Origin: Patescibacteria group bacterium | GTDB lineage: Bacteria > Patescibacteriota > Microgenomatia > UBA1406 > GWC2-37-13 | DNA length: 64,000 nucleotides | NCBI GenBank assembly: GCA_026004455.1 | Contig: BPJE01000003.1 | Span: 62,001-126,000, forward strand | Reading direction: 5' to 3' | Shown: piece after piece, positions 1 to 64,000 of the stretch | How positions within the stretch are numbered: position 1 is the stretch's first letter | Layout of the letters: every line of letters starts with the position of its first letter | Program-made: the position numbers and the translations under genes | The notes under the pieces: model-generated | Database searches by the model: none | What the model was told of the DNA's origin: nothing | Seen by the model: only the letters and a program-made list of their open reading frames with translations

Positions 1-93
1 GATGATATAAATGAAGAATTAGTTGATGAAAATGAAGAATTTTTTGATGATTCCTCTGAGTTTGATATTCCTGCTTTTTTGAGGAAAAAATAA
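1..93 (+). CDS. ftsZ: Cell division protein FtsZ, C-terminal tail (partial)
   Basis: Only the last 30 codons lie in the window; the gene begins upstream. The frame is open from base 1 and ends in TAA at 91-93. The translated end is an acidic, Asp/Glu-rich linker followed by DIPAFLRKK. That matches the conserved C-terminal peptide of FtsZ (consensus D-IPAFLR+), the short motif that binds FtsA, ZipA or SepF-type membrane anchors at the Z-ring. The GTPase and T7-loop regions cannot be seen, so the call rests on this motif and the linker composition alone. A different protein with a chance match is possible but unlikely. Confidence 0.75.
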   Translation, partial: DDINEELVDENEEFFDDSSEFDIPAFLRKK

Positions 94-113
94 AAATATT
101 TAACACTTAAAAA

Positions 114-166
114 TAAGTCAAAAGTCAAAATTCAAAAGTCAAAATGAAAATTCAAAATTAAAAATG
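114..166. repeat. AAAGTCA/AAATTCA heptad array
   Basis: Degenerate tandem units of AAAAGTC and AAAATTC. The same array, in either orientation, recurs in many spacers here (near 19.19, 19.52, 21.69, 31.24, 33.42, 40.57, 51.23, 51.92 and 62.97 kb). Confidence 0.7.
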
Positions 167-177
167 GAAAAAAACTA

Positions 178-255
178 CTTTGTCATTCCTGGCTTGACCA
201 GGAATCCAATCTTCTCCAATCCGACCTACGAGTTCGCCTGTGGATTGCCGGGACA
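178..255. repeat. MITE-like palindrome (TGTCATTCC type)
   Basis: Begins TGTCATTCC, has an inner hairpin ATTCCTGG-CTTGA-CCAGGAAT, and ends in GGGACAATA, roughly the inverse of the start. It shares this architecture with 19276-19345. It is non-coding and has no transposase. Confidence 0.55.
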
Positions 256-304
256 ATATAAAAATAAACAAAATTGAGTAATTTTTAAATTAAACTTAAT
301 TATT

Positions 305-341
305 AAGGACAGAACCTTTTTTTCAAAAAGGTTCTGTCCTT
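305..341. repeat. Hairpin repeat A, copy 1
   Basis: Perfect 17-bp stem (AAGGACAGAACCTTTTT and its complement) with a 3-nt TTC loop. Identical copies lie at 6439-6475 and 33320-33356, and a deleted copy at 14935-14962. With A-runs before and T-runs after, it could act as a bidirectional terminator. Confidence 0.85.
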
Positions 342-356
342 GTTATTTTATCAAAT

Positions 357-385
357 ACTGTCTTTGCAATTTTTGCAAAGACAGT
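357..385. repeat. Hairpin repeat B, copy 1
   Basis: Perfect 13-bp stem (ACTGTCTTTGCAA and its complement) with a TTT loop. It follows repeat A by 15 bases, as in the second copy at 6492-6520, so A and B travel as a unit. Confidence 0.85.
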
Positions 386-428
386 CTTTAATAAATTAGT
401 CTTTATCATTTTTCATTATTTATTATCA

Positions 429-457
429 TTGTTTTTTAAAATTATTTTTAATATAAT
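429..457 (+). promoter_or_regulatory. ileS promoter
   Basis: TTGTTT (429-434), 17-nt spacer, TATAAT (452-457). The expected start of transcription falls within about 3 nt of the ileS ATG at 467, so the mRNA should be leaderless or nearly so. Confidence 0.6.
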
Positions 458-466
458 TTTTTTCAT

Positions 467-3442
467 ATGTTTAAACCAATTGCTGACAATCATAATTTTA
501 TTGAGATGGAAAAGAATTGGTTAAAGCATTGGTATGAAAAAGGAGTTGTTAATAAATATTTGAAAAAAAACAAAGATTCAAAAAAATACTTTTCATTTCT
601 TGATGGACCGATTACTGCTAATAATCCAATGGGTGTTCATCATGCTTGGGGTCGAACTTACAAAGATCTTTGGCCAAAATTTTATAATTTATTAGGTTAT
701 AAACAACGTTTTCAAAATGGTTTTGACTGTCAGGGGCTTTGGGTTGAAGTCGAAGTAGAAAAAGAGCTTGGATTAAAGACAAAAAAAGACATTGAAAATT
801 TAGTCCCAGGTGATAAATTTGCCTCAATTGCTAAATTTGTTCAGCTTTGCAAAGATAGAGTAAAAAGATTTTCTGCAATTCAGACAGAGCAGTCAAAAAG
901 ATTGGGTTATTTTGCTGATTGGGAGAATTCTTATTTTACAATGAGTGATGAGAATAACTATATGATCTGGACTTTTTTAAAAAAGTGTTATGAAAACGGC
1001 TGGATTTATAAAGGTCAAGAATCAGTGCCTTGGTGTCCAAGATGCCAAACAGCAATATCTCAACACGAGATTTTAACTGAAGATTATAAAGAAGTAGTTC
1101 ATGAATCAATATATTTTAAATTAAAACTTAAAGAAAAAGATAATGAATATCTTCTTGTTTGGACAACTACTCCTTGGACACTGATTGCTAATATTGCTGT
1201 TGCTGTTGAGAAAACATATGATTATTCTTTGGTTGAAGTTAAAAATAGTGAGCGATATTGGTTAGCAAAAGAGTTAGTAAAAACTGTTTTAGGTGAAGAT
1301 GTTAATAAAATTATTAAGACAGTTAAAGGTAAAGATTTGGTTGGTTTAGAGTATGAAGGACCTTTTGATAATTTAGAAGCAGTGAAAAAAGTAGCTGAAA
1401 ATAACAAAGGTAAATTTCATATTGTTATTGCTACTGATGAAAATATTATGCCAATATCGCTTGAAGAGGGTACAGGATTAGTTCATACAGCAGTTTCTGC
1501 GGGAACAGAAGATTATAAGCTTGGTAAAAAACTAGGATTGCCAATGATACCAGTGATTGATGATGAGGCTAATTATTTAGAAGGATTAGGTGAGTTTTCG
1601 GGCAAAAATGCTAAAAAAAATCCTCGTTTAATTTTAGACTACATGGAAAAAAACAGTTATGCTTATAAAATTCACAATTATAAACATCGTTATCCTGCTT
1701 GTTGGCGTTGTAAGACAGAATTAGTTTGGAAAGTCGCTGATGAATGGTATATCGCAATGGATAAATCAAGCAAAAATCAAAATTTGGAAAATAAAACATT
1801 AAGAGAGAGGATGATTGATGTCGCGAAAAAGATAAAATGGATGCCTGAATTTGGTCTTGATAGAGAGCTTGATTGGCTTAAAAATATGCATGATTGGCTT
1901 ATCTCAAAAAAAAATCGTTTTTGGGGATTGTCTTTGCCTATTTATGAATGCAAAAAATGCGGTCATTTTGAGGTGATTGGTAGCAAAGAAGAGTTAAAAG
2001 AAAGGGCAGTTGAAGGTTGGGAAGAATTTGAAGGTAAATCTCCTCATAAGCCTTATATTGATAAAGTAAAAATTAAATGTTCAAATTGTGGTGAAATTGT
2101 TTCTCGAGTTGATGATGTTGGTAATCCATGGCTTGATGCAGGAATTGTTGCTTATTCAACTATTAAAGAAAATAATCAAGGTGAACCGCTTTATAAAATC
2201 AATAAAGAAGAATGGCGAAAATGGTTTCCAGCTGATTTTATTACTGAAAGTTTTCCTGGTCAGTTTAAAAACTGGTTTTATGCTTTGATTGCCATGTCAA
2301 CAGTTATGGAAAATGAACCACCATTTAAGCGAGTTTTAGGTTATGGTACTTTGCTTGGTGAGGATGGTAGACCAATGCATAAAAGTTGGGGTAATGCGAT
2401 AGAGTTTAATGAAGGTGCTGATAAAATTGGGGTTGATGTGATGAGATGGATGTTTGCTCGTCAAAATCCTGCTGATAATATGCTTTTCGGTTATAAAAAA
2501 GCTGATGAAGTCAGGCGTCAGTTTTATTTGATTTTATGGAATGTTTATAAATTTTTTATAGAATATGCGAATTTAGATAATTTTAACGCTCGATATCAAG
2601 ATTTTTTTGACTCAGCTGTTGAAAACGCCTCTCAGTCGCGAAATCCAAAGTTGCAAAAAACTTTGATATCTTCGCTTAATGATATAAACATTTTAGATCA
2701 ATGGATTTTAAGTCGTTTGGCAACAATGGTTTTAAATGTTGAAAAATATTTAAAAGAGTTTAATGCTAAAGATGCTGCTTTTGAGATTGAAAAATTTGTT
2801 TCAGATTTATCAACTTGGTATGTGAGACGTAGTCGAGACAGAGTTTGGGTTAATTCTGATGATAAGGATGATAAGCAATCATTTTATGAGACAATGTATT
2901 TTGTTTTAGTTAATCTATCAATTATTTTATCTCCATTTTTACCTTTTATTTCTGAGGAAATTTATACTAATTTAACTGGAAATGAGTCAGTACATCTAGA
3001 GTTTTGGCCTGATGAAGAGTTAATGAAAAAAATTAAAAATGATAAGTTAGAAGAAGCAATGACTAAAGCAAGAAAAGTTGTTGAAACAGGTCATGCAAAA
3101 AGAAAAGAAATGAAAATAAAAGTAAGAATGCCACTTTTAAAATTAGATATTGAATATTCAGAAAATATCAATGATGTTTCAGATAAAATTTGGAAAGTGG
3201 TATTGGATGAATTGAATATAAAAAATCTTTATATAAACGGAAAATTAGTTTATCCGGAAAAAGAAAAACAAGTATCTCAAGAAGAATTGGAGTATGAAGG
3301 TAAATTAAGAGATTTTATAAGACAAGTTCAAGCAAAAAGAAAAGAGATGAGGTTAAAACCAAATGAATATCTTGAATTTGAGATTCCGACAGAATTCAAA
3401 AACAGTCAGGATTTCTTAAAAAGAAAACTAATGTTAAAATAA
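467..3442 (+). CDS. ileS: Isoleucyl-tRNA synthetase
   Basis: Class Ia synthetase of 991 residues that charges tRNA-Ile with isoleucine in the cytosol. The Rossmann entry reads NNPMGVHHAWGRTYKD near residues 52-67, in place of a textbook HIGH motif. The KMSKS loop reads PMHKSWGN near 636-643, keeping the catalytic second Lys. CxxC pairs (CPRC, CWRC, CKKC, CSNC) suggest zinc ribbons. WTTTPWTL marks the CP1 editing domain and LDQWILSRL the anticodon-binding helical domain. The length fits IleRS. The start is placed by the -10 box at 452-457. A rodA-like gene follows after 4 nt. ValRS or LeuRS are less likely from overall pattern. Confidence 0.88.
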   Translation: MFKPIADNHNFIEMEKNWLKHWYEKGVVNKYLKKNKDSKKYFSFLDGPITANNPMGVHHAWGRTYKDLWPKFYNLLGYKQRFQNGFDCQGLWVEVEVEKELGLKTKKDIENLVPGDKFASIAKFVQLCKDRVKRFSAIQTEQSKRLGYFADWENSYFTMSDENNYMIWTFLKKCYENGWIYKGQESVPWCPRCQTAISQHEILTEDYKEVVHESIYFKLKLKEKDNEYLLVWTTTPWTLIANIAVAVEKTYDYSLVEVKNSERYWLAKELVKTVLGEDVNKIIKTVKGKDLVGLEYEGPFDNLEAVKKVAENNKGKFHIVIATDENIMPISLEEGTGLVHTAVSAGTEDYKLGKKLGLPMIPVIDDEANYLEGLGEFSGKNAKKNPRLILDYMEKNSYAYKIHNYKHRYPACWRCKTELVWKVADEWYIAMDKSSKNQNLENKTLRERMIDVAKKIKWMPEFGLDRELDWLKNMHDWLISKKNRFWGLSLPIYECKKCGHFEVIGSKEELKERAVEGWEEFEGKSPHKPYIDKVKIKCSNCGEIVSRVDDVGNPWLDAGIVAYSTIKENNQGEPLYKINKEEWRKWFPADFITESFPGQFKNWFYALIAMSTVMENEPPFKRVLGYGTLLGEDGRPMHKSWGNAIEFNEGADKIGVDVMRWMFARQNPADNMLFGYKKADEVRRQFYLILWNVYKFFIEYANLDNFNARYQDFFDSAVENASQSRNPKLQKTLISSLNDINILDQWILSRLATMVLNVEKYLKEFNAKDAAFEIEKFVSDLSTWYVRRSRDRVWVNSDDKDDKQSFYETMYFVLVNLSIILSPFLPFISEEIYTNLTGNESVHLEFWPDEELMKKIKNDKLEEAMTKARKVVETGHAKRKEMKIKVRMPLLKLDIEYSENINDVSDKIWKVVLDELNIKNLYINGKLVYPEKEKQVSQEELEYEGKLRDFIRQVQAKRKEMRLKPNEYLEFEIPTEFKNSQDFLKRKLMLK

Positions 3443-3446
3443 AAAG

Positions 3447-4478
3447 ATGGAATTATTTTTACCTTCACTTTTTTTATCAATTTTTGGTTTAATTAATCTT
3501 TTTGGTATAAATCAAAGTTTATTTTGGAAACAATTATTAAATGTAATCATTGCTTTTGGAGTTTTTTTTATTGTTAAAAAACTTTCTTTTAATTTCTTTA
3601 AGATAAATTCTCGATTTTTTTATTTTTTATTTTTATTTTTATTAATTGTCAGTTTTATCATTGGTATTGAAGTAAAAGGCTCAAAACGTTGGTTAGATCT
3701 ATATTTTTTTAGTTTCCAATCAAGCGAGTTTTTAAAACCTTTTTTTATTTTATTTTTAAGTGATTATTTATCTTCAAAAAAAATTTTTGAAAATAATTTA
3801 TTTATTTTATTTAAAGCTTTTATATATTTTTTTGTGCCATTTTTAATTATTTTTAAACAGCCAGATTTAGCTAATTCAATGACTTTTTTAGTGATTTTTT
3901 TAGTTTTAATTTTCTTTTCAAAAATTCCAAAAAAATATTTAATTTATTTTTTGATAATTGGTTTAGTTAGTATGCCGATGGTATTTTTTATATTAAAACC
4001 ATATCAAAAAATGAGAATTTTATCTTTTTTAAATCCACATTATGATGTTCAGGGTTCATCTTATAATATAATCCAATCAATCATCGCCATTGGTAGCGGT
4101 GGTTTTTTTGGAAAAGGACTAGGACTTGGATCACAGTCAAAACTTTATTTTTTGCCAGAAAGTACCACTGATTTTGCTTTTGCTTCACTTGTTGAACAAT
4201 TTGGTTTTTTAGGTGGTTTTTTTGTGATTAGTTGTTATTTAATATTAATTTTTTTTCTTTTAAAAAAAACAAGTTATTATTTATTTAAAAAAGAAGAAGA
4301 AAATCAAATGAAATTTTTATTTTCTTTAGGAGTAATATCATATATTATTTTTCAATTTTTTGTTAATGTTGGTATGAATATGGGGATTTTGCCAGTAGCA
4401 GGAGTAGCCTTACCATTTATTTCTTATGGAGGATCATCAATTATGGCGTTAATGATTAGTTTAGCACTTGTTCCTTAA
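3447..4478 (+). CDS. rodA: RodA/FtsW-family SEDS glycosyltransferase
   Basis: Polytopic inner-membrane protein of 343 residues with about ten hydrophobic segments. SEDS proteins polymerise lipid II into peptidoglycan strands with a partner PBP. Family signatures include KGSKRWLDL, KQPDLANS, the SYNIIQSIIAIGSGGFFGKGLG block with PESTTDFAFA, and the C-terminal PFISYGGSS. The IIQS-IAIGSGG and SQ-L-FLPE wording is closer to RodA (elongation) than to FtsW (division), but a CPR genome may use one protein for both roles. It starts 4 nt after ileS. A class A PBP is encoded at 60.4-62.9 kb. Confidence 0.8.
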   Translation: MELFLPSLFLSIFGLINLFGINQSLFWKQLLNVIIAFGVFFIVKKLSFNFFKINSRFFYFLFLFLLIVSFIIGIEVKGSKRWLDLYFFSFQSSEFLKPFFILFLSDYLSSKKIFENNLFILFKAFIYFFVPFLIIFKQPDLANSMTFLVIFLVLIFFSKIPKKYLIYFLIIGLVSMPMVFFILKPYQKMRILSFLNPHYDVQGSSYNIIQSIIAIGSGGFFGKGLGLGSQSKLYFLPESTTDFAFASLVEQFGFLGGFFVISCYLILIFFLLKKTSYYLFKKEEENQMKFLFSLGVISYIIFQFFVNVGMNMGILPVAGVALPFISYGGSSIMALMISLALVP

Positions 4479-4508
4479 AAAACAATTTGCTTTAGACAAT
4501 TTTTTTTG

Positions 4509-4514
4509 TATAAT
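4509..4514 (+). promoter_or_regulatory. rplU -10 box (leaderless)
   Basis: TATAAT ends 7 nt before the rplU ATG at 4522; TTGCTT at 4487-4492 is a possible -35. Transcription should begin at or next to the start codon, which supports the short rplU start. Confidence 0.55.
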
Positions 4515-4521
4515 TTATTTT

Positions 4522-4836
4522 ATGACTAAATTTGCAGTTATAAAAACAGGCGGAAAACAATACTTAGTTAAAGAAGGAGATGAGATTGTTGTTGATAGAT
4601 TAGAAAATAAGGAACAAGAAAAAATCGAGCTGGAAACATTAATGATTTTTACTGATGATGGAGATAATATTGAAATTGGTAGTCCTTTTTTAAAAGAAAA
4701 AACTCAGGCAGAAATAGTTTCTCATGAGAAGGGCGAAAAAATTAGAATAGCAAGATTTAAGGCGAAAGTAAGATATCGAAAAGTAAAAGGTTTTCGACCA
4801 CAGCTAACAACATTAAAAATTATTAAAATTAATTAA
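4522..4836 (+). CDS. rplU: 50S ribosomal protein L21
   Basis: Basic protein of 104 residues of the large subunit that contacts 23S rRNA. MTKFAVIKTGGKQYLVKEGD is the L21 N-terminal signature, and the end carries KVRYRKVKGFRPQ-T-LKI, the rRNA-binding C-terminal segment. The frame is open 18 codons further upstream, but the ATG at 4522 is chosen because L21 proteins start at this point and a TATAAT box lies directly before it. The upstream extension also overlaps the rodA end. It forms the usual L21-L27 pair with rpmA, 46 bases downstream. Confidence 0.95.
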   Translation: MTKFAVIKTGGKQYLVKEGDEIVVDRLENKEQEKIELETLMIFTDDGDNIEIGSPFLKEKTQAEIVSHEKGEKIRIARFKAKVRYRKVKGFRPQLTTLKIIKIN

Positions 4837-4882
4837 CTATTTTTAACTATTTATAACTAATTTTAATTATTTATAACTAACT

Positions 4883-5128
4883 ATGGCGCATACTAAAGCA
4901 CAAAAAACAGTTCGTGGTAATCGAGATTCACAAAGTAAAAGACTGGGAGTGAAAGTTTATGGTAGTGAAAAAGTAAAACCAGGTAATATCATTATTCGTC
5001 AAAAAGGAACAAAGATTAATCCTGGTCCAGGAACAATGTTGTCTAGAGATTTTACTATTTTAGCTTTAAAACAAGGAACAGTTAAATTCTACAAAAGAAG
5101 AGGTGAGCTTTTTGTTTCTGTGGTATAA
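4883..5128 (+). CDS. rpmA: 50S ribosomal protein L27
   Basis: Large-subunit protein of 81 residues whose N-terminal tail reaches toward the peptidyl transferase centre. The core matches the family: GNRDSQSKRLGVKVYGSEKV, then GNIIIRQKGTKINPG and VKFYKRRG. The N-terminus is MAHTKAQKTVRGN, where the usual glycine-rich stretch (KKGGGST-NG) is replaced by Thr/Ala/Gln, a small deviation in a functionally sensitive tail. There is no cleavable extension of the Firmicutes type. It is co-oriented with rplU and probably co-transcribed. Confidence 0.93.
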   Translation: MAHTKAQKTVRGNRDSQSKRLGVKVYGSEKVKPGNIIIRQKGTKINPGPGTMLSRDFTILALKQGTVKFYKRRGELFVSVV

Positions 5129-5144
5129 AATTGGTTTTTGTTCG

Positions 5145-5153
5145 TGCTAAAAT
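5145..5153 (+). promoter_or_regulatory. Extended -10 promoter of the ParB-like gene
   Basis: TGCTAAAAT is an extended -10 (TGn plus TAAAAT, 5148-5153). The ATG follows 6 nt later at 5160, implying a leaderless transcript. Confidence 0.55.
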
Positions 5154-5159
5154 ATCTTC

Positions 5160-5699
5160 ATGGAGGAAATTTTTGAAAAATTCAAAAAAGAAGAAGATAT
5201 ATTTAATAAAGCAAGAATTGTTAAGTTTTTAATTAAAGAAAAAGGTTTGCAAGTTAAACAGATAGCACAAAACCTTAATGTTTCTTCATCTTATATTTGT
5301 CATTTAGAAAGACTTCTTAATCTTCCGGAGATTATTATTGATGGTTATTATTCAAAAATGATTAATATTAGCCAGTTGTTTTTATTATCAAGAATTAGTG
5401 ATCAAGAGAAGCTTATTAATATTTATGAAAAAATTTTGTCAGATAATTTAACATTTCAGCAAACAGAAGAGTTAATAAGAGAAGAATTATACAAAATAAA
5501 AAATAAAGGTCAGTATTTAGATATTAATGAAAAGAATAATTTAATTAATAAATTTAATAATAAATATAAAAATTCTAATTTGAAAATAATTCAATCAAAA
5601 GTAAAAGGTAAAATAAACATTGAGATAAAAGATAATTTAGAAAAAACTTCAAAATTGATAAAAAAATTAATTAACGCAATGATTGAGGCAAAGGATTAG
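5160..5699 (+). CDS. ParB/KorB-like helix-turn-helix protein lacking the ParB N-terminal domain
   Basis: Cytosolic protein of 179 residues. Residues about 30-110 resemble the central HTH domain of ParB/Noc proteins: VKQIAQNLNVSSSYICHLERLLNLPEII is the recognition helix pair, followed by KMINISQLFLLSRISDQEKL and NLTFQQTEELIRE. The N-terminal CTPase/ParB domain with its GERR box is absent, because the protein begins about 25 residues before the HTH. A Lys/Asn-rich tail of 60 residues follows. It may bind DNA as a transcriptional or chromosome-organising factor, but a classical ParB clamp is not possible. Its 3' end overlaps the convergent lepB by 29 bases. Confidence 0.65.
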   Translation: MEEIFEKFKKEEDIFNKARIVKFLIKEKGLQVKQIAQNLNVSSSYICHLERLLNLPEIIIDGYYSKMINISQLFLLSRISDQEKLINIYEKILSDNLTFQQTEELIREELYKIKNKGQYLDINEKNNLINKFNNKYKNSNLKIIQSKVKGKINIEIKDNLEKTSKLIKKLINAMIEAKD

Positions 5700-6243
5700 T
5701 GATCCAACCAACAGCATTTGGTGGAAAATAACGATAAAAAACATGACCTATTAAATTTTGTATCGGTACTGAACAGAATTCTCTTGAGTCAGATGATCGA
5801 GGACGATTATCACCCATAACAAAAACTTCATCATTTGGGATTTTGTAAGGTTCACCATTTTTTATGCATCCTCCTTCCCAAAGATTGGTAACATCTGAAA
5901 TATAATTTTCTTTAATTACTTTACCATTAATTGATACTTCACCATCTTTTATCATCAAAGTTTCACCTGGAAGACCAATGACTCTTTTTATATACTCGAT
6001 ATCAGGATTTTTTGGCGATTTTAAAACAACAACATCACCACGTTCAATACGTCTGAATTTATAAGTAATCCGACTTGTTAGGATATAATCGCCTGTATGA
6101 AAATTTGGCTCCATTGAGGCACCTTTAACTTGATTTGGAGTAAGAATAAAAAGATAAACAACAATAAAAAGTGAACCAACAAAAACAACAGTTTCTAAAA
6201 TATCAAAGACAAAGTCAATAATATCTTTGATGATTTTTCCCAT
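5671..6243 (-). CDS. lepB: Signal peptidase I
   Basis: Membrane protease of 190 residues that removes signal peptides from exported proteins. One N-terminal membrane segment (about residues 14-34) precedes the catalytic box VKGASMEPNFHTGDYIL with Ser43, and the general base Lys86 lies in YIKRVIGLPGE. The box D-E motif GDNRPRSSDSREF follows. Both members of the Ser/Lys dyad are present, so it should be active; likely clients include the secreted lipase-like, lysozyme-like and LysM proteins of this window. It is convergent with the ParB-like gene and divergent from tRNA-Val. Confidence 0.93.
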   Translation of the reverse strand: MGKIIKDIIDFVFDILETVVFVGSLFIVVYLFILTPNQVKGASMEPNFHTGDYILTSRITYKFRRIERGDVVVLKSPKNPDIEYIKRVIGLPGETLMIKDGEVSINGKVIKENYISDVTNLWEGGCIKNGEPYKIPNDEVFVMGDNRPRSSDSREFCSVPIQNLIGHVFYRYFPPNAVGWITNPLPQSLR

Positions 6244-6251
6244 AAATATTT

Positions 6252-6280
6252 ATTGTAGATAAAAACTGGTTTATTTACAA
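6252..6280 (-). promoter_or_regulatory. lepB promoter
   Basis: On the minus strand: TTGTAA (6275-6280), 17-nt spacer, TACAAT (6252-6257), ATG 8 nt later at 6243. It lies back to back with the tRNA-Val promoter. Confidence 0.5.
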
Positions 6281-6289
6281 CAGATTTTA

Positions 6290-6295
6290 TATAAT
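6290..6295 (+). promoter_or_regulatory. tRNA-Val(CAC) -10 box
   Basis: TATAAT ends 6 nt before the mature tRNA 5' end at 6302, so transcription may start at or near nucleotide 1 of the tRNA, leaving little or no 5' leader for RNase P. Confidence 0.5.
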
Positions 6296-6301
6296 ATATT
6301 T

Positions 6302-6375
6302 GGGCTTATAGCTCAGTTGGCTAGAGCGTTGCATTCACATTGCAAAGGTCCCTGGTTCAAGTCCAGGTAAGCCCA
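6302..6375 (+). tRNA. tRNA-Val (anticodon CAC)
   Basis: Complete cloverleaf: acceptor GGGCTTA/TAAGCCC, D arm GCTC...GAGC, anticodon stem TTGCA/TGCAA with loop TTCACAT, T arm CCTGG-TTCAAGT-CCAGG, discriminator A. CCA is not encoded (the next bases are CAA). Confidence 0.95.
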
Positions 6376-6438
6376 CAAAAACATCTAACGTTTAACATCT
6401 AACATTTGAAAAAAATTAACCTAATTGATCTAATTATT

Positions 6439-6475
6439 AAGGACAGAACCTTTTTTTCAAAAAGGTTCTGTCCTT
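6439..6475. repeat. Hairpin repeat A, copy 2
   Basis: Identical to 305-341 (17-bp stem, TTC loop). The preceding bases TAATTATT are also shared with copy 1. Confidence 0.85.
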
Positions 6476-6491
6476 GTTTTTTTTATTAAAA

Positions 6492-6520
6492 ACTGTCTTT
6501 GCAATTTTTGCAAAGACAGT
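6492..6520. repeat. Hairpin repeat B, copy 2
   Basis: Identical to 357-385, 16 bases after repeat A copy 2. Confidence 0.85.
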
Positions 6521-6672
6521 CTTTATCAAATTAATTTTTTAATTTATATTCTTAAATCAACCCAAAATCTTTTTTCAATCACCAAAAAATGAAATGATCG
6601 CATCATTTTTTGATGATAATAAAATATTTTTTGTTGTTGGAATAATCTAAACCTACTATAAGTGATGAAAAT

Positions 6673-6692
6673 TATGTGACGATCGTCATATA
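6673..6692. promoter_or_regulatory. Near-perfect 20-bp palindrome, candidate operator
   Basis: TATGTGACGATCGTCATATA: the central TGACGATCGTCA is perfect and the outer arms have one mismatch. It lies 113 bases before the GT-C gene in an otherwise AT-rich spacer, a size and symmetry typical of dimeric repressor sites. No regulator is identified. Confidence 0.4.
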
Positions 6693-6804
6693 ATTGTAAT
6701 CGTTAAATAAGTTTTAGGTTGATGGATTAAGATAAGTTATGATAATGTAAATCTTAAATTTGTAGGTTATAAACGACTGAAAAAAATAAAAATATATAGT
6801 ATAA

Positions 6805-7848
6805 ATGTTGCTAATGGGAATTATTTTAATATTAGGATTTTTTTTGAGATTATTAACGATATTTGTTTTTAAAAATATAGATAATTATGATATTCAATCA
6901 TATTATTTAGTTGGTAAATCAATTTTTGAAGGTATAAAAATATATCCAGATATTGCAAAACTTCATCATCCTTATTTGCCTTTTTTTCTTTATATTGAGT
7001 ATTTTGCTTATATAATTGGAAAAAATAAATTAATCATTTCAATAATCATAAGGTTTGTTAATACTTTTTTTGATATTGGAAATATATATTTAATTTATTT
7101 ATTATCAAAAAGTTATAAAAAAGCTTTTTTATACGCAATAAATCCAATTTCAATATTAATTTTTTGTTTGCATGGACAATTTGATGCTATTCCTATTTTC
7201 TTTTTGCTTTTAACAATTTATTTTTTACAAACTAAAAAACAATTTATTTCGATGATTTTTTACTCTTTAGCAATATTAATAAAAACTTGGCCAATATTAT
7301 TTATGTTTTTATTTTTAAAAAGATTAAAAAATAGAATATATATTTTTTTAGCATTATTATTTCCAGTTATTTCGATTTTGGTTTTTTCTATATTATTTAA
7401 AAATTCTTTTATTAATATTTTAAAAACAATTTTAGGTTATCAGAGTGTTTGGGGAGTTTGGGGTTGGTCAATTTTACTTCAAACATTGAGGTTTCGTTAT
7501 CAAAAAATTATGATTTTTTTATTTTTAATAGTTTTTTATTTAATTTCATACTTAAAAAACAATAAAGATATTAAAAAAGAAATTCTTTTTTTATTAATTA
7601 TTTTTATCATTTTTTCTCCAACTTTTTCTATTCAGTATTTTTCCTGGATTATCCCTTTTTTTATCTTAAATTTTAAAAGACAATATATTTTTCCAATTTT
7701 TTTAATTACTTTTTATTTGATTTTTAATTATGCTTCTTGGGTAATTAATATTAAAATGTTTTATTTTAACCTAATATCTTTTGTTTTTTGGTTTATACTT
7801 GCAATTAATTTTTTAAAGATATACTTTGAAAAAAAATTATTGTCATAA
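6805..7848 (+). CDS. GT-C-type membrane glycosyltransferase
   Basis: Polytopic protein of 347 residues with about nine hydrophobic segments. The early extracytoplasmic loop carries IDNYDIQSYYLVGKSI and later HHPYLPFFLYIEY. The segment CLHGQFDAIPIFFLLLTIYFL followed by AILIKTWPILF resembles GT-C enzymes of the GT87/Gpi18-like mannosyltransferase type (GQFD...K-WP pattern), which transfer sugars from polyprenyl-phosphate donors on the outer face of the membrane. No substrate can be assigned. It opens the surface polysaccharide region. The weak -10 TATAGT at 6795-6800 would give a leaderless mRNA. Confidence 0.6.
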   Translation: MLLMGIILILGFFLRLLTIFVFKNIDNYDIQSYYLVGKSIFEGIKIYPDIAKLHHPYLPFFLYIEYFAYIIGKNKLIISIIIRFVNTFFDIGNIYLIYLLSKSYKKAFLYAINPISILIFCLHGQFDAIPIFFLLLTIYFLQTKKQFISMIFYSLAILIKTWPILFMFLFLKRLKNRIYIFLALLFPVISILVFSILFKNSFINILKTILGYQSVWGVWGWSILLQTLRFRYQKIMIFLFLIVFYLISYLKNNKDIKKEILFLLIIFIIFSPTFSIQYFSWIIPFFILNFKRQYIFPIFLITFYLIFNYASWVINIKMFYFNLISFVFWFILAINFLKIYFEKKLLS

Positions 7849-7919
7849 TAATCTAAACATTCATTTTTGTAGGTTATAATCCATAGACAATTTATAAACT
7901 TCTTTTTATAAAAAAATAT

Positions 7920-10586
7920 ATGAAAAAAATTTACATTTTTTTATTTTTATTTTTTCTATTTAATATTTTTTTTGTTAAAGAAGTTTATGGTTTGCAATTT
8001 TATAAATATCAAAACAATCCTTTAAATATTTCTTTAATAGATGATTATTCTTATGTTTTGCAAGTTGATGTTTATGAAAAAAATAATAATGGTTGTTTTG
8101 GAATTGCAGCGGCAAGAAAATCAAACGATAGTTTTTATTCATTAGTAAAAATTGAATCAAATAATTGTGTTAATTGGGTAATGAAAAAAGAGGTTCTAAG
8201 ATTAGGGCGAGATATAACTAATCCTAGATTATTTGTTGATACTAACAATCAAAAAATATTGTTTTTTACAATACAAGATGATCAGGATTTTTATCGAATA
8301 TACTCAACAAATTGTGATAACAATTTAAATTGTTCAAATGATGTAAATCTTATTCTTAACCCAAACAAAAATGATTATACAGAAAAAAACGGTTATTTTG
8401 CTGCCAAGATTTTAAGATATCAAGATAAATATTATATGTTTTATGGTGTTTGGGGAAGTGATGGTTTTAAAATTAGATTGGCTTATTCAGATAACTTACA
8501 ATCATGGACAAAATGTCAGTTTAATTTAATATCGGATGGTGCTGATGGTCCATTTCCTTTAATTTTAGATAATTCATTATTTTTATTTTATCACAAATCA
8601 AATTCTTCAGGAATAAAGCTAGCAAAAGCTAATCTTCCTATTAGCTGTAATATGAGTTTTCAAGACCAGGGTTATCAATTAATAAAAGGATCCACATATG
8701 ATGCTAAGCACTTGATTTTTCCTTCAGTTTTGTTTGAAAATAATGATTTTAAACTATTTTATAGTGGTTTAAGTTCATTTAATAATTGGAGTTTAAATTT
8801 TGCTTGTACAGACACTATTTGTGGTTTTAATTTACCAACTCCTACTTTAATACCATCCCCAACTATTACTCCTACTCCAATTCCCACAAAAATACCAATA
8901 ATAATTTTACCTGGATTTATGGGGTCGTGGAATAAAGAGGCGATTTTGCATAATGGAAATGTAAATTATACTGAATGGAAATTAGCGCCATTTGTTAAAG
9001 AGTATAACGGATTGATAAATACTTTAAAAAATCTTGGTTTAAAAGAAAATGAAGATTTTTATGTATTCGCCTATGATTGGCGAAAACCAGTATTGGAAAC
9101 AGTTGAGAATTTAAATAGTTTTATAAATAGTCATTTATCTCAAACTTTTAATAAATTTTCTCTTGTTGGTCATTCTTTAGGTGGATTAGTGGCAAGAATA
9201 TATACTCAAAAATATAAAGATAAAGTAAATAAGATAATATCTGTTGGCTCGCCTCATCAAGGAGTGGTTCAGGTTTATAAACCAATTGAAGCAGGTGAGA
9301 TTGATAGAGAAAACACACTTTTATGGTTAGCTCAAAAAATGATTTTAATTTTAAATAAAAATGCTATTGAGTCTGATAGACAAACTATAGCTAACAAATT
9401 TCCTGTTGCTTATGATCTTTTTCCAACTTTTGATTTTTTAAAAAATAAAAATAATCAGATTATTCCAATTAGTAGTTTAAATGTAAAAAATACTCTATTG
9501 AATCAATTTAATCAATCACTAAATGAGATTTATGATATTTTTACTGCTATTTATGGTGAAAAAGATAAAAATACTCCTTCAGAATTTATAATTGATTCGC
9601 CAAATTTGATTGATCAAGTTTTAGGCAATTATCAAGATGGTTATCCAATAGAGACACATTTTGATTATGGTGATTATACTGTTTTAACAAAAAGCGCTAA
9701 ACAAGATGAAGATGCGGAAAAATTAGTTTTTGATCATGGAGAAATTATTACTAAAAAAGAAGCAATAAAAAAAATTTTAGATTTATTAGGTATTAATTAT
9801 AATGAAGAAAAAATTGTTGAGGGAGAAAAAACTAATATTGCTAGATCATTGATCTTTCTTATTAAATCTCCAGCAAAAATGAGTATTAATTTTAATAATA
9901 ATATTTACGAAGAAAATGATGGAATAATTTTTATACCTAATGCAGAAACAGGGGGTTATCAATTAAATGTTCAAGGTACAGATTTTGGTCAGTATCAAGT
10001 AATTATTGGTCAAATTTCAGATAACAATGATATTTGGGAGACAATTAATGGAGAAATAACTAATAATCCTCCGGATCAACAAATTGACACTTATTTTATT
10101 AATTATAACAACGAAAACTCATATTCAATATTTCCTACTTCAACACCAACCTTAACTTCAACTCCAGCTTTAACCTCAACTTTAACACCAACTAAAATTT
10201 TTGACCCTACTAATACTCCAAAAAATATACCAATTTTGTCACAAACAACTAATCAATCAACAACTTCTAATAACTCAAATAATTTATTAACATCAAATTC
10301 AAATGAGCAAATTTCATCAAAACCTACACCGACACCAACTTTAATTTTATTTTCAAAAATAGATAATGAAACTAATAAAAATTTAAACAATGATAATAAT
10401 AGAAAAATTTTAGGTGAAAAAACAGAAAAAAAAGAGATTAATCAATTAAAAAACAAAAAAAGTAATAATTTTATTTATTATTCAATTTTAGGAATAATAA
10501 TCTTTTTTATATTTTTAATATTCAAAATGTATAATATCTTTCATGACAAGATTAAATATCTCGCTTTTAACAGCAACAAAAAATAG
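7920..10586 (+). CDS. Secreted, C-terminally anchored protein with N-terminal propeller-like domain and LCAT/PGAP1-type lipase domain
   Basis: Protein of 888 residues. Residues 1-25 form a signal peptide. Residues about 40-295 have repeated blades with YYMFYG-WGSDGFKIRLAYSDNLQSWTK and DFKLFYSGLSS-NNW, as in GH43/GH32 five-bladed propellers. A TP-rich linker (about 300-322) leads to an alpha/beta hydrolase domain: IIILPGFMGSW, YAYDWRKP, and the nucleophile elbow LVGHSLGG with Ser419, followed by SPHQG. A second Ser/Thr/Pro-rich stretch precedes a C-terminal membrane helix and a Lys-rich end. The protein is probably displayed on the cell surface; its substrate could be lipid or polysaccharide ester. 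The next gene overlaps its end by 44 bases. Confidence 0.65.
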   Translation: MKKIYIFLFLFFLFNIFFVKEVYGLQFYKYQNNPLNISLIDDYSYVLQVDVYEKNNNGCFGIAAARKSNDSFYSLVKIESNNCVNWVMKKEVLRLGRDITNPRLFVDTNNQKILFFTIQDDQDFYRIYSTNCDNNLNCSNDVNLILNPNKNDYTEKNGYFAAKILRYQDKYYMFYGVWGSDGFKIRLAYSDNLQSWTKCQFNLISDGADGPFPLILDNSLFLFYHKSNSSGIKLAKANLPISCNMSFQDQGYQLIKGSTYDAKHLIFPSVLFENNDFKLFYSGLSSFNNWSLNFACTDTICGFNLPTPTLIPSPTITPTPIPTKIPIIILPGFMGSWNKEAILHNGNVNYTEWKLAPFVKEYNGLINTLKNLGLKENEDFYVFAYDWRKPVLETVENLNSFINSHLSQTFNKFSLVGHSLGGLVARIYTQKYKDKVNKIISVGSPHQGVVQVYKPIEAGEIDRENTLLWLAQKMILILNKNAIESDRQTIANKFPVAYDLFPTFDFLKNKNNQIIPISSLNVKNTLLNQFNQSLNEIYDIFTAIYGEKDKNTPSEFIIDSPNLIDQVLGNYQDGYPIETHFDYGDYTVLTKSAKQDEDAEKLVFDHGEIITKKEAIKKILDLLGINYNEEKIVEGEKTNIARSLIFLIKSPAKMSINFNNNIYEENDGIIFIPNAETGGYQLNVQGTDFGQYQVIIGQISDNNDIWETINGEITNNPPDQQIDTYFINYNNENSYSIFPTSTPTLTSTPALTSTLTPTKIFDPTNTPKNIPILSQTTNQSTTSNNSNNLLTSNSNEQISSKPTPTPTLILFSKIDNETNKNLNNDNNRKILGEKTEKKEINQLKNKKSNNFIYYSILGIIIFFIFLIFKMYNIFHDKIKYLAFNSNKK

Positions 10587-11316
10587 TCAAGAGACAGTTG
10601 AAAAAACTTTTAGATCAGTAAAAGATTTAGTTGATGAAATAATTGTTGTTGATAATGGTTCAAAAGATAAAACTTTGGCAATTGCGAAAAAATATCAGGC
10701 AAAAATTATTTTTTATAAAGGGAAAAATTTAGGTAAACAGTATCAAAAAGGATTAAAACTTATTAAAAATCAATGGGTATTAATTTTAGATAGCGATGAG
10801 TATTTGAGCAAACAATTAAAAAAAGAAATAAAAGATAAAATCAAAAATAAGTCTTTAAATAATTTTGATGGTTATTTTATTCCTTTTCAAAATCATTTTT
10901 TAGGAAGACCAATTAATTATGGAGGAGAAAATTACATTATGCTTCGATTATTTAAAAAAAACAAAATTAAAATTACCTCAGAGCCAACTCATCAAAAATA
11001 TATTTTAACTTCAAAAAAAATCGGTTATTTAAAAAATAAGATCATTCATTATTCTTACAGATCTTTATCTCAAATGTTAAAAAAATTTACTTATTATGCG
11101 ATAGAAGAAGCAAAGAAAAAGTTTAAAAAAGGAGAAAAATCTTCTTTAAAAAAAATAATTCTTTATTCTTTGCATATGTTTTATGCAAGATTTATAAAAG
11201 ATGAAGGTTTTAAAGATGGCTTATTTCGAATACCCCTTGATTTAGGATTTACTTATATGGAATTTTTAACTTATTTGGTATTATTTATTTTGCAGTTAAG
11301 AAAGAAATATGAATAA
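10543..11316 (+). CDS. Family 2 glycosyltransferase
   Basis: Protein of 257 residues with a GT-A fold start: ISLLTATKNSQETVEKTFRSV, then VDEIIVVDNGSKDKT and the metal-binding WVLILDSDEYLS near residues 80-89. The YFIPFQNHFLGRPINYGG and EPTHQKY segments resemble WaaE/KdtX-type core or capsule glucosyltransferases. It should transfer a nucleotide-activated sugar to a lipid-linked acceptor at the cytosolic membrane face. The start must lie inside the lipase gene, because the conserved beta-strand begins 5 codons after the ATG. The acceptor is unknown. Confidence 0.78.
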   Translation: MTRLNISLLTATKNSQETVEKTFRSVKDLVDEIIVVDNGSKDKTLAIAKKYQAKIIFYKGKNLGKQYQKGLKLIKNQWVLILDSDEYLSKQLKKEIKDKIKNKSLNNFDGYFIPFQNHFLGRPINYGGENYIMLRLFKKNKIKITSEPTHQKYILTSKKIGYLKNKIIHYSYRSLSQMLKKFTYYAIEEAKKKFKKGEKSSLKKIILYSLHMFYARFIKDEGFKDGLFRIPLDLGFTYMEFLTYLVLFILQLRKKYE

Positions 11317-13234
11317 AAAAATTGCTTTTATTTTTGTATTGTATAAAACTTCAAAAAAAGAAATATTAAGACTGGAAAAAGAGATTAGCAAAATGGGTTT
11401 ACAAAATTACAAGATTTATTTTATTGATAATACTTCATCAAATAAAGGTTATGCTGCTGGGGTAAATATTGGTTTAAAAAAAGCTATTAATGATGGTTTT
11501 GATTTATTTTTAATTTGCAATTATGACATCTCTTTTAATAATTTAAAAATAAAAGAGATATTGGAAGCTGGAAAATTTTTTGATATTTGGGGATTAGCGA
11601 TGAAGCAAGAAGGAAAAATTTATTATGGCGGAGAAATTGATCGTTGGCGAATGAGCGGCGGATTAATTGACAAAAAACCAAAACAAAGATTTTTTTCAGT
11701 TGATTTTGTTTCCGGTTCTTTAATGATTATTAAAAAAAATGTCATTGATAAAGTTGGTTTTTTTGATGAAAGTTATTTTATGTATTATGAGGATGTTGAT
11801 TATTGTTATCGGGCAAAAAAAGCAGGATTTAAAATCGGTGTTGATACAAAATTAATTTACGATCATTTTGAAATTTCAAAAACTAATAATCCCAAAAAAA
11901 ACTGGTATCTTTTTAAAAACAGACTTAAATTTTTTTTAAAGTATTCTACTCCTCTTCAAAAAATCAGGGAAATAATCAGAATTCCAAAGACCATATATGA
12001 GGAAATTAAAAAAAGAATTTTTTATCTAAATTTTTTTACTTATAATATTTTTTCTATTTTAAATAAATTATTAACATTTATTCAGTTTATTGTTTTAATT
12101 AGAGTTTTTCCTCCGGAGACATATGGAATTTATAGTTTAGCTTGGGCTCATTTATCAATGTTTTTGCCGTTAATTGATTTTGGATCAACTAATTACGGCA
12201 TTATTAATTTACCTCAGCAAAAAAAGCTGGTATTTTCTGATCTTTTAAGCTTTAGATTTTTTTTATCATTAATAGTTTTTTTAATAACAATAATCAGTTT
12301 GTTTTTTATTCCTTATAACTTAACAACAAAAATTACGATTTTTTTTATCTCAATTGTTAGTTTTCAAACAAGTTTTTTTGGCAGTTTGTTAATTAAATTA
12401 ACTAACATTAATCAAGTTTATTTATCTTCGATTATTAGTTTTATTTTTCAGTTTTTATTAACTTTTTTTGTGATTTTGGTTAGTTTATTAACAAAAGATA
12501 TATTGACAGTTTTTTTAGTAATTTTTATTTTATATGGACTTTATTTAGTTTATCTTTTAGATTATTTACAAAAAATTGAATTAAATATCAAAATTAATTT
12601 TGATCTTAAAAAATTTTTATCAATTATTAAAATCTCATATATTTATCTTTTGATTGCAATTTTTGCTCGTTGGTATAGCCGAGCAGATATTTTTCTGCTA
12701 AATTTTTTAAAAAATCAAGAGGTTGTTGGCATATATTCATCAGCTTATAAATTTTTAGAAGCATTAATGTTTATGGTGACAGCATATAATTTATCATCAT
12801 TGCCGATTTTAGTTTCTTTTTACAAAGATAAAAATTTTGATTTAATAAAGTTAAAAATCAAGAAAGATTTTGTTTTTTTAAGTTTTATTGCGCTTGTTAT
12901 AAGTTTTGGATTTTATTTTTTTTCTGATATATTTTTGAATCTTTTTTTTAAAAACAAATATTTATTGGCAATACCAATATTAAAAATCATTATTTTTAAT
13001 CTGCCATTAATTCTTCTAACATCAATTTTTTTCAATTTTTTTTATGTTGTTGGCAAAGTAAAAATAATTTTGTTTTTAATGATTTTTCAGTTAATTTTTA
13101 ATGTTAGCGCTAATTTAATTTTTATTCCAAAGTATAGTTATTTTGCCAGTTCTTATATTTCTTTGATTGGTGAAGTTATTAATCTATTAATTTCTATTTA
13201 TTTTTATAAAAAATATTATGAAAATTTCGGTTGA
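11309..13234 (+). CDS. Fusion of a GT2 rhamnosyltransferase-like domain to a Wzx/MATE-type polysaccharide flippase
   Basis: One uninterrupted frame of 641 residues. Residues 1-230 look like WbbL/RfbN-type GT2 enzymes: NKGYAAGVNIGLKKA, LFLICNYDIS in place of the usual NPD, FVSGSLMIIKKNVIDKVGFFDESYFMYYEDVDYCYRAKKAG. Residues about 240-641 contain 12 or so hydrophobic segments starting FNIFSILNKLLTFIQFIVLIRVFPPETYGIYSLAW, typical of oligosaccharide-lipid flippases. Such proteins move undecaprenyl-linked repeat units across the membrane. The fusion would couple the last sugar addition to export. The gene overlaps its neighbours by 8 bases (upstream) and 17 bases (downstream). Confidence 0.75.
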   Translation: MNKKIAFIFVLYKTSKKEILRLEKEISKMGLQNYKIYFIDNTSSNKGYAAGVNIGLKKAINDGFDLFLICNYDISFNNLKIKEILEAGKFFDIWGLAMKQEGKIYYGGEIDRWRMSGGLIDKKPKQRFFSVDFVSGSLMIIKKNVIDKVGFFDESYFMYYEDVDYCYRAKKAGFKIGVDTKLIYDHFEISKTNNPKKNWYLFKNRLKFFLKYSTPLQKIREIIRIPKTIYEEIKKRIFYLNFFTYNIFSILNKLLTFIQFIVLIRVFPPETYGIYSLAWAHLSMFLPLIDFGSTNYGIINLPQQKKLVFSDLLSFRFFLSLIVFLITIISLFFIPYNLTTKITIFFISIVSFQTSFFGSLLIKLTNINQVYLSSIISFIFQFLLTFFVILVSLLTKDILTVFLVIFILYGLYLVYLLDYLQKIELNIKINFDLKKFLSIIKISYIYLLIAIFARWYSRADIFLLNFLKNQEVVGIYSSAYKFLEALMFMVTAYNLSSLPILVSFYKDKNFDLIKLKIKKDFVFLSFIALVISFGFYFFSDIFLNLFFKNKYLLAIPILKIIIFNLPLILLTSIFFNFFYVVGKVKIILFLMIFQLIFNVSANLIFIPKYSYFASSYISLIGEVINLLISIYFYKKYYENFG

Positions 13235-14183
13235 TTTTGGAGCAGTTGAAGGCAAAGGTTATTATGGAACAAAAATTTTTTCTGAAAATTTAAAAAAAGC
13301 TTTATTAAAATACGATAAAAATAATGACTATATTTTTTATGATTTTAAAACTGTTAAACCAAAATTATTTTGGAGTCAATTAGGATTAAGTTTAGCAGAA
13401 TTAAAAAATAAACCTGATGTTTTTTTAGCTCTAAATCAATCAATTCCTTTTTACGTTAATGGTAAAATAATTTCTTTTTCTCATGGTTTGTCTTATTATT
13501 TTTATCCAGAGTATTATTCAAAACATGATGTTAGTCGATTAAAAAAACAGTTGTCAATAATGGTAAAAAGATCTCAAGTGATTATTGTTTCTTCAATTAA
13601 AGTAAAAAATGAATTAGAAAAAATATCTGAAAAAAATAAAAATTTAAAAATCATTAATCTGCCTTTTGGCATACCTTTTGATGTTTTGGAATTTAAAAAT
13701 TTTAAAAAAATAAATAAAAAATATTTTTTAGTGGTTGCTAATAACCAGCCAATAAAAAATCTTAATTTTATAATTGAAAATTTTTTAAAAGCAACAGTAG
13801 ACAAAAACTTTTATCTTTATGTTGTTACCAACAATGCAGATGGCTTAATTAAAGAAAAAAATATTAAATATTTTCTTAATATCAGTCGTTTTCAATTAAT
13901 AAATCTTTATTCTCAAAGCCAGGCTTTATTAACAGCATCTTTTTATGAAAGTTTTAATTTTCCAATTTTAGAAACTCTTTTTTTTGCCAACCCTGTAATT
14001 GCTTTGAAATCAGCAGCAATACCGGAATTTAAAAATTATGTTAATATCGCAAAAAATGAATATGAGTTTATTAATTTTTTAAAAAAAATACCTCGAAAAT
14101 TAGACAAAAAAAATATTGATGAACTTAAAGAAAAATTTAGTTGGAAAAAATATGTTGAAAAATTGATAAAATTATATCAATAA
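13218..14183 (+). CDS. Family 4 glycosyltransferase
   Basis: GT-B-fold enzyme of 321 residues. The N-terminal part has the glycine-rich KISVDFGAVEGKGYYGTKIFSENL start. The C-terminal donor-binding part has KNLNFIIENFLKA, SQSQALLTASFYESFNFPILETLFFANPVIALKSAAIPEF, containing the EX7E signature (ESFNFPILE), and ends in FSWKKYVEKLIKLY. This is the layout of retaining GT4 transferases that use UDP- or GDP-sugars. It overlaps the preceding fusion gene by 17 bases and is followed after 2 bases by another GT2, so it is part of one transcription unit. The donor sugar cannot be read from sequence. Confidence 0.8.
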   Translation: MKISVDFGAVEGKGYYGTKIFSENLKKALLKYDKNNDYIFYDFKTVKPKLFWSQLGLSLAELKNKPDVFLALNQSIPFYVNGKIISFSHGLSYYFYPEYYSKHDVSRLKKQLSIMVKRSQVIIVSSIKVKNELEKISEKNKNLKIINLPFGIPFDVLEFKNFKKINKKYFLVVANNQPIKNLNFIIENFLKATVDKNFYLYVVTNNADGLIKEKNIKYFLNISRFQLINLYSQSQALLTASFYESFNFPILETLFFANPVIALKSAAIPEFKNYVNIAKNEYEFINFLKKIPRKLDKKNIDELKEKFSWKKYVEKLIKLYQ

Positions 14184-14185
14184 AT

Positions 14186-14950
14186 ATGATATCAGTAGTT
14201 ATTTTGCATAAAAATGAAAAAGATATTGAAAGATGTCTGCAATCAGTTGATTTTGCTGATGAGATAATTATTATTTTTGATGAAAAAAATAAAAATCTTG
14301 AATTTGAAAACAATGTAAAAAATAATAAAAGAATTAAGATTTTTTATCGGAAGTTAAATAATGATTTTTCCAAACAAAGAAACTATGGTTTAAACAAGAC
14401 AAAAGGCGATTGGATTTTGTTTTTAGACAGTGATGAAGAAATTACTCCGGAGTTAAAACAAGAAATAATCAATGAAATTAATAATAAAAATCAAAACTTT
14501 TCTGCTTATTATATTAAACGACGTGATTTTTTTTGGGGTAGAGAAGTGCGATTTGGCGAAGTAAGAAAAATAAGATCAGAAGGAATAATTAGATTAGTGA
14601 AAAAAAACTCTGGTTATTGGCAAGGCAAAGTTCATGAAGAATATAAAGTTAACTCTGGTTTTAAAATTGGCAAATTAAAAAATTTTATTAATCATTATCC
14701 TCATCAAAGTTTAAGAGAGTTTATTAACGATGTCAATTATTACTCAACACTGCGAAGTTTAGAGCTTCAAGAATTGGGTAAAAAAACAAATGTTTTAGAG
14801 ATTATTTTTTTTCCATTTTTTAAATTTATTTTGACTTATTTTATTTATTTAGGTTTTTTAGATGGCGAAGCAGGTTTTGTTTATTCATTTATGATGAGTT
14901 TTCACTCGTTTTTAGTGAGAGCCAAATTATATCAAAGGACGGTCCTTTAA
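14186..14950 (+). CDS. Family 2 glycosyltransferase with repeat-derived C-terminus
   Basis: Protein of 254 residues. MISVVILHKNEKDIERCLQSV, FADEIIIIFD and GDWILFLDSDEEITPEL are the GT2 sugar-nucleotide and metal-binding strands. FFWGREVRFGE, KVHEEYKV and NHYPHQSLREF match the WaaE/KdtX-like subgroup, and this protein is a distant paralogue of the GT2 at 10.5 kb. The last residues QRTVL and the stop codon are encoded by a rearranged copy of hairpin repeat A (14934-14962), so the original C-terminus has probably been replaced or extended by repeat insertion. Confidence 0.8.
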   Translation: MISVVILHKNEKDIERCLQSVDFADEIIIIFDEKNKNLEFENNVKNNKRIKIFYRKLNNDFSKQRNYGLNKTKGDWILFLDSDEEITPELKQEIINEINNKNQNFSAYYIKRRDFFWGREVRFGEVRKIRSEGIIRLVKKNSGYWQGKVHEEYKVNSGFKIGKLKNFINHYPHQSLREFINDVNYYSTLRSLELQELGKKTNVLEIIFFPFFKFILTYFIYLGFLDGEAGFVYSFMMSFHSFLVRAKLYQRTVL

Positions 14951-14962
14951 GGTTCTGTCCTT
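14934..14962. repeat. Hairpin repeat A, rearranged copy
   Basis: AAAGGAC-GGTCCTTT is a small palindrome followed by GGTTCTGTCCTT, the intact right arm of repeat A; the left arm is interrupted. It spans the stop codon of the GT2 gene. Confidence 0.65.
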
Positions 14963-14973
14963 GTTAAGAACAT

Positions 14974-16059
14974 ATGGAGATTTTATTTTTTTTAATAACG
15001 ATATTTTTTTCTTTAGGTCAACTTGCTAGGATAACTTTATTTGAAAGACAGATTAATTTTTATATTTATGAAATTTTTCTTTTAATTGTTTTATTAACTT
15101 TGATTTTTAAATTTAAACTCGAGCCAATTAAATATTTTTGGAAAAACTTCAAAGAATTTTTTTTATTTTTTTTGATTTTAATTTTATCTTTAATATTTAA
15201 TTTTAATCAGTTTGTATATTTTCAAAATTTAGTTGGTTTACTTTATTTTTTAAGATTGTTTTTTTATTTTGTCTATTTTTTTTATCTTTATTATTTTGTT
15301 AGGAATCATCAATATTTTAAAAAAAATATTCAAGTCTCTTTAAATATTTTTATTATTTTAACGATTATCTCAACGATCACTCAATTTTTTTTATATCCTG
15401 ATCTTAGAAATCTTATGTATTTAGGTTGGGACCCACATTTAGGAAGAACATTTGGAGTTTTTTTTGATACAAGTATTGCCGCAGTTATTTATGGATTAAT
15501 TTTTTTTATAAGTAATAATTTTTTTATAAAAATAATTTATTTATTTTTTTTAATTTTTAGTTTTTCTCGAGGAGTAATTTTATCTTTTATTTTTACTTTA
15601 TTATATGTTTTTTTAAAAAATAAACAATCAGTTTTTAGATTAATTATTTTTATTATTTTTTTAATCATTGTCTTAATCTTAGTTCCAAAACCTTTTGGTG
15701 AGGGTAGTAAATTAACCAGAACTTATACGATTATCTCAAGAATAAATGATTATAAAGAAGGCTGGAACTTGTTTTTAAAAAAACCAATATTTGGCTGGGG
15801 ATATAATCGATTAAGATATGTAAGAAATATTGAAAACTCACATGCGGCTTCTAATTTTTCTTCAAGTTATTTAACAATTTTAGTTTCTTCAGGTTTTTTG
15901 GGATTGTTAAGTTTTTTATTTTTATTAAATTTTTTTTGGAAAAAATTTAAGAATAAAAGAGAACTATTAATTTTAATTGGATTAACATCTTTTTTTGACA
16001 ATATTTTTCTCCATCCTTTTATTTTATTTTTATTTTTTACTAGTCTTTTTGATAATTGA
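14974..16059 (+). CDS. O-antigen ligase / Wzy-like polymerase family membrane protein
   Basis: Polytopic protein of 361 residues, about ten hydrophobic segments. The diagnostic part is the large extracytoplasmic loop and its flanks: FSFSRGVILSF, then WNLFLKKPIFGWGYNRLRYVRNIENSHAASNFSSSYLTILVSSGFLGLLSF, matching the Wzy_C/O-antigen ligase pattern (G-G-N and H-N-hydrophobic). Such proteins polymerise or ligate lipid-linked glycans outside the membrane. It completes a set with the flippase and glycosyltransferases upstream. The start follows the repeat-A remnant. Its end overlaps the convergent Ig-like gene by 20 bases. Confidence 0.65.
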   Translation: MEILFFLITIFFSLGQLARITLFERQINFYIYEIFLLIVLLTLIFKFKLEPIKYFWKNFKEFFLFFLILILSLIFNFNQFVYFQNLVGLLYFLRLFFYFVYFFYLYYFVRNHQYFKKNIQVSLNIFIILTIISTITQFFLYPDLRNLMYLGWDPHLGRTFGVFFDTSIAAVIYGLIFFISNNFFIKIIYLFFLIFSFSRGVILSFIFTLLYVFLKNKQSVFRLIIFIIFLIIVLILVPKPFGEGSKLTRTYTIISRINDYKEGWNLFLKKPIFGWGYNRLRYVRNIENSHAASNFSSSYLTILVSSGFLGLLSFLFLLNFFWKKFKNKRELLILIGLTSFFDNIFLHPFILFLFFTSLFDN

Positions 16060-16741
16060 TTTTAAGAGTTTTTGTTTCTATATTTCCAGCAATATCTTGA
16101 GCAATAATCTCAAAAGAATTTTCACCCTCATTTAATCTAATTTGATATTGAAATTTTCCTAAAGCATCAACAATCACTGGACTATTGTTTATTTTTACAA
16201 AAACTTCTTTATCTGTTTCCCCTTTTATTATTATTTCGTTTTTGTTAACAGTATCGCCATCTTTAGGATCAATGATTTCTAATTTTGGTTTTGTATTTTT
16301 GTAAATAACAGTGTATTTTTGAGTTTTTTTAGTGATATTGTCATTATTGTTTTTTCCAATTAGATAAATTTGATTTTCTCCCTCAACTAATCCTGAAATT
16401 TCTTCATTAAAACTATCTAAAGAAAAATTTTTTATCTCTTTAATCTTTTTATTATTTAAAATAAATTGAATCTCATCAATATTAGTCGCTGATCCAGAAA
16501 CAATTATTGAGGCGCTGTTAGTGGCACTAGGAATATTATCAATTGTTAAAGATAGGAATTCATTGGTATTTTTAATTGTTTCAGTTGGTTTGTTATTGGA
16601 AAAAATATTGGCAATAAAAACTGAGGTGTTTAAAAGGATTTTAAAACCAACCGTAAAGATGAAAATCAAAAGAATAACAATTAAAAAAATAATAAAATAA
16701 AAATTTTGAAAAATTGGATTATTATTTAATCTTCTTGTCAT
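16040..16741 (-). CDS. Membrane-anchored protein with tandem Ig-like domains
   Basis: Protein of 233 residues with one N-terminal membrane helix (about 14-38), then an extracellular region. Residues about 64-150 and 153-232 look like two bacterial Ig-like beta-sandwiches; the second reads PKLEIIDPKDGDTVNKNEIIIKGETDKEVFVKINNSPV, G-FQYQIRLNEGENSFEIIAQDIAGN, a Big_9/glucodextranase-B-like pattern common in surface proteins. It has no enzyme motif. It probably serves as a surface or envelope spacer or adhesion module. Its role is unknown, and it lies next to two tRNAs transcribed in the same direction. Confidence 0.6.
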   Translation of the reverse strand: MTRRLNNNPIFQNFYFIIFLIVILLIFIFTVGFKILLNTSVFIANIFSNNKPTETIKNTNEFLSLTIDNIPSATNSASIIVSGSATNIDEIQFILNNKKIKEIKNFSLDSFNEEISGLVEGENQIYLIGKNNNDNITKKTQKYTVIYKNTKPKLEIIDPKDGDTVNKNEIIIKGETDKEVFVKINNSPVIVDALGKFQYQIRLNEGENSFEIIAQDIAGNIETKTLKINYQKD

Positions 16742-16745
16742 ATTG

Positions 16746-16818
16746 AGCTGGGACCGAGAATCGAACTCGGAACCGACGGTTTACGATACCGTTGCTCTAC
16801 CAATTGAGCTATCCCAGC
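16746..16818 (-). tRNA. tRNA-Thr (anticodon CGT)
   Basis: Acceptor GCTGGGA/TCCCAGC, D arm GCTC...GAGC, anticodon stem ACGGT/ACCGT with loop ATCGTAA, T arm CCGAG-TTCGATT-CTCGG, discriminator T. CCA is not encoded (next bases CAA). Confidence 0.93.
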
Positions 16819-16838
16819 AATAATTTTATCATTTTTTG

Positions 16839-16910
16839 AGCGGTGGAGGGGATTTGAACCCCCGACCTTCTCCTTGGGAAGGAGACATTCTACCACTAAA
16901 CTACCACCGC
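16839..16910 (-). tRNA. tRNA-Gly (anticodon CCC)
   Basis: Acceptor GCGGTGG/CCACCGC, anticodon stem TCTCC/GGAGA with loop TTCCCAA, T arm CGGGG-TTCAAAT-CCCCT, discriminator T. CCA is not encoded. It is transcribed with, and just before, tRNA-Thr(CGT). Confidence 0.93.
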
Positions 16911-16948
16911 AAAATTACAAAATTATTATATCTAAAAATAAGATAAAA

Positions 16949-17551
16949 TTAACGAGGAATATTTAAAACCATACCAATCTCAATTAGATCAGGATTTTGA
17001 AGATTATTGGCTTTTAAAATTCTTGGCCAAGAATAAAAATCACCATAAACTTTAAAAGATATTAAAGATAAAGAATCTCCTGGCTGGACAACATATTTTC
17101 CTTCAGTATAAACAACTTGAGAAGTTTGAAGCGATGAAGTTTCGCCAGTTGTTGGTTGTCGAGGTTTAACTGAAGGAATGATTAATTTTTGACCCTCAAT
17201 AATAGGAGATGATGGATCAATATTATTAGCAATTGATATATCATAAGCATTAAATCCAGATCCGTAAAACTTTTCTGCAATATGCCAAAGATCATCGCCT
17301 GGCTGAACAATATAAGTTTTTATTTGTGGAGTTGATTTTTTTAGAATAATTTTTTTTGGTTTAGTAAATAAATTAAAAGAAAGTTTTGGTAAAGCAAAAT
17401 TAATTTTTATATTTTTTAAAAAAATATTATATGAATAAGAAGAAATCAAATATGAAACCAATATTCCTAAAATTAATTGAGGATATTTTTTTTGAATTAA
17501 ATTAGATAAAGCCTTTTGATAGTTTGGAGTTTTTTCATAGATTTTTTTCAT
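16949..17551 (-). CDS. Membrane-anchored protein with two LysM domains
   Basis: Protein of 200 residues. A Lys-rich N-terminus and one membrane helix (about residues 29-48) precede two LysM modules at about 84-131 and 151-199: TYIVQPGDDLWHIAEKFYGSG with N-IDPSSPIIEGQKLIIPS, and YVVQPGDSLSLISFKVYG with ANNLQNPDLIEIGMVLNIP. LysM binds N-acetylglucosamine in peptidoglycan, so the protein probably tethers membrane and wall. It has no catalytic domain. ATG at 17551 is the only good start. It is convergent with nothing and lies between tRNA genes. Confidence 0.85.
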   Translation of the reverse strand: MKKIYEKTPNYQKALSNLIQKKYPQLILGILVSYLISSYSYNIFLKNIKINFALPKLSFNLFTKPKKIILKKSTPQIKTYIVQPGDDLWHIAEKFYGSGFNAYDISIANNIDPSSPIIEGQKLIIPSVKPRQPTTGETSSLQTSQVVYTEGKYVVQPGDSLSLISFKVYGDFYSWPRILKANNLQNPDLIEIGMVLNIPR

Positions 17552-17652
17552 ATTGGTATTATATCATAAGCTTTTTTATTAATATATTGTAAAATCATTA
17601 ATATAAAGTTTAGACTTGTAATTTAAGAGAAAAATCTATAAAATATTATTTA

Positions 17653-17726
17653 GCGGTCGTAGCTCAATTGGCTAGAGCGCATCCCTGTCACGGATGAGGC
17701 TGCGGGTTCGAGACCCGTCGATCGCG
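17653..17726 (+). tRNA. tRNA-Asp (anticodon GTC)
   Basis: Acceptor GCGGTCG/CGATCGC, D arm GCTC...GAGC, anticodon stem CATCC/GGATG with loop CTGTCAC, T arm TGCGGG-TTCGAGA-CCCGT, discriminator G. CCA is not encoded (next bases CTA). Confidence 0.95.
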
Positions 17727-17749
17727 CTATTAAAAATTAAATTAATCAT

Positions 17750-18295
17750 ATGTTATTAATCTTTCTTGGTGTTTTATTAATTCTTGTTCTTTATATTATT
17801 GGTCAATACAATAACTTTGTTGTTTTAAAAACTCGCATTCAAGAGGCATTATCAGGGATTGATGTTCAGTTAAAAAGACGAGCTGATTTAATTCCTAATT
17901 TAGTAGAAACTGTTAAAGGATATGCAAAACATGAAAAAGAGATTTTTGAAAATGTGACCAAAGCTCGATCAAATTTAATAAAAGCAGAAACACTTGAAGA
18001 AAAAGCTAAAGCAAATAATGAGTTAACTGAAGCTTTAAAAACATTATTTGCAGTGGCAGAAGCTTATCCTCAACTTCAAGCTAGTGAAAATTTTAAAGAT
18101 TTACAAAGACAACTTGAAGATACTGAAGATAAAGTTGCTTATTCAAGACAGTTTTATAATGCTAATGTTTTGGATTTTAATACTAAAATACAAATGTTTC
18201 CTTCAAACATCATCGCCAAGGTTTTTGGCTTTAAGCAATTTGAGTTTTTTGCCGCTAATGAGGAAGAAAGAAAAAAAGTTGAGGTAAAGTTTTAA
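17750..18295 (+). CDS. lemA: LemA family protein
   Basis: Protein of 181 residues with an N-terminal membrane helix (about 1-20) and an all-helical domain exposed outside or to the periplasm-like space. [43 protein letters not shown] is the LemA signature, followed by [32 protein letters not shown] and [12 protein letters not shown]. The biochemical role is unknown, but lemA next to htpX is a widely conserved pair suggesting membrane-protein quality control. The htpX gene begins 4 bases after the stop, so they are translationally close. Confidence 0.93.
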
Positions 18296-18299
18296 TTTT

Positions 18300-19187
18300 A
18301 TGTCACCATATAAATTAATAAACCAAAATAAAAGAAAGACTTGGTTGATATTAATATTATTTATCCTAATTTTTACAGGATTTTTTTATTTGATTGGTAA
18401 ATACTTTGATGATCCTGTTGGTTATTTATTTTTAGGATTAACAATCTCAACATTATCTTCAATTGGTAGCTACTTTTACAGTGATAAGATTGTTTTATGG
18501 TCTTTGGGCGCAAAAGAAGCTAGTAAAAGAGAATTTTTTGATTTTTATACCGTGACTGAAAATTTATGTATTGCTGCTGGTTTACCAATGCCAAAACTTT
18601 ATGTCATTGATGATCCAGCGCCAAATGCTTTTGCTACTGGTCGTGATCCAAAACATGCGGTAGTTTGTGCGACTACTGGTCTTTTAAAAATACTTGATCG
18701 ATCTGATATTGAAGGTGTTGTTGCTCATGAACTTTCTCATATAAAAAATTATGATATTTTATTAGCAACCGTTGTCTCAGTATTAGTTGGTGCGATTTCA
18801 ATTGTTGCTGATTGGATTTTAAGAAGTCTATGGTGGGGAAGATATAGAAATGATGGTGAAAAAAGAAGTCCAATTTTTTCAATAATTTTTCTATTGTCGT
18901 TAATTCTTATTCCAATTGCTGCTACTTTAATTCAATTAGCAATTTCAAGAAAAAGAGAGTTTTTAGCTGATGCTTCAGCAGTATTAATCACTCGTAATCC
19001 AAAAGGATTAGCTGATGCTTTAACAAAGATTTCTCAATATCAATCAAAAAGATTTATTCCAACCTCAATGGCTCATCTTTTTATTGTTAATCCATTAAAT
19101 TCAAAAAATTCAACTAATTGGTTTTTAAATCTTTTCTCTACTCATCCCCCAATTGAAGAAAGAATAAAAATATTAAGAGAAATGTAA
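18300..19187 (+). CDS. htpX: HtpX-like M48 zinc metalloprotease
   Basis: Membrane protease of 295 residues. Two N-terminal membrane segments precede the catalytic zinc motif HELSH (His143, Glu144, His147) in VVAHELSHIKNYD, and the third ligand Glu lies in RKREFLADASAV. Further hydrophobic segments sit at about 157-175 and 195-213. It ends in the substrate-proximal STHPPIEERI signature. HtpX degrades misfolded membrane proteins. All catalytic residues are present. Pairing with lemA supports the call. Confidence 0.95.
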   Translation: MSPYKLINQNKRKTWLILILFILIFTGFFYLIGKYFDDPVGYLFLGLTISTLSSIGSYFYSDKIVLWSLGAKEASKREFFDFYTVTENLCIAAGLPMPKLYVIDDPAPNAFATGRDPKHAVVCATTGLLKILDRSDIEGVVAHELSHIKNYDILLATVVSVLVGAISIVADWILRSLWWGRYRNDGEKRSPIFSIIFLLSLILIPIAATLIQLAISRKREFLADASAVLITRNPKGLADALTKISQYQSKRFIPTSMAHLFIVNPLNSKNSTNWFLNLFSTHPPIEERIKILREM

Positions 19188-19223
19188 TATAAAATTCAAA
19201 AGTCAAAAATCAAAAGTTAAAAG

Positions 19224-19243
19224 TCCTACCTAAAACGTTGGGA
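19224..19243. repeat. TAAAAC-loop hairpin
   Basis: Stem TCCTACC/GTTGGGA (one mismatch and one G-T) around loop TAAAAC, the complement of the GTTTTA loop seen in 23S rRNA hairpins. A shorter one, CC-TAAAAC-GG, follows at 19250-19259. Confidence 0.55.
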
Positions 19244-19275
19244 GACTTTCCTAAAACGGCGGTCAGGCAAAATAT

Positions 19276-19345
19276 TCTGTCATTCCTGCGAAAGCAGGAA
19301 TCTATTTTTTTATGGATCCACGATTAAAGGTCGGGATAACAAGAA
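19276..19345. repeat. MITE-like palindrome (TGTCATTCC type), copy 2
   Basis: TGTCATTCC, then hairpin ATTCCTGC-GAAA-GCAGGAAT, ending near GGGATAACA, an imperfect inverse of the start. It has the same design as 178-255. Confidence 0.5.
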
Positions 19346-19377
19346 ATGAAAATTAAAATGAAAAAATAAAAAAATAA

Positions 19378-19461
19378 TGTCATCCCGAATTTATTTCGGG
19401 ATCTCAAAAAGAGATGCCGAAACCCTCCTAAGACGGAGGACAAGCTAAGTTCGGTATGACA
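19378..19461. repeat. Palindromic element with TGTCAT/ATGACA ends
   Basis: Terminal TGTCAT and ATGACA; subarms CCCGAA-TTTAT-TTCGGG and CCGAA...TTCGG, joined by ATCTC/GAGAT. It carries an inner hairpin CCTCC-TAAGAC-GGAGG (19424-19439). A half copy ends at 19506. Confidence 0.55.
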
Positions 19462-19634
19462 AAAGAAGATATTGAAATGAGATACTGAAACAAGTTCAGC
19501 ATGACAAGTTTTTTAGTTTTAAGTTTTAGTTTTGACATTTGAGATTTGACATTTGAGTTTTTTAATTATTGATTAGAAATTTATTATTTGTTTATTTATT
19601 ATTTTTAAATTTTTAAGTGTTAGATGTTAGATGA

Positions 19635-19640
19635 TATAAT
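19635..19640 (+). promoter_or_regulatory. murT -10 box (leaderless)
   Basis: TATAAT ends 6 nt before the murT ATG at 19647, so the murT-gatD mRNA should start at the AUG. Confidence 0.55.
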
Positions 19641-19646
19641 ATTTTT

Positions 19647-20942
19647 ATGTTTGTCAAGATATTAATTGGTAAATTGATGGGCAAAATAAGCGCAATTTTT
19701 AATATTGGTTCTGGTTCGACTTGGCCTGGACATATTGCTTTAAAAACTGATAAAAAATTTATTGAAAAAATAATTAAAAAAAATCCTCATTTAAAAATCA
19801 TTATTGTTGCTGGAACAAATGGAAAAACAACCACTACTGCTTTGCTTTCTCATGTATTAAACAAATTAGGTTATAAGGTATTTTATAATTATGAAGGCGC
19901 TAATCTTTTAAATGGTATTGCCTCAATTCTTATTAAAAAAACTAATTTATTTGGAAAAATTAATTATGATTATGGAGTTTTTGAAGTTGATGAGTTTAGT
20001 TTTCCTCAGATAATTGATAAAATCTCACCAGATTATGTTTTTCTTTTAAATTTATTTAGAGATCAACTTGATCGATATGGTGAGGTTAATACTATTGGTT
20101 ATCGCTGGTTTCAGTCTTTTAAAAAATTAAAAAAAGAAACAATCTTTATTGTTAATGGTGATGATCCATTTTTATTTTTTAATGCGGAAAAATTAAAAAA
20201 CAAAAAAATATATTTTGGCGTAACAAAAAAATCGATGAAATTAAAAGAATTAACTCATGATATAGATTTTAATTACTGTCCAAATTGTCAAAAAATTTTA
20301 AACTACCAAGCAATTGCTTATTCTCATTTAGGAGATTTTTATTGTTCTTGCGGTTTTAAAAGATCCTCAGATATCTATGATTTTGCTAATGAAAAGATCA
20401 ACTATCCAGTAAAAGGACTTTATAATATTTATAACACTAATGCAGTTTTATCTTTTTTAAAAGAAGTATTAAAAATAGACAAATTTAATCAATTACTCAA
20501 AGATTTTCAACCAGTTTTTGGTAGACAAGAAAAAATCTTTTATAAAAATCGAATTTTTTTTCTTCTTTTGTCAAAAAATCCAGCTGGATTTAATCAGTCT
20601 TTAAGAATAATTAAAAAGATTTTAAAAAATAAAAAAGGTAATATATTAATTATTTTAAATAATCGTATTCCTGATGGTACTGATGTTTCTTGGATTTGGG
20701 ATGTTGATTTTCAAATGATTAGAAAAAATGTAAAAAATTTATTTGTATCTGGTGATAGAGTTTATGATATGGCATTAAGATTTAAATATGAGGATATTAA
20801 CACTAAAAATTTTGTTAATTTTAAAGAAGCAATTGAGAAAATAATTAAAAGCACCAAAAATGATGAAATAATTTATGTTTTAGCAACTTATTCAGCAATG
20901 CTTGAAGTACGTAAGTTTTTAGTTGGTAAAAAATTCATTTAG
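19647..20942 (+). CDS. murT: Lipid II isoglutaminyl synthase, MurT subunit
   Basis: Mur-ligase-fold protein of 431 residues. STWPGHIALK and the P-loop VAGTNGKTTTT (about 55-64) bind ATP. FEVDEFSFPQI, LNLFRDQLDRYGEV and NGDDP are Mur ligase motifs. The inserted zinc ribbon CPNC (near 212) ... CSCG (near 235) is specific for MurT (DUF1727-type C-terminus). MurT activates the D-Glu carboxylate of the lipid II stem peptide; GatD supplies ammonia from glutamine, yielding D-isoglutamine. gatD starts 2 bases after the stop. The amidated peptidoglycan inferred here fits with the PBP and SEDS genes in the window. Confidence 0.9.
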   Translation: MFVKILIGKLMGKISAIFNIGSGSTWPGHIALKTDKKFIEKIIKKNPHLKIIIVAGTNGKTTTTALLSHVLNKLGYKVFYNYEGANLLNGIASILIKKTNLFGKINYDYGVFEVDEFSFPQIIDKISPDYVFLLNLFRDQLDRYGEVNTIGYRWFQSFKKLKKETIFIVNGDDPFLFFNAEKLKNKKIYFGVTKKSMKLKELTHDIDFNYCPNCQKILNYQAIAYSHLGDFYCSCGFKRSSDIYDFANEKINYPVKGLYNIYNTNAVLSFLKEVLKIDKFNQLLKDFQPVFGRQEKIFYKNRIFFLLLSKNPAGFNQSLRIIKKILKNKKGNILIILNNRIPDGTDVSWIWDVDFQMIRKNVKNLFVSGDRVYDMALRFKYEDINTKNFVNFKEAIEKIIKSTKNDEIIYVLATYSAMLEVRKFLVGKKFI

Positions 20943-20944
20943 TT

Positions 20945-21685
20945 ATGAAAATAAACATTGGTTGGCTTTATCCAGACTTGATGAACACATATGGCGATAG
21001 AGGCAATATCATTGCTTTATCTTATCGAATTAAAAAAAGAGGAATAAAATGCAGGATAATAAAAATTTCTTTAAAAGATGATCCAAATTTGATTTTACAA
21101 TCAGATATTTTATTTATGGGTGGAGCACAAGATACTCAACAAGAAATAGTAAATAAAGATTTAATTGAAAATAAAGCTATTTTTTTAAAAAGAAAAATTG
21201 AAGAGTATACTCCTGGAATTTATGTCTGCGGTGCTTATCAGTTTTTAGGAAAATATTATAAAACTGCCTTAGGAAAGATAATTAAAGGTTTAGGTATTTT
21301 TGATCTTTACACTGAAAGTCCGGGAATTGATGCAAAAAGATTGATTGGTGATTTAATAGTTGAGTCAAAAATTTTAAATAAAAAGTTGGTTGGTTTTGAG
21401 AATCATACCGGAAGAACTTATTTAGGAAAAAATGTTAATCCTTTTTCTTATGTTTTAAAGGGTTTTGGTAATAATGGTCAAGATAAAACTGAAGGAATGA
21501 TCTATAAAAACAGCATTGGTACTTATATGCATGGACCGATTTTGCCAAAAAATCCAGAAGTAGCTGATTGGATAATCAGCAAAGCGCTTGAGATTAAATA
21601 CAAAAAAACAGTAAAATTAAAAAAACTAAATGATGATTTAGAAAACAAAGCCCGTGATGCAGTATTTAGTATTAATAAATTTTAA
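20945..21685 (+). CDS. gatD: Lipid II isoglutaminyl synthase, glutaminase subunit GatD
   Basis: Class I CobB/CobQ-like glutamine amidotransferase of 246 residues. MKINIGWLYPDLMNTYGDRGNIIAL is the GatD N-terminus. The nucleophile Cys95 lies in YVCGAYQFLG and the catalytic His196 in TYMHGPILPKNP. GFENHTGRTYLG is also family specific. It hydrolyses glutamine and passes ammonia to MurT. The two genes are almost adjoining and surely co-transcribed. Cobyric acid synthase is excluded by the short length and the MurT partner. Confidence 0.92.
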   Translation: MKINIGWLYPDLMNTYGDRGNIIALSYRIKKRGIKCRIIKISLKDDPNLILQSDILFMGGAQDTQQEIVNKDLIENKAIFLKRKIEEYTPGIYVCGAYQFLGKYYKTALGKIIKGLGIFDLYTESPGIDAKRLIGDLIVESKILNKKLVGFENHTGRTYLGKNVNPFSYVLKGFGNNGQDKTEGMIYKNSIGTYMHGPILPKNPEVADWIISKALEIKYKKTVKLKKLNDDLENKARDAVFSINKF

Positions 21686-21735
21686 TTTTTAACTTTTGAC
21701 TTTTTTCCGCCAGTTGGCGGATTTGACTTTTATTA
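21686..21735. repeat. Heptad array interrupted by a GC hairpin
   Basis: TTTTGAC-type units flank the hairpin CCGCC-AGTT-GGCGG (21709-21722). The same combination of array and GC-rich hairpin is seen at 62.97-63.06 kb. It lies in the frame upstream of dnaE but is not thought to be translated. Confidence 0.6.
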
Positions 21736-21737
21736 TT

Positions 21738-24700
21738 ATGTCATTTGTTCATTTGCACAATCATACTGGTTATTCTTTGCTTGATGGGATGTGTCGTATT
21801 GATGAGTTAATCAATAAAGCAAAAAGCTATAATATGCCGGCAGTGGCAATCACTGATCATGGTAATTTATATGGAGCAATTAAATTTTATACAAAAGCAA
21901 TTGAGGCTGGTATAAAACCAATTATTGGTGTTGAGGTCTACAAAGCGAAAAATTCACGTTTTGATAAAAATGGTAGTAGTGATCGTGATTATTATCATTT
22001 AGTTTTATTAGCGAAAAATTATATTGGTTATAAAAATCTTTTAAAATTAGTAACCGCTTCAAATTTGGAAGGATTTTATTATAAACCAAGAGTTGATTTT
22101 GAGTTGCTTGAAAAATATTCAGAAGGATTAATTGCCTTATCTGGTTGTCTTCAGGGTGAAATTCCAAGTTTAATAAAAGAAAGTCAATTTGAACAAGCAG
22201 AAAAAATTCTTGAGAAATATTTAAATATTTTTAAAAATAATTTTTATCTTGAGATTCAAAGACATCCGCAAATTAATGAACTTGAACAAGTGAATAAAAA
22301 TTTAATTAAATTATCAAGAAAATTTGGTGTACCTATTGTTGCTACCAACGATGTTCATTATATAGAAAAAGATGATGCTTATGCTCAGGAGATTCTTTTA
22401 TGTATTGGCACTCAACATACAATTTTAGAAAAAAATCGACCAATGTCGATGATTGATGTACCTGACTATTATTTTAAATCTGATAAAGAGATGAAAGGCA
22501 TGTTTCTTGATATACCTGAAGCAATTGATAATGCTTTAAAAATTACCCAAGAGTGTAATTTAGAAATTCCCTTAGGTAAATGGGTTTTACCAAAATTTCC
22601 TACTCCAAATAATGAAACACCTGAGGAATATTTAAGAAAAATAGTTGAAGAAAGAAAAAAAAGAGTCAAAAATTATCCAGAAAAAATTGTTAATGAGAGA
22701 ATAAATTATGAGTTAGATATTATTATTAAAAAAGGTTATGCGACTTATTTTTTGATTGTTCAAGATTTTGTTAATTGGGCAAAAAATCATGGTATTGGTG
22801 TTGGACCAGGAAGAGGATCGGCGGCAGGAAGTTTAGTCGCTTATATTATTGGTATTACTGATCTTAATCCTTTAGATTATAATCTTCCTTTTGAGAGATT
22901 TTTAAATCCTGATAGACCAACACCGCCAGATATTGATATTGATTTTGCTGATCGTCGACGTGATGAAGTTTTGGCTTATGTGACAAAAAAATATGGTGAA
23001 GATAAAGTAGCTCAAATTATTACTTTTGGTTCAATGGAGGCAAGATTGGCAGTTAGAGATGTTGCGCGAGCTCTAGGTTTATCTTACAGTCAAGGAGATA
23101 GAATTGCCAAAATGATTCCTTTTGGAAAACAAGGATTTGCAATGACGATTTCTACTGCTCTTGAAGAGTCCGCACCGCTAAAATTTGCCTATCAAACTGA
23201 GCCTGATGTAAAAAAAGTTTTAGATATTGCTCGAAAACTTGAAGGTTTACCTCGTCATTCATCAGTTCATGCTGCAGGCGTTGTTATCTCTGATAAACCA
23301 TTGACTGAATACGTACCACTTCAAAGAGATACTAAAGAAGGAAAAATCATCACTCAATATGATATGTATTGTCTTGATTTAAATGCAGTTTCTGATCAAA
23401 AAGCAGTCGGGCTTTTAAAGGTTGATTTTTTAGGTTTAAGAAATTTAACTATTCTTGAAGATGCAATCAAATATGTAGAAAAAAATTCCGGAAAAAAAAT
23501 TGATATTCATCATATACCAATGGATGATAAAAAAACTTATCAATTAATTGCCGAAGGAAATACAATTGGTGTTTTTCAGCTTGAGTCAGGAGGAATGAGA
23601 AAACTAGCAAAAGATTTAAAACCAACTAAAATAACTGATATTTCTGCTATGGTGGCTTTATATCGACCAGGACCAATGGATCTTATTCCCATGTTTTTAG
23701 AAGGTAAAAAAAATCCTAAAAAAATTAAATATCTTCACCCAGATTTACAACCGATTTTGGAAGAAACATATGGCGTATTAGTTTATCAAGAGCAAGTGAT
23801 GGAAATTGCTCATAGATTGGCTGGCTATTCAATGAGTGAGGCAGATAATTTGAGAATGGCAATGGGAAAAAAGAAAAAAGAATTGATGAAAAAAGAAAAA
23901 GAAAAGTTTTTAAAAGGCTGTCTTAAAAATGGTTATAAAAAACAAATGGTTGAAGAGTTATGGAACTTTATGGAAAAATTTGCCTCATATGGATTTAACA
24001 AACCTCATTCAGCCTCATACGGATTAATTGCTTATTGGACAGCTTATATGAAAGCTAATTATCCAGTAGAGTATATGACTGCTCTTTTATCAGCCGAGCT
24101 TCAAGGAGTAGCTGGTCCACAACGAGAAATAAAGATGTCACAGGCTATTGAAGAATGTAATCGAATGGGAATTAAGGTATTACCGCCCGATATTAATAAA
24201 TCAGAAATGAATTTTACTATTGAAGGAGCATCAATTAGATTTGGTTTATCAGCAATAAAAAATGTTGGTGAGGCAGCAATTGAATCAATTTTAACAGCTC
24301 GAAAAGATGGTTCATTTTCCGGTTTTAAAGATTTTTTATATCGGGTTGATTTAAGAAAAGTGAATAAAAAAACTGTTGAAAGCTTAATTAAAGCTGGAGC
24401 ATTTTCTCAATTTGCTAACAAGTCAACATTAATGACTAATTATCCTCAACTGGTTAATGAAGTTCAAGCTTTTAAAGAAAAAATTGCTAAAGGTCAGTTT
24501 GATCTTTTTGAAACATCAATTGATTCATCATTAAAAAAAGATGATTTTAAATTATTGCCAGAATTTTCTGAAGAGGAACTTTTTGCTATGGAAAAAGAAG
24601 TAATTGGTTTTTTGATTGGTAAAAATCCTTTATCAAAATTTAAAAAAATTATTGATGAAAAAATTACTAAAAAAATTGGTGATTTAACAGAAGAAGATAA

Positions 24701-24965
24701 TAACAAGAGCGTTATTTTAGCTGGAGTAATTAGCGGAAAAAAAGTTATCAAAACAAAAAAAGATAATAATGAGATGGCAATAATTCAAGTATTTGATGAA
24801 ACTGGCAATGTTGAAGTAGTAATTTTTCCAAAAGTATTTGCGAAGATAAAAAGTTTTATTGGTATAAATAAAATTATTCTTTTTAAGGGTAAAGTTTCTC
24901 AAAGAGATAATCGTTTAAATATAATTTTAGAAAATGCGGTTGATTTAGAAAAAATCAATATTTAA
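21738..24965 (+). CDS. dnaE: DNA polymerase III alpha subunit
   Basis: Replicative C-family polymerase of 1075 residues. The PHP domain begins at once (FVHLHNHTGYSLLDG, AITDHGNLYGA). The palm has GVGPGRGSAAGSLVAY and the catalytic PDIDIDF Asp pair near residues 397-403, then RHSSVHAAGVVIS and YRPGPMDLIP. The fingers have YGFNKPHSASYGLIAYWTAYMKANYP, and a C-terminal OB fold (ILAGVISGKKVI...) follows. The frame is open 14 codons upstream, but that part is repeat sequence. The ATG at 21738 is chosen because DnaE proteins start just before HLHNHT. The atpZ-like gene follows after 1 base. Confidence 0.96.
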   Translation: MSFVHLHNHTGYSLLDGMCRIDELINKAKSYNMPAVAITDHGNLYGAIKFYTKAIEAGIKPIIGVEVYKAKNSRFDKNGSSDRDYYHLVLLAKNYIGYKNLLKLVTASNLEGFYYKPRVDFELLEKYSEGLIALSGCLQGEIPSLIKESQFEQAEKILEKYLNIFKNNFYLEIQRHPQINELEQVNKNLIKLSRKFGVPIVATNDVHYIEKDDAYAQEILLCIGTQHTILEKNRPMSMIDVPDYYFKSDKEMKGMFLDIPEAIDNALKITQECNLEIPLGKWVLPKFPTPNNETPEEYLRKIVEERKKRVKNYPEKIVNERINYELDIIIKKGYATYFLIVQDFVNWAKNHGIGVGPGRGSAAGSLVAYIIGITDLNPLDYNLPFERFLNPDRPTPPDIDIDFADRRRDEVLAYVTKKYGEDKVAQIITFGSMEARLAVRDVARALGLSYSQGDRIAKMIPFGKQGFAMTISTALEESAPLKFAYQTEPDVKKVLDIARKLEGLPRHSSVHAAGVVISDKPLTEYVPLQRDTKEGKIITQYDMYCLDLNAVSDQKAVGLLKVDFLGLRNLTILEDAIKYVEKNSGKKIDIHHIPMDDKKTYQLIAEGNTIGVFQLESGGMRKLAKDLKPTKITDISAMVALYRPGPMDLIPMFLEGKKNPKKIKYLHPDLQPILEETYGVLVYQEQVMEIAHRLAGYSMSEADNLRMAMGKKKKELMKKEKEKFLKGCLKNGYKKQMVEELWNFMEKFASYGFNKPHSASYGLIAYWTAYMKANYPVEYMTALLSAELQGVAGPQREIKMSQAIEECNRMGIKVLPPDINKSEMNFTIEGASIRFGLSAIKNVGEAAIESILTARKDGSFSGFKDFLYRVDLRKVNKKTVESLIKAGAFSQFANKSTLMTNYPQLVNEVQAFKEKIAKGQFDLFETSIDSSLKKDDFKLLPEFSEEELFAMEKEVIGFLIGKNPLSKFKKIIDEKITKKIGDLTEEDNNKSVILAGVISGKKVIKTKKDNNEMAIIQVFDETGNVEVVIFPKVFAKIKSFIGINKIILFKGKVSQRDNRLNIILENAVDLEKINI

Positions 24966-24966
24966 T

Positions 24967-25243
24967 ATGAAAAAATTTTATTCTTTTGATAATGATTTAA
25001 ATTTAAAATTAGAAAAAAAAATTGAAAATAATATCAAAAAAAAATCTCAAATTAATTTTTTTGCCATTGCAAAATATTCAAGTTTTGGTTATTATTTAAT
25101 TGTTCCAATAATTTTAGGAATAAGCCTTGGTTTTTTTCTTGATTTTCTCTTGAAAACAAAAAAATTTTTTTTTATAATGGGTTTTTTAATAGGAATTCTT
25201 AGTACTTTTTACAATTTAAGAGAAATTTATAAAGATATAAAAA

Positions 25244-25263
<20 letters not shown>
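24967..25263 (+). CDS. AtpZ/AtpI-like ATP synthase accessory protein
   Basis: Small protein of 98 residues with a Lys-rich cytosolic N-terminus and two membrane helices (about 43-62 and 66-84): LIVPIILGISLGFFLDFLLKTKKFFFIMGFLIGILSTFYNLREIYK. The G-xx-LGFFLD...FFFIMGFLIG pattern matches the AtpZ/AtpQ small protein encoded first in many atp operons, thought to help Fo assembly or Mg handling. It sits directly before atpB, overlapping it by 20 bases, which is its usual place. Function is by family and position only. Confidence 0.7.
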
Positions 25264-26315
<1,052 letters not shown>

Positions 26316-26322
26316 AAAAACT

Positions 26323-26817
26323 ATGGAAGGACTAGGAATTGATCTTAAATTAATGATTGCTCAAGTCATAAATTTTGTTTTATTTTTTTTAATTTTTAAA
26401 AAATATCTTGCTAAGCCTTTTGCTAAATTTTTAGATGAAGAACAAAAAAAACAACAAGCAAAAGAAAAAATGGAGCAATATTTAAAAGATGAAGAAGAGA
26501 AAATGAAAAAAAATCTTGAAAAACAAAAAAAAGAATTAGAAAAAAAATATGATGAAGCAATTTTAAAAGCAAAAAATGAAGCTAAAGCTTATAAAGAAAA
26601 ACTTATTGCTCAAGCAAAAAAAGAAGCTGAAGAGATTATTGCTAACGCAAGAAAAAAAATTGAGGTTGAAAAAAAAGCCTTAGAAAAAGAATTAAATAAA
26701 AAAGTCATAGAATTATCATCAATGATTTTAGAAAAGACTTTGTATCAAGAATTAGATGAAAAAAAACAAAAGGAGATAAATGAAAGACTTCTTAAAAATT
26801 TAAAAGTCACTAATTAA
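26323..26817 (+). CDS. atpF: ATP synthase Fo subunit b
   Basis: Stator protein of 164 residues. The N-terminal membrane helix (about 8-26, LMIAQVINFVLFFLIFKKYLAKP) is followed by a long, highly charged Lys/Glu/Ala coiled coil that dimerises and reaches F1, ending in a short C-terminal part contacting delta. The ATG at 26323 (MEGLGID) is preferred over a TTG 5 codons earlier, which overlaps atpE. Position between atpE and atpH is canonical. Confidence 0.92.
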   Translation: MEGLGIDLKLMIAQVINFVLFFLIFKKYLAKPFAKFLDEEQKKQQAKEKMEQYLKDEEEKMKKNLEKQKKELEKKYDEAILKAKNEAKAYKEKLIAQAKKEAEEIIANARKKIEVEKKALEKELNKKVIELSSMILEKTLYQELDEKKQKEINERLLKNLKVTN

Positions 26818-26822
26818 AAAAT

Positions 26823-27041
26823 ATGGATGAAGCAATTGTTTACAGCACATATAAATTAAGTAATGATGAATTGGAAAGTCTGATTAAAAAAATACCTCAA
26901 TTAAAAAAATATCAGATAAAAAATATTGTTGATAAGTCAATTATTGCTGGAATAGTGATTAAATTTTCTGACAAAATTATTGATTTATCTTTAAAAAATC
27001 GATTAAAAATAATATTTCAAAAATTATATGAACAAATTTGA
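26823..27041 (+). CDS. atpH: ATP synthase F1 subunit delta, C-terminal domain only
   Basis: Protein of only 72 residues, where delta usually has about 175-180. [37 protein letters not shown] is the conserved C-terminal domain of delta/OSCP (D-S-I-GG-V-I..GD..ID-S...RL), which binds subunit b. The N-terminal six-helix bundle that caps the alpha subunits is missing. There is no space upstream (atpF ends 5 bases before) and no frameshift remnant, so it is a real short form. It overlaps atpA by 14 bases. Confidence 0.75.
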
Positions 27042-28518
27042 TGATTTTTTAAAAAAAGCAGAAAAAATTATTGAATTAACAAAAGAAGATCAAGTAAAAG
27101 AGTATGGGGAAGTTTACGAAGTAAAAGATGGGGTAGCCTTGATTACCGGATTAACTAATATTAGTTTTGGTGAAGTTGTCCAATTTGAAAATGGTATTAA
27201 AGGATATGTTATCGATATTGATGTTGATAAAATTGGAGTAATTGTTTTAGGTGATTATTTAGGTATAAAATCAGGAGATAAAGTATATGGACTAAATTAT
27301 ATTTTATCAATACCAGTATCTGATGAGATGATTGGTCGAGTGGTTAATGCCTTAGGTGAGCCAATTGATGGAGAAAGTGATTTTAAAAATACCAAGTTAT
27401 ATCCTGTTGAAAAAATTGCTCCTGGAGTAATAAAAAGAAAATCAGTTGACACACCAATTCAAACTGGTTTAAAAGTAATTGATGCTTTGATTCCTATTGG
27501 TCGTGGTCAAAGAGAATTAATTATTGGTGATAGGGGTACGGGAAAAACTACTTTAGCAATTGATACAATTATTAATCAAAAAGATCAAGATGTAATTTGT
27601 ATTTATTGTGCTATTGGTCAAAGAAATTCTAAAATTGCTGCTGTAATTGAAACATTAAAGGAAAATGATGCTTTAAATCATACAATAGTTGTTTCTGCTT
27701 CAGCAACTGATTCAGTATCACTACAATATTTAGCTCCATATTCAGCAACAGCTATTGGTGAATATTTTATGGATAAAGGAAAAGACGTTTTGATAGTTTA
27801 TGATGATTTGTCAAAACATGCTTGGGCTTATAGACAAATTTCATTAATTTTACGTCGTCCAGCAGGTCGTGAGGCTTATCCTGGTGATGTTTTTTATCTT
27901 CATTCAAGACTTTTAGAAAGAGCTTGTAGGATGGATCAAAAATACGGTGGAGGTTCAATAACGGCTTTGCCAATTATTGAGACTCTTGAGGGAGATTTAT
28001 CAACTTATATTCCAACTAATGTTATCTCAATTACTGACGGACAAATATTTTTAGAAACTGATTTATTTAATTCTGGGATTCGACCAGCAGTCAATATTGG
28101 TTTATCAGTTTCTCGTGTTGGCGGCGCTGCTCAAACTAAAGCAATGAAAAAAGTCGCTAGTAAACTAAAACTTGATTTAGCTCAGTATCGGGAAATGGCA
28201 GCTTTTTCTCAATTTGAAAGCGAACTTGATGAACAAACTAAAAACTTTTTAAATCGTGGCGCAAGATTAACCCAAATATTAATTCAAGATAAAAATAATC
28301 CTTATTCTTTAGCGCAACAAGTAGCGGTCATTTATGCTGCTGCTAATGGCTTGCTTGATCAATTTTCAGTAAGTGATATTAAAAAAGTTGAAGAAAAGAT
28401 AGTCAATTATTTAAATGTTAATGGTAAAAAATGGTTGGAAAAAGTTAATAAAAATAAAACTTTTGATGAAAAAGATGAGGCAGAGTTAAAAAAATTAATC
28501 AATGAGGCAATATTATGA
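27028..28518 (+). CDS. atpA: ATP synthase F1 subunit alpha
   Basis: Protein of 496 residues, non-catalytic nucleotide-binding subunit of F1. P-loop GDRGTGKTT at about 168-176; [18 protein letters not shown]; the visual signature [17 protein letters not shown] provides the Arg finger (SVSRVGG) to beta. [41 protein letters not shown] is fully conserved. The N-terminal helix is short but present. The last codons overlap the atpG start by 4 bases (ATGA type), pointing to translational coupling. Confidence 0.97.
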
Positions 28519-29369
28519 ATTTAAGAATTTTAAGAAAAAAAATTAAATCAATTGCTAATGTTAAAAAAATAACTCGAGCAATGCAACTTGTATCAGCTGT
28601 TAAAATGAAAAAAGCTCAACAAGAAGCAATTGAGACTATACCGTATCGAACTTTCTTAGAAAAAATAATTTTAAAATCTATGTCTCAAGTTGATAAAGCT
28701 CATTCACCTTTATTATCATCAAAAACTAATAATAATAAATATCTCTATATTGTTATTTCATCAAATAAAGGATTATGTGGTTTTTTTAATTTTAGTATTT
28801 TTAAATTTATTAATAATCAGATTGATTTAAAAAATAGTGAATTTATTGTTTTAGGTAAAAAAGCAGCTAATTTTATTAGTAAAATTGGTGGAAAAATTAT
28901 TGCTGATTTTTCTACTATTAATTTTAATAATGCTGTTTCACCAATTTTTACTGAATCTTTAAAAAAATTTTTAATAGGTGATTATGAAATGGTGTTTTTA
29001 ATATATAACCATTTTATTAGTGCGACTAAATTTGAAACAATAAAAACACAGCTTTTACCAACAACTATTTCTTATATAAAAAAAGTCGAAACTAAAGAAA
29101 AAATAAACGAATATTTGATTGAACCTGATCCAAAAACTGTTATTGATGAAGTATTAAAAAATTTAATTGAAGAAAAAATTAGAGGAGCAATTATTGAATC
29201 ACAAGCAGCTGAACATTCAGCAAGAATGTTGGCAATGAAAAATGCCACAGACAATGCTGGAGAAATTATTTATAATTTAACTCTTTTAAGAAATAAAGTA
29301 AGACAAGAAAAAATCACTAATGAACTTTTAGATATGGTTTCGGCTAAGATATCAGTAGAAAGTAATTAA
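28515..29369 (+). CDS. atpG: ATP synthase F1 subunit gamma
   Basis: Central-stalk protein of 284 residues. The N-terminal helix [35 protein letters not shown] and the C-terminal helix [50 protein letters not shown] form the rotating coiled coil; [11 protein letters not shown] is the conserved Rossmann-like start (usually SD-GLCG-FN). The stop is followed by a 38-base gap with a TATAAT at 29385-29390, a possible extra promoter for atpD-atpC. Confidence 0.95.
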
Positions 29370-29401
29370 GGGAGATTAAAAATTTATAATTTTTTAGATA
29401 A

Positions 29402-30778
<1,377 letters not shown>

Positions 30779-30795
30779 TTTTATAGATAATTTTC

Positions 30796-31203
30796 ATGTT
30801 ACATTTAAAAATAATTACCCCAAAAAAAGTTGTTTTTGAAAAAGATGTTAATTCAGTTACTGTTCCAGCAGCTGATGGTGAAATTACTATTTTGCCTCGT
30901 CATTCTAATTTATTTTCACTTCTTAAAGAAGGTATTATTAAAGTAAAATCAGGAGGTGATGAGGATTATTTTTCAATTGGTGCTGGATATGTAGAAACTG
31001 ATGGAAAAGAAGTAATAATATTGGTTTCTCGAGCTTATGGTCAAGATGAAATCGATGAAAAATTGATTAATGAAGCAATAAATGAAGCGCAAAAATTATT
31101 ATCTCAAGCTTCTGATGAAAAAAGTCGTCAGGCTGCTATATCAATGATGCGTCGTGCTATCATTGACTCAAAACTTCTTAAAAAAAGAAAGAGTATAAGA
31201 TAA
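30796..31203 (+). CDS. atpC: ATP synthase F1 subunit epsilon
   Basis: Protein of 135 residues at the foot of the central stalk, coupling gamma to the c-ring and able to inhibit ATP hydrolysis. MLHLKIITPKKVVFEKDVNSVTVPAADGEITILPRHSNLFSLLKEGIIKV is the beta-sandwich signature, and the tail EAINEAQKLLSQASDEKSRQAAISMMRRAIIDSKLLKKRK is the two-helix regulatory domain. It is the last gene of the nine-gene operon that starts at 24967. Confidence 0.93.
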   Translation: MLHLKIITPKKVVFEKDVNSVTVPAADGEITILPRHSNLFSLLKEGIIKVKSGGDEDYFSIGAGYVETDGKEVIILVSRAYGQDEIDEKLINEAINEAQKLLSQASDEKSRQAAISMMRRAIIDSKLLKKRKSIR

Positions 31204-31299
31204 TGAATAATTACATAGTTTTTTTATTTTTTTAGTTTTTCAAACATCTAGTGAATTTGACATTTAAGTTTTGACTTTTATTTTATATACTTTTTAAAT

Positions 31300-33312
31300 A
31301 TGGCATTAATTATTGTTGAGTCACCTACTAAAGCAAGGACATTTAATCGAATACTTCAAGGAAAAGACTACTTTGTTTTTGCTACAATGGGTCATTTTCG
31401 TGATCTTCCAAAAAATAGACTAGCAATTGATTATGAAAATAATTTCAAACCTGAATATGAATTAATTCCCTCAAAGAAAAAAATTATTGAAAAAATTAAA
31501 CAATTAGCTAAAGAAAATAATGAAGTCATTATTGCCACAGATCCTGATCGTGAAGGAGAATCAATTGGCTATCATGTTGCTTATATTTTAAATCAAGTTG
31601 ATGAAAATTGGCCAGAAATAACTTTAAAAAATCAAAATTTAAAAAGAATTGTCTTTCATGAGATTACTCAATCAGCATTAATGGAAGCTTTAAAAAATCC
31701 GGAAAAAATCAGAATTAATTTAGTTAAAGCGCAAATGTCAAGAAGAATTTTAGATCGAATTGTTGGTTATGAGTTGTCACCAATTTTATGGAAAAAAATT
31801 GGTAAAAATTGGTTATCTGCCGGAAGAGTGCAAACAGTAGCTTTAAGATTAGTAGTTGAAAGAGAGAAAGAAATCAATAATTTTATAAAAGAAAATTATT
31901 ATCAGATATATGCTTTTTTTGATTTTGATAAAGATTTAAAAATAAAGTTAATATCAAAAGATAATCAGTCTTATGAAAATAAAATCACATTAAATCTTTT
32001 TGCTGGAAATTATCAATATGTAAAAACAAATATTAATGATAAAAATATTAATGAAATTAAAAATGATTTATTAACTGATGAGTTTTTTGTTGATGATATT
32101 GAGGAAACAATTCAAAAACGTTATCCACCACCTCCTTTTACCACCTCGCTTCTTCAACAAGAAGCTTTTAATCGATTTGGTTTTTCTTCAAAACTAACAA
32201 TGAGCTTAGCACAATCTTTATATGAAAATGGTTTGATAACTTATCATCGTACCGATTCTTTTAACTTATCAACTTATTTTGTTTTTAAAGCGAGAGACTA
32301 TATAAAAGAAAAATATGGAGAAAAATATCTTCCGGAAAAACCACGCGGTTATAAAACTAAAAGTCGTTTAGCTCAAGAAGCTCATGAGGCTATTAGACCA
32401 ACAAAGCTTGAATCTAATCCTAAACTTGAAAGATTATCTACTAATCACAAAAAACTTTATCAATTAATATTTAATCGAGCTTTAGCAACACAAATGAAAG
32501 AAGCAGAAATAAAAGTATTAACAATAAAAATCAGATCAAAGAAAAATTATTTATTTGAAGGAAAAAAAGAAAATATTATTTTTGATGGATTTTTAAAACT
32601 TTATCGTGACATTGAATTAAATAATAAAAATTTTAATTTTAATGTTAAACCAAATGATAAAGTTAATCTTTTAAATTTAAATGAAGAGGTTAATACAACT
32701 AATCCACCTCCAAGATATACTGAAGCCTCATTAATTAAAACTTTAGAAGAAAAAGGTATTGGTCGACCATCAACCTATGCTTCAATAATCTCTTTAATTC
32801 AAACAAAAAGTTATCTTGAAAAACAAGGTCGCTATTTTATTCCAACAAATTTAGGACTTGCTATTTCAGATTATTTATCAGAAAAATTTCCACAAATTTT
32901 TAGTTTAGATTTTACTGCTTTAATGGAAGAAGATCTTGATCAGATTGCTGAAGATCAAAAAGAGCCGCTGGAAGTATTAAAAGAATTTTATCAACCATTT
33001 ATAAGTCTTTTAAATGCTGAAAAAGAAAATAAAAATATGATTGAAGTTAAGGAAGAAGAAGTGGGTATTTGTCCTCAATGTCAAGGAAAATTAGTAATTA
33101 AAAACTCAAAATTTGGTAAATTTATTGCTTGTTCTAATTATCCAAAATGCAAATATACAAAATCAATTGTCAAAACTGTTGCTAATAAAAAATGTCCTTT
33201 ATGTGGTGGTGATATTGTAATTAAATATACTAAAAATAAAAAAAAGTTTTTTGGCTGCTCTAATTACCCAAAATGTAATTATCAAGAATGGAACTATAAA
33301 AAATTGACCTAA
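31300..33312 (+). CDS. topA: DNA topoisomerase I
   Basis: Type IA topoisomerase of 670 residues that relaxes negative supercoils. The Toprim domain starts at residue 1 (ALIIVESPTKARTFNRIL; ATDPDREGESIGYH). The active-site Tyr315 lies in NGLITYHRTDS. ARRPT-like TOPRIM partner residues occur in EAHEAIRPT, and GIGRPSTYASII closes the core. Two C-terminal zinc ribbons, CPQC...CSNYPKC and CPLC...CSNYPKC, bind DNA. A TATACT box at 31286-31291 implies a leaderless message. Hairpin repeat A follows the stop by 8 bases. Confidence 0.96.
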   Translation: MALIIVESPTKARTFNRILQGKDYFVFATMGHFRDLPKNRLAIDYENNFKPEYELIPSKKKIIEKIKQLAKENNEVIIATDPDREGESIGYHVAYILNQVDENWPEITLKNQNLKRIVFHEITQSALMEALKNPEKIRINLVKAQMSRRILDRIVGYELSPILWKKIGKNWLSAGRVQTVALRLVVEREKEINNFIKENYYQIYAFFDFDKDLKIKLISKDNQSYENKITLNLFAGNYQYVKTNINDKNINEIKNDLLTDEFFVDDIEETIQKRYPPPPFTTSLLQQEAFNRFGFSSKLTMSLAQSLYENGLITYHRTDSFNLSTYFVFKARDYIKEKYGEKYLPEKPRGYKTKSRLAQEAHEAIRPTKLESNPKLERLSTNHKKLYQLIFNRALATQMKEAEIKVLTIKIRSKKNYLFEGKKENIIFDGFLKLYRDIELNNKNFNFNVKPNDKVNLLNLNEEVNTTNPPPRYTEASLIKTLEEKGIGRPSTYASIISLIQTKSYLEKQGRYFIPTNLGLAISDYLSEKFPQIFSLDFTALMEEDLDQIAEDQKEPLEVLKEFYQPFISLLNAEKENKNMIEVKEEEVGICPQCQGKLVIKNSKFGKFIACSNYPKCKYTKSIVKTVANKKCPLCGGDIVIKYTKNKKKFFGCSNYPKCNYQEWNYKKLT

Positions 33313-33319
33313 TTATATT

Positions 33320-33360
33320 AAGGACAGAACCTTTTTTTCAAAAAGGTTCTGTCCTTTTTA
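33320..33360 (+). terminator. Hairpin repeat A, copy 3, as topA terminator
   Basis: Perfect 17-bp stem with TTC loop (33320-33356) followed by a T-run, 8 bases after topA. It is a good rho-independent terminator and is identical to the repeat at 305-341 and 6439-6475. Confidence 0.7.
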
Positions 33361-33417
33361 ATAATAAATAAACAAATAAATAAATTTTTAATCAATAATA
33401 AATAATTAAATAAATTA

Positions 33418-33500
33418 ATAAGTCAAAAGTTTTTTTAAATTTTAAATTTTTACTTTTCATTTTGACTTTTGAATTTTGAATTTTGAATTTTGATTTTTTT
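33418..33500. repeat. Heptad array upstream of pyrG
   Basis: AAGTCAAAAG on the left and TTTTGACTTTTGAATTTTGAATTTTGA units on the right form an inverted, AT-rich array. No gene is seen in the spacer. Confidence 0.6.
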
Positions 33501-33514
33501 CATTTTATATTTGT

Positions 33515-33520
33515 TATAAT
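33515..33520 (+). promoter_or_regulatory. pyrG -10 box
   Basis: TATAAT in TTGTTATAATTATTTAAC, 8 nt before the ATG at 33529. Nearly the same string precedes pheS (57.42 kb). Confidence 0.5.
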
Positions 33521-33528
33521 TATTTAAC

Positions 33529-35148
33529 ATGAAATATATTTTTATATCCGGTGGGGTAATTTCAGGAATTGGTAAGGGAATTACTTCTGCCTCGATCGCT
33601 CTTCTTTTAAAAAAAGCTGGTTATAAAATTGCTTCCTTAAAATTTGAAAACTATTTAAATCTTGATGCGGGAACTATCAATCCGATTGAACATGGAGATG
33701 TGTTTTTATGTGAAGACGGTACTGAGGCTGATATGGATATTGGTACTTATGAAAAATTTTTAGGCGAGGAAATGGGTAAGGACAACTTTGTTACTATGGG
33801 AAAAATCTACAAAACAGTGATTGATAAAGAAAGAAGATTCGAATATAATGGTGAAGATGTTGAAGCGATACCACATGTTACTAATGAAATAATTGAAAGA
33901 ATTCAATATTTAGGAAAAAAAAATAATGCTGACATTGTGTTAATTGAATTAGGTGGCACTGCTGGTGAGTATCAAAATGTATTTTATTATGAAGCCTCAC
34001 GTCTTCTTACTTTAAAATATCCTGGTGATGTCGTTCATATTCATGTCTCATATGTACCAACTCCAAAACATTTAGGTGAGCCAAAAACAAAACCAACTCA
34101 GCTATCAGTTCGAACTTTAAACTCAATGGGAATACAGCCTGATTTTATTGTTGCCAGAAGTGAAAATTTTTTAGACAAAAGAAGATTAGATAGATTTGCG
34201 ATTTTTTGTAATGTCCATCCAGAAAATATTATTTCCAATCCTGACACAAAGCATCCTTATGAAGTACCATTAATTTTAAATAAACAAAATTTTGCTGAAA
34301 AAATTTTAAAAAAACTTAATCTTAAAGTGAGAAAACCAAATATTAGTGACTGGGAAGAATTAGTTAAAAAAATATATCAAAAAAAAGAAAAAAAAGTAAC
34401 AATTGCTATTGTTGGCAAGTATTTTGGCACTGGTAATTATCAGCTTCGCGACTCATATGCAGCTCTATTTGATGCACTAGATCATGCCTCTTGGCAAGTA
34501 GATGTTGAACTTGATCTTAAATGGATTGATGCAGAAAAAGTAGAAAGGGAAGGGGTAGAGATTATTGGTAAACCGCAAGGAATTATTGTTCCAATTGGTT
34601 GGGGTGAAAGAGGCGCTGAAGGAATGATAAAAGCTGCCTCATACGCTCGTGAAAACAAAATTCCTTATTTAGGTTTATGTTATGGAATGCAGTTGGCTGT
34701 AGTTGCTTTTGCTCGAGATGTTTTGGGTTGGCAAGATGCTAACACTGAAGAAAATGATAAAAAAAGCAAACATAATGTTATTCATCTTATGCCAAAACAA
34801 GAAGAAATTATGAAACGTCGAGCTTATGGAGGTACAATGAGATTAGGTGGATGGGAAGCGAAAATAAAGAAAAATACTCTTGCATATGATATTTATAAAA
34901 AAGAAATTATTTCCGAAAGGCATCGACATCGATATGAATTTAATGACAAATTTGCAAAAGATTTTGAAAATGCTGGTTTGATAATTAGCGCCAGATCAGT
35001 TGTTGAAAATCTTTGCGAGATCATTGAGTTGCCAAAAAGTATTCATCCATTTTATTTTGGTATTCAAGGTCATCCAGAGTATAAATCACTCCCTTTAAAA
35101 CCTCATCCTATTTTTGTAAGATTTTTAAAAGAAGTTAAAAATAATTAA
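33529..35148 (+). CDS. pyrG: CTP synthase
   Basis: Protein of 539 residues that aminates UTP to CTP with glutamine. The synthetase domain starts KYIFISGGVISGIGKGITSASIALLLK (P-loop) and has KFENYLNLDAGTINPIEHGDVF and ELGGTAGEYQN. The class I glutaminase domain begins near residue 285 (KKVTIAIVGKYFGTGNYQLRDSYAALFDAL), with nucleophile Cys384 in GLCYGMQ and the His-Pro-Glu end GIQGHPEYKSLPLKPHP. Both catalytic centres are intact, so the cell can make CTP from UTP. It precedes rplS with its own promoter. Confidence 0.97.
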   Translation: MKYIFISGGVISGIGKGITSASIALLLKKAGYKIASLKFENYLNLDAGTINPIEHGDVFLCEDGTEADMDIGTYEKFLGEEMGKDNFVTMGKIYKTVIDKERRFEYNGEDVEAIPHVTNEIIERIQYLGKKNNADIVLIELGGTAGEYQNVFYYEASRLLTLKYPGDVVHIHVSYVPTPKHLGEPKTKPTQLSVRTLNSMGIQPDFIVARSENFLDKRRLDRFAIFCNVHPENIISNPDTKHPYEVPLILNKQNFAEKILKKLNLKVRKPNISDWEELVKKIYQKKEKKVTIAIVGKYFGTGNYQLRDSYAALFDALDHASWQVDVELDLKWIDAEKVEREGVEIIGKPQGIIVPIGWGERGAEGMIKAASYARENKIPYLGLCYGMQLAVVAFARDVLGWQDANTEENDKKSKHNVIHLMPKQEEIMKRRAYGGTMRLGGWEAKIKKNTLAYDIYKKEIISERHRHRYEFNDKFAKDFENAGLIISARSVVENLCEIIELPKSIHPFYFGIQGHPEYKSLPLKPHPIFVRFLKEVKNN

Positions 35149-35155
35149 TTTTCTC

Positions 35156-35184
35156 TTGTTAAAAATATTTTTATTATGTATAAT
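35156..35184 (+). promoter_or_regulatory. rplS promoter
   Basis: TTGTTA (35156-35161), 17-nt spacer, TATAAT (35179-35184). The rplS ATG is 6 nt further at 35191, giving a leaderless mRNA. Confidence 0.6.
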
Positions 35185-35190
35185 TAAAAA

Positions 35191-35538
35191 ATGGCAAACA
35201 CTTTAATTTATAAAGACAAAAAATTTCAGATTGGTGATACTATTTCGGTTCACTATAAAATTAAAGAAGGTGATAAAGAAAGAATTCAAATTTTTAAAGG
35301 ATTTTTAATCAAAGTTAAAGGAGATAGCGAAAATACAAAAACTTTTACTGTCAGAAAAATTAGTAAATCTGGTATTGGTGTAGAAAGAATTATTCCTGTT
35401 AACTCTCCATATATTGATGATATAGTTTTAATAAAAAAATCTACTTATAAAAAAGCTAAAGCATATTTTATCCGCAATTTATCTGATCGTGAATTAAAAA
35501 GAAAGCTATATAAAGAAAAAAATAAAAAAACATCATAA
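35191..35538 (+). CDS. rplS: 50S ribosomal protein L19
   Basis: Protein of 115 residues at the 30S-50S interface. KFQIGDTISVHYKIKEGDKERIQIFKGFLIKVKG, then TFTVRKISKSGIGVERIIPVNSPYIDDIVLIKK and KAKAYFIRNLSDRELKRKLYKEK match L19 throughout (F-GDTV-V...R-Q-FEG; G-GVER-FP-hsP; kaklyYLR). The YraN-like gene follows after 8 bases. Confidence 0.95.
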   Translation: MANTLIYKDKKFQIGDTISVHYKIKEGDKERIQIFKGFLIKVKGDSENTKTFTVRKISKSGIGVERIIPVNSPYIDDIVLIKKSTYKKAKAYFIRNLSDRELKRKLYKEKNKKTS

Positions 35539-35546
35539 AATATAAA

Positions 35547-35903
35547 ATGAGCCTATATAAAAAAAATTTAGGCAAAATTGGAGAAAACCTTGCATCTGTC
35601 TATCTTCAAAATAATGGTTTTAAAATTTTAAAGAAAAATTTTCAAACAAAATTAGGTGAAATTGATATTATCGCTTTTAAAGATAAAACACTATATTTTA
35701 TTGAGGTAAAAACAAGATCCAACTTGAAAAAAGGCGCTCCTTATGAGGCGGTTAATAAATATAAAATTGATCATATTATAAAAGCAAGCAATTTTTTTAT
35801 ATTGAAATCTAAATTTAAAGACTATAAAATGAAAATAGTAGTAATTTCGATTATTATTAATAATGAAAAACAAATTATAAATTTTTATGATGACCTAATG
35901 TAA
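35547..35903 (+). CDS. YraN/UPF0102 family protein, endonuclease-like
   Basis: Protein of 118 residues with a PD-(D/E)XK-like nuclease fold. KIGENLASVYLQNNGFKILKKNFQTKLGEIDIIAFKDKTLYFIEVKTRSNLKKGAPYEAV contains the G-E-AA-YL start, the GEIDII motif and the E-V-K catalytic triplet characteristic of UPF0102. Its exact role is unknown; members are often linked with recombination or RNase HII genes. The stop codon TAA overlaps the strong SD of the next gene, indicating translational coupling. Confidence 0.85.
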   Translation: MSLYKKNLGKIGENLASVYLQNNGFKILKKNFQTKLGEIDIIAFKDKTLYFIEVKTRSNLKKGAPYEAVNKYKIDHIIKASNFFILKSKFKDYKMKIVVISIIINNEKQIINFYDDLM

Positions 35904-35908
35904 GGAGG
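35902..35908 (+). promoter_or_regulatory. Strong Shine-Dalgarno sequence of the TM-helix protein gene
   Basis: AAGGAGG, 11 nt before the ATG at 35920, overlapping the stop codon of the upstream gene. It favours the ATG over a GTG at 35908 that lies inside the SD itself. Confidence 0.7.
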
Positions 35909-35919
35909 TGATAAAAAAA

Positions 35920-36573
35920 ATGGTCGATATTATTAATGTTGTTTTAGTCAATTTTTTTAAACAAGTAGGAAGTTTTTTACCTAATCTTTTTGCTGGAATA
36001 CTAATGCTTTTAATTGGTTTTTTAATTGGTAATATTGTTAAGCATCTTTTATTAACTTTATTTGGATTTTTAAGAGTTGATGATCTTTTTCATAAAGTAA
36101 AACTGATGCAAAAAGGTCAACTAAAAATGTGGATAGAGATTTTAACTGAGGTTTTTAAATGGATGCTTATTGTTGTTTTTTTAATTCCAACACTTGAGAT
36201 TTGGGGATTATCAAGAGCGACCAGTGTTTTAAACGATCTTTTATATTATCTTCCAAACGTCATTGTTGCTGTAATTATTGCTTTTATTGGTTTATTAGCA
36301 GGAAATTTAACAGAAGATTTGGTTAAACATAGTGTTAAAACATTAGGATCAAAATCAGCCTCAGCTTTAGCAGTTTTTGCTAAATGGACAATCAATTTCT
36401 TTACTATTTTAGTTGTTTTAAATCAACTTGGGGTTGCTCAAGATTTAGTAAGAATTTTATTTACAGGGATTGTGGCGATGTTAGCTTTAGCTGGAGGTTT
36501 AGCTTTTGGTTTAGGAGGAAAAGATGTTGCTAAAGAATTGTTAGAAAGCTTAAAGAAAAAACTTGAAGGATAA
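35920..36573 (+). CDS. MscS-related TM-helix membrane protein
   Basis: Protein of 217 residues with four or five membrane helices and an internal repeat: NLFAGILMLLIGFLIGNIVKHLL and NVIVAVIIAFIGLLAGNLTEDLV are the 'conserved TM helix' modules found upstream of MscS channels, and the end GIVAMLALAGGLAFGLGGKDVAKELLESLKKKLEG resembles the pore-lining TM3 of MscS (AGGLAFGLGG). The beta-domain of MscS is absent, so it may be a minimal channel or a membrane-tension protein. It is followed by a strong terminator. Confidence 0.7.
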   Translation: MVDIINVVLVNFFKQVGSFLPNLFAGILMLLIGFLIGNIVKHLLLTLFGFLRVDDLFHKVKLMQKGQLKMWIEILTEVFKWMLIVVFLIPTLEIWGLSRATSVLNDLLYYLPNVIVAVIIAFIGLLAGNLTEDLVKHSVKTLGSKSASALAVFAKWTINFFTILVVLNQLGVAQDLVRILFTGIVAMLALAGGLAFGLGGKDVAKELLESLKKKLEG

Positions 36574-36587
36574 AATTAAAATTTAAG

Positions 36588-36627
36588 AAAACCTATTCTT
36601 AAAATAATAAGGATAGGTTTTCTTTTT
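36588..36627 (+). terminator. Rho-independent terminator
   Basis: 13-bp stem AAAACCTATTCTT / AAGGATAGGTTTT (one G-T pair) with an 8-nt loop, then CTTTTT. It lies 15 bases after the TM-helix gene and before the tRNA cluster. Confidence 0.85.
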
Positions 36628-36633
36628 ATATGT

Positions 36634-36639
36634 TATAAT
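36634..36639 (+). promoter_or_regulatory. -10 box of the Glu-Leu-Thr tRNA cluster
   Basis: TATAAT in ATGTTATAATATT, 14 nt before tRNA-Glu, directly after the terminator. Confidence 0.5.
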
Positions 36640-36653
36640 ATTTAAAAGATAAA

Positions 36654-36727
36654 GGTCCCGTCGTCTAGCGGCCTAGGACATCTGGTTTTCAGCCAGAGAA
36701 TCAGGGGTTCGAATCCCCTCGGGATCA
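36654..36727 (+). tRNA. tRNA-Glu (anticodon TTC)
   Basis: Acceptor GGTCCCG/CGGGATC, anticodon stem TCTGG/CCAGA with loop TTTTCAG, T arm AGGGG-TTCGAAT-CCCCT, discriminator A. CCA is not encoded. Confidence 0.95.
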
Positions 36728-36736
36728 CAAAAGGTT

Positions 36737-36821
36737 GCCTGGGTGGCGGAATTGGCATACGCGCAGGACTTAAAATCCTGTGGCTGCATAAGCCGTGAGG
36801 GTTCGAGTCCCTCCTCAGGCA
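36737..36821 (+). tRNA. tRNA-Leu (anticodon TAA)
   Basis: Class II tRNA with a long variable arm (GGCTGCATAAGCC). Acceptor GCCTGGG/CTCAGGC, anticodon stem CAGGA/TCCTG with loop CTTAAAA, T arm GAGGG-TTCGAGT-CCCTC, discriminator A. CCA is not encoded (next bases CTC). Confidence 0.95.
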
Positions 36822-36839
36822 CTCCATTTATAAAAAAAT

Positions 36840-36911
36840 GCCTGCTTAACTCAGCGGTAGAGTAGCTGTTTTGTAAACAGCAAGTCCGCGGTTCGAATCC
36901 GCGAGCAGGCT
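36840..36911 (+). tRNA. tRNA-Thr (anticodon TGT)
   Basis: Acceptor GCCTGCT/AGCAGGC, anticodon stem GCTGT/ACAGC with loop TTTGTAA, T arm CGCGG-TTCGAAT-CCGCG, discriminator T. CCA is not encoded. Together with tRNA-Thr(CGT) at 16.75 kb it covers part of the Thr box. Confidence 0.95.
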
Positions 36912-36957
36912 CAAATTTTATTATAAACTTCAAAATATTCTTCATAAATTTATATCA

Positions 36958-36986
36958 TTGACACTCACTATTGATTTGTTTATCAT
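36958..36986 (+). promoter_or_regulatory. ppsA promoter
   Basis: Consensus TTGACA (36958-36963), 17-nt spacer, TATCAT (36981-36986). The ATG at 36995 follows 8 nt later, so the mRNA is probably leaderless. Confidence 0.65.
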
Positions 36987-36994
36987 AAAATTAT

Positions 36995-39319
36995 ATGGTT
37001 AAAAAATCTATTGTTTGGTTTGAGGAAGTTGATAAAAATGATGTTGGATTAGTAGGTGGAAAAGGTGCAAATTTAGGTGAGATGGTTAATGCAAGATTTC
37101 CTATACCTTATGGTTTTATTATTACCTCAAAGGCTTATTTTGATTTTATAAAAGAATCAGGATTAAAAAATACAATCAGTCAATTATTAAAAAATTTAAA
37201 TTATGATAATCCTGTTGAACTTCAACAAGTATCAAAAAATATCCAAGAATTAATTAATAAAGCTAGTCTACCACTTGATTTATCAAAACAAATTCTTCAT
37301 TATTATGAAAATTTAATAATAAAAGAAAATCATTATTATAAGCTGAAAAATAATTCGTTTTTTCAAGGTTTACTTAAAATTCGTCATCTTTATAAAATGC
37401 CCCTTGTTGCTATTAGATCCTCGGCTACCGCTGAAGATTTGCCAGGAGCTTCATTTGCAGGACAACAAGAAACTTTTTTAAATATTAGAGGCGAAAATCA
37501 CTTACTTAAAAAAGTCAAAGAATGTTTTGCTTCACTTTTTACTGAAAGAGCGATTTATTATCGCTATCAACAAGGTTTTGATCATGATAAAGTTGGTTTA
37601 GCAGTTGTAGTCCAGCGAATGATTGAGTCAGAAAAATCAGGAATTGCTTTTTCTATTGACCCAATCACTAATGATAAAAATAAAATTGTTATTGAAGCAA
37701 TTTATGGTTTAGGCGAATACATTGTTCAAGGAAAAGTCACTCCTGATCATTATGAAGTTGATAAAAAAAGTTTTTTAATTATTAAAAAAGAAATAAAAAA
37801 TCAATCAGTAAAATTAGTTAAGGCTAATATTGAAAATAAAGAAATAAAACTTGGAAAAGAAGGAAAAAAACAAAAATTAACAGATAATGAAATTATAAAA
37901 ATAGCCTTGTTAGTTTCTGATATTGAAAAGCACTATTACTTTCCTCAAGATATTGAATGGGCAATTGAAAATGATCAGGTTTACATAGTTCAATCCAGAC
38001 CAGTAACGACATTAAATAATTTTAAATTATTAAATCTTGATAAAAAGAATAATCAAACACCAATTCTTGTTGGTTCACCAGCATCGCCAGGAATCGGTAT
38101 TGGACCAGCAAAAATTATTTTTTCACCTAAAGAGATCAATAAAATTAATACTGGTGATGTCCTTATTGCTCCTCAGACGAATCCCGATTATGTGCCGGCA
38201 ATGAAAAAAGCATCAGCAATAGTTACAGAAAAAGGTGGACGAACATCTCATGCAGCAATTGTTTCTCGAGAGTTAGGTATTCCAGCAGTGGTTGGTGCTG
38301 AAGGAGCGACTAAAATTATTAAAAATAATCAAATAATTACTGTTAATGGTTCAACTGGAGAAGTTTTTGAGGGAAAAATAATCATTTCAAACAAAGAAAA
38401 ACAAAATCATAAAAAACTACTTACAGCAACAAAAGTTTATGTTAATTTAGCCCAACCTGAAGAAGCATTAACCGTTTCAAAAAAACATGTTGATGGGGTT
38501 GGTTTACTTAGAGCCGAATTTATAATCGCTGATATTGGTATTCATCCAAAACAATTTATTAAACAAAAAAAAGAACATTTGTTTATTAATCATTTAGCAA
38601 AAAAATTACAACAATTTGTTGGCCCATTTTCTCCAAGACCAGTAGTTTATCGAGCCACTGATTTTAAAACTAATGAATATCGAAATTTAATTGGTGGAAA
38701 AGAATTTGAGCCTCACGAAGAAAATCCGATGCTTGGTTTTAGAGGTGCTTATCGATATATTACTAATCCTGAAGTTTTTAATTTAGAACTTGAAGCTATT
38801 AAAAAAATCTGGTCTAAGGGATATAAAAATTTGCATTTAATGATTCCTTTTATTAGATCACCATGGGAATTAATAAAAATAAAATCAATTATTGAAAAAT
38901 CAGGTCTTTTTAACTATTCTGAATTCAAACTTTGGATTATGGTTGAAGTACCAGCAGTGGCTTTAAATTTAGAAGAATTTTTAAAAATTGGTATTGATGG
39001 AATCTCAATTGGCACAAATGATTTAACAATGATGCTTTTGGGAGTAGATCGCGATAATGAAGCTGTTTCTCAAATATATGATGAAAGAACACCAATTGTT
39101 TTATCAGTGCTTGAATATGTTGTTAAAACTTGCCAAAAATATAATGTTACTTCATCTATTTGTGGTCAAGCTGCCTCTGATTATCCTGAAGTTGTTGAAA
39201 AACTAATCAATGCAGGAATTACCAGTGTTTCTGTATCTCCTGATGCAATTGAGAGAACAAGAGAATTAATTTACAACATTGAAAAAAAACTAATCTCAAA
39301 AAATCTCCAACATAGATAA
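36995..39319 (+). CDS. ppsA: Phosphoenolpyruvate synthase
   Basis: Cytosolic enzyme of 774 residues that makes PEP from pyruvate and ATP (gluconeogenic direction). The ATP-grasp domain starts WFEEVDKNDVGLVGGKGANLGEM and has AIRSSATAEDLPGASFAGQQETFLN. The phosphohistidine swivelling domain has TEKGGRTSHAAIVSRELGIPAVVGAEGA with the catalytic His in TSHAA. The PEP/pyruvate barrel has GLLRAEFI, MVEVPAVALNLEEFLKIGIDGISIGTNDLTMMLLGVDRDN and SICGQA, with the catalytic Cys. All motifs are in place. Pyruvate phosphate dikinase is less likely from length and start. A degenerate enolase follows by 24 bases. Confidence 0.93.
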   Translation: MVKKSIVWFEEVDKNDVGLVGGKGANLGEMVNARFPIPYGFIITSKAYFDFIKESGLKNTISQLLKNLNYDNPVELQQVSKNIQELINKASLPLDLSKQILHYYENLIIKENHYYKLKNNSFFQGLLKIRHLYKMPLVAIRSSATAEDLPGASFAGQQETFLNIRGENHLLKKVKECFASLFTERAIYYRYQQGFDHDKVGLAVVVQRMIESEKSGIAFSIDPITNDKNKIVIEAIYGLGEYIVQGKVTPDHYEVDKKSFLIIKKEIKNQSVKLVKANIENKEIKLGKEGKKQKLTDNEIIKIALLVSDIEKHYYFPQDIEWAIENDQVYIVQSRPVTTLNNFKLLNLDKKNNQTPILVGSPASPGIGIGPAKIIFSPKEINKINTGDVLIAPQTNPDYVPAMKKASAIVTEKGGRTSHAAIVSRELGIPAVVGAEGATKIIKNNQIITVNGSTGEVFEGKIIISNKEKQNHKKLLTATKVYVNLAQPEEALTVSKKHVDGVGLLRAEFIIADIGIHPKQFIKQKKEHLFINHLAKKLQQFVGPFSPRPVVYRATDFKTNEYRNLIGGKEFEPHEENPMLGFRGAYRYITNPEVFNLELEAIKKIWSKGYKNLHLMIPFIRSPWELIKIKSIIEKSGLFNYSEFKLWIMVEVPAVALNLEEFLKIGIDGISIGTNDLTMMLLGVDRDNEAVSQIYDERTPIVLSVLEYVVKTCQKYNVTSSICGQAASDYPEVVEKLINAGITSVSVSPDAIERTRELIYNIEKKLISKNLQHR

Positions 39320-39343
39320 TTTTCTTTATAATAAAATAAAAAT

Positions 39344-40570
39344 ATGAGTAAAATTCAAAATATTATTGCTCGTGAGATTATTAATGCTCGTGGTTATCCA
39401 ACAATTGAAGCTAAGATAATTCTTGATAATCAAAAAGAAGCTTATGCTAGTTTTGCTTCTTTTGAACAATTATTTCCTTATCAAAATAAAGAATTAAAAG
39501 ATAATGATGAAAAAAGATTTAAAGGAGCTGGAGTTCAAACTGCGGTTTACTATATCAATAACCTAATTGCGCCAAAATTAAAAGGAGTTGATATCTCAAA
39601 ACAATATGAAATTGATAATTGGTTAATAAGTGCCGATTCAACTAAAGATAAAAGAAAACTTGGAGTTAATACAATAATGACAATTTCTTTATTAGTGGCT
39701 AAAGCAGCAGCATTAAACAATAATCAACCACTATATTTGTATTTTAATAATTATTTTAATAAAGTTAATAAAACTGATCTAAAACTTGAGTTTTTTCCTT
39801 CACCGATTTTTTCTTTATTAAAAGGCGGTCGCCATGGGCAGATAAATTTGGATTTTCAAGAATTTCAAATTGTTCCCTCTTCATCTTTTACATATTCAAA
39901 AGCTTATGAATTAGGCGTTGATTTATATCATCAAATGCGTCATTTATATAAATTTCAATTTAATTTTAATTTAGATGTTTTATCAGCAATTAAAGAATCA
40001 ATTGAAAAAAAAGAACTAAGATTTGGACATGATGTTTTTCTATCAATTCATTTTGGTGCTAATAATTATTTTTCTGCTAATCATTATTATTTAAAAGATA
40101 AAGATTCAATGTCTTATGTTGAATATTATCAATTTTTAATTGAGCAAATTATTAAAAAATATACTCCTTTAGTAGTAATTGATTGTTTTTCTAATAATGA
40201 TCTTGATAATTGGAAAAAAGCCTATGATAATTTAAATAAAGATACTTATTTATCAATTGATGAGTTAATTTTTTCAAATAAAAATCAGTTAGAAAAATAT
40301 ATTAAAGATAAATTATTTACTACTGTTGTTATTAGACCAAATCAAATTGGAACAATTACAGAAATCGTTTTAATGATTGATTATTTGAAAAAAAATCAAT
40401 TATCTTTTATTATTGCTTCAGAGATTGGGGAGACTAATGAAAATTATTTAGCGGATTTAAGCGTTGGTTTAGATGCTGAGTTTGTTTTATTTGGTCCACC
40501 TGTTCATGGTGAAAATGTGGCTAAATACAATCGATTGCTTGAAATTGAAAAAGAGCTAATAAAGAAATAG
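39344..40570 (+). CDS. Degenerate enolase homologue, probably not an enolase
   Basis: Protein of 408 residues aligning with enolase along its length: IIAREIINARGYPTIEAKI, LGVNTIMTISLLVAKAAALNNNQPLY, GGRHGQINLDFQEFQI, NQIGTITE, GETNENYLADLSVG, VAKYNRLLEIE. Many active-site positions have changed. The Ser loop (SGASTG) is lost; the VGDEGG segment with the catalytic Glu is gone; the Mg ligand Asp in MDCAASE is His; the Glu ligand is Asp; the catalytic Lys in IKFNQ is Arg; the SHRSGE loop reads ASEIGE; and the final Lys is Leu. It is probably a pseudoenzyme or has a new activity. A TATAAT at 39327-39332 precedes it. Confidence 0.8.
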   Translation: MSKIQNIIAREIINARGYPTIEAKIILDNQKEAYASFASFEQLFPYQNKELKDNDEKRFKGAGVQTAVYYINNLIAPKLKGVDISKQYEIDNWLISADSTKDKRKLGVNTIMTISLLVAKAAALNNNQPLYLYFNNYFNKVNKTDLKLEFFPSPIFSLLKGGRHGQINLDFQEFQIVPSSSFTYSKAYELGVDLYHQMRHLYKFQFNFNLDVLSAIKESIEKKELRFGHDVFLSIHFGANNYFSANHYYLKDKDSMSYVEYYQFLIEQIIKKYTPLVVIDCFSNNDLDNWKKAYDNLNKDTYLSIDELIFSNKNQLEKYIKDKLFTTVVIRPNQIGTITEIVLMIDYLKKNQLSFIIASEIGETNENYLADLSVGLDAEFVLFGPPVHGENVAKYNRLLEIEKELIKK

Positions 40571-40612
40571 CTTTTGATTTTTGATTTTTGAATTTTGAAT
40601 TTTAACTTTTTA
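40571..40612. repeat. Heptad array between enolase homologue and ruvA
   Basis: TTTTGATTTTTGATTTTTGA and AATTTTGAATTTTAAC units fill the spacer. Confidence 0.55.
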
Positions 40613-40616
40613 TCAT

Positions 40617-41189
40617 ATGATTGGGAAAATTAAAGGAAAATTAGTTGAAGTCTCAGGAAATATTGGTTTAGTTGAAACTGCTAGTGGTGTTTTTTACAAT
40701 ATTTTTCTTACACCTTCAACTTTATCAAAAAACCAATTAAATAATGAAAATTTTGAAGTTTATACCTATCTTCATGTTAAAGAAGATGCAATGATTCTTT
40801 TTGGATTTGAAACAAAAAATGAATATGATATTTTTTAAATTATTATTAACAGTCTCAGGTGTTGGTCCAAAAACTGCTTTTTCAATTATCTCTTTTATTA
40901 AAACTCCAGACCTAATAGAAGCAATTAAAAAAAATGATGTTGATATACTAACAGAAGTTCCTGGATTAGGTAAAAAAAACAGCGATGAAAATTATTTTAG
41001 AGTTGTCTTCAAAAATAAATGATGACTTTGAATTAAAAAATGTAATTTTATCAAATGATGATAAAATAGTAGTTGATGCATTAGTATCTTTGGGTTTTAA
41101 AGTTAATGAAGCTAAAAAAATAATTAATGATATTCCTAAAAACTTGTCAGTTGAGGAAAAAAATTACTTTTGCTTTAAAAAAAAATTAA
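40617..41189 (+). pseudogene. ruvA: Holliday junction helicase subunit RuvA, broken by three +1 homopolymer insertions
   Basis: Three successive frames together give one RuvA of about 190 residues: domain I MIGKIKGKLVEVSGNIGLVETASGVFYNI and EDAMILFGF; domain II LLLTVSGVGPKTAFSIIS and EVPGLGKKTAMKIILELSSKI (helix-hairpin-helix motifs); and domain III VVDALVSLGFKVNEAKKII. Reading must skip one base in T6 at 40831-40836 (restoring NEYDIFKLLLTVSG), in A8 at 40972-40979 (GKKTAMKII), and probably in A7 at 41157-41163 (VEEKITFALKKN, then stop at 41189). RuvA targets RuvB to Holliday junctions. Either the sequence carries errors, or the gene is decayed, or slippage restores it. Confidence 0.85.
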
Positions 41190-41208
41190 TAAAAAATAAA
41201 ACATAAAT

Positions 41209-41214
41209 TATAAT
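41209..41214 (+). promoter_or_regulatory. ruvB -10 box
   Basis: TATAAT ends 7 nt before the ATG at 41222, supporting that ATG as the ruvB start although the frame is broken 14 codons later. Confidence 0.5.
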
Positions 41215-41221
41215 AAGAGTT

Positions 41222-42185
41222 ATGAAGTCTAACAATGAAGAAAATCTTCGACCAAAGTTTTTAAAAAGACTATATTGGTCAAAAAAATATTGTCAAAACT
41301 TTAAAACTTTTTATTGACGCGGTAAAAAAAAGAGGAAAACCATCTGAGCATATCTTATTTTTTGGTCCTCCAGGAATTGGAAAAACAACTCTTTCTTATA
41401 TTGTTGCCAATGAGCTTAATGGAGATATAAAAATTACCTCAGGAGCAACAATTACAAAAACTGGTGATTTAGCAGCAATACTGACTAATTTAAAAGATAA
41501 TGACGTTTTGTTTATTGATGAAATTCATCGTTTGCCAAAATCAGTAGAAGAGATGCTTTATCCTGTTTTGGAAGAGTATGCATTGGATATTATTATTGGT
41601 AAAGGTCCCTCAGCAAGAACTGTTAGGCTTAATGTGCCTCGAATTACAATAATTGGAGCAACAACAAAATTAGCCTTACTTTCTGCTCCTTTAAGAGATA
41701 GGTTTGGATTAATACTAAGATTAGACTATTATAGCGTTAATGAATTAAAAGAAATTATTAAAAGATCAGCAGCAATTTTAAAAATACCAATTACTGATAA
41801 AGCGGCTTATGAGATTGCTTTACGATCAAGAAAAACACCAAGAATAGCCAATAGAATTTTAAAACGAGCAAGAGATATTTTAGAGGTTGATAAACATCAA
41901 AAGATTGATGAGGCTTTATTAGAAAAATTATTTAAACTACTAGAAATAGATGAATTAGGATTAGTAGATATTGATAAAGATTACCTAAAAGTTTTATCAG
42001 AAAAATTTAATAATCAACCAGTTGGCGTTGAAACAATTGCTTCAGCTTTATCTGAGGATGTAAAAACAGTTGAAGAATTTATTGAACCATATTTACTTCA
42101 AATTGGTTTTATAAAAAAAACTAGTCGCGGTCGTCAACTAACTCAAAAAGCTCTTAACCATTTAAAAATGTCTTTACCTTTTTAA
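41222..42185 (+). pseudogene. ruvB: Holliday junction helicase subunit RuvB, broken by one +1 homopolymer insertion
   Basis: From the ATG at 41222 the protein reads MKSNNEENLRPKFLK and then runs into a wrong frame and a stop. Dropping one A from A5 at 41263-41267 gives DYIGQKNIVKTLKLFIDAVKKRGKPSEHILFFGPPGIGKTTLSYIVANEL, a normal RuvB start with Walker A. The rest is intact to 42185: FIDEIHRLPKSVEEMLYPVLEEY (Walker B), GATTKLALLSAPLRDRFG (sensor 1 and Arg finger) and the winged helix QIGFIKKTSRGRQLT. Corrected length is about 320 residues. RuvB is the hexameric motor for branch migration. It is the partner of the equally broken ruvA. Confidence 0.88.
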
Positions 42186-42202
42186 ATAGTATTTTTTATA
42201 TA

Positions 42203-42231
42203 TTGACATTAATAATTTCTTTTGTTATTAT
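42203..42231 (+). promoter_or_regulatory. Promoter of the tRNA-Ala/23S unit
   Basis: TTGACA (42203-42208), 17-nt spacer, TATTAT (42226-42231): one of the two best -35 boxes in the window. It leaves a leader of about 105 bases before tRNA-Ala. Confidence 0.65.
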
Positions 42232-42343
42232 TATATTTACTAATGAAAATTTCGCATTCATGAAAGGCTATTGGATGCAAAACTTGCACTCCTAACAAGA
42301 CCTTCAAATAAATTTATATTATTTTTTATTTAAATCAAGGGCA

Positions 42344-42418
42344 GGGCCTATAGCTCAATTGGCTTAGAGCACCCGCTTTGCACGCGGGAGGTTAAGGGTT
42401 CGAGTCCCTTTAGGTCCA
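42344..42418 (+). tRNA. tRNA-Ala (anticodon TGC)
   Basis: Acceptor GGGCCTA/TAGGTCC, D arm GCTC...GAGC, anticodon stem CCCGC/GCGGG with loop TTTGCAC, T arm AAGGG-TTCGAGT-CCCTT, discriminator A. CCA is not encoded. It precedes the 23S gene, as tRNA-Ala often does in rRNA operons, but no 16S gene lies upstream. Confidence 0.95.
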
Positions 42419-42419
42419 C

Positions 42420-42432
42420 AAGCACTTTAAAA
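42420..42432 (+). promoter_or_regulatory. boxA-like antitermination sequence
   Basis: AAGCACTTTAAAA between tRNA-Ala and 23S resembles boxA (GCTCTTTAACA) at the position it takes in rRNA spacers, where Nus factors bind. Confidence 0.4.
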
Positions 42433-42607
42433 GTTTGGTATTGAACAAAGAAAGATAGGAGAGCGCTAAGGCTAACGGTGGATGCCTTGGCGGATTGGGC
42501 CGATGAAGGACGCGTGCTAGAGCGCGATATCAACGGTGAGTTCTCAAGCAAACGCTATTAGCCGTTGGTTTCCGAATGGGGAAACCCGCTCTGGTGTTAA
42601 GCCGGAG

Positions 42608-42629
42608 CGCCCGCCGTTTTAGGCGGGCG
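42608..42629 (+). repeat. GTTTTA-loop hairpin 1 in 23S rRNA
   Basis: Perfect 8-bp stem CGCCCGCC/GGCGGGCG around loop GTTTTA, in the variable helix before CCGGGGAACTGAAACATC. Confidence 0.8.
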
Positions 42630-42681
42630 GGAACCCGGGGAACTGAAACATCTTAGTACCCGGAGGAAGAGAAATCAATAT

Positions 42682-42703
42682 TACCCGTCGTTTTAGGCGG
42701 GTA
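42682..42703 (+). repeat. GTTTTA-loop hairpin 2 in 23S rRNA (insertion)
   Basis: TACCCGTC/GGCGGGTA around GTTTTA. It stands between GAAATCAA and GAGATTC, where the E. coli rRNA, from memory, has only about two bases, so it is an inserted hairpin. Confidence 0.8.
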
Positions 42704-42714
42704 GAGATTCTGTA

Positions 42715-42768
<54 letters not shown>

Positions 42769-43724
42769 GCGGGACTTATCATAACAAGATGTTTTTGATA
42801 GGAGAATGTTTTGGAAAAAACAGCCAAAGAAGGTGAAAGCCCTGTATCCGAAATCAAAAACATCTTAAGATAAGATTCCCAAGTACCACGGGACACGGGA
42901 AACCCTGTGGGAAGCTGGGGAGGTCACTCTCCAAGGCTAAATACCCAATCCGACCGATAGTGAACCAGTACCGTGAGGGAAAGGTGAAAAGTCCCCCGTT
43001 GAGGGGAGTGAAATAGAACCTGAAACCGTTAGCTAACAAGCAGTGGGAGCCCGCCTAATTCGGCGGGTGACCGCGTGCCTATTGAAGAATGAGCCAGCGA
43101 GTTTTCGGTTAGTGCAAGCTTAATTCCGCAGGGCGGAAGTAGGCGTAGCGAAAGCGAGTCTGAATAAGGCGCATGCACATCGGCAACGATGTGTTAGTAC
43201 TAGCCGAAAGACCCGAAACCGGGTGATCTAACCATGGGCAGGGTGAACTTCGACGAAAATCGAAGGGAGGCCCGCACCCGTTACTGACGAAATAGTATGG
43301 GACGACCTGTGGTTAGGGGTGAAACGCTAAACGAACCCGGAGATAGCTGGTTCTCCCCGAGATATATTTAGGTATAGCCTCTTTGAGTAGCAAAGGGGGG
43401 TAGAGCTACTGGATATCTGCAGGAGCCATTAGGTGACTGTAGATAACCAAACTCCGAATACCCTTTGTGAAATCAAAGGGAGTCGGTCATGCCGGGATAA
43501 GCTGGTGTGGCGAGAGGGAAACAACCCAGATCTCCAACTAAGGCTCTTAAATGATTCCTAAGTGGTAAAGGTCGTTTAATTTCCAAGACAGCAGGGAGGT
43601 TGGCTTAGAGGCAGCCATCCTTTAAAGAGTGCGTAACAGCTCACCTGAATATTTCCGATGCATATCGGAATGGAGATTAAGCGCCAAAAATGAACGGATC
43701 TTAAGGAATCTGCCGAAGTTGAGG

Positions 43725-43742
43725 CCCGCTGTTTTAGGCGGG
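43725..43742 (+). repeat. GTTTTA-loop hairpin 4 in 23S rRNA
   Basis: CCCGCT/GGCGGG around GTTTTA, before GTAGGGGAGCGTTC. The E. coli helix here has a different loop. Confidence 0.75.
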
Positions 43743-44673
43743 GGTAGGGGAGCGTTCTTGTTGCGTTGAAGCTCAGATGTGAGTCTGGGTGGAGCGGCAA
43801 GAAGCGAGAATGCTGGCATGAGTAGCGATTCTCCCGTCGAGAAAACGGGACGCCGGAAGCCCAAGGTTTCCTTAGCAATGTTAATCAGCTAAGGGTTAGT
43901 CGAGGCCTAACCCTAAACCACTTCGGGTTTAGGGGATGGATAAGCGGTTAATATTCCGCTACCTCTGATAAAGCGTTATTACTTAATTAGTGCGAGATTT
44001 GAAGATTCCAGCTTTGCTGCCCTTATGGGTTAAGCAAAGTCTAAACCTCAAGTCAGCTTTGCTGGCAAGAGGTGATGGGGACTCTGATTTTATCAGAGGA
44101 CTGGAAGTCTTTAAATCTCCGGGAAAAGCTAATTTAAGGAGTTTTATCAGAGCTCGTACCGCAAACCGACACAGGTGGGTTGGTGGAGTACACCGAGGCG
44201 TTCGGGAAAGAGTGGTTTAAGGAACTCGGCAAAAAAGCTAGGCGTAACCTTTGGGAGAAGCCTTGCCTCCAGTTGTCGGGGCCGCAGCTAAAGTTTGCCA
44301 ACCGACTGTTTATCAAAAACACAGCTCCCTGCTAACCTGAAAAAGGGATGTATAGGGGGTGAAGCCTGACCAGTGCCGGTAGGTTAAGCGCTGGGGTTGA
44401 TTTCCGATCTTTTAATCGGAATGAGGCTCTAGTGTAAGCCCTGGTAAACGTCAGCCCTAACCCTGAGGGTTCTAAGGTAGCGTAATCCCTTGTCGGGTAA
44501 GTTCCGACCTGCATGAAAGGCCCAACGAGTTGGCAACTGTCTTAAACCACTCCTCGGCGAAATTGAAATGGCTGTGAAGATGCGGCCTACTTACACCAGG
44601 ACAAACAGACCCCGGGAGCTTTACTGGATCCAGATATTGGTGTTGATGCAGTAACTGTTTAGCGTAGGAGGGA

Positions 44674-44691
44674 CCTACCGTTTTAGGTAGG
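44674..44691 (+). repeat. GTTTTA-loop hairpin 5 in 23S rRNA
   Basis: Perfect CCTACC/GGTAGG stem around GTTTTA. The stem sequence differs from the others but stays complementary. Confidence 0.8.
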
Positions 44692-44947
44692 GCCAATGAA
44701 ACACCTCTCTTTACTGTATTAACGCCTAACTCCAACTTTTTGGGGGACAGTGTTTGGTGGCCAGTTTAACTGGGACGGTTGCCTCCTAAAGAGTAACGGA
44801 GGCGTACAAAGGTCGGCTTGCGCCGGATGGAAATCGGCGTGTAAGCGCAAGGGTATAAGCCGGCTTGACTGCGAGGCTGACCAGCCGAGCAGAGTCGAAA
44901 GACGGTCCTAGTGATCCTCGATCCCGTTGTGATTGCGGGACGGGCTT

Positions 44948-44980
<33 letters not shown>

Positions 44981-45098
44981 AGTCGGACCCGAGAGTTCAT
45001 ATCGACGGTCCGGTTCGGCACCTCGATGTCGGCTCATCCCATCCTGGAGCTGGAGCAGGTTCCAAGGGTCGGGCTGTTCGCCCGTTAAAGGGGTACGT

Positions 45099-45131
<33 letters not shown>

Positions 45132-45441
45132 ACTCTATCCGGTGTAAGCGTTTTGACTCTTGAGGGGGGACTTTCCTAGTACGAGAGGACCGGAAAGTGG
45201 AGATCCCTGGTGTACCGGTTGTTCCAAAAGAGCAGCGCCGGGTAGCTATATCTCTAACTGATAAGCACTGAAAGCATCTAAAGTGTGAAGCAGACCCCAA
45301 GATTAGGAATCCATCCGCCTTTAGGCGGGGCAGCCATCCCGTAGATTACGGGATTAATAGGCCTCAGGTGTATGCCGAGAGGTACTAATTGGCGACTCTC
45401 CCATCATTTTTATTATCAAAATCTATAAAATCTTCTTTTGT

Positions 45442-45447
45442 TATACT
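45442..45447 (+). promoter_or_regulatory. ruvC -10 box (leaderless)
   Basis: TATACT ends 6 nt before the ruvC ATG at 45454, in the short gap after 23S rRNA. Confidence 0.45.
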
Positions 45448-45453
45448 TTATTA

Positions 45454-45909
45454 ATGACAATTCTTGCTATTGATTGTGGTATTGAAAAAAACGGATATGC
45501 AGTTTTTAAAAATAAAAAGTATCTAACTTCTGGTTTAATTAAAACCAGTAAAAAAAATCCTGATGAAGTTAGAATAAAAAAACTATATCTTCAATTAAAA
45601 AATATTATCTCTCAATATAAACCAAAGTTTATTATTCTTGAGCAATTATTCTTTTTTAAAAATTTAAAAACGGCTATTCGTGTCAGTCAAGCTCAAGGAG
45701 CAATTATCCTTTTAGCCGCTCAAAATAATATTGAAATAAAATATCTAACTCCTTTACAAGTAAAACAAACTATTACCGGTTACGGAAAAGCTGACAAAAA
45801 ATCAATTCAAAAAATGTTAAAACTAGAATTTAACTTAGAGTTAAATCAAGATGATCAAGCTGATGCTGTTGCTTTAGGATTAGCTTATTTATATATTAAT
45901 AAAATTTAA
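45454..45909 (+). CDS. ruvC: Holliday junction resolvase RuvC
   Basis: Endonuclease of 151 residues that cuts Holliday junctions symmetrically. Catalytic acids are visible: Asp7 in LAIDCG, Glu63 in ILEQLFF, and Asp134/Asp137 in QDDQADAVALGLAYL. The GYGKADK motif (109-115) is the junction-binding loop. Length is slightly below the usual 160-170. Unlike ruvA and ruvB it reads through without a frame problem. It is cut off from them by tRNA-Ala and 23S rRNA. Its end overlaps the convergent kinase gene by 4 bases. Confidence 0.93.
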   Translation: MTILAIDCGIEKNGYAVFKNKKYLTSGLIKTSKKNPDEVRIKKLYLQLKNIISQYKPKFIILEQLFFFKNLKTAIRVSQAQGAIILLAAQNNIEIKYLTPLQVKQTITGYGKADKKSIQKMLKLEFNLELNQDDQADAVALGLAYLYINKI

Positions 45910-46805
45910 TTAGCGCCAATTCTTTCAATTTTGTTTGCAGAATATTCTGCACCTTTTTGCATTGATAAAGGAATATTTTTAGTTTTAATAAATTGAGCAA
46001 TAAATCCAGCAGTATAAGCATCACCCGCGCCAGTCGTATCAATAACTTTTTTTGGTTTTATAGCTTCTTGATAATAAAATTTATCTTGATAATATCCATA
46101 ACTACCTTTTTCACCATCAGTGATAATTAAAATTCTATCCTTTAAAAAAGGAAGATTGATTTTTAAATTATTAAAATTAATCTTTTCATATGATTTTTTA
46201 ACTAAAAGAGAGTATTCATGAGCATTAATTATTAAAACATCTAAAGCATCAAAAAAATCAACAAGTTCATTAATTGGTCGCTGACAATCAACAGCAGAAA
46301 AATTAACAAAAGTTAAAGTCTGATCTCCTTTTAAATATTTTATCATTCGTTTTTTTTCTGACAAACTTAAATGAGGTAGAGGAGAAAAATAAATATTTTT
46401 CGCTTTTTTTAAATCTCTATGTAAAAAAAATTCTTTGATTAAATGAGTTGGTTTTTCATAATGGATAATTGTTCTTTCTCCTTTAAATAATAAAATAGCT
46501 GAAATTTTATAATAATCCTCCTCAATTTGGCAAAACTCAGTGGAAACTTTTTTATCAGCTAATTTTTTTAAAATCATTTCTTTAAAAGCATTATTACCAA
46601 TTTTTCCAAAAAGAGCTGGTTTTAAACCAAGTTTAGCCACTCCAACAGCCACATTGACTCCTCCACCACCAATATCTTCATAAAAAAAATCAGAATAATA
46701 TTTGCCACCAATTGCCAATTGAAAACGATTATCTTTTTTTGTAAAGTTTTTCGCGTCAAAATAAAGATCTACACTGATACTGCCAACACAAATAAGATCG
46801 TACAT
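45906..46805 (-). CDS. PfkB-family carbohydrate or nucleoside kinase
   Basis: Ribokinase-fold enzyme of 299 residues. The N-terminal substrate-binding part has ICVGSISVDLYFDAKNF and GGGGVNVAVGVAKLGLKPALFGKIGNNAF (first PfkB signature), and the C-terminal ATP part has LIITDGEKGSYGY and VIDTTGAGDAYTAGFIAQF, with the catalytic base Asp262. The substrate could be ribose, fructose-phosphate, adenosine or another sugar; the sequence does not decide. It is divergent from the holA-like gene. Confidence 0.85.
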   Translation of the reverse strand: MYDLICVGSISVDLYFDAKNFTKKDNRFQLAIGGKYYSDFFYEDIGGGGVNVAVGVAKLGLKPALFGKIGNNAFKEMILKKLADKKVSTEFCQIEEDYYKISAILLFKGERTIIHYEKPTHLIKEFFLHRDLKKAKNIYFSPLPHLSLSEKKRMIKYLKGDQTLTFVNFSAVDCQRPINELVDFFDALDVLIINAHEYSLLVKKSYEKINFNNLKINLPFLKDRILIITDGEKGSYGYYQDKFYYQEAIKPKKVIDTTGAGDAYTAGFIAQFIKTKNIPLSMQKGAEYSANKIERIGAN

Positions 46806-46875
46806 AGTACAATATTAATATAAAATATAAAATATAAAATATCAAATATACAATATAAAAATTAAAATACATTTT

Positions 46876-47565
46876 ATGCTAATAGTCATTTGCGGAGAAG
46901 ATACAGTGGCTGCTTTTAATTATTATTCGGAGCTTAAAAATAAATATAAAAAAGATGGTTATGAAGTTTTTGATATTGAACCATCAGAAATAGAAAATAT
47001 TTCGTTATGGATGAATGAATCAGTTATGCTTTTTGCCAATAAAAAAGCTTTTTTTACTCGAAATTTAAATAAAAAAATCTCAAAAAAACAAAATTTAAAA
47101 ATTAACAAAATTATTGAAGAAATAATTAATAATAAAAATATAGAACTTTTTGATTATGAGGAAGAAATATCTTCTTATTATTTAAAATTTTCTAAAAAAG
47201 TTACTATTAAAGAGTTCAAACTAAATGAAAATATCTTTAAACTTCAAGAATCAATATTGCCTGGAAATTTAAAAAATTTTATTCATATTCTAAATACCTT
47301 AACTCAAACTCAAGATGAGTTTTTTATTTTTAATATGTTAACAAAACACTTACGAGAATTAATTTTAATAAAAACTGAAAAAATCGATAAAAAAATTGCT
47401 CCATGGAAATTATCAAAACTAAGATATCAAGCAGAAAAATGGGAGCTAGATAAATTATTATCTTTTTATGATGGTCTTTATAAAATTGATTTACAACAAA
47501 AAACCTCCTCAACTCCTTATAATATAAAAAAATCACTTGAAATTTTAGCATGTTATTATTTATGA
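46876..47565 (+). CDS. DNA polymerase III delta-like protein
   Basis: Divergent protein of 229 residues. The start MLIVICGEDTVAAFNYYSELKNKYKKDGYEVFDIEP and the helical C-terminal end RELILIKTEKIDKKIAPWKLSKLRYQAEKWELDKLLSFYDGLYKIDLQQKTSSTPYNIKKSLEILACYYL recall HolA, whose last domain reads (PW)K..ka..f....L..L..LY.iDl.lKtg. It would be the clamp-loader arm that opens the beta clamp. It is shorter than usual HolA (about 330), and the AAA+ part is reduced, so the call is moderate. TAAAAT at 46863-46868 precedes the ATG by 7 nt. Confidence 0.5.
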   Translation: MLIVICGEDTVAAFNYYSELKNKYKKDGYEVFDIEPSEIENISLWMNESVMLFANKKAFFTRNLNKKISKKQNLKINKIIEEIINNKNIELFDYEEEISSYYLKFSKKVTIKEFKLNENIFKLQESILPGNLKNFIHILNTLTQTQDEFFIFNMLTKHLRELILIKTEKIDKKIAPWKLSKLRYQAEKWELDKLLSFYDGLYKIDLQQKTSSTPYNIKKSLEILACYYL

Positions 47566-47572
47566 TATATAT

Positions 47573-48964
47573 ATGAATCCAAAGATTTTTAAAGCTTATG
47601 ATATAAGAGGCATTTATGGAAGCGATTTTAATGAAAAAGATTTTTACGAAGTCATTAAAGGAGTGATTACTTATATTAAAAAAAATCTTCAAAAAGAAAA
47701 ATTAACTCTTGCCTTTGGTTATGATGTAAGAACTAGTACTCCACCATTAGTTGAAGCAACAAAAAAAGCAATTATTGATCAAGGAATCACAGGAGTTGAT
47801 ATTGGCTTAACAACTACACCAACTTTTTATTATGGAGCGCTCAAATACGGATATGATGGAGGAATGATGATTACTGCCTCTCATAATCCAAAAGAATACA
47901 ATGGTGTAAAAATGGTCATAAGAGATAATAATAAACTAATTAAAATTGGTTCAGGCTCTGGAATGGAGGAAATTAAAGATATTACTTTAAATAAAAAATT
48001 TTCCCTTGATACAAATGACGGAAAAATTATTAAAAATGATAATGTTTTAAAAGATGAAGTCAATGAAGCTTTATCAAGAATTGATAAAAATTCTTTAAAA
48101 AAATTTAAAGTGGTTACTGATACTGCCAATGGTATGGCGATTTTATACTTAAATGAATTTTTTAAACATATTGATGTTGAAGTAATAAGAATATTTGATG
48201 ATTTGGACGGAACTTTTCCAAATCATGAAGGTAATCCTTTAAAATTTGAAAATCTAAAATGGCTTCAAAAAAAGGTCGTTGAGGAAAAGGCTGATTTTGG
48301 AATTGCTCCTGACGCTGATGGAGATAGAGTATTTTTTATTGATGAAAAAGGTCAGATTGTTCCAGCAACAATGATTACTTGCATGATTGCCAAAAAAATT
48401 TTAGAAGAAAATCAAAATGAAACAATTGTTGTTGATGTCCGCTACATTAGAAATGTTATTAATTTAGTAAATAAACTTGGCGGTAAAGTTGAATTAACAA
48501 AAGTTGGTCATGCCTTTATCAGTAAAAAATTAACTGATGTTAATGGTATTTTTGCTGGTGAATCTTCTGGTCATTTTTTCTTAAGAGACACTGGTTTTGC
48601 TGAAAGTTCAATTTCTGTCATTGCTTATATTTTTGAAATCTTATCAAAAGCAAACAAACCAATGTCGGAAATTGTTAAAGATCTTTATACTTCTTATGAA
48701 TCTGGTGAGTTTAATTTCAAATTAAATGAAGGAGTTACTAGTCAAGATATTATGAAAACAATTGCTGAAGATTTTTCTGATGGAAAAATTAATTGGTTAG
48801 ACGGTATATCAGTTGATTATCCAAATTGGCGATTCAATATTAGAGCTTCAAATACTGAACCTTTATTAAGACTTAATGTTGAGTCTGATAATCCTCAAAT
48901 CACCAAAGAAAAAACTGAGTTACTTCGACAAAAAATTCTTTCTTTAGGCGCTAAAATAGACTAA
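47573..48964 (+). CDS. Phosphomannomutase/phosphoglucomutase
   Basis: Alpha-D-phosphohexomutase of 463 residues that interconverts hexose 1- and 6-phosphates, feeding NDP-sugar synthesis for the envelope. The start FKAYDIRGIYG, phosphoserine loop MMITASHNPKEYNGVKMV with Ser103, metal loop APDADGDRVFFIDEKG (Asp247, 249, 251), sugar-binding GIFAGESSGHFFLRDTGFAESS and phosphate-binding RASNTEPLLRLNVES are all intact. The dual PMM/PGM (AlgC-like) subgroup is the best match; a pure GlmM is unlikely. It begins 7 bases after the HolA-like gene. Confidence 0.9.
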   Translation: MNPKIFKAYDIRGIYGSDFNEKDFYEVIKGVITYIKKNLQKEKLTLAFGYDVRTSTPPLVEATKKAIIDQGITGVDIGLTTTPTFYYGALKYGYDGGMMITASHNPKEYNGVKMVIRDNNKLIKIGSGSGMEEIKDITLNKKFSLDTNDGKIIKNDNVLKDEVNEALSRIDKNSLKKFKVVTDTANGMAILYLNEFFKHIDVEVIRIFDDLDGTFPNHEGNPLKFENLKWLQKKVVEEKADFGIAPDADGDRVFFIDEKGQIVPATMITCMIAKKILEENQNETIVVDVRYIRNVINLVNKLGGKVELTKVGHAFISKKLTDVNGIFAGESSGHFFLRDTGFAESSISVIAYIFEILSKANKPMSEIVKDLYTSYESGEFNFKLNEGVTSQDIMKTIAEDFSDGKINWLDGISVDYPNWRFNIRASNTEPLLRLNVESDNPQITKEKTELLRQKILSLGAKID

Positions 48965-48971
48965 AATTTGA

Positions 48972-48977
48972 TATAAT
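48972..48977 (+). promoter_or_regulatory. -10 box of the frameshifted membrane protein gene
   Basis: TATAAT, 11 nt before the ATG at 48989. It favours this ATG over an in-frame TTG two codons earlier. Confidence 0.45.
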
Positions 48978-48988
48978 ATCCTTTGTTT

Positions 48989-50597
48989 ATGGATAAACAA
49001 AAAAAAATTAAACTGTCTCAATACACTCAAGCATTATTAAACGCATTAAGAACTATCAAATCTAAACCTCGACCTGATGATATTTCTGCTTTATCAGTTT
49101 CTCAAACTGTATCTTTTTTTGCTCTTGTTTATGAAAAAGTTAGAAATGCCGTTGAGTTTAGAGAAGATCATCTTGTTCTTCGAGCAGCAATTGAAAGAAT
49201 TTTAAGACGAAGATTGTCTATTAATCCAGAGGGTAAAGGAGAGGCAGAAAATTTACTTCGAGAATTACTTTGGGCAAGATATTTTGACAATGGTAGTCTT
49301 GGAGGTGAAGATGTAGTAAAAATTCAACAATTAATTGATAGATTTATTTTTTTAAGAAAAAAAACTCTTCCAGGAAGAGACTCAAATACCCAAGCTTTTT
49401 TAAATGATTTTTTGGTTGATATTTTAACTTGTGAGATTGAAGAATATTTAAAACCTGCTTCCGCTCAAAAACAAGCTAATCTAACTTTTTTTATTTATCA
49501 AGTTTTAAGACAAAAAATCAAAATTGAAGAATTAAGTAGTGAACAAAAAGATGCTTATTTTTTAGCCGCAATTGAAAAAGTTTTTGGTAAAAGTGATAAG
49601 GCATATTTGCGCTATCACTTATTTATTACTTTTTATAAAAAATTATCTGAATTTTCTCAAGATGAATTAGAAAAATTGTCTCATCAAATCATAACAATCT
49701 TTAAAAAAATTGATGATATTATTAACAATGAATACGTTGATAAATTAATAAAATTTACCAAAAAACAATTACCCCCCTTTTATTGTTTTATTTGATCTTA
49801 TTGATAAAAATTTTGAAAATATTGAAACGATTTTAATTGATAAAGATAAGCTTTGGGAAAAAGTGGATGAAGTCTGTCGAGAAAAATACGCTCAAATGGG
49901 TACAAAAATGAGAAATCTTGGAATAAAAAGTTTTACTTATATCCTTTTAACTAAAATGATTTTTGCGATAATTCTCGAATTTCCTTTGTCAAAGGCAATT
50001 TATGATGAAGTAAATTATCAATCAATCGCTATTAATACTTTTTTTCCGCCACTTTTAATGATTTTAATTTTAATGTTTTTTAAAGTCCCTGATGAGTCAA
50101 ACACAAAAAAAATTTATCAAAGAATAATTGAGATTATTGATGTTGACAAAACTTTTGAAACTAAAATTGCTTTTATACCAAAAAAATCAAAACCAAAAAG
50201 ACCAATTTTAATTTTTGGATTTACTGTTTTTTATAGTATGACATTTTTAGTCACTTTAACATTAATCCATGAATTTCTCATAAATTTAAATTTTAACCTT
50301 ATATCTGAAGCAATTTTTATATTTTTTATTAGTGTAGTCACTTTTTTTTCCTTTAAAATCCGTCAAGTGTCAAAAGAAATTACTCTTCAGGAAAAAGAAA
50401 GTATATTTACACCAGTTATTGATTTTTTCTTTATGCCAATATTGTCACTTGGAAAATTTTTTAGTTCAGAGATTGCAAAACTAAACTTTTTTATATTTAT
50501 TTTTGATTTTATAATTGAAGCACCTTTTAAACTTATTTTTGAAGTAATTGAAGAATGGATAAACTTTGTTAGAAAAAGAAAAGAAGAGATTATTTAA
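48989..50597 (+). pseudogene. Hypothetical membrane protein, broken by one +1 homopolymer insertion
   Basis: Two frames join to one protein of about 535 residues if one C is dropped from C6 at 49772-49777, giving KQLPPFIVLFDLIDKNFENIETILIDKDKLWEKVDEVCREKY without a break. The first 260 residues are soluble and helical, with a basic stretch (RRRLSINPEGKGEAENLLRELL); the C-terminal part has about four membrane helices in two pairs (about 310-370 and 410-450) and an amphipathic end. No known family is recognised. Codon use matches the neighbours on both sides of the break, so this is not old decay. Confidence 0.7.
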
Positions 50598-50598
50598 A

Positions 50599-51186
50599 TT
50601 ATTCTAATGCTCTTAAAAAAGTATTGACTCCATGAGCCCAACTTCCTTTAGATGGAGGAGTATATTTTTTCATAATCATTGAGGCAGTGATTAATCCTTT
50701 ATCAATATACTCTGTTTTTAATCCTTTAGCCACAGTTTCAATTGCTTCCTCATATGAACTAAAACGAGTCACAAGCGACCCATAAATTCCCCAACCCCAA
50801 CAATTGTAAGAGTTTTCTGGAATAACTCGACAAAGATTTGATTCTTGCATAGCAATTGCTGGTAATAATCGATAATCAAACTGATATTTATCTGAAACCT
50901 CAACAATTTTTTCTGCATAATCATATAAAGGAGAATTATACTTCCTAAAAAAAGCTTTTAAATTAGCCACTCGACCATCAGCAATTGTTGCTTCAGTCTT
51001 AACAGTTTTTTTTGAGTTGACAATATATGATGAATAAAAATTATTCTTTTTTTGATCAATATCAGCGATCATTTTTTCAATAAGAGATTGTTTTTCAAAA
51101 TAAGCTAACGCTTTAATACTTAAAAATAAATTAATAGTCGCTAAAAATATGAATAAAATCAAATAAAAAATTAGCTTTTTTACCAT
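50599..51186 (-). CDS. Lysozyme-like peptidoglycan hydrolase, membrane-anchored or secreted (paralogue 1)
   Basis: Protein of 195 residues. A signal anchor (residues 5-27) is followed by a lysozyme-like domain: FFRKYNSPLYDYAEKIVEVSDKYQFDYRLLPAIAMQESNLCRVIPENSYNCWGWGIYG, with the candidate catalytic Glu in AMQES, then FSSYEEAIETVAKGLKTEYIDKG and WAHGVNTFL. It shares this framework with the protein at 53691-54257. Likely role: cleavage of glycan strands for growth or division. An extended -10 TGCTATTCT at 51193-51201 (minus) precedes the ATG by 6 nt. Confidence 0.65.
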   Translation of the reverse strand: MVKKLIFYLILFIFLATINLFLSIKALAYFEKQSLIEKMIADIDQKKNNFYSSYIVNSKKTVKTEATIADGRVANLKAFFRKYNSPLYDYAEKIVEVSDKYQFDYRLLPAIAMQESNLCRVIPENSYNCWGWGIYGSLVTRFSSYEEAIETVAKGLKTEYIDKGLITASMIMKKYTPPSKGSWAHGVNTFLRALE

Positions 51187-51223
51187 AATTTAAGAATAGC
51201 AAAAAAAGAGGAAAAATTAAATA

Positions 51224-51796
51224 TTAACTTTTGACTTTTGAATTTTGACTTTTGACTTTATAATAGTATGTCCAAAATGGATCAACCTTTAGAGTTTTAA
51301 CTAGTTTTTTTTCCCAGCCAATAATTTTAAAACCATGGGAAATAACAAGAGCACCTTTTTTTAACTCTTTTTCCATTTTTGGTTTTAACTTTTCAATTAA
51401 TTTCGGCATTAAAAATAAATAAAGATAATCAGCTTTTTTTAAATCTGTTTGAAAAATATCTTGAGTTTTAAAATTTATTTTATCCTTTAATTTTCTTGAT
51501 AAAATTTTTGACCAAAAAACAAGTAGAGGATTAATATCAACCCCTAATCCAATTACTCCATAGTTTTCAACAGCAGCTCTCACTATTCTTCCATCGCCTG
51601 ATCCAAGTTCAATAAAAATTTTATTTTTTTTTAAATTAGCATTTTTTAAAATATCATCTATTATTTTACTTCTTGTTGCCACATATGGAGAGCCTTTTAA
51701 AGAAGAATAAATTAATAATAAGGTATAAATAGAAATAAAAATAAGAAAAAACAAAAGGAGTATTAATACAGTTAGATAGATTAAAAATCCAATCAT
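51224..51796 (-). CDS. Membrane-anchored SAM-dependent methyltransferase
   Basis: Protein of 190 residues. One N-terminal membrane helix (about 4-32) is followed by a short Rossmann methyltransferase domain: KIFIELGSGDGRIVRAAVENYGVIGLGVDINPLLVFWSKI (motif I and the acidic strand-2 end), KTQDIFQTDLKKADYLYLFLMPKLIEKLKPKMEKELKKGALVISHGF. Similar anchored enzymes are known, but the substrate is not. The last 11 residues, KVKSQNSKVKS, are encoded by a heptad repeat array (51226-51258), so the C-terminus is repeat derived. TATACT at 51803-51808 (minus) lies 6 nt before the ATG. Confidence 0.75.
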   Translation of the reverse strand: MIGFLIYLTVLILLLFFLIFISIYTLLLIYSSLKGSPYVATRSKIIDDILKNANLKKNKIFIELGSGDGRIVRAAVENYGVIGLGVDINPLLVFWSKILSRKLKDKINFKTQDIFQTDLKKADYLYLFLMPKLIEKLKPKMEKELKKGALVISHGFKIIGWEKKLVKTLKVDPFWTYYYKVKSQNSKVKS

Positions 51797-51839
51797 TTGT
51801 TTAGTATAATATAATCAAAATTAATTTAAAAGGGAAATA

Positions 51840-51911
51840 GCCTCTGTAGCTTAATGGATAGAGTAGCGGTCTTCGGAACCGTTGGTGGAGGTTCGATTCC
51901 TCCCAGAGGCA
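51840..51911 (+). tRNA. tRNA-Arg (anticodon TCG)
   Basis: Acceptor GCCTCTG/CAGAGGC, D arm GCTTAATGGATAGAGT, anticodon stem GCGGT/ACCGT with loop CTTCGGA, T arm GGAGG-TTCGATT-CCTCC, discriminator A. CCA is not encoded (next bases CTA). Confidence 0.93.
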
Positions 51912-52182
51912 CTATAAAATAAGTCAAAAGTCAAAACTCAAAAGTCAAAAGTCAAAATGATAAAGAAAAAAGGAAAGTAATAAAGTAATTAAGAAATTAT
52001 AGAATTAAAGAATCACAGGCTGCAGATTATGAATTAAAAATTAAAAAATCAATACGTAATTCGTAATCCGCAATTTTACAATTTATTAATTTATTGAATT
52101 ATTTATTATTGAATAAAAATTTATTATTTGTTTATTATTTTTTTACACGTTATACGTTCTACGTTATACGTTACACAATTAT
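51912..52182. other. Spacer with heptad array and ACGTTATACGTT repeats
   Basis: The left end is a heptad array (51917-51960). Near the right end, ACGTTATACGTT occurs twice in tandem (about 52147-52172), followed by ACGTTACAC. The middle is plain AT-rich sequence. No gene is seen. Confidence 0.6.
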
Positions 52183-52800
52183 TTATTGTACGCTTCTGGC
52201 GTTTTGAAGCTCTTGAGATAAAGAATAAGCGGTTCCTTTTTTCTTGCTGAGAACAGCAAAAAGTGAGCCGCGCTTTTTCTTGCGAGAAATAAATGTTTGA
52301 AGCCAGGTATGAGATTCACCAACCTTAGCTCTAAGAGTTCGCAATAAATTTAAAACAATCTCTAAAAATCTTACGTGATATATACCTGGTTTTTCTGGTA
52401 ATTCATTAATTGCTAATTTTTCAACATCTTTAACTTCAGAAAGTAAAGAAGCATTTGATTTTTTAATTGCTTCAATCTCTTTTCTTATCATTTCGGTTAA
52501 CTGAGCAATCTCACGTTTTATAAGAGTAGTTTCATAATACTCTTGATAACTAAAAATACGATTTTCTTTTTTTAACTGCTTTTTTGCTTCGTTAATAATT
52601 TTTTCTGAGGTTAATCCTTTTGATTTTTCATCATCATTTTCTTCATTATATCTGCCTAATAATTGATCAAACATACCGCCACCAATATCACCAATGGCTT
52701 TAGCAGTATTTTTAACAGTAGAAGAGGCCAAATCAGAAATTGCTTCTAATGGATTTTTATAAGTAGGAACAGATTTTTTTTGATTAGTTGAGTTAGCCAT
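52183..52800 (-). CDS. Hypothetical soluble helical protein
   Basis: Protein of 205 residues, no signal peptide or membrane helix. The N-terminus is polar with a glycine patch (AIGDIGGGMFDQLLGRY); the middle is a charged coiled-coil-like stretch (NEAKKQLKKENRIFSYQEYYETTLIKREIAQLTEMIRKEIEAIKK); the C-terminal part LPEKPGIYHVRFLEIVLNLLRTLRAKVGESHTWLQTFISRKKKRGSLFAVLSKKKGTAYSLSQELQNARSVQ has the look of a conserved domain. I do not recognise the function. It lies directly downstream of the trigger-factor-like gene on the same strand (21-base gap), so a shared transcript is likely. Confidence 0.65.
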   Translation of the reverse strand: MANSTNQKKSVPTYKNPLEAISDLASSTVKNTAKAIGDIGGGMFDQLLGRYNEENDDEKSKGLTSEKIINEAKKQLKKENRIFSYQEYYETTLIKREIAQLTEMIRKEIEAIKKSNASLLSEVKDVEKLAINELPEKPGIYHVRFLEIVLNLLRTLRAKVGESHTWLQTFISRKKKRGSLFAVLSKKKGTAYSLSQELQNARSVQ

Positions 52801-52821
52801 ATTTGTATAGTAATTATTATA

Positions 52822-53685
52822 CTACAGGCTAATTAGATAATCAAGGGTTTTCTGCTTGCGAAGAATAGTAGCATAATAATAACTATTTTCTTTAGTTTTT
52901 TGTTTTTGTTTTTCATCAGTAATATTGGCAAATAATTTATCTAAATCTGCTTGATCTACTTTTATACTTTCTTTATCAGCAATCTCTTGCAAAATAAACT
53001 CAAGTTTATAAGTATCTTCAATCTCTTTCCTATAAGATTTTTTTAATTCATCCATGGTTATATTTTTAGATTTTAAATAGCTTTCTGTTGTCAAACCAAG
53101 TCTTCTAATATCATCAACCAAACCAGTTAATCTATAATTTAATTCTTCATCTAGAATAAGATCTGATATTTCAACCTTTACTTCATTTAATAAAGCCTCT
53201 AAGATCTTGTTTAAAAGTTGAGTATTATCTTCTTCATCAGGTTTTTTATCTTTATCTTTTCCAGGAACCCAAATATCTGGCTTTCTCTCTTTTTGTTTAA
53301 CATCTTTAATAATTTTTTTATAATCTTTTAAATCAACAATTGGTTTTTCGGCAATAGTGATTTTTATTTCCCAATCTTCACCGTCTTTTGCTTTAACAAA
53401 GTCAATTTTAGGATTGTAAATTGGTTTAATATCTTCTTTTTTGACAATTTCAGAATATATCTCTGGTAAAACTTTTGTGATCATCTCCCGAACAATATCT
53501 TCATTTGATATATGTTTTTTTGCAATATCATCGGGAACATTACCTTTTCTAAAACCAGCGACTTCAAGATTTTTTTGAAGACGAGAAAAAGCTTCATTCT
53601 TTTTTTTATCTAAATAATCAGCAGTGATTTTAACTTCAATCTCAACTGTGCTTTTTGGTAATTTTTTAATTTTGTAAGTATACAT
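52822..53685 (-). CDS. tig: Trigger factor-like chaperone lacking the PPIase domain
   Basis: Protein of 287 residues. The N-terminal ribosome-binding domain has the trigger factor signature GFRKGNVP at 44-51 after KITADYLDKKKNEAFSRLQKNLEVA, then VREMITKVLPEIYSEIV and the beta-hairpin KPIVDLKDYK. The C-terminal helical chaperone arms follow directly (EVEISDLILDEELNYRLTGLVDDIRRLGLTTESYL...). The FKBP-type isomerase domain (about 90 residues) is absent, being replaced by a short charged linker (RKPDIWVPGKDKDKKPDEEDN). It should catch nascent chains at the ribosome exit. TATAAT at 53690-53695 (minus) precedes the ATG by 4 nt. Confidence 0.8.
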   Translation of the reverse strand: MYTYKIKKLPKSTVEIEVKITADYLDKKKNEAFSRLQKNLEVAGFRKGNVPDDIAKKHISNEDIVREMITKVLPEIYSEIVKKEDIKPIYNPKIDFVKAKDGEDWEIKITIAEKPIVDLKDYKKIIKDVKQKERKPDIWVPGKDKDKKPDEEDNTQLLNKILEALLNEVKVEISDLILDEELNYRLTGLVDDIRRLGLTTESYLKSKNITMDELKKSYRKEIEDTYKLEFILQEIADKESIKVDQADLDKLFANITDEKQKQKTKENSYYYATILRKQKTLDYLISL

Positions 53686-53690
53686 TTGAA

Positions 53691-54257
53691 TTATAATTTT
53701 ACAGGAAATTCAGTAAAAAGCAACTTGATTTTTTCCTCTTCTTGTTTAAATTGCTTTAAAAACCAATTAACTCTTATTGCCCAGGTAGGACTTTCTGAAT
53801 AAATTGATCCAATTTGATAGACATCAACCGCACCTTTATCAATATAATGATTTTTAAGACCTGATGCCACTGTCTCAATACCATCTTGCCAACTATCAAA
53901 AATTATATAACCACCGCCCCAACCAAAAGGATTATAAGAGTTAGGTAAAATAAATCGGCCAAAAGTTGATTCAAGTCCGGCAATTGAAGGTAAAAGATAG
54001 CAATCTAAACTATATTTATAACAAGTTGAGACAAATGATTTTTCCTCGCCAACTAAAGGAGAATTATACTTTTCTAAAATTCTTCTAATAACAATCTCTT
54101 TAATTTTATATTCAATTTTTCTATCTTCTTCAATCTTAAGATTGTTTACTAACTGAGCTGATGAACCACTAGCTACACTTTGGGAAAAAACAGTTTTTGC
54201 TAACAAAAATAAAAACAATAATCCTGTAATTATTGTTTTAAGGATTTTTTGTTTCAT
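53691..54257 (-). CDS. Secreted lysozyme-like peptidoglycan hydrolase (paralogue 2)
   Basis: Protein of 188 residues. MKQKILKTIITGLLFLFLLAKTVFSQS is a signal peptide. The mature domain KYNSPLVGEEKSFVSTCYKYSLDCYLLPSIAGLESTFGRFILPNSYNPFGWGGGYIIFDSW has the candidate catalytic Glu in GLES and continues GIETVASGLKNHYIDKG and WAIRVNWFLKQF. It is clearly paralogous to the protein at 50.6-51.2 kb. The frame is open 8 codons further up, but that part falls in a terminator-like hairpin; the ATG at 54257 gives a clean signal peptide. Its promoter region has an operator-like palindrome and an attenuator. Confidence 0.7.
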   Translation of the reverse strand: MKQKILKTIITGLLFLFLLAKTVFSQSVASGSSAQLVNNLKIEEDRKIEYKIKEIVIRRILEKYNSPLVGEEKSFVSTCYKYSLDCYLLPSIAGLESTFGRFILPNSYNPFGWGGGYIIFDSWQDGIETVASGLKNHYIDKGAVDVYQIGSIYSESPTWAIRVNWFLKQFKQEEEKIKLLFTEFPVKL

Positions 54258-54303
54258 AAAAAAAATCCTAAAGCTTTTCAAAAAAATTGAAAAACCTTAG
54301 GAT
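54258..54303 (-). terminator. Attenuator-like terminator in the 5' leader of the lysozyme-like gene
   Basis: In the minus-strand RNA: a 17-position stem (15 paired) ATCCTAAGG... / ...CTTTAGGAT around a T-rich loop, then U8 (54265-54258) touching the AUG at 54257. It has every mark of an intrinsic terminator, but lies between promoter and gene. Confidence 0.6.
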
Positions 54304-54309
54304 CTAATT

Positions 54310-54328
54310 AGTATTATAGCATAATACT
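54310..54328. promoter_or_regulatory. Palindrome over the -10 box, candidate operator
   Basis: AGTATTAT-AGC-ATAATACT, a perfect 8-3-8 inverted repeat that covers the minus-strand -10 box (TATAAT, 54313-54318). Confidence 0.5.
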
Positions 54329-54341
54329 ATAAGAAATGCAA
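54313..54341 (-). promoter_or_regulatory. Promoter of the lysozyme-like gene
   Basis: Minus strand: TTGCAT (54336-54341), 17-nt spacer ending TGC, TATAAT (54313-54318). Predicted start near 54306, which gives a leader of about 49 nt made almost only of the terminator hairpin. Confidence 0.6.
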
Positions 54342-54356
54342 GTTTTTTATAAAGAA

Positions 54357-54420
54357 GGTCTTTGTGTTGAAAAACAGTATTTTCTAGCCTCAACAAACTC
54401 AACAAAGACTGTTTTTATTT
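54357..54420 (+). terminator. Hairpin with T-run upstream of tRNA-Val
   Basis: GTCTTTGTGTTGA (54358-54370) pairs with TCAACAAAGAC (54399-54409) with a 2-nt bulge; T-runs follow. The arms resemble hairpin repeat B. It could terminate plus-strand read-through or be a repeat remnant. Confidence 0.4.
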
Positions 54421-54469
54421 TTTTATTTTTGTTGTAGAATTTTTATTTTGTGTTAAAATTATTATTATT

Positions 54470-54543
54470 GGTCGCGTAGCTCAGTTGGCTAGAGCGTTTC
54501 ATTGACATTGAAAAGGTCAGAGGTTCAAGTCCTCTCGCGACCA
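54470..54543 (+). tRNA. tRNA-Val (anticodon GAC)
   Basis: Acceptor GGTCGCG/CGCGACC, D arm GCTC...GAGC, anticodon stem TTTCA/TGAAA with loop TTGACAT, T arm AGAGG-TTCAAGT-CCTCT, discriminator A. CCA is not encoded. TTGTAG (54432-54437), 16 nt, TAAAAT (54454-54459) is a probable promoter. thrS starts 10 bases later. Confidence 0.95.
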
Positions 54544-54552
54544 CAACAATTT

Positions 54553-56313
54553 ATGAAAAATAATCTTGATAATTTAAGGCACACTACTTCTCATTTATTA
54601 GCTGCGGCAGTTTTAGAACTTTATCCTTATGCCAGGATCACTTTGGGTCCACCAATTGAAAATGGTTTTTATTATGATATAGATTTTGGTAATGACAAAA
54701 TCTCTGAAGAAGATCTTCCTAAAATTGAAAAAAAAATGAGACAACTTGTTAAAAATTGGACAAGTGTTGAAGGAAAAGAAATTTCAATAGATGAAGCAAA
54801 AAAACTTTTTAAAAATAATCAATACAAACTTGAGTTAATAGAGGAAATTACTAAAAAAGGTGAGAAAATCACTATTTATAAAAGTGGTAATTTTATTGAT
54901 CTTTGTCGCGGTGGTCATATTAAAAATCCAAGTCAAGAAATCAAACATTTTAAGCTTTTGTCAATTGCTGGAGCTTATTGGCGAGGAAATGAAAAAAATA
55001 AGATGTTAACCCGAATTTATGGTACTGTGTTTCCAACAAAAGAAGAACTTGATAAATATCTATGGCAACTTGAGGAAGCAAAAAAACGAGATCATAAAAA
55101 AATTGGTAAAGAGTTAAAACTTTTTATTTTACCTCAAGATGTTGGCTCAGGTCTTTTAATTTGGTCACCATACGGAGCTATAATCCGACGAAAAATTGAA
55201 GAGCTAATAATTAATGAACAAACAAAACGTGGGTATCTTCATGTTTATACTCCTCATATTGGTAAAAAAACTTTGTGGCAAACATCAGGACACTGGGACC
55301 TTTATCGAGATAAAATGTATGCGCCAATGAAAATCGATGAAGATGAATATCTAGTCAAACCAATGAACTGTCCTTTTCATATGATGGTTTATAAATCAGA
55401 ACTTCGAAGTTACAAAGATCTACCTTTAAGAATTGCTGAAATTGCTACAGTTTATCGTTATGAAAAAGCAGGAGAGCTTTCAGGAATGTTAAGAGTCAGA
55501 CACATCACTCAAGATGATTCTCATATATTTTGTCGTGAAGATCAAGTCGTTGATGAATTTTTGGGGGTTTTTGATTATATGATTTATTTGCTTAATATTT
55601 TTGGTCTTAAAGATTATTATTTCAGATTGGGCCTAAGATCACCAAAAGAAAAATATCTTGGTAATGATGAAATTTGGATAAAAGCAGAAAAAGAGATTGT
55701 TAAAGCTATTGAAAAAAAAGGGTTAAATTATATCAAAAGTGAAGGAGATGCAGCTTTTTATGGACCAAAACTTGATGTGATCATTAAAGATGCTATTGGT
55801 CGTCAATGGCAGTGTGGCACAATCCAAGTTGATTTTATGTTGCCAGAGAGATTTGGACTTGAGTATATTGATGAAAATGGCAAGATCCAAAGACCAGCGC
55901 TTATTCATCGAGCACCACTTGGATCTTTAGAGCGATTTGTCGCTATTTTAATTGAACATTATGCTGGTGCTTTTCCTTTATGGTTATCGCCAGTTCAAAT
56001 AGCGATTTTACCAGTGTCAGAAAAATTTGTTGATCATGCTAATAAACTGGCAGAAATTTTTCAAAAAAATAACCTTCGTATTGAAAACAATTTTGAAAAT
56101 GAAACTTTAAGTAAAAAAATTAGGTCTGCTACCTTGAAAAAAATTCCTTATCTAGTTATAATAGGAGAAAAGGAAGTAAATGGATTAAGTCTAGAAGAGT
56201 ATGAAAAAAATGGATTGGTAGCTATTCGAACAAGAGAAGGAAAAGATCTGGGTCAAATTAATATTAATCAGTTTATTTTAAATTTAAATAGACAAATTGA
56301 GACATTCTCATAA
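54553..56313 (+). CDS. thrS: Threonyl-tRNA synthetase without TGS domain
   Basis: Class II synthetase of 586 residues. It begins directly in the editing domain: LRHTTSHLLAAAVLELYP...LGPPIENGFYYDIDF and DLCRGGHI hold the editing-site His/Cys residues; the N-terminal TGS domain of about 60 residues is absent. The catalytic core has WSPYGAIIRRKIEELI (motif 1), the zinc ligands in MNCPFHMMVY, AEIATVYRYEKAGELSGMLRVRHITQDDSHIFC (motif 2) and HRAPLGSLERF (motif 3). The anticodon domain starts WLSPVQIAILPVSEKF. The ATG at 54553 is chosen because an earlier start would lie within tRNA-Val. Confidence 0.95.
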   Translation: MKNNLDNLRHTTSHLLAAAVLELYPYARITLGPPIENGFYYDIDFGNDKISEEDLPKIEKKMRQLVKNWTSVEGKEISIDEAKKLFKNNQYKLELIEEITKKGEKITIYKSGNFIDLCRGGHIKNPSQEIKHFKLLSIAGAYWRGNEKNKMLTRIYGTVFPTKEELDKYLWQLEEAKKRDHKKIGKELKLFILPQDVGSGLLIWSPYGAIIRRKIEELIINEQTKRGYLHVYTPHIGKKTLWQTSGHWDLYRDKMYAPMKIDEDEYLVKPMNCPFHMMVYKSELRSYKDLPLRIAEIATVYRYEKAGELSGMLRVRHITQDDSHIFCREDQVVDEFLGVFDYMIYLLNIFGLKDYYFRLGLRSPKEKYLGNDEIWIKAEKEIVKAIEKKGLNYIKSEGDAAFYGPKLDVIIKDAIGRQWQCGTIQVDFMLPERFGLEYIDENGKIQRPALIHRAPLGSLERFVAILIEHYAGAFPLWLSPVQIAILPVSEKFVDHANKLAEIFQKNNLRIENNFENETLSKKIRSATLKKIPYLVIIGEKEVNGLSLEEYEKNGLVAIRTREGKDLGQININQFILNLNRQIETFS

Positions 56314-56827
56314 ACAACCACAAAAAAAATATTACGAAATCAATTATCAAATCAACGCAGATAATCTGCGGGTAATTAATGAAAAAGGTGAGCAAGTAGG
56401 AGTAATGTCAAAAAATGAAGCTTTAAAAAAAGCTCAAGAATTAGGTCTTGATCTAGTTTTAATCGCTCCTCACGCTCAACCACCAGTAGCAAAAATAATT
56501 GATTTTAAAAAATTTTTGTATCAAGAAGAAAAAAAAGCTAAAGAAGCTAAAAAAGGAGTAAAAAAAAGTATTACTAAAGACATTAATTTAGGTTTATTTA
56601 TAGCTGAAGGAGATTTATTAAGATTGGTAGAAAAAGGCAAAGAATTTTTAGCTGATGGTAATCAATTAAGAATTAATTTAACTTTAAAGGGAAGAGAAAT
56701 TGCTAAAAAACAAATGGCTTTTGATTTAATTAATAAATTTTTAAGATTACTTGGTGAAATAAATATCTCAAAACCACCCAAACTTGAAGGAAGAGTAGTA
56801 AGAACTGTGGTTGCAAAAAAGAAATAA
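56297..56827 (+). CDS. infC: Translation initiation factor IF-3 with non-ATG start
   Basis: Protein of about 176 residues that binds 30S and proofreads start codon selection. EINYQINADNLRVINEKGEQVGVMSKNEALKKAQELGLDLVLIAPHAQPPVAKIIDFKKFLYQEEKK is the N-domain and linker; LTLKGREIAKKQMAFDLINKFL and PPKLEGRVVRTVVAKK the C-domain. No ATG precedes the conserved part. The first usable codon is TTG at 56297 (17-base overlap with thrS); ATC or ATT codons near 56339 are alternatives, reminiscent of the AUU start used for infC autoregulation in E. coli. The exact start is uncertain. Confidence 0.9.
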   Translation: MRHSHKQPQKKYYEINYQINADNLRVINEKGEQVGVMSKNEALKKAQELGLDLVLIAPHAQPPVAKIIDFKKFLYQEEKKAKEAKKGVKKSITKDINLGLFIAEGDLLRLVEKGKEFLADGNQLRINLTLKGREIAKKQMAFDLINKFLRLLGEINISKPPKLEGRVVRTVVAKKK

Positions 56828-56852
56828 CTTTTTTATAATATTACTTTAACCT

Positions 56853-57053
56853 ATGAAAACAAAACAAAAAACTAGAAAATCAGCGGCAAAAAGATTTAAA
56901 GTCACTGCTAGTGGTAAAGTTCTTCATCGATCCAAAGGATTTAGACACTTAAGATCAAAAAAAAGTAAAAGCTGGTTAAGAAGAGCAAAAAAACTTAAAA
57001 GTGTTCAAGGAACTATCAAGCAAAAATTATTAAAAATGTTGGGTTTAAAATAA
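56853..57053 (+). CDS. rpmI: 50S ribosomal protein L35
   Basis: Very basic protein of 66 residues. MKTKQKTRKSAAKRFKVTASGKVLHRSKGFRHLRSKKSKSWLRRAKK matches L35 (MPKmKTk-saakRFk-T-sGK--r--a---H-l--K-), lacking only the leading Pro. It stands between infC and rplT, as in most bacteria. TATAAT at 56834-56839, 13 nt before the ATG, may be a promoter for rpmI-rplT alone. Confidence 0.94.
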   Translation: MKTKQKTRKSAAKRFKVTASGKVLHRSKGFRHLRSKKSKSWLRRAKKLKSVQGTIKQKLLKMLGLK

Positions 57054-57056
57054 AAT

Positions 57057-57401
57057 ATGACTAGAGTTAAACCAGGAGTTCAAACTCGAAAAAGACACAA
57101 AAAAGTTTTGAAAATGGCCAAAGGCTATTGGATGAGTCGAAGAAAGCAATTTAAAAAAGCCAAAGAAGCTACTTTACATGCAGGTGAGTACGCTTTTGCA
57201 GGAAGAAAAAGAAAAAAAAGAGATTTTAGACGCCTTTGGATAACCAGACTTAATGCTGCTGTTAGAGAACTTGGGCTTAAATATTCTCAATTTATAAAAT
57301 CACTTAAAGATAAAAAAATTGAAATAGATAGAAAAATTCTTTCAAAAATTGCTTTAGAACACCCAAATGTCTTCAAAAAAATCGTTGAAAAAGTAAAATA
57401 A
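57057..57401 (+). CDS. rplT: 50S ribosomal protein L20
   Basis: Protein of 114 residues needed for early 50S assembly. MTRVKPGVQTRKRHKKVLKMAKGYWMSRRKQFKKAKEATLHAGEYAFAGRKRKKRDFRRLWITRLNAAVRELGLKYSQFI is the L20 pattern throughout (usually R-rh-k-lk-akGy-g-r---y--A-e-v-ka---aY--Rr-rKRdfR-LWI-RInAa-r--g-sYs-fi). It starts 3 bases after rpmI. In other bacteria L20 represses this operon through an mRNA mimic, but no such leader is evident here. Confidence 0.96.
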   Translation: MTRVKPGVQTRKRHKKVLKMAKGYWMSRRKQFKKAKEATLHAGEYAFAGRKRKKRDFRRLWITRLNAAVRELGLKYSQFIKSLKDKKIEIDRKILSKIALEHPNVFKKIVEKVK

Positions 57402-57419
57402 AGAATCAAAAGTATTTGT

Positions 57420-57425
57420 TATAAT
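57420..57425 (+). promoter_or_regulatory. pheS -10 box
   Basis: TATAAT in TTGTTATAATAATATTTAAC, 10 nt before the ATG at 57436. The context is almost the same as before pyrG. Confidence 0.5.
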
Positions 57426-57435
57426 AATATTTAAC

Positions 57436-58470
57436 ATGAATGATGTTAGTGAAAACACATATTTAGAAAATATTAACAAAGCAAAAACAACTGATGAACT
57501 GAAAAAAATAGAAATTGAACTTTTAGGAAGAAATGGCGTTATAAACAATTTACTAAAAAAAATTAAAGATATTCCTCCTGATCAAAAACGTGAATACGGA
57601 CAAAAAGTAAATAGCTTAAAGAAAAAAATTGAAGAAAAAATTGAAGAAAAAAAACAAATATTGAAAAAAAACTCAACAAAATCTTTTTTTGATAAAACTT
57701 TACCGGGAAAAACTTATCCAAAAGGTAGTCTTCATCCCTTAACTTATATTATTGAGGAAATTGCAGAAATTTTTTCTTCTCTTGGATTTATTAGAGTTTC
57801 TTATCCTGAAGTTGAATGGGAATATTTTTCTTTTGAAGCTTTAAATATGCCAAAAGGACATCCAGCTCGTGATGATTTTGAGACTTTTTTTATTGATTTT
57901 CCCGAAAATAAACAATATGGAAAAATGGTCTTATCACCCCATACTTCATCTGGTCAAAATCGAGAAATGAAAAGAACAACACCACCAATTAGAATGATCA
58001 ACATTGCTAAAACTTATCGACCTAATTGGGACACAACTCATACACCGATGTTTCATCAGTTTGAAGGTCTTTGTATTGATAAAAATATTAATATTACTCA
58101 TCTAAAAGGAACAATTAATTATTTTGTTAAAAAATTTTTTGGACCAAAAAGAACAATCAGACTTCGACCAGCGCATTTTCAATTTACCGAGCCATCTTTT
58201 GAGATTGATGTTTCTTGCGGTGTCTGTGGGGGAACTGGAGAGATCAATAATAAAAAATGTAAAGTGTGTAAATCTGGTTGGCTTGAATTAGCCGGAGCAG
58301 GAATGGTTCATCCTAATGTTTTAAAAGCTGGTGGAATTGATGTTAATAAATATTCAGGTTGGGCATTTGGTTTTGGACCTGAACGCTGTATGATGATGAG
58401 AGAAGAAATGGCAATCGATGATATTAGAATTTTATACAGTGGCGATATAAGATTTTTAGAAAATTTTTAA
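57436..58470 (+). CDS. pheS: Phenylalanyl-tRNA synthetase alpha subunit
   Basis: Class II synthetase subunit of 344 residues carrying the active site. The N-terminal coiled coil (residues 5-85) binds tRNA. Motifs: HPLTYIIEEIAEIFSSLGF (motif 1), TYRPNWDTTHTPMFHQFEGLCID (motif 2) and GWAFGFGPERCMMMREEMAIDDIRILYSGDIRFLENF (motif 3, with the diagnostic C-terminus). A CxxC pair, CGVCGGTG-EINNKKCKVCKSGW, forms a small knuckle before GAGMVHPNVL, a variant also seen in other bacteria. The partner pheT follows after 4 bases. Confidence 0.96.
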   Translation: MNDVSENTYLENINKAKTTDELKKIEIELLGRNGVINNLLKKIKDIPPDQKREYGQKVNSLKKKIEEKIEEKKQILKKNSTKSFFDKTLPGKTYPKGSLHPLTYIIEEIAEIFSSLGFIRVSYPEVEWEYFSFEALNMPKGHPARDDFETFFIDFPENKQYGKMVLSPHTSSGQNREMKRTTPPIRMINIAKTYRPNWDTTHTPMFHQFEGLCIDKNINITHLKGTINYFVKKFFGPKRTIRLRPAHFQFTEPSFEIDVSCGVCGGTGEINNKKCKVCKSGWLELAGAGMVHPNVLKAGGIDVNKYSGWAFGFGPERCMMMREEMAIDDIRILYSGDIRFLENF

Positions 58471-58474
58471 CTAT

Positions 58475-60359
58475 ATGAATATTAAAATTACCTACAACTG
58501 GATTTTGGATTATTTAGAAACTAACGCTAATCCTTATGAAATTCAGAAATATTTATCTTTATCTGGACCCTCAATTGAAAGAGTAGAAAAATTTGAAGAT
58601 GATTATATTTTTGATATTGAGATTATCTCCAACAGAATTGACACTGCTTCGGTGATTGGTATTGCTCAAGAAGCAACAGCAATTTTACCTATGTATGGAA
58701 AAAAAGCTAAATTAAAATTTAATCCTTTAAAAGAATATGTTTTTGAAAAAATTAGATCTAAACAAGTGGAAAAAAACAATCTAAAAGTAAAAATTTTATC
58801 TGATAATCTTTGTTCTCGATTTAGCGCTATTGTTTTAGAAAATGTAAAAATTGGGCCTTCACCAGAATTTATCCAAAAAAGATTAAATGCAGCTGGTATT
58901 AAAGTCATAAACAATGTCGTTGATATATCAAATTATTTAATGTTAACTTTAGGCCAACCTGTTCATACTTTTGATTTTGATCAAATATTAGATAAAACAA
59001 TGATTGTCAGAGAAAGCAAACCTGGTGAAACAATCATTACTCTTGATGAAAAAGAAGTAAAATTACCAGGTGGCGATATTGTTATTGAAGATGGTCAAGG
59101 TCGACTGATAGATCTATGCGGAATAATGGGAGGATTAAATAGCGCAATCAGTAAAAAAACTAAAAATGTTCTTCTTTTTGTTCAAACATACAACAAAACA
59201 AAAATAAGAAAAACAACAATGACAACCGGAGTAAGAACAGTGGCTGCTACTTATTTTGAAAAAGGATTAGATGAAGAAAGAGTCGAACCAACACTAGTTT
59301 TTGGAGTTAAGCTTTTTGAAAAATATACTCAAGGAAAAGTCGGGTCAAAAATAATTGATATTAAAAATATTAAACATCAACCAGCGATTATCAATTTTGA
59401 TATATCTTTAATTAATCAAAAAACTGGTTTAGAGATTGATAATAACACAATAAAAAATATTTTAATTAATCTTGGTTTTGATGTTCAAATAAACAAAAAT
59501 AACATTAACATCATTGTTCCTTCATATAGAAAATATGATATCTCTATTCCTGAAGATATTGTTGAGGAAGTAGCTAGAGTTTATGGATATCATAAAATTC
59601 CCAATAATTTACCTCCTCCAGCACATGTTAATCAACCAGAAGATTTTAAAAATTTATTTAAAATCATAAGACAAATCAAATATTTTTTAAAGCATCTAGG
59701 TATAAATGAAGTAATTAATTATTCAATGGTTAGTGAAAAATTACTTAAAGAATGGGCTCTTGATCCTAAAAAACACTTAAGATTAAAAAATACTATTTCT
59801 GAAGAAATAGAGTATATGAGACAAACCCTTTTGCCTTCATTATGGAAAAATTTGAAAGAAAATACGGGAAAAAAAGAGATTTTAAAATTTTTTGAAATCG
59901 CTAAAGTCTATTTACCGAAAAAAAAACGATTTACCAGATGAAAAATATATGCTGGCAATTGCTGTTAATACTGATTATTTTGATATTAAAGGAATTGTTG
60001 AGAGTCTTTTTAAAGAATTAAACATTGATCTTGATAATGTTAATAAATTTGAAATTATTGAAAAAGATAATTTTTATTTTTCAGAAATTGATGTTGATTA
60101 TTTAATCAATAATTGGAAAATCCTACCAAAATATCAACCAATTAATCCTTATGCTGTAATAAAACTTGATAAAACTTTTATTCTTAATGAAAAAAATAAT
60201 TATCAGACTATCAAAAATAAAGCTTTTCAATCATCTCTTTTGAAAAAACTTGAGGTTGTATCTTTATATGAAAATAAATTAACTTTGCGTTTTTATTATT
60301 CTTCAAACTCTCGAAATATTACTGAGGAAGAAGCTAAAAAAGAATTGGAAAAAATATAA
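58475..60359 (+). pseudogene. pheT: Phenylalanyl-tRNA synthetase beta subunit, broken by one +1 homopolymer insertion
   Basis: Two frames join if one A is dropped from A9 at 59918-59926: FFEIAKVYLPKK continues as NDLPDEKYMLAIAVNTDYFDIKG. The combined protein has about 628 residues. It contains the B1 start ITYNWILDYLETN, the B3/B4 editing domain (RFSAIVLENVKIGPSPEFIQKRLNAAGIKVINNVVDISNYLMLTLGQPVHTFD), B5, the catalytic-like core and a C-terminal FDX-ACB anticodon domain (NPYAVIKLDKTF...LTLRFYYSSNSRNITEEEAKKEL). The EMAPII-like tRNA-binding OB domain usually at 40-150 is missing. As an essential gene it should be functional, so the frameshift is suspicious. Confidence 0.9.
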
Positions 60360-60372
60360 TAAATTTTTAGTT

Positions 60373-62943
60373 TTAAGGGGTAGGAGAGATTGTTGGATTT
60401 AAAGTTGGGCTAGGAACATAATCCCACGGTTTATTTACTCCAAATTTTATTGTTGATTCACCCTGCTTGTCTTTTTCATTAGTGGCAATAATCTGTAATT
60501 CATAAATACCATCAGCTAAATTAATTGGTTCATTTATTTCTTTTATATCTCCATCAAGTGATTTAACTTCATTACCATTAATTTTTATTTTTATATTTTT
60601 AATTTTGGCAATACTTATTATTTTTGCTTTAATATTAAAACTATTTGTTGAAACAGTTGTTTGACCCATTGGATTTTTAATTGAAACAACAACATCATCA
60701 ACTGATGCATCAGAAACTTCAGTTGGCGGATGATATTTTGGATCAGATTGATCTTTAACCCAAGCATCAATTGCTTCCTGCCAACGATTGCGACCATCAG
60801 TTGATAATGGATCATTTTCAGTAATAACAATAAACTCTTTTTCTTCATAATTGCCATTTTTTATCTCAACATCGTTAGCTAACTTATTACCATTAGCCTT
60901 TGAAATTTTAATTTTTTTATAAAATGGTGAAATATCTTTTGGTTCTGTACCTTCGATAAAATATTCACTTCTAGTTGGATAACCATCTTTAGGTAAACCA
61001 CCCAAATAAGCATCAATTGTCAAAGCCTTAACTTTATTTGGTTTTGCCATAATGCCATCTTCATATTTTTTAAGAAGCTCGCGCATTAATTTATAAAAAA
61101 TTGGCGAAGCACCAGTAGCACCTGAAGCAATTCGTGGATCCATTTTACTATTATCATTATTACCAACCCAAACACCAACAGTAATTGATTTTGTATAACC
61201 AACCGCCCAATTATCTCGTTTATCATCAGTTGTTCCGGTTTTGACAGCAACAGTTTTTCCAGGAATATTAAGATAAGAGTTTGGTCCAAAAACTTCAAGT
61301 CGAGCGTTATTATCTGACAAAATATGAGAGATTAAAAAAGCTACCTCAGGAGACAACACTTGTTTTTTCTTAGTTTTTATTTTTTTATAAATAGTTTTTC
61401 CCGAAAAATCAACTATTTCTAAAATTGAAGAGACATCTTTTTTTTGTCCTTCATCAGCAAAGACAGTAAAGGCAGAGGTAAGATCTAAAAGAGTTGTTTC
61501 ACCACCCCCAAGAGTAATTGACAAACCAAACCTATTTAAATTTTCTTGAGTTGGTGCAAATTGAATCAATCCCATTTGGCTAGCTTTTTCTAAAAAATTA
61601 TTAATACCAACAATTGCCAACATTTTTACTGCTGGAATATTTTCTGAATTTCCTAAAGCAAAACGAATTTGCATTGGACCACGATATTTACCATCATAAT
61701 TCACAGGAACATAAGGTTTATCAGAAGAAGCACCACTAGTAAACTCAGTTTTTACATCCATTAAAACTGTTGCTGGAGTATAACCTTTTTCAAAAGCTAA
61801 TGCGTAGGTGATTGGTTTAACAGTTGAGCCAGGTTGTCGCAATCCTAAAGCTGCATTAAATTTACCGTATTTTTCATCATTAAAATCATATGAACCAACC
61901 ATTGCCAAAATCTCACCAGTTTTTGAATCTAAGATAACAACTGCGGCATTGGTAACGTTATATTTTTTTAAATTTTCAATTTCATCTTTTACAATTTTTT
62001 CCGCTGTTTTTTGAACATCTAAATCTAAAGTCGTTTTTACTTTTATGCCTTGATCAATAATCTTTTCACCATATTCTTTTTCAATCAAATCTTTTGTATA
62101 AAAAACAAAATGTGGTGCATTAATTGTTAATTTTGGAGCTGAAAATCGATATTTTTCCAAATCATTTAAAGTTTTTAATTCTTGCTCTCTAGTAATATAT
62201 CCATCCTCTCTCATTCTTCTCAAAACATCTTTTGTTCGAGCACGCCAAGCATCATTTTTACCAATAAAAGGCGAGTAGATGCTTGGTGACTGAGGAAGAC
62301 CAGCTAAAATCGCTGATTCTAAAAGATTTAGATCTTTTACTTCTTTTCCAAAATAAGCTTTTGCTGCTGATCCTACTCCCCAATATGTACCTCCATATGG
62401 AGCTTCATTTAAATACATCTGTAATATCTCATCTTTAGTGTAACGACGTTCAACTTCATAAGCTAAAATAATTTCTTGAATCTTTCGAGAGATTGTTCGT
62501 CTTGATGTTAAAAGAACATTTTTTATTAACTGTTGTGTAATGGTAGAACCACCTTGAAGACCTCGACCTAAAATAATGTTAATAAAAGCTCTAATGATAC
62601 CAGTTTGAGATACACCCTGATGTTTATAAAAATTTTTATCTTCAATAGCAATCGTAGCTTTTTTCAAATAATCAGGGATTTCCTCAAATTTTACTGGAAT
62701 TCTATTTTTGTCTTTATACATATCATATAACACTTTGTTATTGCGATCTAAAAATACTGTTGAATAACCACTAATTTTAGAAAGTTTTGCTGGAGATGGT
62801 AAATCTTTAGCATACCAAGCAAAAATTAAAAAAGAAAAAATAAATCCAATTAAAATTAAACCAAAGAAAAAAATTAATCCATAAATCAATATTCGTTGTT
62901 TTAGATATCGGCTACGAAACATTGACCTTCGAGAAATATACAT
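60373..62943 (-). CDS. Class A penicillin-binding protein (bifunctional transglycosylase/transpeptidase)
   Basis: Protein of 856 residues anchored by one helix (about 16-38). The GT51 domain has EDKNFYKHQGVSQTGIIRAF (catalytic Glu near residue 100), GGSTITQQLIKN, RKIQEIILAYEVERRYTKDEILQMYLNEAPYGG. The transpeptidase has the SxxK motif PGSTVKP (Ser near 372), SEN, and KTGTTDDKRD. A C-terminal extension of about 140 residues forms an Ig-like beta domain (MGQTTVSTNSFNIKAKII...NGNEVKSLDG) and ends in a PSPTLNPTISPTP tail. It polymerises and cross-links peptidoglycan outside the membrane, probably with the RodA-like protein. Confidence 0.94.
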   Translation of the reverse strand: MYISRRSMFRSRYLKQRILIYGLIFFFGLILIGFIFSFLIFAWYAKDLPSPAKLSKISGYSTVFLDRNNKVLYDMYKDKNRIPVKFEEIPDYLKKATIAIEDKNFYKHQGVSQTGIIRAFINIILGRGLQGGSTITQQLIKNVLLTSRRTISRKIQEIILAYEVERRYTKDEILQMYLNEAPYGGTYWGVGSAAKAYFGKEVKDLNLLESAILAGLPQSPSIYSPFIGKNDAWRARTKDVLRRMREDGYITREQELKTLNDLEKYRFSAPKLTINAPHFVFYTKDLIEKEYGEKIIDQGIKVKTTLDLDVQKTAEKIVKDEIENLKKYNVTNAAVVILDSKTGEILAMVGSYDFNDEKYGKFNAALGLRQPGSTVKPITYALAFEKGYTPATVLMDVKTEFTSGASSDKPYVPVNYDGKYRGPMQIRFALGNSENIPAVKMLAIVGINNFLEKASQMGLIQFAPTQENLNRFGLSITLGGGETTLLDLTSAFTVFADEGQKKDVSSILEIVDFSGKTIYKKIKTKKKQVLSPEVAFLISHILSDNNARLEVFGPNSYLNIPGKTVAVKTGTTDDKRDNWAVGYTKSITVGVWVGNNDNSKMDPRIASGATGASPIFYKLMRELLKKYEDGIMAKPNKVKALTIDAYLGGLPKDGYPTRSEYFIEGTEPKDISPFYKKIKISKANGNKLANDVEIKNGNYEEKEFIVITENDPLSTDGRNRWQEAIDAWVKDQSDPKYHPPTEVSDASVDDVVVSIKNPMGQTTVSTNSFNIKAKIISIAKIKNIKIKINGNEVKSLDGDIKEINEPINLADGIYELQIIATNEKDKQGESTIKFGVNKPWDYVPSPTLNPTISPTP

Positions 62944-62970
62944 AAGTATTAGTTTAACATAAGTAGAAAG

Positions 62971-63060
62971 AAAAATTCAAAATTCAAACCCCGCCGTTTG
63001 CGAACGGCGGGGAAAAGTCAAAAGTCTCGCCTAAAACGGCGAGAGCAGGCAAAATTTAAA
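62971..63060. repeat. Heptad array with two GC-rich hairpins
   Basis: AAATTCA units enclose CCCCGCCGTT-TGCG-AACGGCGGGG (62989-63012) and CTCGCC-TAAAAC-GGCGAG (63026-63043), then AGCAGGCAAAAT, a tail also found after the TAAAAC hairpin at 19.26 kb. Confidence 0.75.
63026..63043. repeat. TAAAAC-loop hairpin (inverse of the 23S GTTTTA type)
   Basis: Perfect 6-bp stem CTCGCC/GGCGAG around TAAAAC. On the minus strand the loop reads GTTTTA, as in five 23S rRNA hairpins. Confidence 0.8.
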
Positions 63061-63082
63061 AAAACTTTGTTATAATAAAAAA

Positions 63083-63193
63083 ATGAGAGTTTTTAGTAAA
63101 AAAATAAAAAAAGAAACAATTTTAAAAATAATTATTGTTATTTCATCACTTCTTCTTATTTTTTCTTCAATATTACCCTTATTTTTAAGGTAA
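63083..63193 (+). CDS. Small single-span membrane peptide (36 aa)
   Basis: The frame MRVFSKKIKKETILKIII continues VISSLLLIFSSILPLFLR and stops at 63193. It is a basic N-terminus followed by one hydrophobic helix, an N-in signal-anchor design. A TATAAT box at 63071-63076 lies 6 nt before the ATG, the same leaderless layout as clear genes here, which argues that it is expressed. No family is recognised. It could be a chance frame, but the promoter, composition and intact stop favour a real small gene between PBP and recG. Confidence 0.5.
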   Translation: MRVFSKKIKKETILKIIIVISSLLLIFSSILPLFLR

Positions 63194-63211
63194 ACTATTT
63201 AAAATAAAGTA

Positions 63212-63217
63212 TATAAT
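63212..63217 (+). promoter_or_regulatory. recG -10 box (leaderless)
   Basis: TATAAT ends 7 nt before the recG ATG at 63225. Confidence 0.5.
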
Positions 63218-63224
63218 TTAGTTT

Positions 63225-64000
63225 ATGGATGGGATAAAAACCATTAATGAATTACCTAAAACAAGTGCTACCACTATAAAAAAATTCAAAAAACTTGGTA
63301 TTAATAATTATTTTGATTTAATAAATTATTTTCCTTTTCGTTATGAGAATTACTCAATAATCTCAAAAATTGGTCTTTTACAAGAAGGAGAAATTGTAAC
63401 AATTACCGGAAAAATCATTGATAAAAAAAATCAAATAATAAGATCAAGATTATCTTTACAAATTTTTTTATTAGCTGATGAAACAGGACAAATTGAAATT
63501 AATTTTTATAATCAACCATATCTATTAAATTTATTTAAAAAAGATCAAATAGTCAGTGTTGCTGGAAAAATTGAACGTTATGGAAGAAAACTAAGTTTAA
63601 AACCACAAGAGTTTGAAATAGGGGAGAGTAAAATTCATACTGGCAGAATTATTCCTATATATCCTGAAAAAAATGGTCTTTCTTCAAAAATAATTAGAGA
63701 AAAAATTTATTATGCCTTAAATTATCCTCCTGATGAATTCTTACCTCAAGAGATAATAAAATATAATCAGTTACTCGATGAAATTAATGCTTATAAACAA
63801 ATTCATTTTCCATCATCAAAAACACAACTTTTAAAAGCCAAAGAAAGATTAAGTTTTGATGAGTTATTTTTAATTCAACTTTCTTCATCGCTTGTAAAAG
63901 AAAACTGGAAAAAAGAAGTTGTTAGTAAAAAATTTATTTTTAATAAAGAAATCGATAACAAGCTTAAAAGTTTTATTGATAATTTACCATTTAAGTTAAC
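63225..64000 (+). CDS. recG: ATP-dependent DNA helicase RecG, N-terminal part (partial)
   Basis: The first 258 codons are in the window; the frame is open to the edge. MDGIKTINELPKTSATTIKKFKKLGINNYFDLINYFPFRYENYS is the RecG N-terminus (helix-hairpin-helix-like, LP-YF-P-RY-D). The wedge OB domain follows: GEIVTITGKIIDKK, LADETGQIEINFYNQPYLLNLFKKDQIVSVAGKIERYGRKLSLKPQEFEI, then IIPIYPEKNGLSSKIIREKI and AKERLSFDELFLIQL. RecG remodels stalled replication forks. The helicase motor lies outside the window. Confidence 0.9.
   Translation, partial: MDGIKTINELPKTSATTIKKFKKLGINNYFDLINYFPFRYENYSIISKIGLLQEGEIVTITGKIIDKKNQIIRSRLSLQIFLLADETGQIEINFYNQPYLLNLFKKDQIVSVAGKIERYGRKLSLKPQEFEIGESKIHTGRIIPIYPEKNGLSSKIIREKIYYALNYPPDEFLPQEIIKYNQLLDEINAYKQIHFPSSKTQLLKAKERLSFDELFLIQLSSSLVKENWKKEVVSKKFIFNKEIDNKLKSFIDNLPFKL

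Follow-up and report, generated by a model that had tools for sequence, protein, structure and literature searches.

A retained pseudoenolase beside ppsA in a Patescibacteria genome and recurrent loss of the enolase active site across Microgenomatia

An enolase-like gene downstream of ppsA

The window analysed here is a 64,000-nucleotide stretch from the genome (895 kb, 5 contigs) of a Ca. Roizmanbacteria relative (Patescibacteria, Microgenomatia). In it, the gene for phosphoenolpyruvate synthase is followed by an open reading frame for an enolase-type protein from which most of the active site has been lost. The features of this locus are listed below in window coordinates, with residues in yeast numbering; the motifs from the Ser loop to the SHRSGET loop were placed by alignment.

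36995 to 39319, plus strand: ppsA, phosphoenolpyruvate synthase (pyruvate, water dikinase), 774 amino acids; upstream neighbour, conserved across the class
39320 to 39343, plus strand: 24-base gap between ppsA and the pseudoenolase gene, which lie on the same strand
39344 to 40570, plus strand: pseudoenolase of lineage A, 408 amino acids, without E211 and its loop, D246, E295, K345, H373, R374 and K396
39455 to 39487, plus strand: remnant of the Ser loop, ASFEQLFPYQN, replacing PSGASTG..E
39824 to 39853, plus strand: GGRHGQINLD, with the H159 equivalent kept (GGKHANNNLD in intact copies)
39944 to 39967, plus strand: LYKFQFNF, site at which the 15-residue VGDEGG loop is deleted
40043 to 40060, plus strand: SIHFGA, Mg ligand D246 changed to His
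40172 to 40189, plus strand: VVIDCF, Mg ligand E295 changed to Ile (LLEDPL in intact relatives)
40415 to 40435, plus strand: ASEIGET, replacing the lost SHRSGET loop
40505 to 40558, plus strand: C-terminal dimer helix HGENVAKYNRLLEIEKEL, retained

The window protein carries both enolase domains in Pfam (Enolase_N, E = 9e-35; Enolase_C, E = 6e-38), and its top matches among PDB sequences are enolases only, which bears out the enolase framework recognised in the initial annotation. Structure prediction and superposition, the check suggested there, gave a confident full-length enolase fold: the AlphaFold2 model has a pLDDT of 91.5 and a pTM of 0.91, and Foldseek matched it to solved enolases with a TM-score of ~0.9 at ~30% identity. 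With the TIGR01060 eno model the protein scores 273.1 bits, under the 300-bit equivalog cut-off.

Active-site residues of the window protein

Residue assignments were made from alignments of the window protein with ~90 relatives and E. coli enolase. Of ten catalytic, metal and ligand residues that were scored, seven are lost and H159, E168 and D320 alone are left; S39 is also kept. The catalytic pair is gone, E211 together with its loop and K345 by replacement with Arg, and of the Mg ligands D246, E295 and D320 only the last is found, so that the set of three acidic metal ligands that other enolase-superfamily enzymes have at the ends of barrel strands is likewise short of two. S372-H-R-S375 reads A-S-E-I, and K396 is replaced by Leu. 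The catalytic motif has thus been lost within an intact reading frame.

Each change that had been noticed by eye (the Ser loop, the VGDEGG glutamate, Asp to His, Lys to Arg, the SHRSGE loop and the final Lys) proved real in the alignments, with two corrections. The glutamate is gone as described, but its loop is not just altered: all 15 residues are deleted. Similarly, the Mg ligand reported as changed is indeed D246H, but a second one, E295I, had been overlooked. No alignment restored the metal ligands or the Lys/Glu pair. A shifted alignment in which D280 would replace E295 was rejected, as the flanks align without gaps to LLEDPL of the intact copies. A frameshifted or misassembled enolase was also ruled out, the frame being open and the losses common to 19 genomes. 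The gene occurs in 19 genomes of the genus, all of which have lost most of these positions, so the losses are not attributable to chance or sequencing error.

A second enolase and the descent of the window gene

A search for a second, intact enolase, also proposed in the initial annotation, was successful. The host genome encodes one at G000:C1:391274-392548 that retains 13 of 13 scored residues, scores 500.7 bits with TIGR01060 and lies between an rpe-like gene (assigned by eye from its translation) and the gene for 2,3-bisphosphoglycerate-dependent phosphoglycerate mutase (gpmA). The active-type paralogue expected beside an enolase-family pseudoenzyme is therefore present in the same genome.

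Across 57 relatives the enolases fall into two lineages, designated A, which includes the window gene, and B, which is the normal bacterial enolase and is located elsewhere in the genome. Many families of the class have lineage A as their only enolase, its active site intact and its gene in the order ppsA-eno, after which the outgroups have gpmI (cofactor-independent phosphoglycerate mutase). In the tree the lineage-A sequences of the genus cluster with those of related families that have a single, intact enolase, apart from lineage B. On the sequence evidence, the window gene is the native (ancestral) Microgenomatia enolase of the ppsA cluster. A recent duplication of the host's own enolase was excluded: identity between A and B is only ~35%, and the two fall in separate lineages. 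In family f1, the sole enolases of lineage A (e.g. L012, L019 and L021) have Ala at S39 and keep the other scored residues; Ala at this position appears to be tolerated there.

Recurrent loss of the active site in lineage A

Breakage was counted over the ten scored residues, and both the counts and the lineage-A tree omit G024, whose contig ends inside the gene, and the frameshifted G089. Where lineage A is the sole enolase found, 25 of 26 genomes have it intact; where enolase B is also present, 37 of 45 have it broken (Fisher p ~1e-11, a value that ignores ancestry). On the best tree this corresponds to eight independent losses, at least four of which are forced by well-supported branches. 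Among independent pairs none ran in the opposite direction, with only four supported, a number at which a sign test cannot reach significance. This recurrent, class-wide loss is the most interesting part of the finding.

The one broken copy among the 26 genomes with A alone, that of G016, comes from a genome that is 76% complete, and B occurs in its sister genomes. Intact copies beside B number eight, those of five family f2 genomes, G036, G073 and G079; the f2 copies and that of G036 have SHRS changed to SHRL, and in G073 and G079 enolase B may be contamination or is fragmentary. When the remaining class was sampled, families f10, f18 and f31 proved to hold broken copies too, and outside the order G195 and G225 have a broken A with no enolase B detected.

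In family f10 (L193, L194, L195, L212 and L223) the altered pocket is shared (E211 to Thr, D246 to Asn or Gln, D320 to Cys, R374 to Ser) and conserved, with THETNECKSHSSK and close variants in five genomes, and possibly serves a new ligand or reaction. Since this pocket is changed yet conserved, unlike that in the genus of the window, the fates of broken A copies may differ between families. The f10 genes adjoin sugar-phosphate isomerase-like and phosphomannomutase-like genes (by eye) and no ppsA.

Two other copies depart from the usual form. In G089 (C80, L160) the lineage-A enolase is split into two open reading frames of 362 and 100 residues, likely a true pseudogene or an assembly error. 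In G054 (C2, L054 2845-4797) a broken A bears a C-terminal extension (~230 residues) with a high content of Pro, Thr, Ala and Val; ppsA was not detected in that genome.

Linkage to ppsA

The upstream gene product passes the TIGR01418 model for PEP synthase with 889 bits (cut-off 740), and the position of the pseudoenolase gene 24 bases after it, as first described, extends to a class-wide association. Coordinates from the 83 genomes of the order place ppsA immediately 5' of lineage A, in the same orientation, for each of the 65 lineage-A genes, and genomes of the order without ppsA are also without lineage A. The short gap, conserved across genomes, suggests that ppsA and the pseudoenolase gene are co-transcribed.

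The association is not absolute in either direction. ppsA has been kept and A lost in genus g13 (including G031), G064, G066 and G027; in G031 (L126 3351-7480) ppsA is followed after 227 bases by ruvA and then ruvB, a clean deletion of A. Lineage A is thus not always needed, being absent in G031, G064 and G066 despite the retention of ppsA. Conversely, several broken A copies of families f10 and f18 persist in near-complete genomes without ppsA, so PpsA cannot be the sole partner, and an exclusive dependence of the pseudoenolase on PpsA is weakened. The direction in which PpsA works was ruled out as the reason for retention: pyruvate kinase is present in the host and was not detected in several members of the genus, and genomes of both kinds keep the pseudoenolase.

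Selective loss of constraint in the catalytic pocket

The reading frame of A is open in all 19 members of the genus that carry it. Broken A copies give a dN/dS of 0.02-0.06 for most pairs in which it could be measured, close to what active B gives when the same genomes are compared; the precise figures are uncertain, since dS approaches or passes saturation (>1 in most pairs). The pair nearest to the host (G000 and G001) gives 0.27 for A and 0.15 for B. These values indicate purifying selection on the broken copies. Rates of A are raised, most strongly in the G003 subclade. In the G013 subclade, which has another type of B, the stem of A measures 1.05, compared with 0.19 for PpsA, and is followed by slow evolution.

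Constraint is unevenly distributed along the protein. Mean column entropy of the old pocket is 0.34 bits in intact A. Among the genus's broken copies it reaches 1.42 bits (1.76 bits with deleted columns excluded), with the rest of the protein at 1.36 bits. The dimer elements, defined from the S. aureus enolase structure (PMC4667285), have entropies of 0.50 bits (first strand) and 0.61 bits (C-terminal helix). In each of the three genus subclades, random columns are conserved at least as well as the pocket, whereas hardly any set of random columns equals the dimer elements, which remain the best conserved part of the protein. The helix motif E..KYNR..I is present in intact and nearly all broken copies, and the helix may be conserved for reasons of fold. 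The octamer interface was considered as a conserved contact and rejected, being special in neither broken nor intact copies.

These comparisons support a selective loss of the catalytic site, with the framework retained, in place of the random decay that the initial annotation had already argued against. The pseudoenzyme reading made there is likewise supported by the combination of lost catalytic residues and low dN/dS with an intact enolase in the same genome. The observation is confirmed as real, and it is stronger than first stated.

Possible roles of the pseudoenolase

Building on the descent, losses, retention and ppsA linkage observed above, we infer a partner and a function, and among the classes of explanation we favour a regulatory or partner role. 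Native A has lost its catalytic apparatus but is kept full-length under purifying selection, its dimer elements preserved. Enolase B would have taken over catalysis, leaving native A with a second job that it already had. The product would be a non-catalytic enolase-type dimer, made together with PpsA and acting through protein contacts, possibly as a scaffold or as a regulatory subunit in the PEP node. We give an even chance to the proposal that the pseudoenolase is such a retained dimer, acting without catalysis through protein contacts. In the genus, the short gap and the conservation of gene order point to PpsA as its likeliest candidate partner. For the class, it is tentatively proposed, at slightly under even chances, that the native Microgenomatia enolase carries an old non-catalytic task on its dimeric framework, and that with each takeover by a second enolase selection on the active site collapses while the framework is kept, which would give rise to parallel pseudoenolases.

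The main rival, which we consider unlikely, holds that A forms mixed dimers or higher assemblies with active B and modulates its activity, stability or location. Preservation of the dimer elements in A would suit such assemblies, as would the breakage of A mostly where B is present and the burst on the A stem, followed by slow evolution, in the subclade with a different B type. The two proteins are, however, only distantly similar, and the charges at Ec22 and Ec411, which we take from yeast enolase to be dimer salt-bridge positions, pair inconsistently between A and B of one genome; the broken copies of G195 and G225, moreover, have no detected B to pair with. A second rival is ligand sensing, in which the old pocket would bind PEP, 2-PG or another phospho-compound and signal to PpsA. 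The adjoining ppsA gene is consistent with such a sensor, and the host's subclade shows no variation at S39, H159, D320 or position 373 (Ser) and very little at E168. Yet the phosphate and carboxylate binders R374, S375, K345 and K396 are lost or replaced in the window protein, and each subclade of the genus keeps a different subset of pocket residues. The loss of pocket constraint with the framework kept argues against a shared ligand-binding role in the genus, and a phospho-compound in the old pocket, one of the roles initially suggested, is thereby disfavoured; we regard a sensor as improbable.

Slightly more improbable still is relaxed decay, with A redundant, on its way out and held for now by its position in the operon. 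Deletion of A in several B-bearing lineages (genus g13, G064 and G066), its frameshift in G089 and its raised rates are what decay would produce, but the frames open throughout the genus, a dN/dS far below 1 and like that of the active copy, the confinement of lost constraint to the pocket and not the dimer elements, and the small genomes of the genus (0.5-1.2 Mb) all speak against it. Enolase has RNA-degradosome and surface roles in other bacteria (see also PMC4667285), and the window protein's top fold match, 5ohg, shows enolase in complex with RNase E; the rank of that entry among near-identical enolase scores is, however, uninformative on RNase E binding, and a moonlighting role of this kind, also raised initially, seems very improbable. 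The preferred reading remains that of a non-catalytic dimer acting through its contacts.

Enolase is a classic moonlighting protein, and disentangling its second roles from catalysis is difficult. Repeated catalytic loss in very small genomes provides natural dead variants with matched intact relatives, which make a non-catalytic role of enolase, and the surface responsible, directly testable; if the proposal holds, these separation-of-function variants would reveal where on the surface the hidden task resides. Enolase counts in Patescibacteria that are based on family score may mislead, as some copies are without the residues for glycolysis.

Comparison with known enolases and pseudoenzymes

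The window protein shares with bacterial enolases (TIGR01060) the full fold, domain order and dimer elements, as well as a common origin with an active enolase that in related families remains the only one, and differs from them in its sub-threshold score and the loss of seven of ten scored residues. Divergent enolases of eukaryotes, such as plant ENO3, are also divergent paralogues beside an active enolase, but have a different origin and no linkage to ppsA. NCBIfam NF006223 (PRK08350) is likewise an enolase-related protein of unknown function; with 64.5 bits against a cut-off of 624, the window protein falls outside that family. As in the pseudoenzymes of metabolic enzyme families (reviewed in PMC10211241), the fold is kept, the catalytic motif lost and an active paralogue present in the cell, whereas recurrent loss within one bacterial class, tracking a distantly related second enolase, sets the present case apart. 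Jaffe et al. 2020 (PMC7304191), in the passages found, place Microgenomates enolases in more than one cluster and describe lower glycolysis as patchy, and those passages do not mention loss of catalytic residues. Within the open literature searched, no bacterial pseudoenolase was found.

Genes downstream of the pseudoenolase

Downstream in the window, ruvA (40617-41206) is split over three frames and ruvB (41222-42185) over two. The breaks look like indels of one base within A or T homopolymers and are either assembly errors in these runs or real decay; the copies in relatives are intact. A tRNA gene and then a complete 23S rRNA gene (42454-45407) occupy 42344-45407. Rfam found no 16S or 5S rRNA in the whole 64 kb window, so the rRNA genes appear to be unlinked.
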